From an uncultured bacterium (lineage in GTDB: Bacteria; Cyanobacteriota; Vampirovibrionia; Gastranaerophilales; Gastranaerophilaceae): a stretch of DNA of 64,000 bases. This document shows positions 1 through 64,000 of this stretch, piece by piece; position 1 is the stretch's first letter; the number at the start of each line of letters is the position of its first letter. The notes below the pieces were generated by a model. The model worked only from the letters and a program-made list of their open reading frames with translations, did not search any database and was not told the DNA's origin. Where the stretch lies: the NCBI GenBank assembly GCA_947361225.1, contig CANAIK010000002.1:26877-90876 (forward strand), written 5' to 3'. The position numbers were made by a program, and so were the translations under genes.

Positions 1-1513
1 TTAGCCAATTATCAAAATCAAGATTTGCTTTTTGGAATTCATTTTTTGTTTTTATATTACTCAATCCGAATTCGTTATTTTCATCTTCGATAAAATCGTC
101 AAAATCGCCCAAAAGTGCGTGTTTTACACTTTGCAAAAGAACTTTATTGTTTTGGGTCGAATCTAATTGCTGAGAGGTGAATCTTTCAATAGAACCATAA
201 ATTTTATCAACAATTTCTTCGTTTGTGTGATTGTCAAAATCCTTAAAATAATCAACCAAATCGGTTTTTTGTTTAACCAATTCTTCTTTGTGTAAAAACC
301 ATTCATTCAAATATTTGTTTAATACATAATCGAAAGTTTTTTTATCCATTAAACGCATTTGTTGGACAACTTTTTCAAGATTTTTCTTAAAATTTTCATC
401 TTTTTTATCCATAAGAAGTAAATAGGAGAATTCTTTGTTTAATTTTTTATTCTCAGGTAGAATCTCTTTCGCTTGGGTTTCTGTAATCCCTGTTTTTTCA
501 ATAATTCGATTAAACAAACTGTTTTTTAGTTCTTTAATATCAATAACCCCTTTATCCAACGATTGGGTTAATATTTTTTTATCAATTTTCCCTTCTTGAA
601 AAATTAGCACAATTTGCGCCACCTGGATTTTTTCTTTAGCGCTCAATTCTTTATTATTTGGTGTTTTGCATTTAATTAACCCCGATAAAAGCTCGTAATT
701 CTCACAATTCAACTTATCAAGATTCAATAAATAAGTCTCGAAATGTTCTGTTCTTTTATCCATCATTTGATTAATCATATCCGTATCAATGTACTTGAGC
801 GCCCTTAGAATCATTGCAATATTTTTCTTAAAAAACTTTTCAATATCTTTTTGCTCATACAAAAGCTCCATTGTAGAAAGTTTTGGAAGTTTCCCGTCTT
901 TTTTAATGGTGTACTTTACATCAATCCCGCTCAAAAACTGATTTGGAGTGTTCATTGCAATTCTAAAAGTTGATTTGGACAATTTTTCAATCGAAGATAA
1001 ATAATCTTCTTTCGATAATTCGGTTTGAGATAAATCATTCTTTATAGAATAAGGAATTTTATCTTTTAATAAAATATTCTCTAAAACACCTTGGTATTTG
1101 CCTTTTAAAGCTTTTTTAACCTCAACGTCATAAGTAGAATCCAGGAAAAATTCCCCAAGTTCAGTTTCGTTTTGATTTTTGTACATAAAAGCAGAATTAT
1201 AGTAGTCTTTAGATAAATTTATTCCTTTAATAAGATTAAAATCCACCCCTAAATCCAAAAATTCTTTCGCTTTTTTGTAGTCTTCTTCTCCCAAAGTAGC
1301 AATTTTAGAGGCGGTTTTATAATCAACGTTTCGATTGGTCAACTCGCAAATTCTATCGACTTCGATATCGGATAAAAAGTCAATATCAGATCGAATATCC
1401 AAATAAGAAACATCCGATTTTACCAGTTTTATAATATTATCAATTTCATCGGGGTATCTTAAAAAACTGCTTAAATAATCAGGATCAATACCTTCTAAAA
1501 AAAAGTTTTTTTG
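1..1513 (-). pseudogene. 3' part of a helical-repeat-like hypothetical protein (partial, runs off the left edge), out of frame with 1485..2048
   Basis: Open minus frame from the homopolymer near 1505 to the window edge (..LFLEGIDPDYLSSFLRYPDEIDNIIKLVKSDV..); continues the repeat pattern of ORF 1485..2048 after a +1 shift. Checked for stops at both ends of the interval, not at every codon in the middle. Confidence 0.6.
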
Positions 1514-2048
1514 CTAATTCAATATTGTCGGGTTCAAATTCAACAAAACTGCACGCAACTTCAGGCGGAAATTCTAAATCTATAAGATTTTGCGCTTGTT
1601 GTTGTTCGGATTCGTCCAGATAAGTCAATCTTAAAGCTGTGTAAATATCAATTTTTTGATTCGAATAATACTCGATAAATTTTTGATAATCCCGTTCGTT
1701 TAATTTTACAATTTTAAGACAAATTGCATCTGCTATTCCTTGATTTAAATACTCAAGGGCTAAATCGAATTTTTCTTTATCCAAATTAACAAAATTGATA
1801 ATTTCGGACATTTCAACTTTTTTATTAAGCAGAATTAAAGTTCTTTGGTAGTTTTGCTCGGTTTTTGCAAGTTCTTCCACATAATCCGGATAAATATTTT
1901 TATCTAAAAGTTTTTTTATTCTTTGTTCTTTTGTAGTTTCCTTTTTCTCGAATGTATCGAAATTATTCAAATTAGCACAAAAACAAGGACGATTTAATCT
2001 AATTCGTCTATTTTGATTTTTTATTTGCATAATTCCCTGGAGTTTCAT
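1485..2048 (-). CDS. Hypothetical repeat protein, N-terminal part; apparently frameshifted near 1497-1512
   Basis: ORF track; ends ..ELAKKLFFRRY* exactly at an A8/T7 homopolymer junction. Confidence 0.6.
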   Translation of the reverse strand: MKLQGIMQIKNQNRRIRLNRPCFCANLNNFDTFEKKETTKEQRIKKLLDKNIYPDYVEELAKTEQNYQRTLILLNKKVEMSEIINFVNLDKEKFDLALEYLNQGIADAICLKIVKLNERDYQKFIEYYSNQKIDIYTALRLTYLDESEQQQAQNLIDLEFPPEVACSFVEFEPDNIELAKKLFFRRY

Positions 2049-2090
2049 AAATAATTAAAGATTAAAAATTCTAAAAATTGCTTAAAAAAT

Positions 2091-3260
2091 TTAATAATTA
2101 TTTCTTAAATAATCTTCCACTCCCTTAACAATTGCTTTTGACAAATTTTTCTGGAATTTAGGTTCAATAAGCTTATCAACCTCTTGTTTTCGAATAATAT
2201 ACCCGCATTCGACTAAAACACTTAAAAACTCGGTTGGTCGAACGACTGCAAAAGATGCGTGATTAACTTTATCGTCCCTAAATTTGGTTGCAACTAAAAG
2301 ATTCTTTTGAATTGATTGCGCTAAACCTTTTGATTGATTCCGGTAATAATAAGTCCCGACGCCGTATTTTTTATCGATATCTTTTCTGTTGGGAAGGGAG
2401 TTTTGATGAATGCTCAAGAAAATATCTGCGTTTTTTTCTCTTGCAAACTCTATTCTTTTGCTTAATGTAACTTTTTTATCCTTTTTCCTTGTAAGATAAA
2501 CCCTAGCGCCTTTTTTTTGTAATTCTCTTTTTAGTTTTTTTGAAATTTGAAGATTTATATTTTTTTCCTCATAACCAAAAGCGCAAGCGCCTCTTTCGTT
2601 TCCGCCGTGACCGGCATCTACAATTACGGTGATATTTTTTAAAGGTTTTTTCTTGTTAATCTTAGGGGCTTTTTTAATCGATAAAACATAGCCTTTGTTG
2701 AATTTTTCAATTCCATAACCAAACAAAGGTGCGCTATTTGAATACTTTAGTTGGAATTTTGTGTCTATTTTTTTAGGATAAGAAAAATTTTTGTCATTAT
2801 CAAATTTTATGTTTTTAGGGTCAAAATGGTTGTCAAAAAGTGTGAAATTGAGGTTTTTAGTGTCTTCCTTAAATTGCGTTGCAGCTAAAAAAGGGGTTTC
2901 AATAAAAATTTTATAATCTTTTTTAGTTTCGGATTTTGTAATTTTTTCAATCGCATCAAATCTTTTTTCGGGAATTATAGCCTGGACTTCGACATTTTTT
3001 TTGTTAATAAAACCAAAATAATTATTGTCTAAAACCACTCTATAATAATCTTTTGTTTGTTTATCCGCAAAAACAACACTGCCTTTAAGCAAATGGGTCA
3101 TTCTTATAGAATTTTCGCTATTTGTATCTCTTATAGGTGTATTATTATTTACAACCTCTAAAACAGCATACTTTGCAATCCCTACGTTTCGAAGATTGTC
3201 GAGCGCTAAAACCCCTTGTTGCAATAGAATTATTAACAAAAAAATAATAATTTTTTTCAT
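2091..3260 (-). CDS. N-acetylmuramoyl-L-alanine amidase (Amidase_3) with N-terminal signal and SH3-like region
   Basis: VIVDAGHGGNERGACAFGYEEKNINL, LSIHQNSLPN motifs. Confidence 0.9.
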   Translation of the reverse strand: MKKIIIFLLIILLQQGVLALDNLRNVGIAKYAVLEVVNNNTPIRDTNSENSIRMTHLLKGSVVFADKQTKDYYRVVLDNNYFGFINKKNVEVQAIIPEKRFDAIEKITKSETKKDYKIFIETPFLAATQFKEDTKNLNFTLFDNHFDPKNIKFDNDKNFSYPKKIDTKFQLKYSNSAPLFGYGIEKFNKGYVLSIKKAPKINKKKPLKNITVIVDAGHGGNERGACAFGYEEKNINLQISKKLKRELQKKGARVYLTRKKDKKVTLSKRIEFAREKNADIFLSIHQNSLPNRKDIDKKYGVGTYYYRNQSKGLAQSIQKNLLVATKFRDDKVNHASFAVVRPTEFLSVLVECGYIIRKQEVDKLIEPKFQKNLSKAIVKGVEDYLRNNY

Positions 3261-4162
3261 TGATTTTTTCCAAAAATATTATCGAATTTAATAAAATTTT
3301 TCTCAATCGGTCTTTTTTCTTCTTGTTTGTATCCTAAGATTCTTATTAAATCGGTTTTTAGTTTTGCTAAATCTTCGTATTTTTTAAGGGTCCCGTCAAT
3401 TGCGACACTAACGTCCCCTGTTTCTTCGCTTACAACAATACAAGCGCAATCCGGATAAACTTCAGATACCCCGATTGCCGCTCTGTGGCGGGTTCCATAT
3501 CTCCAGGATAACTTTGGATCCTCGGTTAAGGGCAACAAAACCCCCGCTGAAATTATTTTATCGTCTCGAATAACAACAGCTCCGTCGTGAAGGGGAGTTT
3601 TCGGGAAGAAAATTGTTAGTAATAATTCTTGAGAAATATCTGCGTTAAGTTTTACCCCAACATCCGATTGGGCAAGTGAACTTAAGTCTTTTTGAAGAAC
3701 AATAAGCCCTCCGGTTTTTGATTTAGACAAATATTTAATCGTTTCGATAAGTTCTTTTGCTACATCAATCTTTTTATCGTTATCAATTCCTTGATTATTC
3801 ATAAAAAGCTTTTCGAATAAATTCCCCTGTCCGATATAGCCCAAAAAACGCCTCAATTCGGGTTGGAAAATTACAATAAGCGCAAAAGAAACAATAGAAA
3901 CCAGGGTTTTTAAAAATACACCGAAAATATTTAAATTAATTTTAATTAAAAGCTCGGAAATCCCCCACATTACAACCAGAGCCAAAGATCCCCTTACAAG
4001 ATTTTCACTTTGCGTTCCTTTGATAAATCTTTTGTGCAAGTAATAAAGAATAAAAACCAGAACAAAAATTTCGAAAATATTTACCCCAAGGGCGATTCTA
4101 TCCATCCCCTGGAGGAAATTTTGAATTTGAGATAATATAAAAACATCAAAATGAGGGTTCAT
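3257..4162 (-). CDS. cdaA: Diadenylate cyclase (DisA_N/DAC domain, membrane CdaA type)
   Basis: N-terminal TM segments; PLHDGAVVIRDDKIISAGVLLPL and YGTRHRAAIGVSE motifs. Confidence 0.92.
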   Translation of the reverse strand: MNPHFDVFILSQIQNFLQGMDRIALGVNIFEIFVLVFILYYLHKRFIKGTQSENLVRGSLALVVMWGISELLIKINLNIFGVFLKTLVSIVSFALIVIFQPELRRFLGYIGQGNLFEKLFMNNQGIDNDKKIDVAKELIETIKYLSKSKTGGLIVLQKDLSSLAQSDVGVKLNADISQELLLTIFFPKTPLHDGAVVIRDDKIISAGVLLPLTEDPKLSWRYGTRHRAAIGVSEVYPDCACIVVSEETGDVSVAIDGTLKKYEDLAKLKTDLIRILGYKQEEKRPIEKNFIKFDNIFGKNQ

Positions 4163-4171
4163 AACTCTTCC

Positions 4172-5485
4172 TTAATTAACAATATCATTCTGAACCAGCT
4201 GTTCAAGTGTTTGTCTTCTAACAATCAGTTTGTCTTTTCCTTCTTCAATCATAACCATTGCAGGTTTTAGGATATTATTGTAATTAGAAGACATTGAATA
4301 ACAATATGCTCCTGTGTCAAAAACACACAGAATATCCCCGGTTTGAGGATTATCAAGTTCAATATCTTTAATTAGAATATCTCCTGATTCGCAGAATTTT
4401 CCCGCAACCGTTACAATTTCTTTTTTATTATTCTCTTTTTTATTTGCAACTTGAGCGCAATACAAAGCCTGATACATTGAAGGACGTGGATTATCAGCCA
4501 TTCCTCCGTCAACTGTAATATATTTTCTTATTCCTTCGATTTTCTTGGTTGACCCAATGGTATACAAAGTAAAACCTGCGCTGCAAACCAGAGATCGACC
4601 CGGTTCGATATAAAGAATCGGTTTTTTAAGGTCGAATTTTTTAGTATTATCCTCAATTGATTGTATTACAACAGAGGCAATATCATAAACACTTGGAGGA
4701 TTGTCGTTTTCACTATAAGTAATTCCTAAACCGCCCCCAATATTAATTTCCGATAATTCGTAGTTATATTTATCTTTAATTTTTTTAATTTCACCCAATA
4801 AAACCCCGACTAAATCATAATAGGGTTGGGTTTCAAAAATTTGCGATCCGATATGAGCGTGCAAACCCACCAAATTCAAATTTTTATATTGATTAAGAAT
4901 TAAATCGACAACATCGTTAATTTTTTCAATCGGAAACCCGAATTTTGAATCCGTTTGTCCTGTTTTTATATAATCGTGGGTGTGACATTCGATATTGGGT
5001 GTAATTCTTATATGAATTTTTTGGATTTTATTCTTTCTTAAGGCAGCTTCGTTTAGCTGTTTTAGTTCAAAAAAATTATCCACACTAAAGTGATCAATTT
5101 CCTTATCCAGCGCAAATTCAATTTCCTCTATCGATTTATTGTTGCCGTTAAAGGAAGATTTTTTAAGGTCGATTCCAGCGTTTATTAAAGTATACATTTC
5201 ACCAAGTGAAACAACGTCAAATCCTAGTCCCAAAGAGGATAAAACCTTAGCAACGGCTCCTGTCATAAGGGCTTTTGAGGCAAAAAGAATTTTTGTGTTT
5301 TTATAACGAGAAAAAGCGTCAATATAATCTTTAGCCATTTTTTCCAAAGTAGGTTTATCAATAACATATAAAGGGGTTTTGTATTTTTTTGCTAAATCAA
5401 CTAAATCAACTTTCGAAATTTCAAGATTACCCTTGTTATTAATTTTTGTACTAATCGGTTTTACACTTTGATTTGGATATTTCAT
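4172..5485 (-). CDS. lysA: Diaminopimelate decarboxylase
   Basis: PLP-dependent fold III decarboxylase; HAHIGSQI, NIGGGLGI, EPGRSLV, CESGDIL motifs. Confidence 0.93.
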   Translation of the reverse strand: MKYPNQSVKPISTKINNKGNLEISKVDLVDLAKKYKTPLYVIDKPTLEKMAKDYIDAFSRYKNTKILFASKALMTGAVAKVLSSLGLGFDVVSLGEMYTLINAGIDLKKSSFNGNNKSIEEIEFALDKEIDHFSVDNFFELKQLNEAALRKNKIQKIHIRITPNIECHTHDYIKTGQTDSKFGFPIEKINDVVDLILNQYKNLNLVGLHAHIGSQIFETQPYYDLVGVLLGEIKKIKDKYNYELSEINIGGGLGITYSENDNPPSVYDIASVVIQSIEDNTKKFDLKKPILYIEPGRSLVCSAGFTLYTIGSTKKIEGIRKYITVDGGMADNPRPSMYQALYCAQVANKKENNKKEIVTVAGKFCESGDILIKDIELDNPQTGDILCVFDTGAYCYSMSSNYNNILKPAMVMIEEGKDKLIVRRQTLEQLVQNDIVN

Positions 5486-5560
5486 ATTGTCCTTTTTCTT
5501 GTTGCTAAATTTTCATAATGATTATAACATAAATAAAGATAATTTTAAGGAAAATAAAAA

Positions 5561-6583
5561 ATGGAACAAACTAAAGTTTTGAGCTTAAAGAATATCGTGG
5601 TTTTAATTCTAATTCTTGGAATTGTGACCCTTGGAATTTTTTCTTTAGATATTCTATTAATGCTCTTTGCCTCCTTTGTAATAACTTGTGCGATTACTCC
5701 AATAATTAATAAAATGGAAAAATATATCCCTCGGATTTGGTGCGTAACCCTAATTCTTTTGGGATTAATCCTTGCAAGTTTTTTAATCCTAATTCCTCTT
5801 ATTTCAATTTCAATTAAAGAAGCAACCGTGCTTTTAAATAATTTTATCCCTGCCCTGGACAATTATTTGGACAATTTAGCCCAATTTAGAATTTTTAATA
5901 TAGCGCTGGCGGATTTTATAACCCTGGATTCGATTAAAGAACCCTTAGCGCAAGGAGCGCAGAGTTTAATTCAGAATTCAATTGCAGTAGGAAAGGTTGC
6001 AGCGAATTTTCTTACAACTTTTTTTGCAATTTCAATAATGGTCTTCTATTTTGCCTATGATGAAAAAAGATTGAAAGATAAATTTATTGAATTCTTCCCG
6101 CACAATCAAAAAGACAAAGCAAGAAAAATTTTAGACAACATTGCCTCTAAAGTCGGGAATTATATATTCGCACAAGGAATTGCGATGGTTTTTGTGGGTT
6201 TATTAACAACAATAGGGCTTTTGTTGCTCCACAATTCCCACGCTTTTTTGTTGGGTGTAATTACTTGTGTTCTTGATATTATTCCTGTAATAGGACCAAG
6301 TGTTGCGGTTGGAATCGGTTTAATTACAAGCACAACGGGCGGGTTTTTATATGTAATTTTGACTTTTATAGTTTATATGATTGCGCAATGGGCTCAAAAT
6401 CAGCTTTTAAGACCGATTGTTTTTGGAAAACTACTTAATATGCATCCTTTAATGATAATCGTATCTTTATTAATTTGCGCAAGATTCTTAGGGTTCTGGG
6501 GAGTAATTTTATCACCCGCAATTGCAAGTGCACTGTGCGTTTTGGTTGATGAATTATATTTAGATAGAATAAACAAGGAATAA
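5561..6583 (+). CDS. AI-2E family transporter (PerM-like)
   Basis: Multi-TM protein with typical C-terminal GV..PSVAVGIGLI region. Confidence 0.8.
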   Translation: MEQTKVLSLKNIVVLILILGIVTLGIFSLDILLMLFASFVITCAITPIINKMEKYIPRIWCVTLILLGLILASFLILIPLISISIKEATVLLNNFIPALDNYLDNLAQFRIFNIALADFITLDSIKEPLAQGAQSLIQNSIAVGKVAANFLTTFFAISIMVFYFAYDEKRLKDKFIEFFPHNQKDKARKILDNIASKVGNYIFAQGIAMVFVGLLTTIGLLLLHNSHAFLLGVITCVLDIIPVIGPSVAVGIGLITSTTGGFLYVILTFIVYMIAQWAQNQLLRPIVFGKLLNMHPLMIIVSLLICARFLGFWGVILSPAIASALCVLVDELYLDRINKE

Positions 6584-8115
6584 TGGAAAAATTTTTATAC
6601 AAAAGATTAGAAAAAAAAGACCCGAAAATCAATTTATGGTTCGCTTATCCTGCGATTGAAAGTTTTGCTCTGGCATCTTTAGGATATTTAACGATTTTTA
6701 AAGATTTAGACCTAAACCCCGATTTATTTGTTGAAAGGGTTTATTTGGATTCAAAAACAACCCAAATTCCCTCTAAGGATGTTGATTGCGTTGGTTTTTC
6801 AATTAGTTTTGAACTCGATATTCTTTCTATGCTTAAAATGTTAAAAAAATATGATTTTCCCTTAAAAAGCAAAGATAGAAAAGATTCTCATCCGATTGTT
6901 TTTGCAGGGGGTCCTGTTTTAATGTCTAATCCCTTTCCTTATCAAGATTTTTTTGATTTTATAGCAATCGGGGAAAAAGTTTGTTTAGAACCTTGTTTTA
7001 GAATATTAAAAGATAAAAATAACTTATCAAGATCGGAAATTCTAAAAAAATTATCGGATATTGAAGGAATTTATGTTCCGGGGTACAAAAAAGAAATAAA
7101 AATCACAAAAGACGATTTAAATAAAGAAATTATTTACACCCCAATTCTTTCGGATAAAAGTTTTTTTAACAATACCTTTATTATTGAACTTGAGCGTGGT
7201 TGTCCTAAAATGTGCAATTTTTGTCTTGCAAGCTGGATTAATTTACCAACAAGATTTGTGGATTATAAAAAAATTATCGATTGCATTGACCTAGGGCTTA
7301 TTTACACAAATAAAATCGCTCTTTTAGGGGCATATGTTGCAGGACATCCGGATTTTAAAAAAATTATCGAATATATTACAAAAAAAACAAAAGAAAAAGA
7401 AATTGAGCTCTCGATTTCGTCTTTAAGGGCAGATTTAGCGGATATTGACTTAATTAAAACTCTGGTTCAATGCAATCAAAAAACCGCAACAATAGCTCTT
7501 GAGGCGGGAAGTCAAAGATTAAGGGATTTAATTAAAAAAGATTTAAATAAAAATCAAATCCTATCTTGTGTTGAATCAATTCAAAAAGGAGGGTTAAAAG
7601 GGGTTAAAATATACACTATGATTGGACTTCCCGATGAAACCGAAGACGATATCGAACAATTAGTTGAACTTATTAAAGAAATTAAAGTCCAAACCAAAAA
7701 GAACAAAACCCCTTTTGAAATTACCGTTTCAACTTCGACTTTTATCCCTAAAATCCACACTCCGTTTGAAAATTTTAAAAGAATTGAAAAATCTGTCTTA
7801 AAAAAACGATTGGAATATTTGAAAAAAAATTTCCATAAACTGGGGGTTAACTTTAGATCCTCAAGTGTTGATTGGGATGAAATTCAGGCGTTTTTATCGA
7901 CAACCAAATCCAATTTAAGTGATTTTTTAATCGAAGTTTTGGATAAAGGAGGGAATTTGGGCGCTTTTAAACAAACCTTAAGAAAATTTGATTTAATCGA
8001 CAGCGATTGTCCTCAAATTATAACAGGAGCTGAAAGTTTAAAGAAAAAAAGACTGGATGAATTTATAGAAAATTCGCTTTATTTAAAAGAGCAAGATTGC
8101 TCAATTCCCCGCTAA
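6583..8115 (+). CDS. B12-binding/radical SAM family protein
   Basis: ERGCPKMCNFC cluster motif; IALEAGSQRLR; IGLPDETEDDI. Confidence 0.85.
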   Translation: MEKFLYKRLEKKDPKINLWFAYPAIESFALASLGYLTIFKDLDLNPDLFVERVYLDSKTTQIPSKDVDCVGFSISFELDILSMLKMLKKYDFPLKSKDRKDSHPIVFAGGPVLMSNPFPYQDFFDFIAIGEKVCLEPCFRILKDKNNLSRSEILKKLSDIEGIYVPGYKKEIKITKDDLNKEIIYTPILSDKSFFNNTFIIELERGCPKMCNFCLASWINLPTRFVDYKKIIDCIDLGLIYTNKIALLGAYVAGHPDFKKIIEYITKKTKEKEIELSISSLRADLADIDLIKTLVQCNQKTATIALEAGSQRLRDLIKKDLNKNQILSCVESIQKGGLKGVKIYTMIGLPDETEDDIEQLVELIKEIKVQTKKNKTPFEITVSTSTFIPKIHTPFENFKRIEKSVLKKRLEYLKKNFHKLGVNFRSSSVDWDEIQAFLSTTKSNLSDFLIEVLDKGGNLGAFKQTLRKFDLIDSDCPQIITGAESLKKKRLDEFIENSLYLKEQDCSIPR

Positions 8116-8536
8116 ACGCACCTAAAGACCCGAGGGAATTCTTAGAATAGCTTATATAAAGGCTTTCGACGTAGCTTTCTAAATCGGAAACTTCTTTTCT
8201 GAGTTCCTCGTCTTCAAACCCTTGAATAAGTTCTTTTAATTCTTTTTTAATATCTGATATATCATCCAGCGGATTTTCGTTAAAATCCAAATTGAGTTGA
8301 TACATTAAATCCTTCCAAGGTCTGTCGTTTGGATTTTTTTCAATAGTTTGATCTTGTTCTTTTGCGCTTTTTGCTTTTTTTACTAAAGCAATATTTAAAG
8401 CCTCATTATCAGTAGGATTTAAACCCAGTTCCCTCATTTGCTTTTCAACAACAGACGATTTTTTCTTTTTATCGTCTTTGTCGATATTATAATAATACTC
8501 ATAAATTGAGACTGAATTTATCGCATTGATTGACAT
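8063..8536 (-). CDS. Hypothetical protein, convergent with and overlapping the radical SAM gene 3' end
   Basis: ORF track; ~52 bp 3' overlap. Confidence 0.6.
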   Translation of the reverse strand: MSINAINSVSIYEYYYNIDKDDKKKKSSVVEKQMRELGLNPTDNEALNIALVKKAKSAKEQDQTIEKNPNDRPWKDLMYQLNLDFNENPLDDISDIKKELKELIQGFEDEELRKEVSDLESYVESLYISYSKNSLGSLGAFSGELSNLALLNKANFL

Positions 8537-8661
8537 AACCTTAAAAATCCTAAAAGCGGGGTAATTAAATAATTAATTCCCTAAAAAGATGGATAATTAA
8601 CACAAAGGGGTTCAATTTGGTAAAATTTCAGCTATAATATAATTTGGAAAAAGGAGAATTA

Positions 8662-9066
8662 ATGGATATTATTTATCAAAATTTAATGAGTGAAGCTAAG
8701 GAAGTAAGCAAAAATGCTTATTGTCCTTATTCTAATTTTCCCGTAGGGGCTTGTGTTCTATATGAAAGCAACAAAACCTATCGAGGATGCAATGTTGAGA
8801 ATGTGAGTTTTGGATTGACTTTGTGCGCTGAAAGAAATGCAATTTCAACAGCTATATCCCTGGGTGAGAAAACAAAAATTAAGGCGATTGCAATTTATTC
8901 TCCAAAACAATCATATTGTTTACCTTGTGGTGCTTGCAGGCAATGGATAAGTGAATTTTGCTCAAATGAAGAAGAAACTAAAATTATTCTTGAGGACAAA
9001 AATAAAAAACTTGTTGTTCTGTCTCAGAAAGAAGTTTTTCCTTTTGGCTTTAAGTTCAACGACTAA
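8662..9066 (+). CDS. cdd: Cytidine deaminase
   Basis: NVENVSFGLTLCAERNAISTA and PCGACRQWISEF zinc motifs; AAAAAGGAG SD before ATG 8662. Confidence 0.92.
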   Translation: MDIIYQNLMSEAKEVSKNAYCPYSNFPVGACVLYESNKTYRGCNVENVSFGLTLCAERNAISTAISLGEKTKIKAIAIYSPKQSYCLPCGACRQWISEFCSNEEETKIILEDKNKKLVVLSQKEVFPFGFKFND

Positions 9067-9284
9067 TCGTCAATTATTACCTGTTTAAGTTCGATATCGG
9101 GTTTTCCTAAAACACGAACCAATTCAAGAACAGATGCTTTCATCTGGCATTTTTGGCTTGAGTTGTTAAAGAAATCCGTATAAAAACAACCCTCGCAATT
9201 GCAGCCCCTTTTATAACATTCAATTGCAGTTTGTGTCCATCTTCTTACTGCTGTAGCTCTGCCTAAATCTCTACTTTTAATCAC
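9063..9284 (-). CDS. Small Cys-rich hypothetical protein
   Basis: ORF track; ECYKRGCNCEGCFYTDFF. Confidence 0.6.
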   Translation of the reverse strand: MIKSRDLGRATAVRRWTQTAIECYKRGCNCEGCFYTDFFNNSSQKCQMKASVLELVRVLGKPDIELKQVIIDD

Positions 9285-9360
9285 TTATAAACTCTCCCAA
9301 ATCTGTTGCGCCAAATAACAAAAGCTGTATCGTCGTTTGCTTAGTGCCCCTTGGCTTTAA

Positions 9361-9619
9361 TATAATTATATCGTTTCAGTATCAATTATCAAGCAGTTTT
9401 TAGCCAATTATTAAGGAAATTTACAATCATGGTATCACGCTTAAAGCTTGTGTTTCAAGGGTCCTGACCCGTCAAAACCATGATGAGTCATGGTTTTTGA
9501 CCTGTTGGTTTTCTCAAAACCATGGCTTGTCTATGATATCGACGAATTTAAAAAAAATTAAAAACGTAAACAATTGTAAATAATACAATAAAATCCATGA
9601 CTTATTGTCATGGATTTTT
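9361..9619 (+). ncRNA. Candidate non-coding transcript / leader element between cdd locus and pnp
   Basis: TATAAT near 9360, several strong dyads (TCAAAACCATGA..TCATGGTTTTTGA 9472-9500), ends in AAAATCCATGAC-TTATT-GTCATGGATTTTTT (9590-9619); no convincing ORF. Confidence 0.4.
9590..9619 (+). terminator. Rho-independent terminator
   Basis: 12-bp perfect stem followed by a T6 run. Confidence 0.8.
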
Positions 9620-9701
9620 TGCCTTCTTCTTGTTTTCTTGCACTTGAATCACCTTTATTATAAAATTTATATATAAATATGTAAAAGAAAGAAGAAAAAA
9701 A

Positions 9702-11840
9702 ATGAACAAACCAGAAAGTAAAAAAATGGTACTTACGGTTGGTGGGAAAACCGTAGAAATTGAAACAGGAAAATACGCAAAACAAGCAACTTCATCCGTT
9801 ACCGTAAAATGCGGCAATACAATGCTTTTCATCCACGCAACAGTAAGTAAAGAACCAAGAGTCGGAATCGACTTTTTCCCTCTTTTAATAGATTATGAAG
9901 AAAGAATGTCAGCAATCGGGAAAATCCCCGGAGGCTACACAAGAACCGAAGGGCGCTCAAGCGAGAAAGCAATATTAATTTCAAGATTAATCGATAGACC
10001 AATAAGACCCTTGTGGCCCAAAGGATATAGAAACGACGTTCAAATCGTTTCGCAATTATTTGCTTATGATCAAGAAGAACAACCCGATATCTTATCAATA
10101 ATCGGAGCATCGACCGCTCTTATGCTTTCAGGAGCTCCTTTTGAAGGTCCGGTTGGTGCGGTTCGTGTTGGAAGAATCGACGGACAATTTATAATTAACC
10201 CGACCCACAGTCAAGACGAAAAATCCGATATGAATATAGTTATCGCAGGTACCAAAGAATCTGTAATAATGGTTGAGGCGGGCTGTAAATTCGTTAGTGA
10301 AGACGATATTCTATCAGCAGTTGAACTTGCTCAGGTTGAAATTGCAAAACAATGCGAGGCGCAAATTGCTTTTGCAGCTGAGTGCGGGGTTACTAAAGAA
10401 GAATTTGTTAATCCTTATAATACTGAAGAACTTGCTTTAATTATTAAAGAAATCGCTTATGATACCGTGGTTGAGGCTTATCACACTCCCGATAGGGATT
10501 TAAGAAGTGAAAAATTAGACGAAATTAAAAAAGTTGTTAAAGAAAAAATCGAATCCTTAGGAGAAGATCATCCGATAGCTCAAATGATTGAAGAAACAGG
10601 AATTGACTTTGTTGCTGAAGAATTCAAGGCACTTGAGAAAAAAATAATGCGCTCAATGATTAAAAACGAAGGAATTAGAGCAGACGGCAGAAAAACAACC
10701 GAAGTGCGTCCCATTTGGTGTGAAGTTGGAGTTTTGCCCGGAGTTCACGGGAGCGCTGTTTTTACACGTGGTCAAACCCAAATTTTATCAGCTGCAACTT
10801 TAGCCGGTCCCGGAATGGCTCAAGAATTAGACGGGGTTGATCCTATTAAAACAAAAGATTATATGCATAAATATATTTTCCCCGGATTCTCGGTTGGTGA
10901 AGTTAAACCCTTAAGAGGTCCCGGACGTCGTGAAGTGGGTCACGGAAACTTAGCCGAAAGAGCAAATGTTCCTGCACTTCCTTCAAAAGATGATTTTCCT
11001 TATGCAATAAGAGTTACAAGTGATGTTCTTGAATCCAACGGTTCAACTTCTATGGGTTCAACCTGCGCAAGTTCTATGGCGCTAATGGATGCAGGGGTTC
11101 CTGTTAAATGTATGATTGGCGGTGTTGCAATGGGCTTAATCCACGAGGACGATACCGATATCGTATTAACAGATATTCAAGGAATTGAAGATTTCTTAGG
11201 CGATATGGACTTTAAAGTAACAGGAAACGAAACAGGAATTACAGCCCTTCAAATGGATATGAAAATTAAAGGAATTTCAAATCCAACACTAAAAAGAGCG
11301 CTTGAACAAGCCCGTGAAGGCAGATTGCATATAATGGACTGTATGAAAGAGGCAATTAGTGAACCAAGAAAAGAAATTTCACCGAACGCTCCAAGATTAT
11401 TGTCAATGACAATCCCAACAGAAGACATTGGAACAGTAATCGGACCCGGCGGTAAAACAATTCGAGGAATAATTGACGCAACCGGAGCTGAAATCGACAT
11501 TCAAGACGACGGAAAAGTTACGATTACATCTAACGACAAAGAAGGAGCGGAATTGGCTCAAAAAATGATTAAAGATTTAACCTTTAAACCCGAACCCGGT
11601 ATGATTTGCAAGGGTAAAGTCGTAAGAATCATTCCAATCGGAGCTTTTGTTGAACTTGCCCCCGGAAAAGACGGAATGGTACACATTTCACAAATTTGTC
11701 AGGAAAAAATCGAAACAATCGAACCCCACTTAAAAGTCGGTCAACAAGTTATTGTTAAGGTTCAAAAAATCGATGACAAAGGAAGGGTAAACTTAACCAT
11801 TAAAGGTGTAAGTGAAGAAGATAGAGCAAAATTTCAATAA
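9702..11840 (+). CDS. pnp: Polyribonucleotide nucleotidyltransferase
   Basis: Two RNase PH domains, KH (IGPGGKTIRGI) and S1 (GAFVELAPGKDGMVHISQI). Confidence 0.97.
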   Translation: MNKPESKKMVLTVGGKTVEIETGKYAKQATSSVTVKCGNTMLFIHATVSKEPRVGIDFFPLLIDYEERMSAIGKIPGGYTRTEGRSSEKAILISRLIDRPIRPLWPKGYRNDVQIVSQLFAYDQEEQPDILSIIGASTALMLSGAPFEGPVGAVRVGRIDGQFIINPTHSQDEKSDMNIVIAGTKESVIMVEAGCKFVSEDDILSAVELAQVEIAKQCEAQIAFAAECGVTKEEFVNPYNTEELALIIKEIAYDTVVEAYHTPDRDLRSEKLDEIKKVVKEKIESLGEDHPIAQMIEETGIDFVAEEFKALEKKIMRSMIKNEGIRADGRKTTEVRPIWCEVGVLPGVHGSAVFTRGQTQILSAATLAGPGMAQELDGVDPIKTKDYMHKYIFPGFSVGEVKPLRGPGRREVGHGNLAERANVPALPSKDDFPYAIRVTSDVLESNGSTSMGSTCASSMALMDAGVPVKCMIGGVAMGLIHEDDTDIVLTDIQGIEDFLGDMDFKVTGNETGITALQMDMKIKGISNPTLKRALEQAREGRLHIMDCMKEAISEPRKEISPNAPRLLSMTIPTEDIGTVIGPGGKTIRGIIDATGAEIDIQDDGKVTITSNDKEGAELAQKMIKDLTFKPEPGMICKGKVVRIIPIGAFVELAPGKDGMVHISQICQEKIETIEPHLKVGQQVIVKVQKIDDKGRVNLTIKGVSEEDRAKFQ

Positions 11841-11850
11841 AATAAAAATA

Positions 11851-11876
11851 AACCCCTCTTAATTGAGGGGTTTTTA
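11851..11876 (+). terminator. Bidirectional-looking terminator after pnp
   Basis: AACCCCTC-TTAATT-GAGGGGTTTTT. Confidence 0.85.
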
Positions 11877-11877
11877 A

Positions 11878-12300
11878 TTAAATGGACATATTTTTAAATT
11901 CATTATAAGCATTGAGCATTTGGTTTCTAAGTTGAATCGCCATTTGCATTGCAAGATTTGATTTTTGGGCTGAAATCATAACTTCGTGGACACTAATATC
12001 TCCTCCTGAGGCAAATGTCTCAAAATCAGCCTCAGCTCCCCTTTGAACCTGATTCAATTCTTCAATGCTGTTAGAAAAACCGGTTTTTATATCCTGCGCC
12101 ATTTTTGCAACATCGCTAATTTGGTTTTGATTGTTGGAAACCTCAATCCCTCCTTTAATTGGAGTTTCATTCATTGAATTAAAAATTTCATCGAAATTTT
12201 TGTTAATATTATCCTTGGATTCTTGAAAAACTTTGTTATAGTTGCTTATTGAGTTCTCAAAACCATTTAAGATATTTGTGTTAATTGAAAAATTATTCAT
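11878..12300 (-). CDS. fliE: Flagellar hook-basal body complex protein FliE
   Basis: C-terminal GGDISVHEVMISAQKSNLAMQMAIQLRNQMLNAYNEFKNMSI. Confidence 0.9.
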   Translation of the reverse strand: MNNFSINTNILNGFENSISNYNKVFQESKDNINKNFDEIFNSMNETPIKGGIEVSNNQNQISDVAKMAQDIKTGFSNSIEELNQVQRGAEADFETFASGGDISVHEVMISAQKSNLAMQMAIQLRNQMLNAYNEFKNMSI

Positions 12301-12312
12301 TTCCTATTTCCT

Positions 12313-12804
12313 TTATATATTAAGCGCACTTTGAATCATAGTTTTTGTGGTTTGCGCTAAAGTAACGTTCGCTTCATAAGCTCTTGAGGCTGAAACCAGA
12401 TTCACCATTTCCTCAACAACATTTATATTGGGAAGTTCAACATATCCATTCTCATCGGCATCAGGATGGTTGGGATCGTATATAATTTTAGTGGGATTTT
12501 GCGCATCCGTTATTGAATCGACCTGAACCCCTTTGGCAATGATATTTTCTGACTGGCTCACCCCGCCTTTTAAATAAGGCTCATTATTTTGGTTGTATTC
12601 AACCTTTGCGTTGCCGTTGGGGAAATTAAAACCGTTTTTAATAGCCATTTCTCTAAAGTTTACCTGTTTTTTATGATAAACCTCTTTTTCACCCTTGGCG
12701 TTTCTTGTTGTGTTAACATTTGCAATGTTTGATGACAAAGTATCCATTTTTATTCTTTGTGCGTGCATTCCACTGGATGCTATATCAAAAATTTCAAAAC
12801 CCAT
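12313..12804 (-). CDS. flgC: Flagellar basal-body rod protein FlgC
   Basis: FDIASSGMHAQRIKMDTLSSNIANVNTT and NVVEEMVNLVSASRAYEANVT. Confidence 0.93.
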   Translation of the reverse strand: MGFEIFDIASSGMHAQRIKMDTLSSNIANVNTTRNAKGEKEVYHKKQVNFREMAIKNGFNFPNGNAKVEYNQNNEPYLKGGVSQSENIIAKGVQVDSITDAQNPTKIIYDPNHPDADENGYVELPNINVVEEMVNLVSASRAYEANVTLAQTTKTMIQSALNI

Positions 12805-12821
12805 ATTTATAAATCCTTATT

Positions 12822-13286
12822 CTAGTTTTGTCCCTTAATTACTTGTTCTAGTTGCGTATATGATTTCGATAGCAAAGAAGCTACGGTTTGGTATTGCATT
12901 GCGGTTTTAGCCTCCCCCATCATTTCTTCTTCAATATTAACGTTATTATTGTCTAAACCAAGAGGATCCGATGTATCAACCTCAATATCAACCGAAAAAC
13001 CGTCTTTTGTGTTGGAATTTAAAAAAGCAAGTCTAGCCGGGTCCTGAGACTTAAGAAGTTGAGTCGGATTCTGTTTATAAAGATTCGAATTCTCAATTTT
13101 AATGTTTTCTTTCTCATTCTCTCTTTCAATAACGTTTCTTAAGTTGGATTCAAACGAAACTTCTTTTCTTTGATAATTAGGAGTTAGAACATTAGCGGTA
13201 TTAGACCCAATCGCCTTTTGACGCTCATAAAGTCCGTCGAGCGCTAAGTGGGCAATATCTTTTGTTCTATTTGAAATAATATCCAT
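12822..13286 (-). CDS. flgB: Flagellar basal-body rod protein FlgB
   Basis: LALDGLYERQKAIGSNTANVLTPNYQRKEVSFE; position before flgC. Confidence 0.88.
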   Translation of the reverse strand: MDIISNRTKDIAHLALDGLYERQKAIGSNTANVLTPNYQRKEVSFESNLRNVIERENEKENIKIENSNLYKQNPTQLLKSQDPARLAFLNSNTKDGFSVDIEVDTSDPLGLDNNNVNIEEEMMGEAKTAMQYQTVASLLSKSYTQLEQVIKGQN

Positions 13287-13295
13287 AGTTTTTCC

Positions 13296-14513
13296 TTATC
13301 TAACTTTCGCACAAGGTACAAAAAGAGCGAAAATGGTTTCTTTTTCATCGCTTTTTTCTAATTCCAAGACTCCAAATTGGGAATCAATGTATTTTTTGCA
13401 AACGCTCAAACCCACGCCCCATCCGTCTTTTTTGGTTGTAAATCCCTGGTTAAAAATTTTTGCTTGATTGTCTTTTTCAATTGGTTTTCCGTGGTTTATA
13501 ATTGAAATTTTAATCTTAGTGTCAATTTGTTCGATTTTTATAATAATATTGTCATTCTCAGTTGAATCGTGTGCGTTTTTTATAATGTTATTAAGAATAA
13601 TTAAAAATTTCTCACTATCAACAAACCCGTTCGCCTCAATATCGGCAATTTCATCTACAAGAATAATTTTATTGTTTTTTTCCTTAAGAATTAAAGAATA
13701 AGTTTTTATTGATTCTTGAATAATCTCTTTAATATTTTTTTCACAAAGATTAACCAAATCCAAATTTTTAAACAACTCCAATTGCGATTTTATAAGTTGA
13801 ATCGATTTTTTAATCGGTTCAATTGTTTTTGTATCATTTGTTTTTTTCTCAAAAATTCGGCTGTAGATATCCAGTATGCTGAGTTGATTTTTTATCTCGT
13901 GCGCAACCTGTCTTACCCCTTGATAAATTTCGTTTCTCAAATTTTTGTTTGTTTCGTTTATTGTTTCATAGTTTTGTTGAATTTTTAGGTTGTATTCGCT
14001 TTCCTTATAAGATTCATTAAGTTGATTAACAAGATTCAAAACTGCCTCGTTCATAAGGTCGTTTTCCCTTCTTTCAGGGCGATATTCATAAAATTTTTCA
14101 TCATAGTTAACCAAAAACGAACTCTTTAATGTTTCATAGACCTCAAAAACCAACTTGGAGTTAATTTTTAAATAAATTTCGTATTTATCATCGACCCCTC
14201 GAAACAAAAAAGCACAATTGTATCTTCTTGAATTAAGGACAACAAAACCGATTTTTTCAATATCGAATTTTTCGAATTCATAGTCATTAAAAGTTTTTAG
14301 AATGATATTCTTAGAATATTCAATCCGTCTTATTAAACTATCAATTCCAACGATTTTTTCGAAATATGAAAAAACAACCGAAGGAGTGTTATTTTTTGCA
14401 ATCGGCTCTAAAACACTTCTTATTAGTGCTTTTACAGATTCAAAAGAATATAATTCTACTTGAATTAAATCGTTTCTGCTAAAATATTTACTAAAACGTT
14501 GTTTTTGTTTCAT
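13296..14513 (-). CDS. Sensor histidine kinase
   Basis: H-box AHEIKNQLSILD, N-box and G-box (KKDGWGVGLSVCKKYID). Confidence 0.85.
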   Translation of the reverse strand: MKQKQRFSKYFSRNDLIQVELYSFESVKALIRSVLEPIAKNNTPSVVFSYFEKIVGIDSLIRRIEYSKNIILKTFNDYEFEKFDIEKIGFVVLNSRRYNCAFLFRGVDDKYEIYLKINSKLVFEVYETLKSSFLVNYDEKFYEYRPERRENDLMNEAVLNLVNQLNESYKESEYNLKIQQNYETINETNKNLRNEIYQGVRQVAHEIKNQLSILDIYSRIFEKKTNDTKTIEPIKKSIQLIKSQLELFKNLDLVNLCEKNIKEIIQESIKTYSLILKEKNNKIILVDEIADIEANGFVDSEKFLIILNNIIKNAHDSTENDNIIIKIEQIDTKIKISIINHGKPIEKDNQAKIFNQGFTTKKDGWGVGLSVCKKYIDSQFGVLELEKSDEKETIFALFVPCAKVR

Positions 14514-14533
14514 TGTCCTTGAATCCGATTATT

Positions 14534-14593
14534 ACAAGTGTTGAATAAAACAGAAAAGCGTTTTTTTTGCCTTACTGTTTTATTCAACTTGTA
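14534..14593. repeat. Long inverted repeat between response regulator and kinase genes
   Basis: ACAAGTGTTGAATAAAACAG ... CTGTTTTATTCAACTTGT. Confidence 0.85.
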
Positions 14594-14639
14594 GAATGTG
14601 ATGTAACAAAGGAGACTTTTTTACTTACCATTGATTTTT

Positions 14640-14662
14640 AAGGGTTCAAGTATTGAACCCTT
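14640..14662. repeat. Palindrome AAGGGTTCAAGTATTGAACCCTT
   Basis: Near-perfect dyad just downstream of the response regulator gene; lacks a U-tract on either strand. Confidence 0.7.
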
Positions 14663-14665
14663 AAA

Positions 14666-15388
14666 TTATACAGCAATTTTTTTCGCTTTTGGTTTAAAGC
14701 CTTTATTAATAGCATAAAGAACGGCTTGGGTTTTTTCCTTAACTTGAAGTTTTTGGAAAATATTGTTAACGTGGGTTTTAACCGTGGTTTCAGATATAAA
14801 TAAATCACGGGCAACGTCTTTGTAGGTTGCTCCTTCCAATAAAAGTGAAAGAACTTCTTCTTCTCTATTGGTTAAGTAATGAAGTAAGTTTTCCTCGTCG
14901 TCGTCTGCGTTATTAAGTGCGTTGTTCTCAAAATCTTGGAAATATTCAAAGAATTTAGAACATAGAACATTGGGAAGATAGATTTTGCCCATTGAAACTT
15001 CATCCAATGCTTTTATTAGCTGCGCTGAAACCATAGTTTTTAAGACATAACCCGCAGCCCCTACTTTCATAGCTCGATAAATCAAATCAGCATCATCATA
15101 AGCAGTTAAAACAACCACTCTTGTCTTAACGTTCAATTTTTGAATTTCACTAATTGCGTTAATTCCATCCATTTCTGGCATATTAATATCCATTAAAACG
15201 ATATCGGGTTGGTATTTTTTAATTAAAGAAATTGCAACAGACGCATTTCCTGCATTTGCAATAACTTCATAGTCATTCTCAAGATTAACCAATTCTCGAA
15301 CCCCGGAAGCGTGTTCGTATTTGTCATCTACAACAATGACTTTTTGCTTTCTTTTAAAATCCATTGTTCTTCTCATTAAATCCTCCAA
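14666..15388 (-). CDS. NarL/LuxR-family response regulator
   Basis: REC domain (VLMDINMPEMDG) plus LuxR HTH (LTNREEEVLSLLLEGATYKDVARDLFISETTVKTHVNNI). Confidence 0.92.
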   Translation of the reverse strand: MEDLMRRTMDFKRKQKVIVVDDKYEHASGVRELVNLENDYEVIANAGNASVAISLIKKYQPDIVLMDINMPEMDGINAISEIQKLNVKTRVVVLTAYDDADLIYRAMKVGAAGYVLKTMVSAQLIKALDEVSMGKIYLPNVLCSKFFEYFQDFENNALNNADDDEENLLHYLTNREEEVLSLLLEGATYKDVARDLFISETTVKTHVNNIFQKLQVKEKTQAVLYAINKGFKPKAKKIAV

Positions 15389-15589
15389 AGTATATTTTTT
15401 ATAAATTCTAATTCAATTAATGTAACCAACAATAAAAATATACTTCTTTTGGGCGGTTTAATCATCAATATTAGGGTCGAATTTTAACCTATATAACTTG
15501 GAACTTTGTATCTAGTTCTTGAGATTGAGAAAATAAAAAAAGAGCCGGTATTAACTCAATAATACCGGCAATGGATTATATTTGTAAAT

Positions 15590-16816
15590 TTATTCTTGGA
15601 CTTCTTCTTGAGTTTCAATCTCATCTTCTTCGTCTAGTCCGGTTTGATTAGTTTCTTCAATTGCCTCTTGCGCAATTTCATCAACTGTTTCTTCTTCTTC
15701 GATATAATCTTCTTTTGCATCTTCTTGATAATAAGAATTATCAGCGTTGTTCTCGATTTCTCTTGCTTGACTTTGAGATTTAATATCAATCTTCCATCCG
15801 GTCAATCTGTGCGCTAAACGAACATTCTGACCCTCTCTTCCGATTGCAAGAGAAAGTTGATCGTCAGGAACAATAACAAACGCCTCTTTTCTATCGTCTT
15901 CGTCCGCCAGGATATCAACAGAAATAATTCTAGCGGGAGATAAAGCGTTAACAATATATTCAACAGGATCCTCACTGTATCTTACGATATCGATTTTTTC
16001 ATTTTTTAGTTCACCAACAATGGTTTGGATTCTTGTTCCTCTTGGTCCAATGCAGGCTCCAACCGAATCAACCGAAGGATCATTCGACCAAACGGCAAGT
16101 TTGGTTCTAAATCCTGCCTCTCTTGAAATAGATTTAATTTCAACGATTCCATCTTCAATTTCGGGAACTTCAAGTTCAAATAATTCTCGAACGATTTCGG
16201 CGTGCGCTTGAGAAACGATTACCTGAGGAAGTTTAGAGGTTTCTTTAACATCCAATACAAATACTCTTATTCTATTTCCGGGTTTATAATATTCCCCCGG
16301 AATTTGTTCTCTTGTGGGCATTATAGCGTCAGTTTTTCCGATATTTACAATAACCGCCCTGTCTGTTCTTCTTTGGATAATTCCTGTAATTAAAGTGCCT
16401 TTTTTGGATAAGAATTCATCAAGAACCATTTTTCTTTCAGCCTCACGAATTCTTTGGGTAATAACTTGTTTAGCGCTTTGAGCTGCGATTCTTCCAAAGT
16501 CTTGAGGGGTTACTTCGATTTTTACTTCGTCGCCTATTTCAACGTCTTCGTCCATTTCTTTAGCTGCCTCAAGAGAAATTTCCGTATTTTCATCCTCAAC
16601 TACTTCAACCACCGATTTTGTTCTAAAAACGCCAATTTCACCCGCTTGATCGTCCAAAATTGCCTCAACGTTTTGAGCGTCTTTATCTTTAATATGTTTT
16701 TTATATGCTGCAACCAAAGCATCACACAAAGAACTTACAAGAATTTCTTTGGAAATTCCTTTTTCACGTTCGAATTGTTCAGCTGCTTCAAATAGTGCAG
16801 TTCCTATTTTAATCAT
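15590..16816 (-). CDS. nusA: Transcription termination/antitermination protein NusA
   Basis: S1/KH architecture; SVGACIGPRGTRIQTIVGEL, AIGREGQNVRLAHRLTGWKIDI. Confidence 0.96.
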   Translation of the reverse strand: MIKIGTALFEAAEQFEREKGISKEILVSSLCDALVAAYKKHIKDKDAQNVEAILDDQAGEIGVFRTKSVVEVVEDENTEISLEAAKEMDEDVEIGDEVKIEVTPQDFGRIAAQSAKQVITQRIREAERKMVLDEFLSKKGTLITGIIQRRTDRAVIVNIGKTDAIMPTREQIPGEYYKPGNRIRVFVLDVKETSKLPQVIVSQAHAEIVRELFELEVPEIEDGIVEIKSISREAGFRTKLAVWSNDPSVDSVGACIGPRGTRIQTIVGELKNEKIDIVRYSEDPVEYIVNALSPARIISVDILADEDDRKEAFVIVPDDQLSLAIGREGQNVRLAHRLTGWKIDIKSQSQAREIENNADNSYYQEDAKEDYIEEEETVDEIAQEAIEETNQTGLDEEDEIETQEEVQE

Positions 16817-17321
16817 TATTTTCTCCTTTATTTTTATTAATTTCGATTTTATCGTTTAGTCTTGTATATTGAATTTTATCCAATGGAATAAAAATTTCGC
16901 AATTTTCGAATAAAACCACAATTCCTTTGTTTTCTTGATAATCCAAAAGCTTTACTTCGAGGGTTTTTTGAGCAGTTTCGTCAATTTGGTTTTTTAGTTT
17001 AACAATAACATCGTGATTTTTAAAAATTATATATTCTTTATTGGATTTGAATTTTCTATCAAGCCCGGGACTTGAAACTTCAAGAAAATATTTGTATGGA
17101 ATAAGTTCGTCTAATAAATCCCCCAAACTTCTTGAAATTTTCTCACAATCAAGATGAGTTACTTTATGCGTTGTTGAATAGATAAAAATTCTTAAATAAT
17201 AACGATTATTTTCTTTCTCAAAAGCAATTTCAATGGGAATCAGCCCCAATCTCATTGCAGTATTGTCAATAACAGGAGTTATTGTTTCTATAAGTTCTTT
17301 TTTTGAAAAATGCTCTTTCAT
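16809..17321 (-). CDS. rimP: Ribosome maturation factor RimP
   Basis: Location upstream of nusA; LEVSSPGLDRKFK motif. Confidence 0.9.
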   Translation of the reverse strand: MKEHFSKKELIETITPVIDNTAMRLGLIPIEIAFEKENNRYYLRIFIYSTTHKVTHLDCEKISRSLGDLLDELIPYKYFLEVSSPGLDRKFKSNKEYIIFKNHDVIVKLKNQIDETAQKTLEVKLLDYQENKGIVVLFENCEIFIPLDKIQYTRLNDKIEINKNKGENND

Positions 17322-17455
17322 AATCTTTTTTCTTTAAACGTTTATAAAAAAGAAGAACGCAACGATTGGTTCGAGGCGCTCCAGTTTAAGTTATAAACCA
17401 GTATGTTCTTATTCTACCATATTTTTTTCAAAAAGAAACTTTTTGTTAACAATAA

Positions 17456-18367
17456 TTAAGAATATATTGTTTTGAGCATAACCGCAACGCCGACTTGTTC
17501 GTCTTTTAAGTCTTTTTGGAATCCTTCGTCCGTGTATTTCCCGACCTTGTACTTTTCAGTCCCTGCCCAGATATAAGGACTTTCCATATTGTGATAAACC
17601 TTGTAACCTGTGCCGTTATAGGCTTCAGCGAAATCCAAATATGTTTGATAATCACCCAAAACGATTTTAGGAGCGTGTTTTTTAACGTCTTCAAGAGCAG
17701 CTATTGCAGATTCTTCCCAACTTCTAAATTCGTCCAAATCCCCTCCGTCGTGGAGTCTTTTGTTAAAATTAGCACCGCTTTCCCGACAATGAATTGCGCA
17801 AATAAGTTCCGCCGGAACATTTGTAGCTTGTTCAACGGATTTATATTTATCTTTGTGTTTTTCCCAGTTTCTTAAAAATTTCTTAATTTCTTTCTCTTGA
17901 GAAACCGATAAATCAATTTCAACATCAAATGGTTCAAGAGCCTTTTCACGCAAGTATTTTTCATATTCAAGTTTTGCGTCAAGTTCTCTTGCTTGAATTA
18001 ATTTTTCAAATTCAGCCTCTTGTTTTTTTCTTTTTATTTCTTCAACTTGATCTAAATTTGTTATTGGATTTTTTTCATAAATATCTTCAAAACTAATTGC
18101 TTGAACTTCTTTTGGTTTTGTTATTTCCTTTAAACCAAAAATCGATCCGAGTCCAAGGGTGTTTATCAAGGTAAACAGAGCAATTCTTTGCTTTAATAAA
18201 CTTTTTTTCTTTTTGCATTTTTTTACAGGTTGAATTGGTTTTTCATTCTTTAAAACAAAATCAAAAACTTCGATTTGGGTTTTTTTTGGCTTAAAAGGAA
18301 CAATATTATTTTTTCTATAAGCTAAATTGTATCCGTTATTATAATTTATTGTATTAATCGTATCCAT
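17456..18367 (-). CDS. Hypothetical protein with lysozyme/transglycosylase-like C-terminal domain
   Basis: VPAELICAIHCRESGANFNKRLHDGG...AEAYNGTGY resembles the lysozyme fold. Confidence 0.55.
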   Translation of the reverse strand: MDTINTINYNNGYNLAYRKNNIVPFKPKKTQIEVFDFVLKNEKPIQPVKKCKKKKSLLKQRIALFTLINTLGLGSIFGLKEITKPKEVQAISFEDIYEKNPITNLDQVEEIKRKKQEAEFEKLIQARELDAKLEYEKYLREKALEPFDVEIDLSVSQEKEIKKFLRNWEKHKDKYKSVEQATNVPAELICAIHCRESGANFNKRLHDGGDLDEFRSWEESAIAALEDVKKHAPKIVLGDYQTYLDFAEAYNGTGYKVYHNMESPYIWAGTEKYKVGKYTDEGFQKDLKDEQVGVAVMLKTIYS

Positions 18368-18519
18368 AATTCCAACCTTTTAATTTTATTAAAATAAATT
18401 AGAAAAATAAAATAAATTGATTAAAAACCGATTAATTTTTTACAAATTTTAATATTCTTTAGGAACAAAAAATTTTCTTTGTCGTCTTTCAAGATAAGAA
18501 TTAGTTGAGGAGTAAAAAA

Positions 18520-19440
18520 ATGAGCGAATTTGATTTTATCTATTCTTCTGTAGACGATAATCAAAAGGAAGACGAGGAAATAAAAACTTTTAATATTATC
18601 GCTAATAAAGATGAAATTCTGCAAATGTATTTAAAGGATATTAGCAAAGTTAAACTCTTAAAAAAAGAGGATGAGATTGAACTTGGGAAAAAAATTAAAG
18701 AAGGGGCAAAAAAAGAGGCAATAATTGCCAAAAAGAAACTAATTCAAGCAAATTTAAGACTTGTAATTTCAATTGCCAAAAGATACACGGGTCAAGGAAT
18801 TCTTTTTATGGATTTGGTTCAAGAAGGTTCCTTGGGATTAATTAAAGCAGCGGACAGGTTCGATTACAAGAAAGGTTTTAAATTCTCAACCTATGCAACC
18901 TGGTGGATTAAACAGACAATAATAAGAGCAATTGCAAACGATTCAAGATCAATAAGAATCCCTGTTCATATGGGGGATAAAATAAGAAATTTGAAAAAAG
19001 CTCTTGTTAAGTTGAGTGTAGATTTGGGTCGAGAACCTACAAACGATGAACTGGCGGATTATTTAAAAACAACTCCTAAAAAAATCAAATTGATTAAAGA
19101 ATCGATAATTAAAGAACCCGTTAGTTTTGACACCCCCGTAGCGCAAGACCTTTCTCTAGAGGATTATATTGCGGATAATATTGAGAACGCACCAAGTCAA
19201 AGGATTGAAAAAATCGATTTTAAAAAAGATATTAAATGTGCGCTTAATTTGCTTAATAACAAAGAAAGATTCGTAATTCTTAATCGTTTCGGACTTGATA
19301 ACAGAAATACAAAAACTTTAGAGGAGTTGGGGAAAATTTTAGGATTCTCAAAAGAAAGAATAAGACAAATTGAAATGGAGGGATTGAAAAAATTAAGAAA
19401 ATCTGAAGAAACTCAATATTTAAAAGAATATTTGGTATAA
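18520..19440 (+). CDS. RNA polymerase sigma-70 family factor (RpoD-like, lacks region 1.1)
   Basis: [39 protein letters not shown]; region 4 [27 protein letters not shown]. Confidence 0.93.
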
Positions 19441-19447
19441 TATAGAA

Positions 19448-20242
19448 ATGGAACAACTAATTTCAATTAAAAACTTAGAAATGACATATAAAACCGATTC
19501 TTCCTTTTTATCTCCTAAAAAGGAAGAATCAAGGGTTTTAAAAAATATTAATCTTGATATAAACAAAGGTGAAATTGTTTCTTTAGTGGGTGAATCAGGC
19601 TGCGGTAAATCAACTTTAGCTAATTGTATTCTAAAGTTAATAACACCTCAAAAAGGGGAGATTTTTTTCGAAGGGGAAAATATTCTAAGGTTCAACAAAA
19701 AAGAAACTTTCGAATATCGAAAAAAAATTCAAATGATTTTCCAGAATCCATATTCAAGTTTGAATCCTAAAATGAGAATCGAACAAACCCTATTAGAGCC
19801 TTTGTTAATCCATAAAATTATGCCCAAAAAAGAGGCATTATCAAGGGTGGAAGAAATTATCGAGTTAACAGGGATATCAAAATCCGACTTAAAAAAATAT
19901 CCCCACGAATTCTCAGGCGGACAAAGACAAAGAATTGCAATTGCAAGATCTTTGATTCTAAAACCCTGTTTTATTGTTGCGGACGAACCCGTAAGTGCGC
20001 TTGATGTGAGCATTTGCGCTTCTATTATTAATTTGCTTTTAGATTTGAGGGAAAAATTGAACCTTACAATTCTTTTTATTTCCCACGACCTTAATTTGGT
20101 TCGATATCTTAGTGATAAAATTGCAGTTATGAATAAAGGTGAAATTGTTGAATACAACAACACTAAAGAACTTTTTTCAAACCCCGGGGATTGTTATACA
20201 AAATTTTTGTTATCATCAATGAGAGAGGTTAAAATTTTTTAA
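19448..20242 (+). CDS. ABC transporter ATP-binding protein (oligopeptide/dipeptide type)
   Basis: Walker A GESGCGKST, signature SGGQRQRIAIAR, IFQNPYSSLNPKM. Confidence 0.9.
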   Translation: MEQLISIKNLEMTYKTDSSFLSPKKEESRVLKNINLDINKGEIVSLVGESGCGKSTLANCILKLITPQKGEIFFEGENILRFNKKETFEYRKKIQMIFQNPYSSLNPKMRIEQTLLEPLLIHKIMPKKEALSRVEEIIELTGISKSDLKKYPHEFSGGQRQRIAIARSLILKPCFIVADEPVSALDVSICASIINLLLDLREKLNLTILFISHDLNLVRYLSDKIAVMNKGEIVEYNNTKELFSNPGDCYTKFLLSSMREVKIF

Positions 20243-20251
20243 ATTTTCATC

Positions 20252-20569
20252 TTATAGACTTTTGATAAATTTATAAACATAATCCAAATCTGTGCTATTT
20301 AAAGAATTCAGCTTTTTTATAATTGCATCTGTTTTGTCAAAATCGTTGTTTATATTAATAGAGTCAAATTTGAAAAAATAATCAGGTTCAACCCGATAAA
20401 AAATACAAAGTTTTTCAAGTAAATTGGGTGAAATGAAATTTAATCCTCTTTCAATAAGACTAATGGCATTTGGCGTAATATCAATTTTTTCAGCGAGCAT
20501 TTCTTGGGTTAAATTGCGAGATTCTCTTATTAGTTTTAATCTTTTTCCTAAAAGTTCTTTTATGTTCAT
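20252..20569 (-). CDS. XRE-family transcriptional regulator
   Basis: RESRNLTQEMLAEKIDITPNAISLIERGLN HTH. Confidence 0.85.
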   Translation of the reverse strand: MNIKELLGKRLKLIRESRNLTQEMLAEKIDITPNAISLIERGLNFISPNLLEKLCIFYRVEPDYFFKFDSININNDFDKTDAIIKKLNSLNSTDLDYVYKFIKSL

Positions 20570-20607
20570 TTTAATTTTTTCAATACTCTAAATCATTCTA
20601 TATTATA

Positions 20608-20829
20608 TCAGGTTTTATCAAAATCGAGAATATCAACCAATTTTATTTTCATAGCTCTTGCAATTTTAAACATTAAAATAAGCGAAGGATTATTTTTCCC
20701 GGCCTCGAGTTTTCCAACATAAGTTGGATGAATCCCCACAATTTGCGCTAAATTTTTTTGCGTCAAATTAGCGTTAATTCTATGTTTTTTTATATTTTTA
20801 CCTAAGTTATGAATGAATTCTTTGCACAT
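20608..20829 (-). CDS. Small XRE-family regulator (73 aa)
   Basis: RINANLTQKNLAQIVGIHPTYVGKLEAGKNNPS; paralogous to 27136 and 27461 ORFs. Confidence 0.85.
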   Translation of the reverse strand: MCKEFIHNLGKNIKKHRINANLTQKNLAQIVGIHPTYVGKLEAGKNNPSLILMFKIARAMKIKLVDILDFDKT

Positions 20830-21061
20830 AACTACAATTTAGCGTTAATTGTAACTATTTACAACGTAACTATTAACCCAAAACACTATAAATATAACCC
20901 AAAACAGTTTAAAATCCCCCTGGAATTTAGCTTAATTCAATGTTTTTCTTTATAAATTAACCTTTATTTGTTATAATAAATAAATGGGTAAGCTCCCGCT
21001 TATCACCCTCGCCCGCAGGCTTGTTAAGTAGAAATTTGAGCGGAGGGGTGGTGATGAAAAA

Positions 21062-21136
21062 GTGAAATTCTGTATAACAGAAAAAGCGCTATGGCTTATC
21101 TTAATGATAATCATAGCACTTCTTTTACTTAAATAG
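21062..21136 (+). CDS. Putative small hydrophobic toxin-like peptide MKFCITEKALWLILMIIIALLLLK (module A)
   Basis: GTG start; aligns codon by codon with module D peptide; GGAGGGGTGGTG upstream; below track size cutoff. Confidence 0.55.
   Translation: MKFCITEKALWLILMIIIALLLLK
21086..21119 (-). terminator. Putative antisense-RNA terminator inside module A ORF
   Basis: Minus strand: GTGCTATG..(TTATC..GATAA)..CATAGCGC-TTTTT. Confidence 0.55.
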
Positions 21137-21187
21137 GGAGTTAAGAAGAACCTTAAAAGATTGGAGCTTTTAGGGTTCTTTCCCTAT
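21134..21187 (+). terminator. Sense terminator of module A
   Basis: TAGGGA..AAGAACCTTAAAAG-loop-CTTTTAGGGTTCTT..TCCCTATTTTT. Confidence 0.7.
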
Positions 21188-21191
21188 TTTT

Positions 21192-21219
21192 ATTATAACT
21201 TATTTTAAAAAAACTTCAA
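21192..21219 (-). promoter_or_regulatory. Putative antisense RNA promoter, module A
   Basis: Minus strand TTGAAG-N16-TATAAT. Confidence 0.6.
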
Positions 21220-21268
21220 GCCTGATTAATTGATTTGACAAGTTATAAATTGTGCTATAATTTTTTTT

Positions 21269-23227
21269 ATGGCGGAAATTGTTCGAAAAAAATTTGTCTT
21301 AAAAAAAAGAGTTCATAAAAAAAACTACAAAATTGATTATCAAAAAGAATTAAACGAGAATCAACTTGAAGTTGCAAAAACAACCGAGGGTCCGATTCTT
21401 GTTATAGCGGGAGCGGGTTCAGGGAAAACAAAAACCCTTGTTTATCGTTGCGCAAGACTAATTGAAGATGGGATTAATCCGAATAATATCCTGCTTTTAA
21501 CCTTTACAAAAAAAGCAGCGCAAGAAATGCTTAAAAGAGCGACATCTATTCTTGATGAAAGATGCGAACAAGTTCAAGGCGGAACTTTCCACAGTTTTTC
21601 GAATTTAGTTCTTCGAAAGTATTCAAGTTTTTTGGGTTTAAAAAACAACTTTACAATTATTGATTCTCCTGACGCACAGGATATTATTTCTCATTGGACA
21701 AATATTCTGTATCCTAAAAAAGAAAAAAGATTCCCCAAAAAAAGCACAATTCTTGAAATTTATTCTAAAAGCGTTAATAAAAAAATTCCTGTAGCGCAAA
21801 TTATCGAACAAGAATATTATAACTTTATTTCTGTAACCGATAAAATTATAAAAATTCAAAAAGCTTATGTTGATTATAAAAGAGAGAAATCTTTGTTGGA
21901 TTATGACGATTTGCTCTTGTATTTAAAGTTTTTATTGGAAGATAACGAACAAATAAGGAAAAAATTGTCGAATCAATATAAATATATTCAAGTGGACGAA
22001 TATCAAGACACAAACAGTTTACAAGCCGATATTATTAAGCTTTTAGCGTCCGAGCACAATAATGTTCTTGCGGTTGGAGACGACAAACAAAGCATTTATG
22101 GGTTTCGAGGGGCAAATTATAAAAATATTCTTGAATTCGATTCAATTTTTCCTAACACAAAAATTATTAAACTTGAAAAAAACTACAGAAGTAACCAGAA
22201 TATCCTCAATTTGACCAACGAAATCGTAAAACAAGCAAAAACAGGATATGAAAAAAATCTTTACAGCGATATTGTTTCGATTAACAAACCGGGGTTAATT
22301 AAAGCAAAAAATTCCCAAATGGAATCCGAGTTCGTTTGTCAAAAAATATTGGAATTATTAGACGAGGGACTTGAGCTTAAAGATATTTGCGTTTTAATTA
22401 GAAACTCAAGAATGAGCTATAATTTAGAAATTGAATTATCAAAATATAATATTCCTTATCAAAAATTTGGTGGATTAAAGTTTATTGATTCAGCCCATAT
22501 TAAAGATTTAATCGCTCATTTAAGGGTAATTCTAAACCCGGACGATGAAATTAGTTTAAATAGAATTCTGCTTTTGTTACAAGGAATCGGACCCAAGGCG
22601 GTTTCAACAATAATTCCTTTAATAACTCAAAAAAACTATGCAACTAAACTTTTGCCCTCGAAAATTTCAGTTTCGGTTGAACCCTTGTTTTCTTTACTGT
22701 CAAAAGCAGGAAAGCTTGAATTAGATAGAATTATAGAAGAAATTATTAATTATTACAAACCGATTCTTAAGGAAAAATACGAAGATTATCAAAAACGGGA
22801 AAAGGATTTGGATCATTTTTTGTATTTATCTAAAAACTATAAAAAACTGGATTCTTTTTTGTCGGATTTAGCGCTCGAACCCCCGGAAGGCTCGGTTGAA
22901 GGGGTTTATAAGAAAAATGTTAAAGACGATTGTTTGACAATTTCAACAATTCACAGCGCTAAGGGTTTGGAGTGGAACAGTGTTTTTATAATAGGTGCGG
23001 TCGAAGGAAGATTCCCGAGCGTTTATTCTTATAATTCAACTGAGGAAATGGAAGAAGAACTTAGACTTATGTATGTTGCAACAACAAGGGCTAAATCCAA
23101 TTTATTTATAAGTTATCCAATTGATATGTACGATTATTCAACTCAAATGATTCTATCCAAACCATCAAGATTCCTGGATAAAATTGGGGATGATTTACTT
23201 GAAATTTGGGATATTGAGGAAGAATGA
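21269..23227 (+). CDS. UvrD/Rep/PcrA-family DNA helicase
   Basis: IAGAGSGKTKTL, VDEYQDTN, GDDKQSIYGFRGA, LRLMYVATTRAK. Confidence 0.93.
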   Translation: MAEIVRKKFVLKKRVHKKNYKIDYQKELNENQLEVAKTTEGPILVIAGAGSGKTKTLVYRCARLIEDGINPNNILLLTFTKKAAQEMLKRATSILDERCEQVQGGTFHSFSNLVLRKYSSFLGLKNNFTIIDSPDAQDIISHWTNILYPKKEKRFPKKSTILEIYSKSVNKKIPVAQIIEQEYYNFISVTDKIIKIQKAYVDYKREKSLLDYDDLLLYLKFLLEDNEQIRKKLSNQYKYIQVDEYQDTNSLQADIIKLLASEHNNVLAVGDDKQSIYGFRGANYKNILEFDSIFPNTKIIKLEKNYRSNQNILNLTNEIVKQAKTGYEKNLYSDIVSINKPGLIKAKNSQMESEFVCQKILELLDEGLELKDICVLIRNSRMSYNLEIELSKYNIPYQKFGGLKFIDSAHIKDLIAHLRVILNPDDEISLNRILLLLQGIGPKAVSTIIPLITQKNYATKLLPSKISVSVEPLFSLLSKAGKLELDRIIEEIINYYKPILKEKYEDYQKREKDLDHFLYLSKNYKKLDSFLSDLALEPPEGSVEGVYKKNVKDDCLTISTIHSAKGLEWNSVFIIGAVEGRFPSVYSYNSTEEMEEELRLMYVATTRAKSNLFISYPIDMYDYSTQMILSKPSRFLDKIGDDLLEIWDIEEE

Positions 23228-23228
23228 A

Positions 23229-23263
23229 AAAAGTCCTAAAGTTTTTTTTAAACCTTAGGACTA
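23229..23263. terminator. Bidirectional terminator between helicase and rpsU
   Basis: GTCCTAAAG...CTTTAGGAC-like stem (AGTCCTAAAGTTTTTTTTAAACCTTAGGACT). Confidence 0.7.
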
Positions 23264-23272
23264 TTATGATAC

Positions 23273-23446
23273 TTATACTTTTCTTTTTCTTGCAGCTTCT
23301 GATTTTCTTTTTCTTTTAACAGATGGTTTTTCGTATCTTTCTCTGCGTTTGATTTCAGATAGGATTCCTGCTTTTTGTATTTTTTTCTTGAATCTTTTAA
23401 GTGCGGATTCAATGCTTTCATTATCACGAACTCTTACTTCTGGCAT
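23273..23446 (-). CDS. rpsU: Small ribosomal subunit protein bS21 (57 aa, missing from ORF track)
   Basis: Manual translation [57 protein letters not shown] with upstream GGAGGTGAAAA. Confidence 0.95.
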
Positions 23447-23524
23447 ATTTTTTTCACCTCCTTCTTTGGAGTTATCTACTTATATATAAAATCCTAACAT
23501 ATAAAAAAATTGCGTCAATATTTA

Positions 23525-24058
23525 TTAAAGATTTAAAATTTCTAAAATTATATGGATAATTGAAGTGTGCATTTCTTGAATTTGGGCTGTAATTGCGCTT
23601 GGAGCGTTGATTTGAAGTGTGGAATCGACTTCGATTTTTTCTTTTCCTACTAAAAAAATCGTAATTAATCCCATTTTATTAGCCGTTTTAATTGCTTTTA
23701 TTACATTCTCGCTTTTTCCTGAAGTCGATAGCGCAATAAGTACATCGTTTTTTTTACCTAATCCTTCGATTTGTCTTGTAAAAATATTATTATAAGAATA
23801 ATCGTTTGCAATAGCAGTTATAGTTGAATTATTAGCGCAAAGTGAAATTGCACTTAAGGATTTTCTTTCTTTTTGGAATTTTCCAACAAATTCAGCTGCA
23901 TAATGATTGGAATCAGACGCCGAACCTCCGTTTCCACAAAACAGAATTTTATTATCCAAAAAAAGTGCTTGTTTTATTAAATCCGCTGCTTTTTGGATTT
24001 TTTCTTTTTCCAATAACAAAAATTTATAATTCTCAATCCTTTGATTAATATTATCCAT
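23525..24058 (-). CDS. gmhA: Phosphoheptose isomerase (SIS domain)
   Basis: ILFCGNGGSASDSNHYAAEFVGKF. Confidence 0.88.
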   Translation of the reverse strand: MDNINQRIENYKFLLLEKEKIQKAADLIKQALFLDNKILFCGNGGSASDSNHYAAEFVGKFQKERKSLSAISLCANNSTITAIANDYSYNNIFTRQIEGLGKKNDVLIALSTSGKSENVIKAIKTANKMGLITIFLVGKEKIEVDSTLQINAPSAITAQIQEMHTSIIHIILEILNL

Positions 24059-25407
24059 TATTTTTCCTTAACTAATTTGCAAACACATTCAATGTGGTGT
24101 GTGTAAGGGAATAAATCAACGCTTTTTATAAATTCGACCTTATAATTCAATTCTGTTAAATAAATAATATCTCTTTTTAGGGTTTGAGGGTTGCAGGAAA
24201 CATAAATTATATTATTAGATAAATCTTTAATTGAATCGATTGTTTTTTTATCACAACCCTTCCTTGGAGGGTCTAGAATTACATAATCAAAGGTTTTTCC
24301 CTCGTTTTTAAAGTTATCCAAATGATTAAGTGCGTCACCCGAAAAAATTTCATAATTTTTTATTTTGTTGAGCCCATAATTTTCTTTTGCAAGCTTACAA
24401 GCCTCATTATTAACTTCAACAAGGGTAATTTTTTTTGCTTTATCCCCTAAATAAATTCCAATTGCCCCAACCCCGCCATAAGCATCAAGAATTGTTGAGT
24501 TATCTTTAATTGCGTCTTTTACAATCCTAAATAATTGCGAAGCGGCACTTGTGTTGACTTGAAAAAAGCTTAAAGGTCCAATTTTATAATAGAATTTGTC
24601 CAATTGTTCAACAATTGCGTCCTTCCCCAGGATTTTTAAGGTAAATTCCCCTAAAATTACATTTGTTTGATTAGGATTCAAATTTACAAAAATCCCTTTA
24701 ATTGAGGGGAATTTTTGGGCTAAATTTTTGCAGAAAAGTTCAAAATCCTTGTTTTTAAATTTATTATCGTTAAAAACAAAGGTCAAAATTAATTCGTCTT
24801 TTTGATTAAACCTTGCAATAACGTGTTTTAAGAGCCCTTTTTTCGTTTTTTCAACAAAACAAGAAACTGGACAGTTGTTTCTTATAAACTCATTAATTTC
24901 ATTCATTATTGTTGGAACAATAGGACAGAATTTAATATTAACTAAATCGTGGGAATTTTTTTTGTAATATCCGATTAGGATTCTTTTGGAGTTTTTCGTT
25001 TGACTACAGGGCATTTGAACTTTTTTTCGATATTGTTCAATATTAGGACTTTTAATAGTTGGAAAAATTTTATTTTCATCGACTAAAGAAGAAAAAATTT
25101 TTTTAATAATGTTGTTTTTTAGTAAAATTGAATAATTATAGTCAATATTCTGAACCTCGCAACCTCCGCAAGCGTTGTATAGAGCGCATTTTGGTTTAAT
25201 TCTAAATTTAGAGGGTTCTATAATTTCAATGATTTTTCCTTTTAAATAATTCTTGTTTTTTTGAATAATTTCGACCTTGAGCTTTTCCCCGGGCAATCCT
25301 TGCGGTACAAAAACCACCAATTTATCTTCCGTTATTCTTGCAACGCCTTCGAATAAAGAACTTATATCTTCAATTGCAACTTCAACAATATCGCCCAAAT
25401 TAATCAT
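24058..25407 (-). CDS. 23S rRNA (uracil-C5)-methyltransferase, RlmD/RumA family
   Basis: TRAM-like N-terminus, CALYNACGGCEVQ, LDPPRKGCD, YVSCNPQTLKRD; start likely at MINLGD rather than the track's upstream start. Confidence 0.88.
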   Translation of the reverse strand: MINLGDIVEVAIEDISSLFEGVARITEDKLVVFVPQGLPGEKLKVEIIQKNKNYLKGKIIEIIEPSKFRIKPKCALYNACGGCEVQNIDYNYSILLKNNIIKKIFSSLVDENKIFPTIKSPNIEQYRKKVQMPCSQTKNSKRILIGYYKKNSHDLVNIKFCPIVPTIMNEINEFIRNNCPVSCFVEKTKKGLLKHVIARFNQKDELILTFVFNDNKFKNKDFELFCKNLAQKFPSIKGIFVNLNPNQTNVILGEFTLKILGKDAIVEQLDKFYYKIGPLSFFQVNTSAASQLFRIVKDAIKDNSTILDAYGGVGAIGIYLGDKAKKITLVEVNNEACKLAKENYGLNKIKNYEIFSGDALNHLDNFKNEGKTFDYVILDPPRKGCDKKTIDSIKDLSNNIIYVSCNPQTLKRDIIYLTELNYKVEFIKSVDLFPYTHHIECVCKLVKEK

Positions 25408-25726
25408 ATTTAAAGTACCTATCGAAATCAATGTCGTCAAAAGAACACAAAAGTTGATAAATTTCGTCTTCTTCATTCAATCTTTGATATTTATATTCAT
25501 CAAAAAGCCAGTATTTGGGATTCAACCCCGAACATCTTATAATATCGTGCTCATAGAGGATTTTTAGCTTTTTTTTAACAATATCCAAACTCAAATTCAC
25601 TCTTTTAGCAAGTTCAACTGCGGTAATTCCCTTAGGATTGGAATATTTCTCGGGAGTTAAGAACATAAGTTCTAAACCAACGAGTTTGAGTTCTTTATCT
25701 TCGTTTTCATAATCGTATTCAAACAT
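25400..25726 (-). CDS. Hypothetical protein with HTH-like segment
   Basis: TAVELAKRVNLSLDIVKKKLKILYEHDIIR. Confidence 0.6.
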   Translation of the reverse strand: MFEYDYENEDKELKLVGLELMFLTPEKYSNPKGITAVELAKRVNLSLDIVKKKLKILYEHDIIRCSGLNPKYWLFDEYKYQRLNEEDEIYQLLCSFDDIDFDRYFKYD

Positions 25727-25764
25727 TACTTTTATAATACCCTAAATTATGATAAAATTTAAGT

Positions 25765-26043
25765 ATGAAAAAAATTTTTTTGTTAACAATGTTTTTAATT
25801 TTGTCCGCAATGCCAATTTTTGCAGTTAGCGTTGGGTCTTATAAAACCGAAACCGATTATGGATTAATCGACGGGTTTAAGTGGAACTTTTTTAATCGTG
25901 ATAAAAATACTCCTTTGGTTCAAATAAAATCTGAAACAAAAGAGGAACAAGAAAGAATCGAGAAAGAAAAAAACAGACCAAAAGAACAACAAGACGACGT
26001 CCAGCTTTATCGTTTTATGCTTGACGACGTTGTTGCGTTCTAG
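25765..26043 (+). CDS. Hypothetical exported protein
   Basis: N-terminal signal peptide MKKIFLLTMFLILSAMPIFA. Confidence 0.55.
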   Translation: MKKIFLLTMFLILSAMPIFAVSVGSYKTETDYGLIDGFKWNFFNRDKNTPLVQIKSETKEEQERIEKEKNRPKEQQDDVQLYRFMLDDVVAF

Positions 26044-26160
26044 GTTTTTGATTGAAAATAGAATATCAATGGGGCTAGCCTGCATCTTTTTTTAAAACTA
26101 CAAGAACAACAAAATCTTCGGTTTAAGAACTGATAGTTTATAAGAAAGGAGGCTGGAATT

Positions 26161-26241
26161 ATGGAAAATATCAATTTGACTTTAATATTAATCTTATTGA
26201 TTATATACATAATAAAAAATGGCACCTATCTAAATAGATAA
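26161..26241 (+). CDS. Putative small hydrophobic toxin-like peptide MENINLTLILILLIIYIIKNGTYLNR (module C)
   Basis: AAGAAAGGAGG SD upstream; single TM-like core; antisense promoter/terminator layout as in modules A, D, E, F. Confidence 0.55.
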   Translation: MENINLTLILILLIIYIIKNGTYLNR

Positions 26242-26246
26242 GCACC
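26221..26246 (-). terminator. Putative antisense-RNA terminator overlapping module C stop codon
   Basis: Minus strand GGTGCTTATCTA-TT-TAGATAGGTGCC-ATTTTTTATT: 12-bp stem with G.U pairs. Confidence 0.65.
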
Positions 26247-26299
26247 ACTTCAGTCTTATGCAGTTGACGGTAGTTGGAGCTACCGCCCCTGATATCTAT

Positions 26300-26327
26300 A
26301 TTATAACCCGCTTTTTTAAAATTTCAA
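26300..26327 (-). promoter_or_regulatory. Putative antisense RNA promoter, module C
   Basis: Minus strand TTGAAA-N16-TATAAT. Confidence 0.65.
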
Positions 26328-26373
26328 GGGTGGAAATAAAAAAGTGGTTTATAATTGTTTCTATTTTTTAAGT

Positions 26374-26401
26374 CTTGAATTTTGTAATAAATAAGTTATA
26401 A
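26374..26401 (+). promoter_or_regulatory. Putative antisense RNA promoter, module D
   Basis: TTGAAT-N16-TATAAT. Confidence 0.65.
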
Positions 26402-26667
26402 TAAAAATAGGGAAAGAACCTCAAGAGGTGTCAGCTCTCAAGGTTCTTCTTAACTCCCTATTTTGCAAATGCGAGCGCTATTATTATCAATAAGATAAGA
26501 AGTAGCGCTTTTTCAGATACGCTAAATTGCATTTCATCACCACCTTTCCGCTCAATTTCTACTTAACAAGCCTGCGGGCGAGGGTGATAAGCGGGAGCTT
26601 ACCCATTTATTTATTATAACAAATAAAGGTTAGTTTATAAAGAAAAACATTGAATTAAGCTAAATTC
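26388..26667 (-). repeat. Inverted-repeat copy 2 (module D) of the ~280-bp element
   Basis: Reverse-complement match to 20923..21207. Confidence 0.9.
26457..26531 (-). CDS. Putative small hydrophobic toxin-like peptide MQFSVSEKALLLILLIIIALAFAK (module D)
   Basis: 24 aa, same length as module A peptide, GGAAAGGTGGTG upstream. Confidence 0.6.
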
Positions 26668-27059
26668 TCGGGTTTTTTCTTTCTTCCTCTTTTTAAACTA
26701 TTAACAATATTTTGTTCTTGGATAGTTTCATCCATATTTAAATCTTTAGCTATTTTATTAATATAATCAATGTAGTTTTTTGATTCAACTCCGCTTTTTT
26801 CTAACAAAGAAAGAATAACTTTAACCCCGACCAAATTTAAAGACAGATTTCTTGTCAAAAACTGTATAAATTTACCTTTTTCAATATCATAAACTGTATA
26901 ATAGCGTCTATTTTTGGGAGTTCTTTTCGGGATTAACAACCCTTCTTCATCATAAATTCTCAATGTTCTTTGATGAACTTTAAGAATATCTGCCATATTA
27001 CTTATTGATATTGCGATTTCATAAAAATTTTCTTTATTTAATTGCAAAATGACCTCCAA
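26655..27059 (-). CDS. MerR-family transcriptional regulator
   Basis: NMADILKVHQRTLRIYDEEGLLIPKRTPKNRRYY. Confidence 0.85.
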   Translation of the reverse strand: MEVILQLNKENFYEIAISISNMADILKVHQRTLRIYDEEGLLIPKRTPKNRRYYTVYDIEKGKFIQFLTRNLSLNLVGVKVILSLLEKSGVESKNYIDYINKIAKDLNMDETIQEQNIVNSLKRGRKKKPENLA

Positions 27060-27092
27060 AGTTCTTTGTTTATCTATATTTTAGTTAGTAAA

Positions 27093-27135
27093 TAAGCGTA
27101 GTTTTCTATAGAAATAATAAGCGTGTCAGTCTATA
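27093..27135 (+). promoter_or_regulatory. Paired 25-bp-spaced repeats before XRE gene
   Basis: TAAGCGTAGTTTTCTATA (27093) and TAAGCGTGTCAGTCTATA (27118). Confidence 0.7.
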
Positions 27136-27144
27136 TTGTCAAGT

Positions 27145-27360
27145 ATGAACACTAAAGTTTTAAAAAAATTAGGCAAAAACATAAAACGCTACAGACTTGA
27201 TTCAGGTCTAACACAAGAAGCACTTGCGCAAAAAGTTCGAAAACATCAAACTTACATTGGAAAACTGGAAACCGGCAAATGCAGTCCTTCAATAAAAACC
27301 CTTTTTGCAATTTCCAGAGCACTTCGAATTAAACTTTCAAATGTTTTTGATTTCGACTAA
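27145..27360 (+). CDS. Small XRE-family regulator
   Basis: RLDSGLTQEALAQKVRKHQTYIGKLETGKCSPS. Confidence 0.85.
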   Translation: MNTKVLKKLGKNIKRYRLDSGLTQEALAQKVRKHQTYIGKLETGKCSPSIKTLFAISRALRIKLSNVFDFD

Positions 27361-27409
27361 AGCAAAAAAAATTTTAAACTCTTTATTGATGTTCATTTTA
27401 CCAATAAAA

Positions 27410-27451
27410 AAGCGTGTCAGTCTATACAAATAGTAAGCGTGTCAGTCTATA
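27410..27451 (+). promoter_or_regulatory. Paired 25-bp-spaced repeats before second XRE gene
   Basis: AAGCGTGTCAGTCTATA at 27410 and TAAGCGTGTCAGTCTATA at 27434. Confidence 0.75.
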
Positions 27452-27460
27452 TTGTAAACT

Positions 27461-27682
27461 ATGAACACTAAAATCCTGGAAAATTTAGGGAAAAATATAA
27501 AAAAATACAGAATAGATTCCAGCCTAACCCAAGAACAACTGGCTGAAAAGGTTGGGGTTCATCCTACCTATATCGGGAAACTTGAGGGTGGTAAAAACAA
27601 CCCCTCAACAACAATGGTGTTTAAAATTACAAGAGCTCTAAAAATAACATTACCTCAAATTTTTGATTTTGATAAAAAATAA
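27461..27682 (+). CDS. Small XRE-family regulator
   Basis: RIDSSLTQEQLAEKVGVHPTYIGKLEGGKNNPS. Confidence 0.87.
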   Translation: MNTKILENLGKNIKKYRIDSSLTQEQLAEKVGVHPTYIGKLEGGKNNPSTTMVFKITRALKITLPQIFDFDKK

Positions 27683-27730
27683 AGGATTTATATACAACTT
27701 TACACTAAATACTCCTAAAAACTAATCATA

Positions 27731-27801
27731 ATGTCATTCCGAACTTGTTTCGGAATCTGATAATTGGTAGGATGCTGAAACGAGTTCACCTTGGCAGTTT
27801 T
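27731..27801. repeat. Dispersed palindromic-type intergenic repeat (CATTCCGAACTTGTTTCGGAATC...GAAACGAGTTC)
   Basis: ATTCCGAACTTGTTTCGGAAT dyad plus echo; resembles common bacterial intergenic repeats, single copy here. Confidence 0.5.
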
Positions 27802-27845
27802 AACTATTTTTAGTGCAATCTGCTCTTAAGCCTCAAAAAATAAAT

Positions 27846-28091
27846 ATGACAAACCAAAAATTTAACAGTATTATTGCAAAAAGAATTAAAAAACTGCGAG
27901 AATCCAGCAATTTGACCCTTGAACAACTCGCTTATCAAAGCGGGATATCCAAAGGCGGATTGAGTGAAATTGAGCGAAATCTTAAAGAACCAAGAATGTA
28001 TACAATTGTCAAAATCTGCGCAGGGCTTGGAATAAGCGCAAAAGACTTTTTTAGTTTTGATGAAATAGATAGATTTATAAACGAATTATAA
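27846..28091 (+). CDS. XRE-family regulator
   Basis: RESSNLTLEQLAYQSGISKGGLSEIERNLKEP. Confidence 0.85.
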   Translation: MTNQKFNSIIAKRIKKLRESSNLTLEQLAYQSGISKGGLSEIERNLKEPRMYTIVKICAGLGISAKDFFSFDEIDRFINEL

Positions 28092-28206
28092 TTCCCCAAC
28101 CATTAACAGTAATTAGAAATTTGATATAATAATTCTAAGGATAAATACCTTACTTCCTCCAACACATACAATTTAATGAAGAATTGGTTGGAAAGGAGGT
28201 GAAAAT

Positions 28207-28281
28207 ATGACTGAAAAGATAATAAAAACCGCCATAGCGGCAACTATAGCGGTTTTAAAAATTTTATCAATTTGGTTATAG
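28207..28281 (+). CDS. Putative small hydrophobic toxin-like peptide MTEKIIKTAIAATIAVLKILSIWL (module E)
   Basis: AAAGGAGGTG SD; 24 aa; paralogue in module F. Confidence 0.65.
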   Translation: MTEKIIKTAIAATIAVLKILSIWL

Positions 28282-28382
28282 GGTATGAAGTGAAACCTCG
28301 AAGAAGTTAGATTTCTTTGGGGTTTCCCCCTATATTTCTTGCAAATTATGCAAGAAGGAAGACATTGGTCTTCATATTATAT

Positions 28383-28410
28383 TATAAACCGTTTTTATAA
28401 AAATTCAAGT
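28383..28410 (-). promoter_or_regulatory. Putative antisense RNA promoter, module E
   Basis: Minus strand TTGAAT-N16-TATAAT. Confidence 0.65.
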
Positions 28411-28530
28411 TTCATTCTTACAAATCATTAACGGCAATTAAAAATTTGATATAATAATTCTAAGGGTAAACACCTTGTTTTCTCCTCTAGCACAGACATT
28501 TGTGAAGAATTAGCTAGAAAGGAGGAAAAA

Positions 28531-28605
28531 ATGACAAAAGAACAAATAAAAATTGCTATAAAGGCAATTATAGCAATTTTAACATTTATTTATTCTATGT
28601 TATAG
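28531..28605 (+). CDS. Putative small hydrophobic toxin-like peptide MTKEQIKIAIKAIIAILTFIYSML (module F)
   Basis: AAAGGAGGAAAAA SD; 24 aa. Confidence 0.65.
   Translation: MTKEQIKIAIKAIIAILTFIYSML
28549..28580 (-). terminator. Putative antisense-RNA terminator inside module F ORF
   Basis: AAAATTGCTATAA-6nt-TTATAGCAATTTT perfect 13-bp stem, minus-strand tail TTTTTATTTG. Confidence 0.65.
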
Positions 28606-28696
28606 GGTGTGAAGTGAAACCTCAAGGAAGTTAGATTTCTTTGGGGTTTCCCCCTATATTTCTTGCAAATTATGCAAGAAAGTCTTCATATTATTT

Positions 28697-28724
28697 ATTA
28701 TAAACCGTTTTTATAAAAATTCAA
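28697..28724 (-). promoter_or_regulatory. Putative antisense RNA promoter, module F
   Basis: Minus strand TTGAAT-N16-TATAAT. Confidence 0.65.
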
Positions 28725-28749
28725 GGGTTGAAAATTATTTGTATTTTCT

Positions 28750-30033
<1,284 letters not shown>

Positions 30034-30146
30034 TCAAGTATAATTAAATTCTAACACAAAAATAAAATGTAATATCAACACTTGTAACAAACTTTTTTTT
30101 GGTATAGAATTAATGTGATTATGACTTTTATAAGGAGTAAATTTTT

Positions 30147-31802
30147 ATGTCAACTAAAGAATTTTTCACTAATTCAGAAGAATTGAAAGAAATGATGAGC
30201 GCAGCTCGTGCTACAATTACAGCGCCATTCTTTGGAAACAACGTTGAAGAAGTTAAAAGTGTTTCCGAAGCTTATAAATTAGCTAAAGATTCCTCAGGAA
30301 CAATCGAACTTACAGGAATGCCCGTTTTTGAACCTGAAAAAATCGGTTTGCCTAAAGGAGCTAATCAACTACTTTTTAACGACGGTACAGTTGTTGGTCG
30401 TTGCGCTGCAGCAAGAAAAATCGTTGGGGAGCCAAATTGCGACCTAGCTTATTTATTGCCGATTATAAGAGAAGCAATCTATGGAACCCGTGATAAATTA
30501 ATGTATAAAACAGAAGCGGTTGTTGGTTTGGATAAAGACTTTATGATTAAAGCTCATTTAATGATTCCAGCCGGTTTTGAGAATATTATGTATTCTTGGA
30601 TGTTAAATTTCCAATATATTAACGAAGAATACGCTAGAATGTATGGCGAATCCAGATTAATTAACGAAGGCGATATTTACGTATTCTCAGATCCTGATTG
30701 GACTCATCCTGATTTCCCATATGGTTTAACTTTCTTTGATCCTGTTCACAATTGCGCTTGTATTCTTGGTATGAGATACTTTGGCGAACACAAAAAAGGC
30801 ACTTTAACTCTTGCTTGGGGTTCAGCTGCTCGTAACGGATATGCGTCTTGTCACGGTGGTATGAAACGCTATAACTTAGACAACGGTTCATTCCAAGTTG
30901 CAGTATTTGGTTTATCAGGATCCGGAAAATCTACAATTACACACGCAAAACACGGTGGAAAATACGATATTACGGTTCTTCACGACGATGCGTTTATTAT
31001 TAACGTTGATAAAAAATACACAATCGCACTAGAACCCGCTTATTTTGACAAAACAGCCGATTATCCAATCGGATGCGACGATAACAAATATATCCTTACT
31101 CAACAAAACGCAGGGGCTATTGCGCTAGCTGACGGCAAAGTTGTTTCAGTAACAGAAGACATTAGAAACGGCAACGGTCGTGCTGTTAAATCAAAATTAT
31201 GGTCACCCAATAGAGTTGATAGAATCGACCAACCCATTAACGCAATTTTCTGGTTAATGAAAGATCCTACAATTCCTCCTGTATTAAAACTTTCAGGCGC
31301 ATCATTGGGTAGCGCTATGGGTGCAACTTTAGCCACTAAACGCTCAAGCGCTGAAAGATTAGCTAAAGGAGTTGATCCTAACGCATTGGTTGTTGAACCT
31401 TATGCAAATCCTTTTAGAGTTTATCCTCTATCTATTGACTACACAAGATTTAAACAATTAATCGAAGACGGAGTTGATTGTTATATCTTAAATACAGGTG
31501 AATTTATGGGAACAAAAGTTCAACCTAAACACACTTTAGGAATTATTGAAGCAATTGTTTCAAAAACAGCTCAATTCCACAAATGGGAAAACTTTACAGA
31601 TATCGAAATAATGGATATTGAAGGATTTGACGCAAGTTTCTCTAATAAAGAATATGCAGATCAATTTAGAGCTCGTATGCAAGATAGAATCAACTTTGTT
31701 CAATCAAGAGAAACTGAAAAAGCAGGAATCGATAAACTTCCTGCTGATGCATTGGAAGCATTGCAAAAAGTTATTAAACAAACTGAAACTGCAAACGTTT
31801 AA
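30147..31802 (+). CDS. pckA: Phosphoenolpyruvate carboxykinase (ATP)-type
   Basis: FGLSGSGKSTITH kinase-1a motif, LHDDAF; downstream IR terminator. Confidence 0.88.
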   Translation: MSTKEFFTNSEELKEMMSAARATITAPFFGNNVEEVKSVSEAYKLAKDSSGTIELTGMPVFEPEKIGLPKGANQLLFNDGTVVGRCAAARKIVGEPNCDLAYLLPIIREAIYGTRDKLMYKTEAVVGLDKDFMIKAHLMIPAGFENIMYSWMLNFQYINEEYARMYGESRLINEGDIYVFSDPDWTHPDFPYGLTFFDPVHNCACILGMRYFGEHKKGTLTLAWGSAARNGYASCHGGMKRYNLDNGSFQVAVFGLSGSGKSTITHAKHGGKYDITVLHDDAFIINVDKKYTIALEPAYFDKTADYPIGCDDNKYILTQQNAGAIALADGKVVSVTEDIRNGNGRAVKSKLWSPNRVDRIDQPINAIFWLMKDPTIPPVLKLSGASLGSAMGATLATKRSSAERLAKGVDPNALVVEPYANPFRVYPLSIDYTRFKQLIEDGVDCYILNTGEFMGTKVQPKHTLGIIEAIVSKTAQFHKWENFTDIEIMDIEGFDASFSNKEYADQFRARMQDRINFVQSRETEKAGIDKLPADALEALQKVIKQTETANV

Positions 31803-31907
31803 GCTTGTTTAAACAAAAAATAAAAATGAATGGATTAGTTTCCATTCATTTTTTTTATTAAAAAATTTTAATAAATTGCCTTTATAAAAAATAAAATTAT
31901 ATAATAT

Positions 31908-33119
31908 TTGTGGGGATTCTACAGCTTAAAAACGGATGTTTTAGTGCTTAAGAAAAAGAAAAATATTTTCTATAATTTAAATTTTGACGCATTTTTTCCT
32001 CAACTTAGAGAAACTGTAAAAAATGCGGTTGAAAAATACTGGGAGCTTGAATCTAGCGTCTACATTCAAGCTATAAATGACTTTCGAGAAATAAGACAAG
32101 AATCCCTGGTTAAAAATTTGGACTTTTTTTCAAGCCAAATTAAGGTTGATAAACACAAACCCGTTATAATAAGACTTGGGAAAAATTTTGTTGAACAATA
32201 CCTAAACTCAACTCTTGAGGATTCACCCCCCGATTTTAAGCTTTCCTCCTTAACTCCTTTAGAAATAAAAATTCTCAATAATTTTGCCGAGTTTTTATAC
32301 AAAAAAATAAATGAAATTATCCTATCTCCAAAAGTAGCTAAAATTAGTGAAAAAAGCGAAAAAAACCTTAACTTAATATTAGGAATCTCCTCCAGAAGTG
32401 ATTTTTTAGCTCAAGTTGTCCTATCAATCCCCATTGATAGAATCCCTTTGGAAGAAATTGAATTTGCAACAAACTTTAACGACGAAGATTTTGCAGCTTC
32501 CAATGTCACAACAAGAATTAGAATCGGACGATCAAAAATCACGGTTGAGGATTTAAAAAATCTTCAAAAAGAAGATATTGTGCTCTTAGAGGATAGTTCT
32601 GCCGTCAATTTAGTCCTTGTTTCAGGAGCTTTAGAACAAAAATTCAAAGTCAAGGTTAATCCTGATTTGATAATGAACTTTGATAACGAAGAAGAAGAGA
32701 ATGATATACAACAACAAATTAACAACGAGGTAGCAATGGAAAAAAATCTTTGGGATGATATCCAAATTGAAATAAGTGCGGAATTTGATAAAGTCAAAAT
32801 GACGCTTGGAGAGCTTAAACAAATTACAAAAGGACAAATTGTCGATTTGGGCTCTGTTTTTAACAACGAAATTTCTCTTTATGTTGAGAATAAAAAAGTT
32901 GCTAAAGGGGAGCTGCTTATTATTAATGATAAATATGCAATTAAGTTGAATGAAGTTCTATCGAGTTCGAAAAGCGAAACTCAAGAAACGAAAGAGGTTG
33001 AGAATCCTCAAAAAGAACCTCAACCCCAGCCTCAAGAGCAAGAACAACAGCCCCAAGCGCCAAATGAAACTCAAGAGGTTGAAGACGAGGAATTTGACTA
33101 TTCGGATTTTGAAAAATAA
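31908..33119 (+). CDS. Flagellar motor switch FliM/FliN-family protein with two SpoA-like domains
   Basis: RIRIGRSKITVEDLKNLQKEDIVLLEDS and KVKMTLGELKQITKGQIVDLGSVFNNEISLYVENKKVAKGELLIINDKYAIKL. Confidence 0.8.
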   Translation: MWGFYSLKTDVLVLKKKKNIFYNLNFDAFFPQLRETVKNAVEKYWELESSVYIQAINDFREIRQESLVKNLDFFSSQIKVDKHKPVIIRLGKNFVEQYLNSTLEDSPPDFKLSSLTPLEIKILNNFAEFLYKKINEIILSPKVAKISEKSEKNLNLILGISSRSDFLAQVVLSIPIDRIPLEEIEFATNFNDEDFAASNVTTRIRIGRSKITVEDLKNLQKEDIVLLEDSSAVNLVLVSGALEQKFKVKVNPDLIMNFDNEEEENDIQQQINNEVAMEKNLWDDIQIEISAEFDKVKMTLGELKQITKGQIVDLGSVFNNEISLYVENKKVAKGELLIINDKYAIKLNEVLSSSKSETQETKEVENPQKEPQPQPQEQEQQPQAPNETQEVEDEEFDYSDFEK

Positions 33120-33143
33120 AGGAAAAAATAAAGGAAAAAGCAA

Positions 33144-33590
33144 ATGCTAACATATATTACAGCTTTTATATTCTACACCCTTGCAATGGTCGGGGTTTTA
33201 TTGGTCGGTTTTGTAGTTTACAAAAAAACTTTTCTTATAACAAGAAACGACAACAAAGGTTCAATAAAAATTGTCGATAGTTTAAATATTGCGCCTAAAA
33301 AAATGCTTTTTGTTGTAAAAGTCAAAAACGAAAAATTTTTAATCGCCTCAGGAGCTGAACACACAACGTTTTTAGCGAAATTAGAGGATAGTGAAGAAAT
33401 AGTTCAACAAGAAATTGTGGATGAAAAAAAAGCAAAACTCGATAAAATTGAACAACAATTTAGAGACCTTTATTTGTCCCCTGAACCTGATATGTTAAAA
33501 TCAAAAATTCAATCAATGGACAAAAAAGAAATTGTTAAAAAGTTATTAAAGGACCTAAATCAAACTTCAACAATAGAAAGTGCATTCTAA
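33144..33590 (+). CDS. FliO-like flagellar biosynthesis protein
   Basis: Single TM then SLNIAPKKMLFVVKVKNEKFLIASGAEHTTFLAKL; position before fliP. Confidence 0.7.
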   Translation: MLTYITAFIFYTLAMVGVLLVGFVVYKKTFLITRNDNKGSIKIVDSLNIAPKKMLFVVKVKNEKFLIASGAEHTTFLAKLEDSEEIVQQEIVDEKKAKLDKIEQQFRDLYLSPEPDMLKSKIQSMDKKEIVKKLLKDLNQTSTIESAF

Positions 33591-34232
33591 ATGGATAATA
33601 TTCTAAAAGACATTAACCCTGTAATACAACTTCTTATTACAATGGCGGCTTTTTCGCTATTGCCTTTTATTTTTGTTTCAATGACACCTTTTTTGAGGTT
33701 CACAATTGTTTTTTCAATGTTAAAAACCGCAATGGGTACAAACTCAGTCCCTCCTGCTATTACTTTAATCGGATTATCGCTAATTTTGACCCTTTACACA
33801 ATGGCTCCTGTTTTCGATGATATGTACAAAGCTTATCAGGTTCCATATCAAAAAAATCAAAATGTTATTGAGGCGCTGGACGCTGGTTCTAAACCTTTAA
33901 AAGAATATATGTTAAAACAAACAAGACAATCGGATTTGGCGTTTTTTGTCGAGAAAACAAAAAATACAATCCCAAAATCACCCGATGATTTGACTTTATG
34001 GGAAGTTGCGCCGGCTTATATAATTTCAGAACTTAAAACATCTTTTGAAATCGGATTTATCATATACGTTCCTTTTATTGTTCTGGATTTAGTTGTGGCA
34101 AATGTTCTTCTGGCTTTAGGGATGTTTATGTTATCCCCCCAAATCGTCTCAACCCCTTTTAAACTGCTTATTTTCATTGCGGTTGACGGGTGGAGTTTAA
34201 TCGTCAAAGGAGTTGTGGAGAGTTTTAATTAA
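33591..34232 (+). CDS. fliP: Flagellar biosynthetic protein FliP
   Basis: FLRFTIVFSMLKTAMGTNSVPPAITLIGLSLILTLY; MLSPQIVSTPFKLLIFIAVDGWSLIVKGV. Confidence 0.95.
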   Translation: MDNILKDINPVIQLLITMAAFSLLPFIFVSMTPFLRFTIVFSMLKTAMGTNSVPPAITLIGLSLILTLYTMAPVFDDMYKAYQVPYQKNQNVIEALDAGSKPLKEYMLKQTRQSDLAFFVEKTKNTIPKSPDDLTLWEVAPAYIISELKTSFEIGFIIYVPFIVLDLVVANVLLALGMFMLSPQIVSTPFKLLIFIAVDGWSLIVKGVVESFN

Positions 34233-34723
34233 TGGAAATTTTGGTAGAATTTTTAGCAAAAGGTTTTATGGTAATGCTCTCAATTTCAATGCCCTGCGTA
34301 TTAATGGCAGCGCTCGTAGGACTTGTTGTCGGGATAATGCAAGCCGTAACGCAAGTTCAAGAACAAACAATTGCAGCAGCCCCCAAGGTTTGTATTGTTT
34401 TTTTAACAATTGTAATGTTGGGTGGATATTTTATCAAAATTCTTACAAACTATATTTATGAAGGAATTAACATAGCTTTTCAAGTTGTTCCAAAAAACGA
34501 TTCTTTTGTATTGCCTGACAATTATTATAAATACACAAGACCTTTTAATGCTGAAATGAAAGATGAAATTAAAAACGATTCAACAAGAAACAGAGCGCTA
34601 TTGGACGAAAACATTCCCTGGGACAAAAAGGCAATTAATCAGCCAATTTACGTTAAAGCAAAACAAACTCCCAACGCTGAAGCTAATTTTATTGAAAAAT
34701 TGAGAATTCAAAGAGGATATTAA
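34232..34723 (+). CDS. fliQ: Flagellar biosynthetic protein FliQ with C-terminal extension
   Basis: LVGLVVGIMQAVTQVQEQTIAAAPKVCIVFLTIVMLGGYF. Confidence 0.92.
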   Translation: MEILVEFLAKGFMVMLSISMPCVLMAALVGLVVGIMQAVTQVQEQTIAAAPKVCIVFLTIVMLGGYFIKILTNYIYEGINIAFQVVPKNDSFVLPDNYYKYTRPFNAEMKDEIKNDSTRNRALLDENIPWDKKAINQPIYVKAKQTPNAEANFIEKLRIQRGY

Positions 34724-34726
34724 TTT

Positions 34727-35506
34727 TTGGATGAATTTTTAAAACAATTTGCACAACTTTTTCCCGAGCTCAACAACGGATTGGGCGCAGGGATAATGGT
34801 TTTTTTAAGATTTGTCGGATTGTTTCGATTGGCTCCTGTTTTTTCTAAAAGTGAAATCCCGTCTTTGGTTCGAATTTCCTTAGCTGTTGTTTTTACGGTT
34901 ATTGTGGTTGGAATTATAAAACCAGCGCCACCTGAACCCAATACGCCGATTTTTCTTTGCATGATTCTCAATTTTCTTTTCGGTTTGTTGATTGGATATG
35001 TTGCAAATTGCGTTTTAGCTGCAATTTCAGCCGGCGGGGATATGATTAACACCCAAATGGGGATGTCAAGTGCTATGGTAATGGATCCAAGCACCAAAGG
35101 ACAAGTGAGCATTATGTCCAATTATTTTTCAATCCTTGCACTTCTAATTTTTATTTATTCGGGCGGGGTTTATTGGCTTATCAATGCTTTTATTAAAAGT
35201 TTTACTTTATATCCAATGTATAGTGTTAATTTTCATTTCGAGAATCTTGTCAATATTCAATATTTGAGCGATATAACAGCGAACATTCTTTTTATGGGAC
35301 TTCATATCGCAGGACCCGTGTTATTGGCGACCCTGGGACAAGATATTATCCTTGGAATAATATCTAAAACCGCCCCTCAAATTAATGTGTTTTCTTTAAG
35401 TTTTCTATTCAAACCCGTTATGGGCGCTTTTATTCTAATTGTAATATTGCCTATGCTCATTAATATTATCACGGATTATCTTGTTTCTTTTGCTAATATT
35501 TTTTAA
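34727..35506 (+). CDS. fliR: Flagellar biosynthetic protein FliR
   Basis: FLRFVGLFRLAPVFSKSEIPSLVRISLA; LGQDIILGIISKTAPQINVFSLSFLFKPVMG. Confidence 0.94.
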   Translation: MDEFLKQFAQLFPELNNGLGAGIMVFLRFVGLFRLAPVFSKSEIPSLVRISLAVVFTVIVVGIIKPAPPEPNTPIFLCMILNFLFGLLIGYVANCVLAAISAGGDMINTQMGMSSAMVMDPSTKGQVSIMSNYFSILALLIFIYSGGVYWLINAFIKSFTLYPMYSVNFHFENLVNIQYLSDITANILFMGLHIAGPVLLATLGQDIILGIISKTAPQINVFSLSFLFKPVMGAFILIVILPMLINIITDYLVSFANIF

Positions 35507-36157
35507 TCTGTCGGCTTTAGGTTTCATACAAATCCAGAGAATATTCTTAACAAAAGGCGCAAACGCAACAACAACCAAACTAAATAGAATATCATAAACA
35601 ATTTTATCAAAACTTATAATTGAAACAATCGGAAGAACCAAATTAAAATCAATTACCTTAAACATTGCAAGAACAACGCAATACAAAAATCCGCAGGTGT
35701 GAATCGCTAAAACTCCAAACAAAGCAGCGCTCAATCTTGTTTTTAAGCCTTGATTAATATTAAGAATGGTTCCTGAGATTATAATTGCAAAAACAAAACC
35801 GATAAAATATCCGAAAATATAATTCTGGACATATTCCAAACCCCCGCCGTACACAAAAATCGGCCAGACAAAAAATCCTGTTAGAAGATAAACTACAAAT
35901 ACCAACATTGAATAATGAGCACCCAGAACATAGATTATAAAAATCATACAAGGAATAATCGGGTTGTACATAACTTCCTTGCTGTCAATAGCAGAATCCA
36001 CAAACCAGAGGTGGGAAAAATTAATTTGAGTGAAAGTTGAAACAAGCAAAATTAAAAAACACAGACCACAAACTACCAACGTGCCTATTGTAAGGGGCGT
36101 TGGTTCGCCTCTGTGGACATATCTATCAAAAATATCTTTATATCTTTTGCCTATCAT
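35435..36157 (-). CDS. BioY-like biotin transporter substrate-binding membrane protein
   Basis: YGGGLEYVQNYIFGYFIGFVFAIIISG...LAIHTCGFLYC. Confidence 0.6.
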   Translation of the reverse strand: MIGKRYKDIFDRYVHRGEPTPLTIGTLVVCGLCFLILLVSTFTQINFSHLWFVDSAIDSKEVMYNPIIPCMIFIIYVLGAHYSMLVFVVYLLTGFFVWPIFVYGGGLEYVQNYIFGYFIGFVFAIIISGTILNINQGLKTRLSAALFGVLAIHTCGFLYCVVLAMFKVIDFNLVLPIVSIISFDKIVYDILFSLVVVAFAPFVKNILWICMKPKADRLKNISKRNKIIRDNINEHRQYYN

Positions 36158-36653
36158 TTACTTCACTATTTATTTTATCATAAAAAATTCTATATTTTTC
36201 ATCAAAAATATTGTTGCTCCACATAATTAAAGCGTCTTCGTTATTATCCTGGTAATATTTTTTTCGATATCCCAGGGAATTAAAACCGAATTTTTCGTAT
36301 AAATGAATTGCTTTTTTATTGGAAATCCGCACTTCTAAAGTGATATATTTGATTTTTTCCTCGTAACATTCCTTAATTGCATCCAACAAAAGCCTGTGAG
36401 CCAATTTTTTGTTCTGATACTCAGGATGAATCGATAAATTGGTAACGTGGGCTTCGTCTACAATCTTCCAAATCCCTAAATAACCAACGGGTTTATCAAG
36501 TACACAAATTGTTCGATAAGAAGATATTTTATTATTTAATTCGGATAAAAAAGATTCATAAGACCAATGATGAGAACCATAGCACAATTCTTCAATTTGA
36601 AGAATTTCATCAATATCTTTATAATCCATTTTTCGAATTCTGTATTCTTCCAT
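36138..36653 (-). CDS. rimI: Ribosomal-protein-alanine N-acetyltransferase (GNAT)
   Basis: VTNLSIHPEYQNKKLAHRLL, KKAIHLYEKFGFNSLGYRKKYY. Confidence 0.85.
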   Translation of the reverse strand: MEEYRIRKMDYKDIDEILQIEELCYGSHHWSYESFLSELNNKISSYRTICVLDKPVGYLGIWKIVDEAHVTNLSIHPEYQNKKLAHRLLLDAIKECYEEKIKYITLEVRISNKKAIHLYEKFGFNSLGYRKKYYQDNNEDALIMWSNNIFDEKYRIFYDKINSEVNDRQKI

Positions 36654-36656
36654 CTT

Positions 36657-37109
36657 CTAGAATGATTCGGACACTAAGAATGGTTTGTGTTGTAAATGTG
36701 AATCAAAATCCATTAAGCCTCGATTCAATTGAGAATATTTTGTATCCTTGGAGTTAAATTTTCTTTTCAAGAACTCATAAGAAACTTTAGGATCACATTT
36801 TTCCCCGCAAGTAAATAAATCAACTGCGGCATAACCAAACTCAGGCCAAGTGTGAATTGCAAGGTGGCTTTCCGAAATTATAACAACACCCGAAACTCCG
36901 TGGGGCGCAAAAAGATGAAAACACTTATTAACAATCGTTGCTCCACATTCAAGAGCAGCCTCTAACATATATTTTTCTACCAACTCGGGATTATTAAGAA
37001 CATTTGGATCACATTCGAAAAATTCCGCTAAGATATGTCTTCCTAAATATTGTTGTCTTTTTTCGCATTTTTCACTCACGGTAGCAGCGATAGGTGTCAT
37101 TATTGCCAA
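36657..37109 (-). CDS. speD: S-adenosylmethionine decarboxylase proenzyme
   Basis: VIISESHLAIHTWPEFGYAAVDLFTCG (autocleavage ES site). Confidence 0.93.
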   Translation of the reverse strand: MAIMTPIAATVSEKCEKRQQYLGRHILAEFFECDPNVLNNPELVEKYMLEAALECGATIVNKCFHLFAPHGVSGVVIISESHLAIHTWPEFGYAAVDLFTCGEKCDPKVSYEFLKRKFNSKDTKYSQLNRGLMDFDSHLQHKPFLVSESF

Positions 37110-37336
37110 TTCATATTCCCCCTTTTTTTAACTAAATTTTACTATGCAAAATAATATACACTATAACAATAAAACACACAAGCGTCTATTTTTACTATTT
37201 TTTCTAACAAAAATTAACAAAAATTAATATTTTTATCCCAAAAGCCGTATTATATACACTTTTTAGAATTATTTCATTTTGTAACACAATTATCATTTTT
37301 TTATACAATATTTAAATTTTCGATTATTATTAAGAT

Positions 37337-38050
37337 ATGAATAAAATATTAATTATAGATGACGATAGTGCAATTTGTGAACTTATAAAAATCAATCTTG
37401 AACTTTGCGGATATAATTGTATTTATTCAACTGACCCGATTCGTGGGTTTGCCCTTATAAAACAAGAATTGCCATCGCTGGTTATACTAGATGTTATGAT
37501 GGGGGATATTAACGGTTATGAAATCGCCCAGAAAATAAGACAAACAAAAGACATCTCAAAAACCCCGATTATTATGCTAACAGCACTTTCCGAGCTCAAC
37601 AACAAACTGGAAGGCTTTAATTGCGGGATTGATGATTATATTACAAAACCATTTGAACTTGAAGAACTAAAAGCCAGAGTTCTGGCGCTTTTAAATCGTT
37701 CGGGAAATGAAATAAATTCTCTTCGGATTAAAGAAATTTTATCCAAGGGAGATATTACCTTGATTCCTGAAAGTTACAGCGTTCAAATTAATGATAAAAA
37801 AACCCAGCTGACTCCGATTGAATTCGATATTCTCAATGTTCTTATGCAAAAAGAAGGATCTATGGTTTCGTCTAAAGAACTGTTAAAAGAAGTCTGGGGC
37901 TATGACGACGACAACGATATTGACACAATAAGGGTCCATATTACACACTTAAGAGCAAAAATCGATAAAATTTCATCTCAAAAAAATAAATATATTAAGA
38001 CAATATATGGTGGGGGTTACAGACTTCTAGCTTCCGGTGTAGAAAAATAG
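37337..38050 (+). CDS. OmpR-family response regulator
   Basis: REC plus winged helix (KEVWGYDDDNDIDTIRVHITHLRAKI); no adjacent kinase. Confidence 0.92.
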   Translation: MNKILIIDDDSAICELIKINLELCGYNCIYSTDPIRGFALIKQELPSLVILDVMMGDINGYEIAQKIRQTKDISKTPIIMLTALSELNNKLEGFNCGIDDYITKPFELEELKARVLALLNRSGNEINSLRIKEILSKGDITLIPESYSVQINDKKTQLTPIEFDILNVLMQKEGSMVSSKELLKEVWGYDDDNDIDTIRVHITHLRAKIDKISSQKNKYIKTIYGGGYRLLASGVEK

Positions 38051-38053
38051 AAG

Positions 38054-39331
38054 ATGAAAAAAAAGTTTAATAAAAAACAAATATTAATTTTTATACTGCT
38101 TTTTTTGAATGTTGTTTTTCTTTTTTTAATAAGCTGTAATAATTCACAACTAGAAGATATTGAGCGCATTCAAAAAAACGGCTATATAAACGAAAAGGAA
38201 CTAAGTCCCAGGGAACTTTTCCTTGATTGTTATTCAACAATTAAACACAACTATTATTCCAGGGATTTAAATAAACAAGACTGGTCAAGATGGAAAAAAA
38301 GATACTTAAATCAAATCCAAACCAAAGAAGACGCTTATGTTGCGATTAATTCAATGATTCAATCTTTAAACGACCCTTATTCTAAGTTTTTATCCAAAGA
38401 AGAATTTTTAGCTCAAAACAACGCAATAAACTCAAAATTCAAAGGAATCGGGATTAATATCGCCTCGGTTTCAGGAAAAATTTATATTGTTAATGTAATT
38501 GAGAATACTCCTGCCTATAATAACAACATAAAACCCGGGGATATTATTCTAAAAATCAATAATACGGATATTTCCGGTCAATCGATTTATCAAATCACCC
38601 AATTAATTCGAGGGGATAAAAATCAGAATGTTGAACTTGAAATACTAAGAGAAGGAGAAAAATTTAAGAAAAATTTAAGATTGGAAGAAATAAAAATTAA
38701 AACCGTTGAATATAAAAAACTCGATAATGAGCTCGGATACATTAAAATTTCAAGTTTTATAGGGGTAAACACCCCTAAAGAATTTATTATTGCGCTTAAT
38801 CGATTATCGGATACAAATGCTTTAATTATTGATTTAAGAGGAAACTCAGGCGGGCTTTTCCAGAATGCAATTGCGATTTCGAATCTTTTTATAAAAAAAG
38901 GAACGATTGTTCAAGTAATTGCAAGAAACGGTAAGAAAAACACCTATTTAGCAAAAGAAGAAGGATGTATTTACAATAAACCCTTAGCGCTTTTAGTGGA
39001 CGAGGATTCAGCGTCGGCTTCTGAAATTATGTCATCAGCGCTCAAAGACAACAAAAGAGCGGTTTTAATCGGAACAAAAACTTATGGCAAGGGTTTAGTT
39101 CAACAAATTTATCCAATGCCCAACAGTTCGGGTTTAAACTTAACAATTGCAAAATACCTTACTCCTAAAGGGGTTGATATTAATAAAAAAGGAATTAATC
39201 CTAATTATCAGGTTAATTATTCAATTAGTGATTATACAAACAAAACCGATTCACAACTTGATTATGCAAAAAAATACTTAAGAGAGACACTAAAAAAAGG
39301 AGAGAACAACAATGTTATCGGATTTAATTAA
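38054..39331 (+). CDS. C-terminal processing peptidase (S41, PDZ)
   Basis: DLRGNSGGLFQNAIAISNLF, VDEDSASASEIMSSALKDNKRAVLIGTKTYGKGLVQ. Confidence 0.92.
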   Translation: MKKKFNKKQILIFILLFLNVVFLFLISCNNSQLEDIERIQKNGYINEKELSPRELFLDCYSTIKHNYYSRDLNKQDWSRWKKRYLNQIQTKEDAYVAINSMIQSLNDPYSKFLSKEEFLAQNNAINSKFKGIGINIASVSGKIYIVNVIENTPAYNNNIKPGDIILKINNTDISGQSIYQITQLIRGDKNQNVELEILREGEKFKKNLRLEEIKIKTVEYKKLDNELGYIKISSFIGVNTPKEFIIALNRLSDTNALIIDLRGNSGGLFQNAIAISNLFIKKGTIVQVIARNGKKNTYLAKEEGCIYNKPLALLVDEDSASASEIMSSALKDNKRAVLIGTKTYGKGLVQQIYPMPNSSGLNLTIAKYLTPKGVDINKKGINPNYQVNYSISDYTNKTDSQLDYAKKYLRETLKKGENNNVIGFN

Positions 39332-39953
39332 GAATAGAAAAAGTGTTAGAAAATATCTTAATAAACCAATCCCCAGAGAAGATTTAAAAACAATTCTTGA
39401 CGCCGGGTATTTAGCGCCCTCCTGGATGAACAGCCAGCCTTGGAAATTTATCGCAGTTGAGAATCAAGCAACAAAAGATATTCTTTTTGAATTATCAAAC
39501 AATCAACCACAGGTTAAAAACGCTGCTGCTCTTATTGTTTGCGTTGGGGATAAAAACGCTTGGTCTAAAGAAGAATTCTCTCAGGTTTTATTGAATAAAG
39601 GAATAAAAAAAGAAGGGGTGGAAAAAATTTTCTCAATTCCTTTATTATATCCTCCCTTACAAGGAGACAATATGACCCTTTTAAGAACGGTTGAACAAGT
39701 GACTTACGGGGTTTCTTATATGATGTTACAAGCATATGACTTGGGAATCGATTCTTGTATTATAGGAGCGTTGTTTAATGAAATGACAACTAAAAACCCC
39801 GAAGTTGAACAAAAAGCAAAAGAAGTTCTAAATCTTAAAGAAAACGATGTAATAACTACAATTATCGCTCTTGGATACGCAAAAGACAAAGAAAAAACAG
39901 AAAAACAAAGAAAAGATTACAACAAAGTTGTGTTTTTCGAAAAAATTGATTGA
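39312..39953 (+). CDS. Nitroreductase family protein
   Basis: LIKNRKSVRKYLNKPIPREDLKTILDAGYLAPSWMNSQPWKF. Confidence 0.9.
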   Translation: MLSDLIKNRKSVRKYLNKPIPREDLKTILDAGYLAPSWMNSQPWKFIAVENQATKDILFELSNNQPQVKNAAALIVCVGDKNAWSKEEFSQVLLNKGIKKEGVEKIFSIPLLYPPLQGDNMTLLRTVEQVTYGVSYMMLQAYDLGIDSCIIGALFNEMTTKNPEVEQKAKEVLNLKENDVITTIIALGYAKDKEKTEKQRKDYNKVVFFEKID

Positions 39954-40070
39954 CAAATAAATTTTTTTAGTATAATATATAACAATAGAATTTATATAAA
40001 TAGTATAAAAACTTTGTTATATATTAATAAACCAAAAACATTTTTAGAGCACGTTCTTGAGTGCTCTTTT
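39950..40070 (+). ncRNA. Candidate small RNA or promoter-terminator unit
   Basis: TTGACA (39950) and TATAAT (39971), then AGAGCAC-GTTCTTGA-GTGCTCTTTTTATT terminator with no CDS between; 12-bp IR TAATATATAACA/TGTTATATATTA. Confidence 0.45.
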
Positions 40071-40072
40071 TA

Positions 40073-40969
40073 TTATGCAATTGTCGGATCGTTAAAAATT
40101 ATCTTCGTACTTTTAAAAAGGCTTTCGTCCTTTATTTGTCTGTAATAATCTTTAGCCAGGATTTCACTGCTTGAAACAAATTCAAAAGAATTCTCCTTAA
40201 GAATTGCAATTAGTTCTTTGGAATTCAAAAAATAATCCTTAACTTTAATATAAAGATTAAATTTTTTATTTTTTTGCTTAAGCTTTAAATAAATGAATTT
40301 GAGCGCATCAAGAAGGTAGATATTGTAGGAAAAATCGATTGAAAAATTAATGTAATAATCGAAATTATTCTTGGTTGCAACTTCAAAATACCCTAGTATC
40401 TTATCTTTGGAGTCATTAAGGAAAATATACTTTCGACACTTATTTCTAAATTGATAAGTTTCTCTTGAGAACAAAAAACGATTAAAAGAGTTGATATTGT
40501 CGTTGTAGAAAGAACAAACTTCTTTAATATTCTCTTTTTTTAGGGGTTTTAGAAACAAACTAAACTCGCCTTTTAAGGAATTAAGTTTGTACAAATGTTC
40601 TTGAGCGCAGTTTCTAAAATTAAGTTCGTTTTTAAAAACATTCAACAAATCCTGCTGTTTATTATCCACAACCGCATAAAAAGACGTTGCCCCCATTGCT
40701 CGATAACGAGAAATTACATAATTCGTAAGTTCATATGCTAAAGAATAAGAATTCTCCTCAAGAATTAGTTTTGTAATTTTAAATCTTGTGTTACTCATAG
40801 AATCTTTGTCCAGGGTTATTAATCCTTTAATTTTTTTGTCTTTTAGAATAACAAAAGTCTCATTTGCAAATTTTAACCTCAAAGGCAATAAATAATTAAC
40901 AAAACAGAAAAAACATCGAAGAAAATTTAAGTTATTATTGGCAAAAATAATATTTTTAATTTCAATCAT
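40073..40969 (-). CDS. Hypothetical protein, GNAT-like
   Basis: ORF track; weak acetyltransferase-like features. Confidence 0.5.
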   Translation of the reverse strand: MIEIKNIIFANNNLNFLRCFFCFVNYLLPLRLKFANETFVILKDKKIKGLITLDKDSMSNTRFKITKLILEENSYSLAYELTNYVISRYRAMGATSFYAVVDNKQQDLLNVFKNELNFRNCAQEHLYKLNSLKGEFSLFLKPLKKENIKEVCSFYNDNINSFNRFLFSRETYQFRNKCRKYIFLNDSKDKILGYFEVATKNNFDYYINFSIDFSYNIYLLDALKFIYLKLKQKNKKFNLYIKVKDYFLNSKELIAILKENSFEFVSSSEILAKDYYRQIKDESLFKSTKIIFNDPTIA

Positions 40970-40978
40970 TAAAAAATC

Positions 40979-41770
40979 CTACTTAAGACATTTTTGATAA
41001 GCAAAAGCGTTGTGGTTGTGGATTGATTCAAATGCCTCAACTTCAACTTCATAAAAGTTAATAATTTGATTATTATCCAACTTGGAAACTATATCTCGAA
41101 TAACATCCTCAACAAACTTTGGATTATTGTAAGCCGTTTCGGTAACGAATTTCTCATCCTCACGTTTTAATAAAGAATAAATTTCACAAGAAGAACAAGA
41201 TTCGCCCAATTTGATTAAATCTTCAAGCCAGATATGATTGTTGTTGTCATAACTTACTTTTATTTTTAAAATCGCCCTTTGATTGTGCGCTCCGTATTCT
41301 GAAATTTCACGAGAACAAGGACAAAGCGTTGTAATTGGGACACGAACAGCTAAATAGAACTTAAAATTGCAGTCGTCATCGACTTCGCCTTCAAAAGAAC
41401 AATCATAACACATATTTGATTGATAACCGCTCACAGGAGCTTGTTTTTCGATAAAATATTTAAAATCGAGTTTTAAATAAGCACTTTTCGCCTCAAGTTT
41501 ATTCTTAATATCAAATAGGATTTTTTCAACATCACTCGCTAGAAGAGCTTTTTTTTGATATTTATTTAAAACTTCAATAAATCGAGACATATGCGTCCCT
41601 CGAAAACAAGAGGGCAAAGAAACGCTGACTGTTGCACGAGAATAGACAATAAGCCCTTCTTTATCGTCTTTTTTCTCAATTTTTAGGGGAATTTCAACTT
41701 CTTTTACCCCAACCCGTTGAATCGGAATATTTCTTTTATCTTTTTGATTCTGAACATCTATCATAATCAT
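40979..41770 (-). CDS. folE2: GTP cyclohydrolase FolE2
   Basis: VSLPSCFRGTHMSRFIEVLN, TTLCPCSREISEYGAHNQRA. Confidence 0.93.
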   Translation of the reverse strand: MIMIDVQNQKDKRNIPIQRVGVKEVEIPLKIEKKDDKEGLIVYSRATVSVSLPSCFRGTHMSRFIEVLNKYQKKALLASDVEKILFDIKNKLEAKSAYLKLDFKYFIEKQAPVSGYQSNMCYDCSFEGEVDDDCNFKFYLAVRVPITTLCPCSREISEYGAHNQRAILKIKVSYDNNNHIWLEDLIKLGESCSSCEIYSLLKREDEKFVTETAYNNPKFVEDVIRDIVSKLDNNQIINFYEVEVEAFESIHNHNAFAYQKCLK

Positions 41771-41785
41771 TTATTCTACTACAAA

Positions 41786-42637
41786 TTAAAGAATTAACGC
41801 AAGAATCATAAGAATTATTGAACCGATTTGAACCCCTGTTGAAGCATATTTTTGGAATTTATTGGCTTCATATAACTTAGCACTTTGAGTAGCATTCGCT
41901 GCCGCCTGGAGTCTTTGGAGCCTTAAATATTCATCGTCTGAGGAAAAATCACGCTGGAATATTTTCCTTTCCAATCGATTGAGTCTCAAACCTACAGGAT
42001 CCTGAGAATAGGTTTTAGAAAACAAAGTTGTCTCCAGTCCTGCAATCTGAATGTAAATATCCGAGTTTTCATATTTATTCTGAGAACCCATATAAGGTTC
42101 AATGTCATTTGTAGGTGAATAAGGCTGTTGAGTATGATAAGAAGGGTTTTTATCCTGTTTTGCAACAACATCTTTTCTAATATATGCTTTTAATCTGTCG
42201 GTTCTAAAGGCTAAATCCCCCTGTTGGGTTGAACCGAAAATTTTCTTCTCTAATCTTTCTAATCGTTTGTAAATATTCTCTTTTTCATAAGTTGATTGAA
42301 ACATTTGATATTCAAGAGCATCGATTTGAGGATAATCAACATCCCCGACTTCACTTTGGGCAATTTCATAAGATTGTTTTTGACTATCCTCAAAATCCTC
42401 GAAACCAAGCGCTTCGTTTAATTTTTTAATTCTTTCTTTTTCGGATAACTTGGAATTGACCGATCCGAAAACGTTGTTTTCTATTCTTGATAATCTTTTT
42501 GAAATATCGTCTTTTGAGTATTCAAAACCCCAAATTGAATTCTCCATTTTTGAAATCTGTGCAATTTCAGCGTTATTTGCCCCGAAAGACAAATTAAAAC
42601 TCATTAATATAAAAACTATGGTTATTATTTTTTTCAT
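41786..42637 (-). CDS. Exported/membrane repeat protein with three RL.RLE.kIFG units
   Basis: RLSRIENNVFGS, RLERLEKKIFGS, RLNRLERKIFQR repeats; signal peptide and C-terminal TM. Confidence 0.75.
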   Translation of the reverse strand: MKKIITIVFILMSFNLSFGANNAEIAQISKMENSIWGFEYSKDDISKRLSRIENNVFGSVNSKLSEKERIKKLNEALGFEDFEDSQKQSYEIAQSEVGDVDYPQIDALEYQMFQSTYEKENIYKRLERLEKKIFGSTQQGDLAFRTDRLKAYIRKDVVAKQDKNPSYHTQQPYSPTNDIEPYMGSQNKYENSDIYIQIAGLETTLFSKTYSQDPVGLRLNRLERKIFQRDFSSDDEYLRLQRLQAAANATQSAKLYEANKFQKYASTGVQIGSIILMILALIL

Positions 42638-42696
42638 ACTAAATATTATATCAATACATTTACTTTTTTTTCTTAGAATTTAGTATTATATCCTAT

Positions 42697-44193
42697 CTAA
42701 ACTGTAGTATATTCTTTAGTTAATTCTATAACCAAATCGCAAAGTGCTTTTTTGTATTGTTCGCACTTTTCTTTTGTTGTAGCTTCGAATCTCAAGGTAA
42801 AAACAGGTTCTGTGTTGCTTTGTCGAATTAGCGCAAAACCGTCATTAAAAATTATTCGAAGTCCGTCAATCGTTATTGTTTCTTTAATTTTGGAGTTAAA
42901 GAACTCATCGTTAATTGTTGTTTCGATTTTTTCCAAAACCTCTTTTTTATATTCATTAGGACAGCTTAATCTTACTTCGTCCGATAAAAAAACCAAATCG
43001 AAGGGTTTTAATAAGGAATTAAGCTTAAAATTAGAATCCTTTATCTTATTCTTAGCAACAATCTCAATTAATCGACATCCGGCATAAATTGCGTCGTCGT
43101 ATCCAAAGTATCTGTCTTTAAAGAATGTATGACCGCTCATTTCGCCTGCCAGGAGCGCTTTTGTTTCTCTCATTTTCGATTTTATATACCCGTGGCCGGT
43201 TTTTGTCATAACTGCATTTGCTCCTAAAGATTCAATTGTGTCGTATAGAACCTGGGAACATTTAACTTCGGATACAATTGTTGGTTTTTCATCGTGGATT
43301 TTTAAAGATTCAATTAAATCGGTTGCATAAATTAATAAAAGTTTATCGCCTGAAATTATTGACCCGTCGGGCGCAATCGCTCCTATTCTATCGGAATCAC
43401 CATCGAAAGCAATCCCTAAATCAGCTTTAGTTTCTACAACTTTTTTTCGAATATCGTCCAGCGTTTTAATATCGGAAGGATTTGGGTGATGATTAGGGAA
43501 GGATCCGTCCGGATTAGAATAAAGTTCAATAACTTGACATCCTAAACTGCGATAAAGTTCGGGCGCTACTATTCCACCTGTTGCATTAGCACTATCGACC
43601 ACAACTTTAATGTTTTTCCCGATTAAACCGAAACTATCGGCGATTTTGCTTTGATAATTGGATATAATATCATATTTTTTACAAAAACCGCTCTTTATTT
43701 GTCTGTAACCTGTGCTATTGTTATAAATATCATTTGTAATTTCTTTAATTTCTTTAATTTGGGTTTCACTTAAACTATGACGTTTAAAAGTCATTTTTAA
43801 TCCGTTATACTGACTTGGATTGTGCGACGCTGTTACAATCAGCGCTCCTTGCACGGTTTTACCTTCCGTAATTTCGGTTTCAATTCTTGCAAATTCACTG
43901 TAATATCCTAGCGGAGTAGGAGCCAATCCAAGGTCGATAATATTTGCCCCTGTGCTTGTAACTCCTTGAATAATTGCTCTTTTTAGCTCCTCGGAATGGG
44001 TCCTTGCATCAGCGCAAACACTAAAAAGCAAACTTTCGGGTTTTATATTCTCATTTGTTTTTTTTAGCTCCCTAAGCGCAAAATTGACATATGCTTTCCC
44101 TACCTGGAAAAAAAGTTCGGAGTTAACTTCGCTTGGAAAAATTCCTCTAATATCGTTTTTTCCAAATGCCCCTAAATTTAAGCTTTTAATCAT
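42697..44193 (-). CDS. Phosphomannomutase/phosphoglucomutase
   Basis: TASHNPSQYNGLKMT, FDGDSDRIGA, GHGYIKSKMRETKALLAGEMSGH. Confidence 0.93.
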   Translation of the reverse strand: MIKSLNLGAFGKNDIRGIFPSEVNSELFFQVGKAYVNFALRELKKTNENIKPESLLFSVCADARTHSEELKRAIIQGVTSTGANIIDLGLAPTPLGYYSEFARIETEITEGKTVQGALIVTASHNPSQYNGLKMTFKRHSLSETQIKEIKEITNDIYNNSTGYRQIKSGFCKKYDIISNYQSKIADSFGLIGKNIKVVVDSANATGGIVAPELYRSLGCQVIELYSNPDGSFPNHHPNPSDIKTLDDIRKKVVETKADLGIAFDGDSDRIGAIAPDGSIISGDKLLLIYATDLIESLKIHDEKPTIVSEVKCSQVLYDTIESLGANAVMTKTGHGYIKSKMRETKALLAGEMSGHTFFKDRYFGYDDAIYAGCRLIEIVAKNKIKDSNFKLNSLLKPFDLVFLSDEVRLSCPNEYKKEVLEKIETTINDEFFNSKIKETITIDGLRIIFNDGFALIRQSNTEPVFTLRFEATTKEKCEQYKKALCDLVIELTKEYTTV

Positions 44194-44287
44194 AAATCCC
44201 CTTTTAGTTTTGTTAATTATTACAAATAATTATATAATAAAAAATAAATTCTGGCATTTTTTGATAATTAATTGTATAATTAACTAT

Positions 44288-45199
44288 ATGGAAAATGAAA
44301 TTTTAATAACAAAACAACAATTCGATAATTTAATCAAATTATCAGGAATCGAAAAATCGAATTCTAAAGAAAACGAACAAGAACTTGTTTCCAAAGCATT
44401 AATTGCCCTGGAGCGCAAATTGAACTATTTTGTCTCCACCAAAAGTTTTTCCAACTCGGATGACACAAATGTTCTTATTGTAGACGACACCGAACTCTCA
44501 ATTTTTCAACTTTCCGTGCTGCTTGAAAAAATCGGGCTTAATGTTTATGTTGCAAGAAACAAAGAGGAAGCTTTAGCTGAATACAAAAAGAAAAATTTTG
44601 ACTTTTTGATTCTTGATCTTTATATGCCTGATTATATCGACGGTTTCGATTTAATTAAAGAGGCAAACAGATTGAGGAATGAAGAAAATAGAGATTTCAA
44701 AATTTGTGTAATTTCAGGAACTGATAATCCAAATATCATTCAAGAGGCATATAAAATGCAAATTGATGATTTTATTCCAAAGGCTCCTCAATGGCACGAA
44801 GATGTTCTTAAATTCATCACTAATTGCAAAAACAAAATTACAAATGACGAATTTAAAAAATATTTCGTTAATGAAAACATTTGTTCTTTGACTTTGTATA
44901 AAATCAACAACGAAAAATATGTTGATAAAATTATCAAAGAGGTTAACTCCAATGTTCTAACCGGAAAACCAAATATAATCTTTAATTTAGAACATATTAA
45001 AATTTTCTCTGATAATTTTGCTAATATTTTTTCGGAAGTTTACAAAGCAACAAGTCAAAAAAACGGGATTTTTGTTCTTGTGAAACCTCCTGAGGATGTT
45101 ATTAAAGCGCTTAATTACGTATTTTTGTCAGACAGCATCAAAATTTTCGATTCTGTTGAAGACGCTGTTGAATACATAGAAATTAATTCAGCGGTTTAA
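44288..45199 (+). CDS. Response regulator receiver fused to a STAS-like domain
   Basis: VLIVDDTELSIFQLSVLLEKIG...FLILDLYMPDYIDGFDLI; C-term NIIFNLEHIKIFSDNFANIFSEVYKATSQKNGIFVLVKPPEDVIKALNYVFLSDSIKIFDSVEDAVEYI. Confidence 0.75.
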   Translation: MENEILITKQQFDNLIKLSGIEKSNSKENEQELVSKALIALERKLNYFVSTKSFSNSDDTNVLIVDDTELSIFQLSVLLEKIGLNVYVARNKEEALAEYKKKNFDFLILDLYMPDYIDGFDLIKEANRLRNEENRDFKICVISGTDNPNIIQEAYKMQIDDFIPKAPQWHEDVLKFITNCKNKITNDEFKKYFVNENICSLTLYKINNEKYVDKIIKEVNSNVLTGKPNIIFNLEHIKIFSDNFANIFSEVYKATSQKNGIFVLVKPPEDVIKALNYVFLSDSIKIFDSVEDAVEYIEINSAV

Positions 45200-46214
45200 T
45201 AATTGTTTCAAGTTCTAAGACATTAAAGGAAAATTTTGGATAATTCTTAATAATTGGACAAAGTTTTCCTTCGTCTTTTTGAGTTGTTATAAAAGTATTA
45301 ATTTTGTGTTGTTGTGCGATTCTAATTAAGTTCTCAACATCTTTTTTTGTGTATTTATGATGGTCTTCAAATTCCACAACACAGGGCAGTTTGTAGAATT
45401 GTCCCGCATAATCGAAAAACTGTTGACTTTGACCAATTGCGCAAAAAGCAATTGCCTTATTAGTGTTTACAACTTGAGCTTTAGTTAGGGCGTTGTATAT
45501 TTTTTTGGGTTTTATTAAAACAATTTTTTCAATCGGTCTATCGAATTTTTTTATCCAATTAAGAGCGTCTAAAAAGTTGTTATCGTTCTTATTAATTAAA
45601 ACAACTTCATCCGCACGCTCAAGTTCTGAAACAGGCTCTCTTAAAGGACCTTTGGGTAATAAATGATTATTTCCAAAACGCATTTTAGAATCAACAAGAA
45701 TAAAAGTTTTGTCTTTTTTTATGGTTCTGTTCGAAAACCCGTCGTCTAGAATAATTGTATCAACTTGAAATTTTTCAATAGCATAACTAGAGGCTTTTAT
45801 TTTGGATTTGCAAATAATTATCGGACAATCGACTTTTTTTGCAAGCTGAAAAGGCTCATCCCCGCACAACAATCCGTTATCGAAATAAATTTTATTATAA
45901 TCTCGAATTAAAACAGGGTTTTTAGTTGAAACCTTAGCGCCATAGCCCCTTGAAACTATTGCGATTTTTTTTCCTTGTAAACTTCGAGCAAGTTCCGACA
46001 CAAAAGGGGTTTTTCCAACTCCGCCCGTTGTTAAGTTCCCAACGCAAATAACATAAGCGTTAACTTTTTTTTCTTTCAATATTTTTTTTCGATATAAAAA
46101 ATTTTTTAAGTTAATTATATTCTTATAAAAAAATTCAGCCCCTAAAAGCCCCAAATTTAGTAATATTGGAGCTTTTTTTCTGTTATAGTTGATATCATTA
46201 ATTAAGTTTATCAT
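45183..46214 (-). CDS. lpxK: Tetraacyldisaccharide 4'-kinase
   Basis: VGNLTTGGVGKTPFVSELA, ILDDGFSNRTIKKD, LLPKGPLREPVSEL. Confidence 0.94.
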   Translation of the reverse strand: MINLINDINYNRKKAPILLNLGLLGAEFFYKNIINLKNFLYRKKILKEKKVNAYVICVGNLTTGGVGKTPFVSELARSLQGKKIAIVSRGYGAKVSTKNPVLIRDYNKIYFDNGLLCGDEPFQLAKKVDCPIIICKSKIKASSYAIEKFQVDTIILDDGFSNRTIKKDKTFILVDSKMRFGNNHLLPKGPLREPVSELERADEVVLINKNDNNFLDALNWIKKFDRPIEKIVLIKPKKIYNALTKAQVVNTNKAIAFCAIGQSQQFFDYAGQFYKLPCVVEFEDHHKYTKKDVENLIRIAQQHKINTFITTQKDEGKLCPIIKNYPKFSFNVLELETIIKPLN

Positions 46215-46223
46215 AATTTTTTC

Positions 46224-47588
46224 TTAGAACATTAATCTAAACAACAAGAATCTTTTGTTTAGTTTTTCTGAGAATTTTTTAACGTTTTTCGTAATAATAT
46301 TAATATCCTTAACCGTGGATTTTAATTTTAGTTTTTCATTCTCATCCAATTTGTTGTAATCGTCCATTATTTTTGAAATATTGCAAGTGATATTAGACAA
46401 ATTAGAAACAGTTGACGTAATATCCTCTTTAAGTTTTTCATCTTTTGTATATTCATTAACATAAGATGAAATTTCATTTAAGTTTCTTACGGTTTCATTA
46501 ATATTATAGATAATTTCATCGGTTTGATCATCAGATAGAATTTTATTAATATTCGCTGACATTTCCCCGATTTGTTTAATACTTCCAACAACATCGTTCT
46601 TTAGGGTTTCATCGGTTATAATTTTATTTAAATTATTCGATAGAATTGTTAGGCTGTTAATTAAATCTTCCGATTGATTAATTAAACCTTCAAGTTCGGT
46701 TTTGCTTGAATCAATTAAAGCTGAGGCTTTATCAAGAGTGGTATTTGCGCTTTTGGTTAGAACCCTTATATTATCAACAGAACTTTTAATGTTTCCGATA
46801 AACTCATCAGATAGAATTTCTGTCACTTTATCGTTCGTTTCAAGCATTGCTTTGGTCGCACGGAAACCTAAGTCCATAAAATCTGACAATCTTATTGGTT
46901 CAACAACCGTGTATTTTAAATCCTCTCTAGGTGTTTGAGGGATTTCCCCGTCTTGCAAACTAAAAATTATTTTGTCGTTCTTAATCTTGAATTGAATAGC
47001 GTCTTTATCCAGAATTAAACCCGGTAAAGTAATAACATAGGATAATTTAACGACATTTTTTGTTTTAATTTTTTGTCTTAGTTCATAAGGCAGCTGGGAT
47101 TTATTTATAACTTCAAAATCAACAACCCTGCCGATTTCCGCTAAACCTTTGGATAATTCCATAAAAATCGGTTGTTCTTTTTGAATATTTACAGTGGAAG
47201 TTGCACTTGGAGAATAAATTATCTCGGTTTTAGGGGGAGTAACTTCTAAGAATTGTTCTCCGATTATTCCTGATTGCTGGATGGAAATTGTTGACGCAAG
47301 AGGAATCTTAACCCCTTTTTCAACCACAACAAAACGAACTTTGACGTAGCTGTCTTTCCCTTGAATTACGGGTGTAATATCTTCAATTTGTCCGATTCTA
47401 AGCCCCATCATTTGGACTTGAGAACCCGCCCTTATCCCGTTAACATCACGAAACGCTAAATCAATACGTTCCCCTGAGGATAAACTTCGACCTTTTACCC
47501 ATAAAACCGTAAAAATTAGAATAGATATGGCGCTTAGGGTCAAAATTCCCACTTTTATTGTTGATGCGTATTTTCCTTTTTTATCCAT
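46224..47588 (-). CDS. MlaD/MCE family protein
   Basis: FRDVNGIRAGSQVQMMGLRIGQIEDI MCE motif. Confidence 0.9.
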   Translation of the reverse strand: MDKKGKYASTIKVGILTLSAISILIFTVLWVKGRSLSSGERIDLAFRDVNGIRAGSQVQMMGLRIGQIEDITPVIQGKDSYVKVRFVVVEKGVKIPLASTISIQQSGIIGEQFLEVTPPKTEIIYSPSATSTVNIQKEQPIFMELSKGLAEIGRVVDFEVINKSQLPYELRQKIKTKNVVKLSYVITLPGLILDKDAIQFKIKNDKIIFSLQDGEIPQTPREDLKYTVVEPIRLSDFMDLGFRATKAMLETNDKVTEILSDEFIGNIKSSVDNIRVLTKSANTTLDKASALIDSSKTELEGLINQSEDLINSLTILSNNLNKIITDETLKNDVVGSIKQIGEMSANINKILSDDQTDEIIYNINETVRNLNEISSYVNEYTKDEKLKEDITSTVSNLSNITCNISKIMDDYNKLDENEKLKLKSTVKDINIITKNVKKFSEKLNKRFLLFRLMF

Positions 47589-47603
47589 TTATTTATCCCT
47601 TAA

Positions 47604-48330
47604 CTACCTGGATGCTATATTCATCGGTCCTTGTATTGAAGCACTCACAAATTGTCTTGCGTATTCGTTTTCTCCCGATAAAAGCTCCTCAACACTGCCT
47701 GAAAAAACAATGTCTCCTTGATATAGCATTATAACAGAATCCACCGCTCTTTTGATAGTTGATAATTGATGAGTTACAACTATGCAAGCGGCGTTTAGTT
47801 CTTTTTTCAATCTTACAATATAATCTTCAATCATTGTACTTGTTACAGGGTCTAAACCCGCAGTTGGTTCATCGAAAAGAATTATATTAGGATTTGTAAC
47901 GATTGCACGGGCAAACCCGACCCTTTTTTGCATTCCTCCCGATAATTCGCTTGGAAATTTGTCCTCAATCCCTTCTAAACCAACCATTCTCAACTTATCC
48001 CCAACAATTTTTGCAATTTCTTCCTTGGAATATTTTCCCCTAAATTCTTTTCTTTCAACTAAAGGAAAAGCAATATTATCGAAAACATTCAAAAAATCAA
48101 ACAGCGCACTATATTGAAAAGCCATTGCAACTTCTGATTCTTTAGGATAAATTATTTCCCCTTGATTGGAAGATAAGATTCCTGAAATTATTTTTAATAA
48201 AGTTGATTTTCCGCTCCCTGAAAACCCTACAACACCAAGAGTTTTGCCGTTTTCAATTTCAAAAGAAATATTATCTAAAACTTTTTTTCCATCGAATATT
48301 TTAACTAAATTCTTAACAGTTAATGCCATA
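47604..48330 (-). CDS. MlaF-type ABC ATP-binding protein
   Basis: GFSGSGKSTLLKIISG, LSGGMQKRVGFARAI; between MCE and permease genes. Confidence 0.9.
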
Positions 48331-48342
48331 AAAAACCCTTTT

Positions 48343-49140
48343 TTATAAATAAAATAAAGATGCAAAAATAAAATCCCACAGCGCAATCGCTAAAAACGAC
48401 CAAACAACAGCCTTTGTAGTTGCAAGACCGACTTCTTTTGCTCCACCCGTTGTATTATAACCGCAAGAGGAGGAAATTAGCGCTATTGTGCCTCCAAAAA
48501 ACGAAGATTTTAGAATTGCAATAAAAATATCTCTCACAAAAAGCCCGTGCCACAAGGAAGTTGCGTAGTTCAATAAACTTAAATCAGAACACCAATTGGA
48601 AACCAGCCCTGCGCAAATTAAACCGAAAGTTGCAGCGATTATAAAGACAACAGGCATAAAAAGAACCCCTGCGATAAATCTTGGAACGATTAAATATTCA
48701 ATCGGATCAACTTTTAATACTTCCATTGCTGAAATTTGTTCTGTAACTGACATTGAGGCGATTTCTGACGCAAAAGAAGAACCGACCATAGAAATTATTG
48801 CAAACCCGCTCATAACAACCGCCAATTCCCGAACCATGACCAGAGCGGACAAAGTTCCCGTGTAATCGGAAAGTCCTTGTTTAGCTAATTCAGGAGCCAA
48901 TTGCATTGCAATAATGGTTGATGTCATTCCGACAATTGCAAGACTAATCGGCAAACTGTCGAATGCAAAGCGTTTTGCTTGTTCCACCACTTCTTTTATT
49001 TTAATTTTAAATCGACAAAGATATTTTAAAACACTCAAAAAATCATACCCTATTTTGCCTAAGGTATCTAAAAAATCTGCAATTTGCTCCAAAACAAGAA
49101 CAAATCCTTGATAGGTGAGTGTTTTATTGAGTTCGAACAT
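48343..49140 (-). CDS. MlaE-family ABC transporter permease
   Basis: LVMVRELAVVMSGFAIISMVGSSFASEIASMSVTEQISAMEVLKVDPIEYL. Confidence 0.93.
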   Translation of the reverse strand: MFELNKTLTYQGFVLVLEQIADFLDTLGKIGYDFLSVLKYLCRFKIKIKEVVEQAKRFAFDSLPISLAIVGMTSTIIAMQLAPELAKQGLSDYTGTLSALVMVRELAVVMSGFAIISMVGSSFASEIASMSVTEQISAMEVLKVDPIEYLIVPRFIAGVLFMPVVFIIAATFGLICAGLVSNWCSDLSLLNYATSLWHGLFVRDIFIAILKSSFFGGTIALISSSCGYNTTGGAKEVGLATTKAVVWSFLAIALWDFIFASLFYL

Positions 49141-49262
49141 ATTATGTATTGTATATTAAAAGATATTTTTTAGATAGTTGCAAATTAAATTTTTAAACTA
49201 AATATATTAGATTCACATTTCTTAACATCCTTGAAAATCACCCAAAGTAATATATTATATTA

Positions 49263-51062
49263 TTGGGAATACTTATACCTAGAACTTGGGATAAAACGGT
49301 GGAAGAACACGTTAAATTATTAATTGAAGATATTAAAAAACTTTGGTTAAAACTGGATATTAACCAAAAATTTATGATAGGCGCACTTTTGGTTGCAATG
49401 GTGGTTATCGGGGTGTTTTTTATTTTTAAAGCAACCGAACCCAACTGGAGTGTTCTATATTCGGATTTAACAAAAGACGATGTTGTTGCAATTACTGAAA
49501 GTCTCAAAAAAAGCGGTCATCCCTATAAATTATCCGATGATAAAACAACAATTCTTGTTCGCAATCAAGATAAAGAAGATTTAAGGCTTTTTATTGCGGA
49601 AAACGACTTAATTAAAGATACCACGGGCGGTTTTGAACTTTTGGATGATTTGCAGTTCGGATCAACCGATTTTAAGAATAAACTTACAAAACAAAGGATT
49701 TTTCAAGGCGAACTTACTCGATCAATTGAAAAAATCCACGGGGTTAAAAAAGCAAGGGTTCAACTGGCTGAACCGGAACGATCCATCTTTTCAGACGAAG
49801 ACGAAACCCCCTCAGCGAGCGTTGTTTTAATTCTTGAACCCGGGGTTAATCTAAAACCCGCTCAAGTTTTAGCAATTAAGAATCTTGTTGCTTATTCTGT
49901 TCCAAGATTGACAAACGATAGAGTTTTCTTAGCCGACCAATTCGGAAATGCGCTATCCGAGGACGTTTCTAAGAATTCTTCCGATATGCAGACTTATAGG
50001 GTTAATTTCGAAAAAGAGGCGGCAAAAAAAATCAAAGATACACTTGAAACAATAATGGGTAAAGACAACGTTTCAGTTCAAGTTACAACCGTTATGGATT
50101 TTAACCAAACAAGAGCAACGATTGAAAGCTACAGACCAAACCAGGATTCAGACACCGGTGTGGTTTTAACCCAACAAGGAGAAAAAGAAGTTTATTCTAA
50201 TCCTAAGGATTTACCAAGCAAAATTCAAGAGGAAACTCCTAAAAACCCTGAACAAAGTCAAGCGCAGATAATTGCTCAAGAACAAATGGATAATATTAAT
50301 CAAGAACAAAGTCAAAATCCGAATTTATCTCAACAAGAGGCCGCAAGTCAAGCGCAGAATGTTTCTAATCTTCCTTTAAATCAAACACCCGCTAAAACAA
50401 CGAATTATTATGACAACGAGAACCTTAAAAACGAAGATGTTAGAAAACTAAGCTATGAAAAAGAAAAATCCGCAACAACTTATGCTGTTACAAAAGAAGT
50501 TAAACAGGTGGTTTATGCGCCAGGATCCGTTGTTCGAATGAGTGTTGCGGTTGCTGTTAATAAAATTTTAACGGATGCAGAAAAAGAAGAAATTAAGAAT
50601 CTTGTTCAAGCAGCAGCCGGAGTGGATTATCAAAGGGGTGATGTAATCAATGTTTCAAGCCTTAAATTTACAGGAATTGATAAAGAAGAGGCTTTAAAAC
50701 AGGATAAAAAAGAACAACAAGAATTTACAATGGAAATTTTAGCGTTTATCTTTAAAAACGTTGCTCCGATTCTTGTAATTCTAATCTTGGGATTAATGGC
50801 GTTCTATAACTTGTCCAATCTCTTTAAAACTCCAAAACCCCAAGAACAGCTGCCTGTTGAGGACGAACAAGAAGACAATACACTTCCTTCTTTTGATCCT
50901 TATTTAGCGCTCAGTCAAAACCAGACAAACGAAGAAGATTTTTATCAACAAGATGTCCAATACACTTCCTCAATTGATAAAAAGAAAAGCGAAATTATTA
51001 ATTCTGTTCTTGGGAACCCTGAAGAAGCAGCAAGAATAATAACTTCATACATTAAAGAATAA
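49263..51062 (+). CDS. fliF: Flagellar M-ring protein FliF
   Basis: VLYSDLTKDDVVAITESLKKSGHPYKLSDDKTTILV; FQGELTRSIEKIHGVKKARVQLAEPERSIF. Confidence 0.95.
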   Translation: MGILIPRTWDKTVEEHVKLLIEDIKKLWLKLDINQKFMIGALLVAMVVIGVFFIFKATEPNWSVLYSDLTKDDVVAITESLKKSGHPYKLSDDKTTILVRNQDKEDLRLFIAENDLIKDTTGGFELLDDLQFGSTDFKNKLTKQRIFQGELTRSIEKIHGVKKARVQLAEPERSIFSDEDETPSASVVLILEPGVNLKPAQVLAIKNLVAYSVPRLTNDRVFLADQFGNALSEDVSKNSSDMQTYRVNFEKEAAKKIKDTLETIMGKDNVSVQVTTVMDFNQTRATIESYRPNQDSDTGVVLTQQGEKEVYSNPKDLPSKIQEETPKNPEQSQAQIIAQEQMDNINQEQSQNPNLSQQEAASQAQNVSNLPLNQTPAKTTNYYDNENLKNEDVRKLSYEKEKSATTYAVTKEVKQVVYAPGSVVRMSVAVAVNKILTDAEKEEIKNLVQAAAGVDYQRGDVINVSSLKFTGIDKEEALKQDKKEQQEFTMEILAFIFKNVAPILVILILGLMAFYNLSNLFKTPKPQEQLPVEDEQEDNTLPSFDPYLALSQNQTNEEDFYQQDVQYTSSIDKKKSEIINSVLGNPEEAARIITSYIKE

Positions 51063-51073
51063 GAAAGAAAAAA

Positions 51074-52096
51074 ATGGCAAATATTCGCTCGGAACAAATG
51101 ACACCAATACAAAAAGTTGCAGCCCTTTTAATAACCCTGGGTCCAAGTGCTGCATCTGAAATTATGAAAAATATTGAAGACGATAACGCACTTGAACAAA
51201 TAACAATTGAAATCGCAGGAATTTCAAGACTTCCTCAGGATGTAATAGAATCAATCGTAGATGAATTCCACGCAGTTTTTCAAGCCTCCTCAATGCTTGC
51301 AGCAGGCGGCATGGCTTATGCTCGAGAACTTTTAGAAAAAGCTTATGGCGAAGCAGAAGCAAACGATATTCTTAATCGACTTGTTACTATTCTTAATTCC
51401 AATCCTTTCCAATTTTTTAATGAGGCGGATCCCGTGCAGCTTGCAACGAGTTTTCAGAATGAGAATCCTCAACTTATTGCTCTTATTCTTGCTTATTTAA
51501 AACCCGAACAATCAGCCAAGGTTCTCAATTGTCTTGCGCCTAATATTCAACATAAAGTTGCGCTTAAAATCGCTCAAATGGAAACAACCAACCCCGAAGT
51601 TATTTCAGAAGTTGAAAAAATTGTTGAATCGAGATTCTCAAATGTTGTTGCAAGTGATTTTTCTAAAGCCGGAGGAACAAAAACACTTGCTAATATCTTA
51701 AACAGCACTGATAGAGCAACTGAAAAAAATGTCATTGAAATGATGGAAATTGAAACTCCGGAATTAGCCGAAGACGTTAGAAGTTTAATGTTTGTATTCG
51801 AAGATATTATCCAACTCGATGATTCCTCGATTCAAAGGGTGTTACGAGAAATTGATTCAAGAGATCTTGCAACAAGTTTAAAAGGAGCCAAAGAAGAAGT
51901 TAAACAAAAGATACTAAAGAATATGTCAGAACGTGCCCAGAGCGTATTGTTAGAAGATATCGAATATATGGGTCCGATTCGATCAAAAGAAGTTCAAAAA
52001 GCACAATCCAAGGTTGTTGGTGTAATTAAAGCACTCGAGGCGGTTGGTGAAGTTACAATTTATCGAGGCAGCTCGGAGGATGAGTTAATTGAATAA
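51074..52096 (+). CDS. fliG: Flagellar motor switch protein FliG
   Basis: QKVAALLITLGPSAASEIMKNI; FVFEDIIQLDDSSIQRVLREIDSRDLATSLKGA. Confidence 0.96.
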   Translation: MANIRSEQMTPIQKVAALLITLGPSAASEIMKNIEDDNALEQITIEIAGISRLPQDVIESIVDEFHAVFQASSMLAAGGMAYARELLEKAYGEAEANDILNRLVTILNSNPFQFFNEADPVQLATSFQNENPQLIALILAYLKPEQSAKVLNCLAPNIQHKVALKIAQMETTNPEVISEVEKIVESRFSNVVASDFSKAGGTKTLANILNSTDRATEKNVIEMMEIETPELAEDVRSLMFVFEDIIQLDDSSIQRVLREIDSRDLATSLKGAKEEVKQKILKNMSERAQSVLLEDIEYMGPIRSKEVQKAQSKVVGVIKALEAVGEVTIYRGSSEDELIE

Positions 52097-52991
52097 ACTT
52101 CGCTATAGTAAAATTAACTTCGAAAACGAGGATTTTCTTGTTGAAATTGATTCTAAAGAAGAAGAAATTGTTCCAATTGAACAAAACGAAGTAATAGAAG
52201 AAGAAAAAGAGGAAATTAAACAAGAAATTGAAGAATCCGAACTTATTCTCAATCGTGCAAGAGCGCAAGCGGATGAAATTGTCGAAAAAGCCAATCTTAA
52301 AGCTAGAAAACTTATAGAACAAACAAAACTCGAAATTGAGAAACAAAAAGAAGAAAGCTTAAAGGAAACAGAAAAAAAAGCTAAAGAAATTATAGATAAC
52401 GCAACAAACGAGGCTCAAAAGAAAAATGACGAGGCAAAAGAAACTATAAAAAACGCTCAGCAGGAACTTGAGGACCTAAGAGCGCAAAAAGCCCGTGAAG
52501 GCTACGAAGACGGATATAAAGACGGGTTGGAAAAAGGAATAATCGAACAAAACGAAAAATTCCAGGATTTTGACAATTTTTGCGAAATTCAAAAAGAAAT
52601 TGAAAAAAAAGTCTTAAAAAAAGCGTCGAATGATATTATAAACGTAATTCAATCAATCGCAAGGAAAGTTTTGTTAAAGAATATCGATTGCGGGACTTTA
52701 GGAAAAATTATTGATAAAACAGTAGAACTTTTCGACAAACAAGAGAATTTCGAAATCCTGTTAAGTGAAAAATATTATAATATCCTATTAGAACTCGAAG
52801 TTCCTAAAAACTACAATATTATCTCTAACAAAGAACTAAAAGACGATACAATTATTGTATTAGGAGAAACTGAAAGCTACAGCGCTTCAATAGGAGATTC
52901 AATCGAATCGATTATTGAAGAAATATACAAAAGCGCAAAAGGTGAAATTGAAATAGAGAATTATTTAGACGATGAAATTAGCGGAACTTAA
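52089..52991 (+). CDS. fliH: FliH-like flagellar export apparatus protein
   Basis: Coiled coil, EGYEDGYKDGLEKGI, between fliG and fliI. Confidence 0.8.
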   Translation: MNKLRYSKINFENEDFLVEIDSKEEEIVPIEQNEVIEEEKEEIKQEIEESELILNRARAQADEIVEKANLKARKLIEQTKLEIEKQKEESLKETEKKAKEIIDNATNEAQKKNDEAKETIKNAQQELEDLRAQKAREGYEDGYKDGLEKGIIEQNEKFQDFDNFCEIQKEIEKKVLKKASNDIINVIQSIARKVLLKNIDCGTLGKIIDKTVELFDKQENFEILLSEKYYNILLELEVPKNYNIISNKELKDDTIIVLGETESYSASIGDSIESIIEEIYKSAKGEIEIENYLDDEISGT

Positions 52992-54279
52992 TAATATTAT
53001 TAATAATTCAAAAACAATATTTAGAATAGGAAGAATAACGGAAATAATCGGATTAACAATCGTAGCCGAGGGAATTAAAGGATCAATCGGGGATTTATGT
53101 TATATTATTCAGGAAGGTTTGGGTAGAATTAGTGCTGAAATCGTGGGATTTAAAAAAGAGGGAATTCTATTAATGCCCTTAGGGTCTCAAGACGGACTTC
53201 AAAAAGGGGCAATCGTACTAAATACCGAAAAAAAAATGGAAGTTAAGGTTTCAAGCGCACTTTTAGGTAGAGTTTTAGATGGTCTTGGAAATCCGATTGA
53301 TGGCGGGGGAGAAATTTTAGCGCACGATTATTATCCTACAAACGCACAAATTATTAACCCTTTGGATAGAAAACCCATAAACGAGCCTCTTTGTCTTGGT
53401 TTAAGAGCGATTGACGGGTTAAATACCGTTGGAAAAGGACAAAGAATCGGGATTTTTGCAGGGAGCGGAGTCGGAAAATCCACAACGTTAGCAATGATTG
53501 CAAAAAACACACAGGCAGATATCAACGTCATTGCCTTAATTGGAGAAAGAGGAAGGGAAGTTAGAGAATTTATCGAGAACACACTTAGTGAACAAAGCAG
53601 GAAAAAATCCGTCGTAGTTTGCGCAACCAGCGAACAACCGGCGTTGGTAAAAATCAAAGCGGCGTTTGTTGCTTGTGCAATTGCAGAATATTTTAGAGAT
53701 CAAGGAAAAGACGTTCTTTTTATGCTTGATAGCGTTACAAGAATCGCTCTTGCGCAAAGAGAAGTTGGTTTAGCAGTCGGAGAACCGCCCGCAACAAGGG
53801 GTTACACTCCTTCTGTTTTTGCGCTTTTACCAAAATTTTTAGAAAGAGCCGGTGCTAATAAATTCGGGACAATAACAGGTTTATACACAGTCCTTGTTGA
53901 AGGGGACGATATGAACGAACCCATAGCAGATGCTACAAGAAGTATTCTAGATGGACACATCGTCTTATCTCGAGCATTGGCGCATAAAAACCATTATCCA
54001 AGTATTGATATTCTATCGAGTATTTCTCGTGTTATGAATAATATTGCAAGTGAGGAACACAAAAAAGCTGCGGGAAAAATTAGAAATTTAATGGCAACTT
54101 ACAATAAAAACGAGGATTTAATTAACATTGGAGCATATATTAAAGGAAGTGACCTAAACGTTGATAAAGCAATTGCCTTAAAGGAAAAAATCGATTCTTA
54201 TTTAATTCAAGACGAAAGCGAAAAACCCGATTTTGAAATAACCGTAAACGAACTTATAAATTTAGCCTCCAAGGCATAA
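52972..54279 (+). CDS. fliI: Flagellum-specific ATP synthase FliI
   Basis: GIFAGSGVGKSTTLAMIA, LIGERGREVREFIE, MLDSVTRIALAQREVGLAVGEPPATRGYTPSVFALLPKFLERAG. Confidence 0.96.
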   Translation: MKLAELNNIINNSKTIFRIGRITEIIGLTIVAEGIKGSIGDLCYIIQEGLGRISAEIVGFKKEGILLMPLGSQDGLQKGAIVLNTEKKMEVKVSSALLGRVLDGLGNPIDGGGEILAHDYYPTNAQIINPLDRKPINEPLCLGLRAIDGLNTVGKGQRIGIFAGSGVGKSTTLAMIAKNTQADINVIALIGERGREVREFIENTLSEQSRKKSVVVCATSEQPALVKIKAAFVACAIAEYFRDQGKDVLFMLDSVTRIALAQREVGLAVGEPPATRGYTPSVFALLPKFLERAGANKFGTITGLYTVLVEGDDMNEPIADATRSILDGHIVLSRALAHKNHYPSIDILSSISRVMNNIASEEHKKAAGKIRNLMATYNKNEDLINIGAYIKGSDLNVDKAIALKEKIDSYLIQDESEKPDFEITVNELINLASKA

Positions 54280-55524
54280 TTTATTGGGTGAAAAGGGTTT
54301 TGAGGCTTTAATATAACATTCAATATCATTATCGTTAACTAACTCGGTTGCACAAACAAGAATCCTTTGATTATCCAGCTTTACTCCCCCCAGAATTCCA
54401 CATTCTTTTAAATGGGCTAAAAAATTATCCGAGGATAGGACATTTAAAGTAAATTCATCAAAAAAATCTTTATTCTCAACCACAAATCCGATTTGTTCCA
54501 GTTTTTTTGCCAGTTTATGAGCATTGTTGTAGGATTTTTGAGCGATTTCAACAAAGCCCTTTTTACCCGTTTTTTTAAGATAAACCCCCGCAATGAGCGC
54601 AAAAAGCGCCTGATTAGAGCAAATATTGGAAGTTGCTTTGTTTCTTCTAATATGTTGCTCTCGAGCCTGCAAAGTTAGACAATAAGCGGTTTTTCCTGTT
54701 TTATCAATCGTTTTTCCCACAATTCGACCCGGAAGTTGTCTTTTGTATTTATCCTTAGTGCAAATAACCCCGCAACCCGCACCAAAATTGAGCCCCAACC
54801 CTAAAGATTGGGTATCTGCTACGGTAATATCTGCTTTTGGGGGTTCAAATAAAGCTAAACTAACAATATCAACAAAAGAAATTATAAGTTCGTTGTTGGT
54901 TTTAGGCGGAATTTCGACAAATTCTCCGAATTTGTTAATCATTTGATAAACCTTAGCGCAAAGTTCATTGTCTTGTTCGTTATCGACAATTTCAATGTCA
55001 CTTGCAAAAAGATAGGTTCTAATTACTTCAAGATAGTTGTTATTAATGTTTTTATCAATATAAACCTTTTTTTTATTTGTAATACGCTCCGCCGTGCGAA
55101 TCGCCTCGGCTAAAGCACTTGCGCCGTCATAAACAGAGGCGTTCGAAACGTCCTGATTGACTAAATCGCACATTAAGGATTGAAATTCATACATAATTTG
55201 AAGTGAACCTTGAGAAATTTCAGCCTGATAAGGAGTGTAGCAGGTTAAAAATTCACATCTTGATGCAATTTCTATAACACAAGGGGGAATAAATCTTTTT
55301 TTAGCGCCGGCTCCTAAAAAACACAAATAATCGGTTTTATTTTTTTTGGATAAATCCCTTAAGTGTCTTTGTGCGTCAATTTCATCATAACCGGCGCCAA
55401 GATCAAAATTTGGATTTCTAGCTTCAATTGGAATCGAATCAAATAAATTGTCTAATGATTTGATTCCAATTGCTTTTAGCATTTCTTTTTTGTCTAATTC
55501 GCTTAATGATTGATAATGATGCAT
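54262..55524 (-). CDS. gcvPA: Glycine dehydrogenase (decarboxylating) subunit 1
   Basis: FLGAGAKKRFIPPCV, TCYTPYQAEISQGSLQIMYEFQSLMCDL. Confidence 0.94.
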   Translation of the reverse strand: MHHYQSLSELDKKEMLKAIGIKSLDNLFDSIPIEARNPNFDLGAGYDEIDAQRHLRDLSKKNKTDYLCFLGAGAKKRFIPPCVIEIASRCEFLTCYTPYQAEISQGSLQIMYEFQSLMCDLVNQDVSNASVYDGASALAEAIRTAERITNKKKVYIDKNINNNYLEVIRTYLFASDIEIVDNEQDNELCAKVYQMINKFGEFVEIPPKTNNELIISFVDIVSLALFEPPKADITVADTQSLGLGLNFGAGCGVICTKDKYKRQLPGRIVGKTIDKTGKTAYCLTLQAREQHIRRNKATSNICSNQALFALIAGVYLKKTGKKGFVEIAQKSYNNAHKLAKKLEQIGFVVENKDFFDEFTLNVLSSDNFLAHLKECGILGGVKLDNQRILVCATELVNDNDIECYIKASKPFSPNKLCLGG

Positions 55525-55902
55525 TTATTCAACTTCGTCTTTATAATCGCTATATTCCATTAATCCTTGAGAATCATTTAAGAAATCATCGGGATTAACC
55601 TTAACAAGCCAGTTTGAAAAAGAATCTTCGTTTAATAATTCAGGGGAATTAATTAAAGATTCGTTAATTTCAACAATTGTTCCTGCTACGGGCAAATAGA
55701 TTTCACTTGCCGCTTTAACCGATTCAATTGTTGCAAAAGCCTCGTCTTTGGAATAATTCGTCCCAACCTCGGGCAATTCAACAAAAACAATATCGCCCAA
55801 TTGTTCAACTGCCCAATCGGTTAATCCAACAACAACATTGTCGTTTTCTTCAAGCACCCATTCGTGGGTTTTAGAACACAAAATTCCATCAGGTATATTC
55901 AC
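55525..55902 (-). CDS. gcvH: Glycine cleavage system H protein
   Basis: KTHEWVLEENDNVVVGLTDWAVEQLGDIVFVELPEVG; FATIESVKAASEIYLP. Confidence 0.96.
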   Translation of the reverse strand: MNIPDGILCSKTHEWVLEENDNVVVGLTDWAVEQLGDIVFVELPEVGTNYSKDEAFATIESVKAASEIYLPVAGTIVEINESLINSPELLNEDSFSNWLVKVNPDDFLNDSQGLMEYSDYKDEVE

Positions 55903-55914
55903 TCTTTTTTTCTC

Positions 55915-57108
55915 CTATTTTTCATATTTTTTAGAAACAAAAGGTTTTTTTACAATTTTTGCTTTGTATAATTTATTTCTTACCATGATTTCCAGGTCAA
56001 TATCAACATTTTCTTTATTATTGTTAAGTTTTGCTACTAAATTAGGTTCAAGATTAGAATAATCAATAAAACAAAACCCGATTGATTTCCCTAGAGTAGG
56101 GCTCATTGTTCCGGAGGTCACAAATCCGACTTCTTGATTGTTAATATAAACAGGATAATGAGATCTTGCAATTTGTCTATCAACCATAACAAACGGAAAA
56201 AGTTTTTTCCTTAGCGGCGCTTTTTTGGTTTTTTGCGCTAGAATTAATTCTTTTCCTAAATAATCTTCCTTTTTATCTATAGGAATAAAAAACCCTAAAG
56301 AGGATTCAAGGGGGGTTGAATTAGAATCAAGTTCTAAACCGTACAAGGGTAAACCCGCCTCAAGTCTTAATGTGTCCCTTGCGCCCAAACCAACAGGGGT
56401 TGCACCTAAAGACAAAATTCTATCCCACAAAGAAACGACAAATTCATTATTGCAAATAATTTCAAACCCGTCTTCTCCTGTGTATCCTGTTCTTGATAAT
56501 AAAACAGGGATTTTATCAAGGGTTGTATTAATAAAACTAAAAAATTTCGGTTGATTAAATAATTCCAAACCCATTTTTTCAATAATAAACCTGGAGTTTG
56601 GTCCCTGAAGAGCTAACATTGAATAACAATCGGATTTATTAATAATTTCAACATCAAAATTCTTAGAATTATCAACTAAAAATTTATAATCCTTATCAAC
56701 GCAAGAGGCATTTGCAATAATAAAATAATCACTATCTAAAACTACGTTTTTAGAATTGTAAATTATTAAATCGTCCTCAACCCCGCCTTTTTCATTCGTT
56801 AAATGACAATAAAGAGCACTTTGAGGCGCAATTGAAGAAATTTTTTGAGGCACGATTGACTCAAGAAAACTAATCGAATCCTTTCCTTTAATTATAATTT
56901 GACCCATATGAGAAACATCAAAAAGCCCTGCTTTTTCCCTTGTTGCTTTGTGTTCTTTAATAATTCCCTCATATTGCAAGGGCATTAACCAACCCCCAAA
57001 AGGGACCATTTTAGCGTTTAGTTTTTGGTGGCTATCGAAAAGCCAGGTTTTTTTATTATCTTCAATCATCTTACATAAATCCTCGGTAATCTCATTTTCA
57101 ATCGACAA
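55915..57108 (-). CDS. gcvT: Glycine cleavage system T protein (start may be at MIEDNKK)
   Basis: GLFDVSHMGQIIIKG, LGARDTLRLEAGLPLYGLEL. Confidence 0.95.
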   Translation of the reverse strand: MSIENEITEDLCKMIEDNKKTWLFDSHQKLNAKMVPFGGWLMPLQYEGIIKEHKATREKAGLFDVSHMGQIIIKGKDSISFLESIVPQKISSIAPQSALYCHLTNEKGGVEDDLIIYNSKNVVLDSDYFIIANASCVDKDYKFLVDNSKNFDVEIINKSDCYSMLALQGPNSRFIIEKMGLELFNQPKFFSFINTTLDKIPVLLSRTGYTGEDGFEIICNNEFVVSLWDRILSLGATPVGLGARDTLRLEAGLPLYGLELDSNSTPLESSLGFFIPIDKKEDYLGKELILAQKTKKAPLRKKLFPFVMVDRQIARSHYPVYINNQEVGFVTSGTMSPTLGKSIGFCFIDYSNLEPNLVAKLNNNKENVDIDLEIMVRNKLYKAKIVKKPFVSKKYEK

Positions 57109-58208
57109 GTAAGTTCATAGTTAATCGTATCGAGCTTTTTTGCCCAGCTGTCAATTGAATCCGCTTTGTTTTCTTCCCCTAAAAGAACAATAATATCCCC
57201 CGTTGAACAATCAACGTTGGAAACATCAAACATCATTTGATCCATAGTAATTCGACCGATTTGTTTTATTGTTTTCCCGTTTAAATAAGCGCTAATTTTA
57301 CCTGACAATCCCCTTGCAACACCATCAGCGTATCCAATTGGAATTGTTGCAACTTTTGTATCCTTTTTAGCAATAAAACAATGTCCGTAGCTAATTCCAT
57401 CGCCTTTTTTAAGGGTGTGGATATTTGTAATCCTTGCTTTTAACCCTAAAACAGGATTAAGATCAACTTTTTTATTGCAATAAGGACTCAAACCCCACAT
57501 TGTAATTCCCATTCGAACCATATTATAAGAATAATCGTGTTCTAAAAAAATTCCCAATGAATTAAGACAATGAATCTTAACCCCACGGTTTTTAAATTCT
57601 TCCAAATAAGGATTGATAGCGTTTTTAAATTCCTCGATTTGACGATTAAAAAGATTTTTGTTCTCAACATCCGCAAAATGGGTAAAAATCCCTTTTAAAT
57701 CTAAATAAGGGGCATCCAGAACTTTTTTTATAAAACTTTTAGTATCATTGGAGCTAATTCCGATTCGATTCATTCCCGTATCGACTTTTATTTGAACTTT
57801 CAATTTTTTGTTAAGCCTTTTATATAGTTGTTGTGCTGCAACCAAATGTTCCTCATTAAAAATCGAAACTTCAATGTCGTGTTTGATTGCGTTCTCAAAC
57901 GCCCAAAAAGGACTTGCACCTAAAACAAGAATCGGAATATCTATTTTATTATCCCGAAGTTCTATTCCTTCATCAATACTTGCAACCCCAAAATACTTAA
58001 CCCCGCTGGCGCTTAGCGTTGGAGCACACATAATTGACCCGTGACCGTAGCCGTCCGCTTTAATAACCGCAAAAAGCTCGGGAGGGTTTTTTGTGTTTTT
58101 TTCTAAAAATTCTTTAATTTTAATAACATTTTTTTCCAAATTGGACAAATTTATTTCAACCCACCCGTCTCGATTTTTATTTATCGAAGTTCCTCTATAA
58201 TTCTTCAT
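57066..58208 (-). CDS. alr: Alanine racemase
   Basis: AVIKADGYGHG, KVDTGMNRIG, VATIPIGYADGVARGLSG, IGRITMDQMMFDVS. Confidence 0.96.
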   Translation of the reverse strand: MKNYRGTSINKNRDGWVEINLSNLEKNVIKIKEFLEKNTKNPPELFAVIKADGYGHGSIMCAPTLSASGVKYFGVASIDEGIELRDNKIDIPILVLGASPFWAFENAIKHDIEVSIFNEEHLVAAQQLYKRLNKKLKVQIKVDTGMNRIGISSNDTKSFIKKVLDAPYLDLKGIFTHFADVENKNLFNRQIEEFKNAINPYLEEFKNRGVKIHCLNSLGIFLEHDYSYNMVRMGITMWGLSPYCNKKVDLNPVLGLKARITNIHTLKKGDGISYGHCFIAKKDTKVATIPIGYADGVARGLSGKISAYLNGKTIKQIGRITMDQMMFDVSNVDCSTGDIIVLLGEENKADSIDSWAKKLDTINYELTCRLKMRLPRIYVR

Positions 58209-59047
58209 TCTAAAGACCTCAAATAAAGCTCCAATGTATTATCCAATAAACTTGCAATTGTCATTGGTCCGACTCCTCCGGGGGTTGGAGTAATATAGGA
58301 GGCTTTTTTTGAAACCTCACTAAAATCAACATCCCCAATGATTTTCCCCTCTTTATTTTTAATAATTCCAACATCCACAACAATAGCTCCAGTTTGGACA
58401 AAATTTTCCTTAATTAAATGAGGAATTCCTGTTGCGCTAATTATAATATCGGCTTTTTTTGTAATTATAGGTAAATCTTTAGTCTTCGAATGCGCAATAG
58501 TAACAGTTGCGCTCTCTTTTAGCAAAAGAGCCGCCATTGGTTTTCCAACGATATTAGATCTTCCTATTACAACTGCGTTTTTCCCTTCTAAAGAAATTTG
58601 ATAATCCTTTAATAGTCGAATTATTCCCTTAGGAGTGCAGGGAATTGGACAAAAATCCAACCCCAGGTTGAGTTTTCCAACGTTTATCGGATGGAATCCG
58701 TCCACATCTTTTTTTGGGTCAATTGATTCAATAATTTTTGATTCGCTTAAGTGAGAAAACAAAGGAAGTTGAACCAGAATCCCTTGAACCTTAGAATCCT
58801 CGTTCAATTTTTTTATTAATTCAATAATTTGTTCGTTTCCTGTATTCTCGTCGAATTTATAAACATAAGAGTTAAATCCGACCTCTTTTGCTTTTTTTTC
58901 TTTCGTTCCGACATAAATCCTGCTTGCAGGATTATTATTAGCTAAAATCACCGCTAAACCCGGCTTTTCTTTAAGATTTGCGGTTTTTTTCTTAATATTT
59001 TCTATAATTAAATGAGCACTTTTTTTCCCATCAAGAATTATTGTCAT
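58205..59047 (-). CDS. folD: Bifunctional methylenetetrahydrofolate dehydrogenase/cyclohydrolase
   Basis: GILVQLPLFSHLSESKIIESIDPKKDVDGFHPINVGKL; VIGRSNIVGKPMAALLL; TPTPGGVGPMTIA. Confidence 0.96.
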   Translation of the reverse strand: MTIILDGKKSAHLIIENIKKKTANLKEKPGLAVILANNNPASRIYVGTKEKKAKEVGFNSYVYKFDENTGNEQIIELIKKLNEDSKVQGILVQLPLFSHLSESKIIESIDPKKDVDGFHPINVGKLNLGLDFCPIPCTPKGIIRLLKDYQISLEGKNAVVIGRSNIVGKPMAALLLKESATVTIAHSKTKDLPIITKKADIIISATGIPHLIKENFVQTGAIVVDVGIIKNKEGKIIGDVDFSEVSKKASYITPTPGGVGPMTIASLLDNTLELYLRSLE

Positions 59048-59058
59048 AAATTATCCTT

Positions 59059-59784
59059 TTAACTGTTCCTCTGGGGCAAATTAAGCCTTGAATAAAGCCC
59101 TTTTAGAGAATTTATAATATCATTTGTATTATCAGTTTCAAGAATCGTCCCAATCAAATCGAGTTCCAATTCTGACACTAAATTTGCGCTTTTTGTCAGT
59201 TCTTCTTTTTTTATTTTATTTAGAATAACGCCCATTTGCCCTCCGGTTGCGTGTTTTTTGGAACTTGAGGCAATTTTTGAACTAAGCGCAATGTTGTCTT
59301 TTCCCCCTAAACTCACAATAATCGTCTCGTCAATCGGATAATCAACAAGCAAATTAAGATATTTTAAGTCATATTCGCAATCGAAAACAACAAAATCGTA
59401 TCGTTCAATAAGTTTAACCAAAGAATCACGCATTAATTTAGAAACCAAACAAAGACAATCTTTAGGAGTCACAAACCACGACGCAATCAAATCAACATTG
59501 TCATCTAAGGAAATAATTATATCCTCAAGCGCCCAATCAAGGTATTCTTGTTTGGACATTCCCTCGGGAATTCCTGTTTTGTATTCGTGTTTTCCCGATT
59601 TTATGCCATAAATTGTGTTTTTTGTTTGAATACCAAAACTATCGGATAATTCAAGTGTCAAATCATTATCAACAACAAGAACGGTTGCTTGGGGGAAATT
59701 CTCTTTAAGAATCCTTACAAAAGAACGGGTCAAAGTTGTTTTACCCGAGCCTGATTTTCCAATAAAAGCAATGGTTGAGGTCAT
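59059..59784 (-). CDS. CooC/MinD-like P-loop ATPase
   Basis: FIGKSGSGKTTLTRSFVRIL; deviant Walker A type. Confidence 0.75.
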   Translation of the reverse strand: MTSTIAFIGKSGSGKTTLTRSFVRILKENFPQATVLVVDNDLTLELSDSFGIQTKNTIYGIKSGKHEYKTGIPEGMSKQEYLDWALEDIIISLDDNVDLIASWFVTPKDCLCLVSKLMRDSLVKLIERYDFVVFDCEYDLKYLNLLVDYPIDETIIVSLGGKDNIALSSKIASSSKKHATGGQMGVILNKIKKEELTKSANLVSELELDLIGTILETDNTNDIINSLKGLYSRLNLPQRNS

Positions 59785-59870
59785 AATTTTCCTTTTTATT
59801 GTGAGCTTATAAAAATTGTATTATAAAAAAAGGAAAAAGCCAATTTTTAAAGGAATTTAACAACTAAAAA

Positions 59871-59892
59871 ACGGGCATAAGCCCGTTTTTAA
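59871..59892 (-). terminator. Rho-independent terminator of the small ORF 59899..60060
   Basis: Minus strand ACGGGC-TTAT-GCCCGT-TTTTTAG. Confidence 0.8.
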
Positions 59893-59898
59893 TCTTTG

Positions 59899-60060
59899 TT
59901 AAACCAACCCCAAAACTTTTTTGTACCAACTGAATGTTTCAAGTTCTAAACCGTTAAATGTGGTTTTCAAACATTGTTTTTTCAAATAATGTTGAAACTC
60001 ATCATTGAATTTAGATTTGATTGACCCTTGCGCCTGTGGCGATTGAATAGAAAGTGACAT
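59899..60060 (-). CDS. Small hypothetical protein (53 aa), missing from ORF track
   Basis: MSLSIQSPQAQGSIKSKFNDEFQHYLKKQCLKTTFNGLELETFSWYKKVLGLV; GCTAGGAGGTTCTGCTT SD upstream; own terminator. Confidence 0.7.
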   Translation of the reverse strand: MSLSIQSPQAQGSIKSKFNDEFQHYLKKQCLKTTFNGLELETFSWYKKVLGLV

Positions 60061-60247
60061 AAGCAGAACCTCCTAGCAAATATTACAACTAACAACTGAA
60101 CTTTGGCTTTATTATACCATATAAAAATAATATTAAAAGTGTTTATTTTAAAAAATTAAACACCCGAACTAGCAAACCCGTCCAGGATAAGAGTTTTCTT
60201 ACATTTGTAGTAAAAAACTCAACTTAACTTTTCTTAATATTTTAAAC

Positions 60248-61117
60248 TTACAAGCTCAAAGCCACTTTTTCTAAGTATTTTCCGTATCCGTTCTGCTTAT
60301 ATTTTTTCGATAACTCAATTAGCTGATTGGGGGTAATATTCCCCATTCGACAAGCAACTTCCTCAATTGCGGCAATTTTCATCCCGGTATTTATTTCCAT
60401 TGATTGAACAAAATTGCCCGCTTGCAATAAACTTTCAAAAGTCCCCGTATCCAACCACGCAAAACCCCTGCCCAATATTTCAACAGTAAGCTTATTTTTC
60501 TCTAAGTATATTTTATTTAAATCCGTTATTTCCAATTCGCCTCTTTGAGAGGGTTTTAAGGTTTTAGCGTAATCAACAACGCAATTATCATAAAAATACA
60601 ATCCTGTTATTGCATAATTAGATTTTGGTTCTTTTGGTTTTTCCTCAATTGATATCGCATTGTTATTTTTATCAAATTCCACAACCCCGAATCTCTCTGG
60701 ATCCTGAACCTGATAACCAAAAACGGTTGCCCCTTGTTTTCTTTTCGAAACTTCCTTAAGCATTGAAGAAAACCCGAATCCGTGGAAAATATTATCCCCT
60801 AAAATAAGCGCAACAGAAGAATCTTCGATAAAATCCTCGCCAATAATAAAACTATCGGCAATTCCTTTGGGGGTTTCTTGAATTGCATAGGAAAACTTAA
60901 CCCCGAGTTGACTTCCGTCTCCAAGGAGTCTTTTAAAATTATCCAAATCATAAGGACCGCTGATAACTAGAATATCTTTAATCCCCGCCAACAAAAGGGT
61001 TGTAATCGGATAATAAATCATTGGTTTATCGTACACGGGAAGTAATATTTTAGATATCGGAAGACTCGCAGGGTAAAGCCTTGAGCCGTTTCCAGCCGCT
61101 AGAATTATCCCTTTCAT
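60248..61117 (-). CDS. rfbA: Glucose-1-phosphate thymidylyltransferase
   Basis: [45 protein letters not shown]. Confidence 0.95.
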
Positions 61118-62184
61118 TATTTTTGTTCTTCTTCTTGTTTTTCTTGTTTATCTTTTTTCGAAATCTTTTCTCTTACCTGAGATTCGATTTTTTCTAAGAT
61201 TTCAGGGTTCTCTTGCAAAAATTCTTTTGCTTTCTCTCTTCCCTGACCCAGTTTTTCATCGTTGTAGCTAAACCAGGCGCCCGCTTTTTTAATTATATTA
61301 AAATTAACTGCAACGTCAATAATATTACCTAAAGCGCAGATTCCTTTTCCGTAAATTATATCGAATTCGGCAATTTTAAAGGGCGGAGCAACTTTGTTTT
61401 TAACAACTTTAACCTTAACTCTATTCCCAATATCTTCGTTCTCTTTGTTTTTAACCCCCTCAATTCTTCTAATATCAAGACGAACAGAAGAATAATACTT
61501 GAGAGCTTGTCCACCTGTTGTTGTTTCGGGGTTTCCAAACATTATTCCGATTTTTTGTCTCAATTGGTTAATAAAAATTATTGTTGTGTTGGTTTTAGCA
61601 ACAATTGCAGTCAATTTTCTTAAACCCTTAGACATTAACCTTGCTTGAAGTCCCATTTGTTGTTCATCCATTGCTTTTTCAATTTCAGCCTTAGGAACTA
61701 ACGCTGCAACCGAATCCACAACAACAACGTCAATTGCACCGGATCGAACCAATTCTTCCGCAATTTCCAGTGCTTGTTCTCCTGTGTCGGGTTGTGAAAT
61801 AAGAAGTTGATCGATATCAACCCCCAAATTTCTTGCATATTCAGGGTCAAGTGCGTGTTCTGCGTCAATATATGCTGCAATTCCGCCTTTTTTTTGCGCA
61901 TTGGCAACAATATGCTGCGCTAAGGTTGTTTTCCCGGAAGCTTCAGGACCATAAATTTCAATTATTCTTCCTCTTGGAACTCCTCCGATTCCAAGGGCTA
62001 TATCAAGAGCCAAAGACCCTGTTGGAATGCATTCGCAATCAACATTTGCCTTATCTCCAAGGCGCATTATTGATCCTTTTCCAAAATCCTTTTCAATTTT
62101 ATCAAGCGCAAGTTTTAAAGCTTTGTTTTTGCCTTCTTGAAGGGCTTTTTGCTCTTTATCGTCAACTTCTTTTGTTGCTGCCAT
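61117..62184 (-). CDS. recA: Recombinase RecA (start likely MAATKE)
   Basis: [44 protein letters not shown]. Confidence 0.98.
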
Positions 62185-62267
62185 TTTTCTTTTTTCCCTC
62201 ACTTCCCTAAATTTAATTATTATTATATAATAAAAATGATAATTATCAAACTTGGTGTTAATAAAAA

Positions 62268-63080
62268 ATGAGAACTGTTAAACTTAATGATTTTATAATT
62301 GGAGAAGATAAGCTAACAATCCTTGCGGGTCCTTGCGCCACTGAAAGCAGGGAGGTTTCTTTTACAACAGCTAAAAAACTAAAAGAAATTTGCGCTAAGT
62401 TAGATATTAACTTTGTTTTTAAAACTTCCTTCGATAAAGCGAACAGATCCTCTCTTAATTCTTATCGGGGTTTAGGAATCGATGAGGGACTTAAAATTCT
62501 AAAAGATATTAAGCAGGAATTATCCATTCCTATTGTAACCGATATCCACGAACCCAACCAAGCTCAAATCGCAGCCGAAGTTGCAGATATTATCCAAATC
62601 CCCGCTTTTTTGTGTCGTCAAACCGATTTACTTGTGGCGGCAGCCAATACGGGAAAAATCGTGAATATTAAAAAAGGGCAGTTTTTATCCCCTTATCAAA
62701 TGGAATCCATTGCAAAAAAAATTATTGATTCTAATAACGATAAAATCCTAATAACCGATAGAGGAACGAGTTTTGGCTATAATAATCTTGTAGTCGATTT
62801 TAGGGGTGTTAAAATAATTCAGGAAGAATTGGGATATCCTCTTATTTTTGACGCAACCCACAGCGTTCAAATCCCCGGCGGACACGGAGGAAGCTCCGCA
62901 GGTGAGAAAAAATTCGTTTCCCTATTAGCGAAAGCTGCCGTTGCAGCAGGAGCAAAGGGGTTGTTTTTTGAGGTTCATCCAAATCCTGCTCAAGCACTTT
63001 GTGATGGGGATAATATGTTATCACTTAATGAATGCGAGGAAGTTTTTAATATTTGCAATAAAATATTTAAATTACAATAA
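62268..63080 (+). CDS. kdsA: 3-deoxy-8-phosphooctulonate synthase
   Basis: [48 protein letters not shown]. Confidence 0.96.
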
Positions 63081-63392
63081 AAAAGTTCGAATGTATTTAT
63101 AAGCAAGTGTTAATTCTTCTTTTTTTAAGGTTTCAATCATTCCTATAATATCTTTTTTTAAATTCTCACTATCCTCCAAATAGTGAAACTCAAACAATTC
63201 TTTAATTTCAACGCAAAACGCATTAGATAAACGCTCAATTAAATCAGACGAAGGAAAATTTTTACCGCTTTCAATACAACTTATATGTTTATCGTCAACA
63301 TTTGTAAGTTCAGCCAGTTTTGCCTGGGTGAGGTTCCTTTTTTTTCTTAATTCTCGAATTTTTCGTCCAAATAATATTTTAATATTATTCAT
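63072..63392 (-). CDS. XRE-family regulator
   Basis: RKKRNLTQAKLAELTNVDDKHISCIESGKNFPSSD. Confidence 0.87.
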   Translation of the reverse strand: MNNIKILFGRKIRELRKKRNLTQAKLAELTNVDDKHISCIESGKNFPSSDLIERLSNAFCVEIKELFEFHYLEDSENLKKDIIGMIETLKKEELTLAYKYIRTFLL

Positions 63393-63591
63393 TATAAACC
63401 TTTCTTGCTAAAAAGTTATATTCATATTCTAAGCCTCCTTTAAAGTTTTAAAAATGGTATATTAGGTAAAAATTTGACAATAATTTACCTATGATATAGA
63501 ATTAATTACAAATAAGGTAAATTTTATCTAAATTTTTACTTAATTTATAGAATTTATACCGCACAAAAATATAATTAATAAGGAAAAAAGT

Positions 63592-64000
63592 ATGAAAAAA
63601 GCTTTCTCTTTGATTGAGCTACTTATAAGCTTAATCACAATTTCAGTAATCCTAGCTAGTCTAGCGCCTGTGGTAACGCACAAGCTTAAGCACGGTGGGG
63701 TTTCGATTGGGACGAAGAAATTAAGTATGAAATGTCCTAATACGGTTGGGGCGGATTGTACATTGTGTTTAGGGAACCAATGTATTGCTTGTCCGATAAG
63801 CTGCGGGAACCAATTTAAGAACACTTTAACGTGCAAGTGTGAAAGCTGTGTGCAAAGCAATTGTGGGAACTGCAATTCGGATAGGAACAAGTGCGATAGG
63901 TGCAATGATGGGTATGGGTTACAATCGAATGGGTCTTGCAGTGCGTGCAATGCTCCCTATGTATCGAACGGAGGGAGTTCGGGGTGTATTAAGTGTGATA
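63592..64000 (+). CDS. Prepilin-type N-terminus fused to Cys-rich repeat domain (partial, runs off right edge)
   Basis: Manual translation MKKAFSLIELLISLITISVILASLAPVVTHKLKHGGVSIGTKKLSMKCPNTVGADCTLCLGNQCIACPISCGNQFKNTLTCKCESCVQSNCGNCNSDRNKCDRCNDGYGLQSNGSCSACNAPYVSNGGSSGCIKCD...; AAGGAAAAAAGT upstream. Confidence 0.88.
   Translation, partial: MKKAFSLIELLISLITISVILASLAPVVTHKLKHGGVSIGTKKLSMKCPNTVGADCTLCLGNQCIACPISCGNQFKNTLTCKCESCVQSNCGNCNSDRNKCDRCNDGYGLQSNGSCSACNAPYVSNGGSSGCIKCD

Follow-up and report, generated by a model that had tools for sequence, protein, structure and literature searches.

The par locus of pAD1 has convergent promoters, and its message masks the Shine-Dalgarno sequence (SD) in a 5' stem-loop, with an upstream helix shielding the 5' end (PMC7472228). 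The AapA mRNAs of Helicobacter combine a 5'-3' long-distance interaction with transient upstream anti-SD hairpins and are activated at the 3' end (PMC6733600). In Bacillus subtilis, SR4 and bsrG share about 120 nt at their 3' ends, and SR4 alters the fold of the distant ribosome site (PMC4147584). As stated in 2025, type I systems had been described in Proteobacteria, Firmicutes and Tenericutes only, before the first type I-like locus reported in Cyanobacteria, msoT1/msoA1 of Microcystis, whose putative toxins have 39-81 aa; the same paper makes no mention of Melainabacteria or Vampirovibrio (PMC12390103). Among open-licence papers, we found none on type I toxins in Melainabacteria or Gastranaerophilales.

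The window analyzed here is a stretch of 64,000 nt from an uncultured member of the Gastranaerophilaceae. It contains two adjacent modules, E and F, which we interpret, with a probability of roughly 80%, as copies of one type I toxin-antitoxin-like module, found widely across the family and working by the mechanism described below. The predicted anatomy is that of a type I toxin-antitoxin locus, which would work like Fst/par, BsrG/SR4, and AapA/IsoA. With Fst/par it shares a small hydrophobic peptide encoded by the mRNA, convergent promoters, an SD-hiding 5' stem-loop, and intramolecular sequestration of the 5' end (PMC7472228); with AapA/IsoA, a local upstream anti-SD hairpin with compensatory changes, a 5'-3' long-distance interaction, and multiple copies (PMC6733600); with BsrG/SR4 and TxpA/RatA of B. 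subtilis, a putative cis-encoded antisense RNA over the 3' half of the toxin mRNA (PMC4147584); and with msoT1/msoA1, whose putative toxins are longer, the type I-like layout of the locus (PMC12390103).

Nevertheless, the locus departs from Fst/par and AapA in those of their defining features that were tested. The PxxxG/C motif of Fst occurs in none of 87 peptides. Whereas in Fst/par a bidirectional terminator is shared and the antisense RNA stops short of the coding region, a separate antisense terminator is predicted here within the ORF; the antisense promoter is situated downstream of the 3' hairpin of the mRNA, and transcription from it is predicted to cross the mRNA terminator and enter the ORF; and the leader appears to pair across the whole ORF with the region following the stop codon. 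In AapA the SD itself is part of the long-distance interaction. The corresponding helix here instead engages the leader upstream of the SD hairpin, and this local hairpin is predicted to remain closed when the 3' end is truncated. The BsrG and TxpA toxins are longer than the peptides considered here, and we know of no helix between leader and post-stop region in BsrG/SR4 or TxpA/RatA.

The SD-sequestering hairpins of the two modules consist of the following elements.

28137-28206, plus strand: leader of module E (match to covariance model R1 at 28137-28209, 84.3 bits; putative transcript start near 28137)
28153-28163, plus strand: anti-SD CTTCCT (28153-28158) and 5' half of the inner stem, CCAAC (28159-28163), of E
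28187-28199, plus strand: 3' half of the E inner stem, GTTGG (28187-28191), AA bulge (28192-28193), and paired SD AGGAGG (28194-28199)
28207, plus strand: start codon ATG of E
28462-28530, plus strand: leader of module F (R1 match at 28462-28533, 73 bits)
28481-28491, plus strand: anti-SD TCTCCT (28481-28486) and 5' half of the inner stem, CTAGC (28487-28491), of F
28513-28526, plus strand: 3' half of the F inner stem, GCTAG (28513-28517), AA bulge (28518-28519), and paired SD AGGAGG(A) (28520-28525)
28531, plus strand: start codon ATG of F

Both hairpins were found with exactly the letters and coordinates given in a preliminary description of this DNA, and each ends in the SD of a 24-codon ORF. 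The inner-stem compensation between E and F claimed there is also present and comprises two pairs, C-G to U-A and A-U to G-C. The predicted minimum-energy folds of both mRNAs contain the SD hairpin (-18.4 kcal/mol for the E leader), and the leaders alone, compared with dinucleotide shuffles, have folding z-scores of -3.3 for E, -2.5 for F, and -2.0 on average for 92 relatives. However, E and F, spaced about 325 nt apart, are tandem duplicates with 82-86% identity across long blocks, so that their two compensated pairs alone make a thin case. The comparison of these duplicates would also fit an SD pairing that is a mere side effect of a CU-rich leader meeting a purine-rich SD, the similarity of the two hairpins being due to recent duplication only.

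Relatives were decisive. They were collected by a DNA search and then by a covariance model of the leader (R1), and 92 distinct leaders formed the covariation set. Aligning them to the structure biases the result towards covariation; the same covariation was already visible in the first MAFFT alignment of 12 sequences. Strong covariation was observed at the three middle pairs of the inner stem. Cells changed on both sides numbered 111, compared with 31 +/- 4 in shuffles, and the covariation score was 0.309 against 0.144 for shuffled alignments (0 of 500), all slid registers scoring far below. The SD itself takes part in this process: the pair at SD position 3 is U-A in 53 of the leaders, A-U in 10, C-G in 9, and U-G in 10, and the SD variants GGAGG, GGGGG, and GGTGG change together with their pairing partner. 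For instance, among copies from the same genus, GGGGG stands opposite CCCCC in locus L005, and the window's minus strand has GGTGG opposite CACC. In 34 disjoint sister pairs, double-compensatory changes of the inner stem numbered 22, with 2 wobble changes and 19 that break a pair; the last group probably includes some alignment register shifts. This family-wide covariation makes the hairpin observation solid beyond the E/F pair, and the sequestration of the SD with compensatory evolution, as originally noted, is strongly supported. Together with the matched SD variants and a perfect 5-nt SD complement upstream in 48% of leaders (6% in shuffled ones), it already contradicts an SD pairing that arose as a by-product of base composition, which we regard as extremely improbable.

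Other parts of the leader behave differently. Its own 5' mini-hairpin (AGG/CCU) was rejected as a covarying element, its pairs being mostly invariant, paired in only 82%, and without clear covariation. In the apical loop (leader alignment A2), the letters CACA(G/C)A... and AGAA are kept while the surrounding stems vary freely; they could form a binding site or a ribosome standby site. At the gathering score, Rfam gave no matches in the whole window, and identity of the leader with a known Rfam element was rejected, the best sub-threshold match being L10_leader on the antisense strand, at 30 bits against a required 44.

In 77 predicted full-length folds, the SD is paired to the leader at 97%. 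It is unpaired at 2.8% in the full-length messages, at 3.0% when everything past the stop codon is omitted, and at 43% once the anti-SD part of the 5' leader is removed. At the level of covariation and folding, the primary message would be poorly translatable, its ribosome site being occluded as expected of a type I toxin mRNA. The models predict that the SD is opened by truncating the message at the 5' end and not at the 3' end; since the folds leave it closed after 3' truncation, the 3'-trimming switch of AapA and hok is not predicted here.

When the modules were listed end to end, a putative long-distance helix was found between GNNCC in the leader and GGNNC immediately after the stop codon.

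28145-28149, plus strand: leader arm of the E helix, AUACC
28282-28286, plus strand: post-stop arm of the E helix, GGUAU
28470-28474, plus strand: leader arm of the F helix, ACACC
28606-28610, plus strand: post-stop arm of the F helix, GGUGU, compensating for GGUAU of E

The leader motif is GUAAG-NN-CC or near, the post-stop motif is GG-NN-C, and the variable letters are complementary. Thus AUACC/GGUAU of E is changed to ACACC/GGUGU in F, and other modules have GUUCC/GGAAC, GCUCC/GGAGU, GUACC/GGUAC, and AGACC with GGUCG or GGUCU. In permutations, which ignore shared ancestry, the summed duplex energy of matched arms (-465) was never reached (-304 +/- 15, 0 of 5000), and the maximum of standard pairs was 82%, compared with 93.6% in matched arms. 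The 34 disjoint sister pairs contained 7 double-compensatory, 12 wobble-tolerated, and 13 pair-breaking changes in this helix. It is short (5-7 bp), its contribution to the predicted fold is only about 2 kcal/mol, and for two of the four modules in the window the predicted fold favours the local 5' hairpin and the full terminator over it. This helix appears to enclose both the SD hairpin and the ORF. A further candidate, pairing the AGGG at the 5' end with the CCCTA arm of the terminator, is present in the predicted folds of E and F and was rejected as unsupported by permutation (matched -416.8, permuted -406.9 +/- 7.8, 534 of 5000).

A covarying helix between leader and post-stop region invites comparison with AapA and hok, on whose model it would serve as the main lock, 3' trimming as the activating step, and the SD hairpin as a transient co-transcriptional structure only, all three having counterparts in AapA (PMC6733600). 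We consider this unlikely for E and F: the helix excludes the SD, loss of the 3' end hardly changes the predicted SD opening, and the SD hairpin of the E leader is strong.

The leaders precede short ORFs, which in modules E and F are as follows.

28207-28281, plus strand: toxin-like ORF of E, MTEKIIKTAIAATIAVLKILSIWL, with codon-position bias among relatives
28531-28605, plus strand: toxin-like ORF of F, MTKEQIKIAIKAIIAILTFIYSML

Across relatives, the peptides have 21-32 aa, mostly 24, and a mean best 15-aa Kyte-Doolittle value of 2.54; the ORF length is 24-25 in 76 of 86 modules. Codon changes among relatives fall on the third position in 166 cases, on the first in 114, and on the second in 67. 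The near-constant length, the hydrophobicity, and the third-position bias support the prediction that the ORF codes for protein. No match to Pfam, NCBIfam, or a known toxin family was obtained for the peptides, such short queries matching poorly. In five loci (L076, L088, L097, L100, and L125), the same leader precedes an unrelated peptide of 32 aa, mostly ending in ELELLELFLNS or near. Leaders thus appear to have been swapped between peptides.

Candidate promoters and terminators surround both modules.

28103-28130, plus strand: predicted promoter of the E mRNA, TTAACA-16-TATAAT with TG before the -10 (11/12 consensus)
28428-28455, plus strand: predicted promoter of the F mRNA (10/12)
28289-28334, plus strand: 3' hairpin of E (GAAACC...GGGGTTTC) and CCCCCTATA, presumed mRNA terminator
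28381-28408, minus strand: convergent promoter of E for the antisense RNA, TTGAAT-16-TATAAT
28222-28374, minus strand: predicted antisense RNA of E, with ends taken from the promoter and terminator predictions
28225-28256, minus strand: antisense terminator hairpin within the E ORF, followed by TATTATCTTT
28697-28724, minus strand: convergent antisense promoter of F, TTGAAT-16-TATAAT
28549-28580, minus strand: antisense terminator-like hairpin within the F ORF

In the family, a sense promoter of at least 10/12 is found in 53% of cases (7% in shuffles), and its -10 usually ends 5-8 nt before the leader. The convergent promoter reaches at least 10/12 consensus in 91% of 85 distinct downstream regions, compared with 6% in shuffles, and its spacer is 16 or 17 without exception. 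The hairpin within the ORF exceeds that of synonymous codon shuffles (79 ORFs, mean z -3.5, 94% at p<=0.05), and the 8 nt following it contain at least 5 T in 71% of cases on the antisense strand and in 1% on the sense strand. The convergent promoter and the in-ORF terminator therefore predict an antisense RNA of about 150 nt that starts downstream of the mRNA 3' hairpin and ends midway through the ORF. These two conserved signals lend independent support to the earlier reading of the message as a type I toxin mRNA. An extra hairpin, TTTCTTGCAAATTATGCAAGAA, lies between the mRNA terminator and the antisense promoter in E (28335-28380) and F (28660-28690); it is absent from most relatives, and the predicted antisense RNA would begin with it.

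A message of this kind may do without processing, as in Fst or BsrG. The SD hairpin would then slow translation, the free message being translated slowly when the antisense RNA is scarce, and the long-distance helix would protect the 5' end or tune antisense binding. The SD stem-loop, the 5'-protecting upstream helix, and the convergent promoters of par pAD1 (PMC7472228) offer precedents, as does the distant effect of the SR4 overlap on the ribosome site of bsrG (PMC4147584). On the other hand, the predicted SD opening averages only about 3%, and the antisense RNA is predicted here to end inside the ORF. Regulation without processing is possible, and we lean against it.

Sequence evolution supports the SD hairpin, the long-distance helix, the antisense promoter, the antisense terminator, and the protein-coding ORF; for transcription, antisense pairing, toxicity, and cleavage, we infer the following. 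The upstream anti-SD would capture the SD as it emerges from transcription, leaving the nascent message untranslatable. Once the 3' end is made, the leader would also pair with the post-stop bases and close the message around the ORF. The convergent promoter would yield the antisense RNA over the 3' hairpin, the post-stop arm, and the second half of the ORF, stopping at a terminator encoded by the toxin codons, and pairing of this RNA with the message would silence or destroy it. Because both locks lie in the leader, a single 5' cut removing it would release both the SD and the post-stop arm at once. For the same reason we weakly favour the 5' cut as the likeliest activation step, by a small margin over slow translation combined with clearance of the message by the antisense RNA, as in par and BsrG. 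We suggest, tentatively and at less than even odds, a modular double-lock leader: one 5' segment, common to unrelated peptides, would combine the anti-SD with an arm of the ORF-spanning helix, so that one 5' cut would open the ribosome site and expose the antisense target, while the location of the antisense terminator in toxin codons would let the RNA antitoxin partly dictate the peptide sequence.

The leader model has matches in 14 of 28 genomes of the genus (E<=1) and in 117 of 240 sampled genomes of the family, representing 31 of 41 genera; these genomes are largely fragmented assemblies, and the E-values, from a short calibration, are rough. In the order sample, matches occur in 88 of 193 genomes, three of them from other families, and in the phylum sample in 64 of 294, all within the family of the window. 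Carriers include 'Cyanobacteria bacterium SIG27'. The matches are patchy and multi-copy, with up to 8 per genome. A constant gene neighbour, for example the XRE regulators preceding E, was rejected, since by eye the contexts vary (XRE-like, AbrB-like, phage-like, housekeeping). Some modules, among those at L005, L051, and L077, adjoin by eye phage-like genes, for instance, a terminase-like ORF in L051, and others adjoin housekeeping genes. A phage origin was also rejected: annotated phages gave no match, and one leader pattern was absent from viral contigs.

That many modules adjoin housekeeping genes, and that there is one similarity to a holin family, weak and below significance (E 0.015), could point to a regulated small membrane peptide with a role in stress, signalling, or phage-related processes rather than a toxin, the antisense RNA being an ordinary off switch. 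We find this quite unlikely, as two RNA locks, a dedicated antisense gene, tandem and multiple copies, and patchiness are traits of toxin modules and would presumably be costly for a harmless peptide. If it is a type I-like module, the element represents a multi-copy family, present in about half of the genomes sampled from one bacterial family related to Cyanobacteriota. Its RNA anatomy is testable, and hundreds of natural variants are available, allowing direct tests of the silence of a toxin mRNA during its synthesis and of the sharing of codons by an antisense terminator and a peptide.

Two additional modules were identified in the window.

26530-26605, minus strand: leader of the third module, including ATG, with SD AGGTGG (26545-26540) opposite ATCACC (26588-26583); R1 match 53.7 bits
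26458-26532, minus strand: ORF of the third module, MQFSVSEKALLLILLIIIALAFAK
26375-26402, plus strand: predicted convergent antisense promoter of the third module (10/12)
20985-21064, plus strand: leader of the fourth module, including the GTG start; R1 match 33.1 bits
21062-21136, plus strand: ORF of the fourth module (GTG), MKFCITEKALWLILMIIIALLLLK

A further hydrophobic ORF, MENINLTLILILLIIYIIKNGTYLNR (26161-26241, plus strand), has a good SD and is without the conserved leader. It has a convergent 11/12 promoter (26327-26300, minus strand) and an in-ORF antisense terminator (26251-26216, minus strand), and this locus is possibly a second class of module. One MerR-type gene and three HTH_3 regulator genes are clustered between the toxin-like modules (26655-28091). 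The region 27091-27451 contains repeats AAGCGTGTCAGTCTATA, one of them degenerate, with two copies 25 bp apart before each XRE-type regulator gene (27141 and 27461); these repeats are likely operator sites. Finally, a protein of 403 aa encoded at 31908-33119 (plus strand) has two matches to the FliM/FliN C-terminal domain (flagellar C-ring or secretion).
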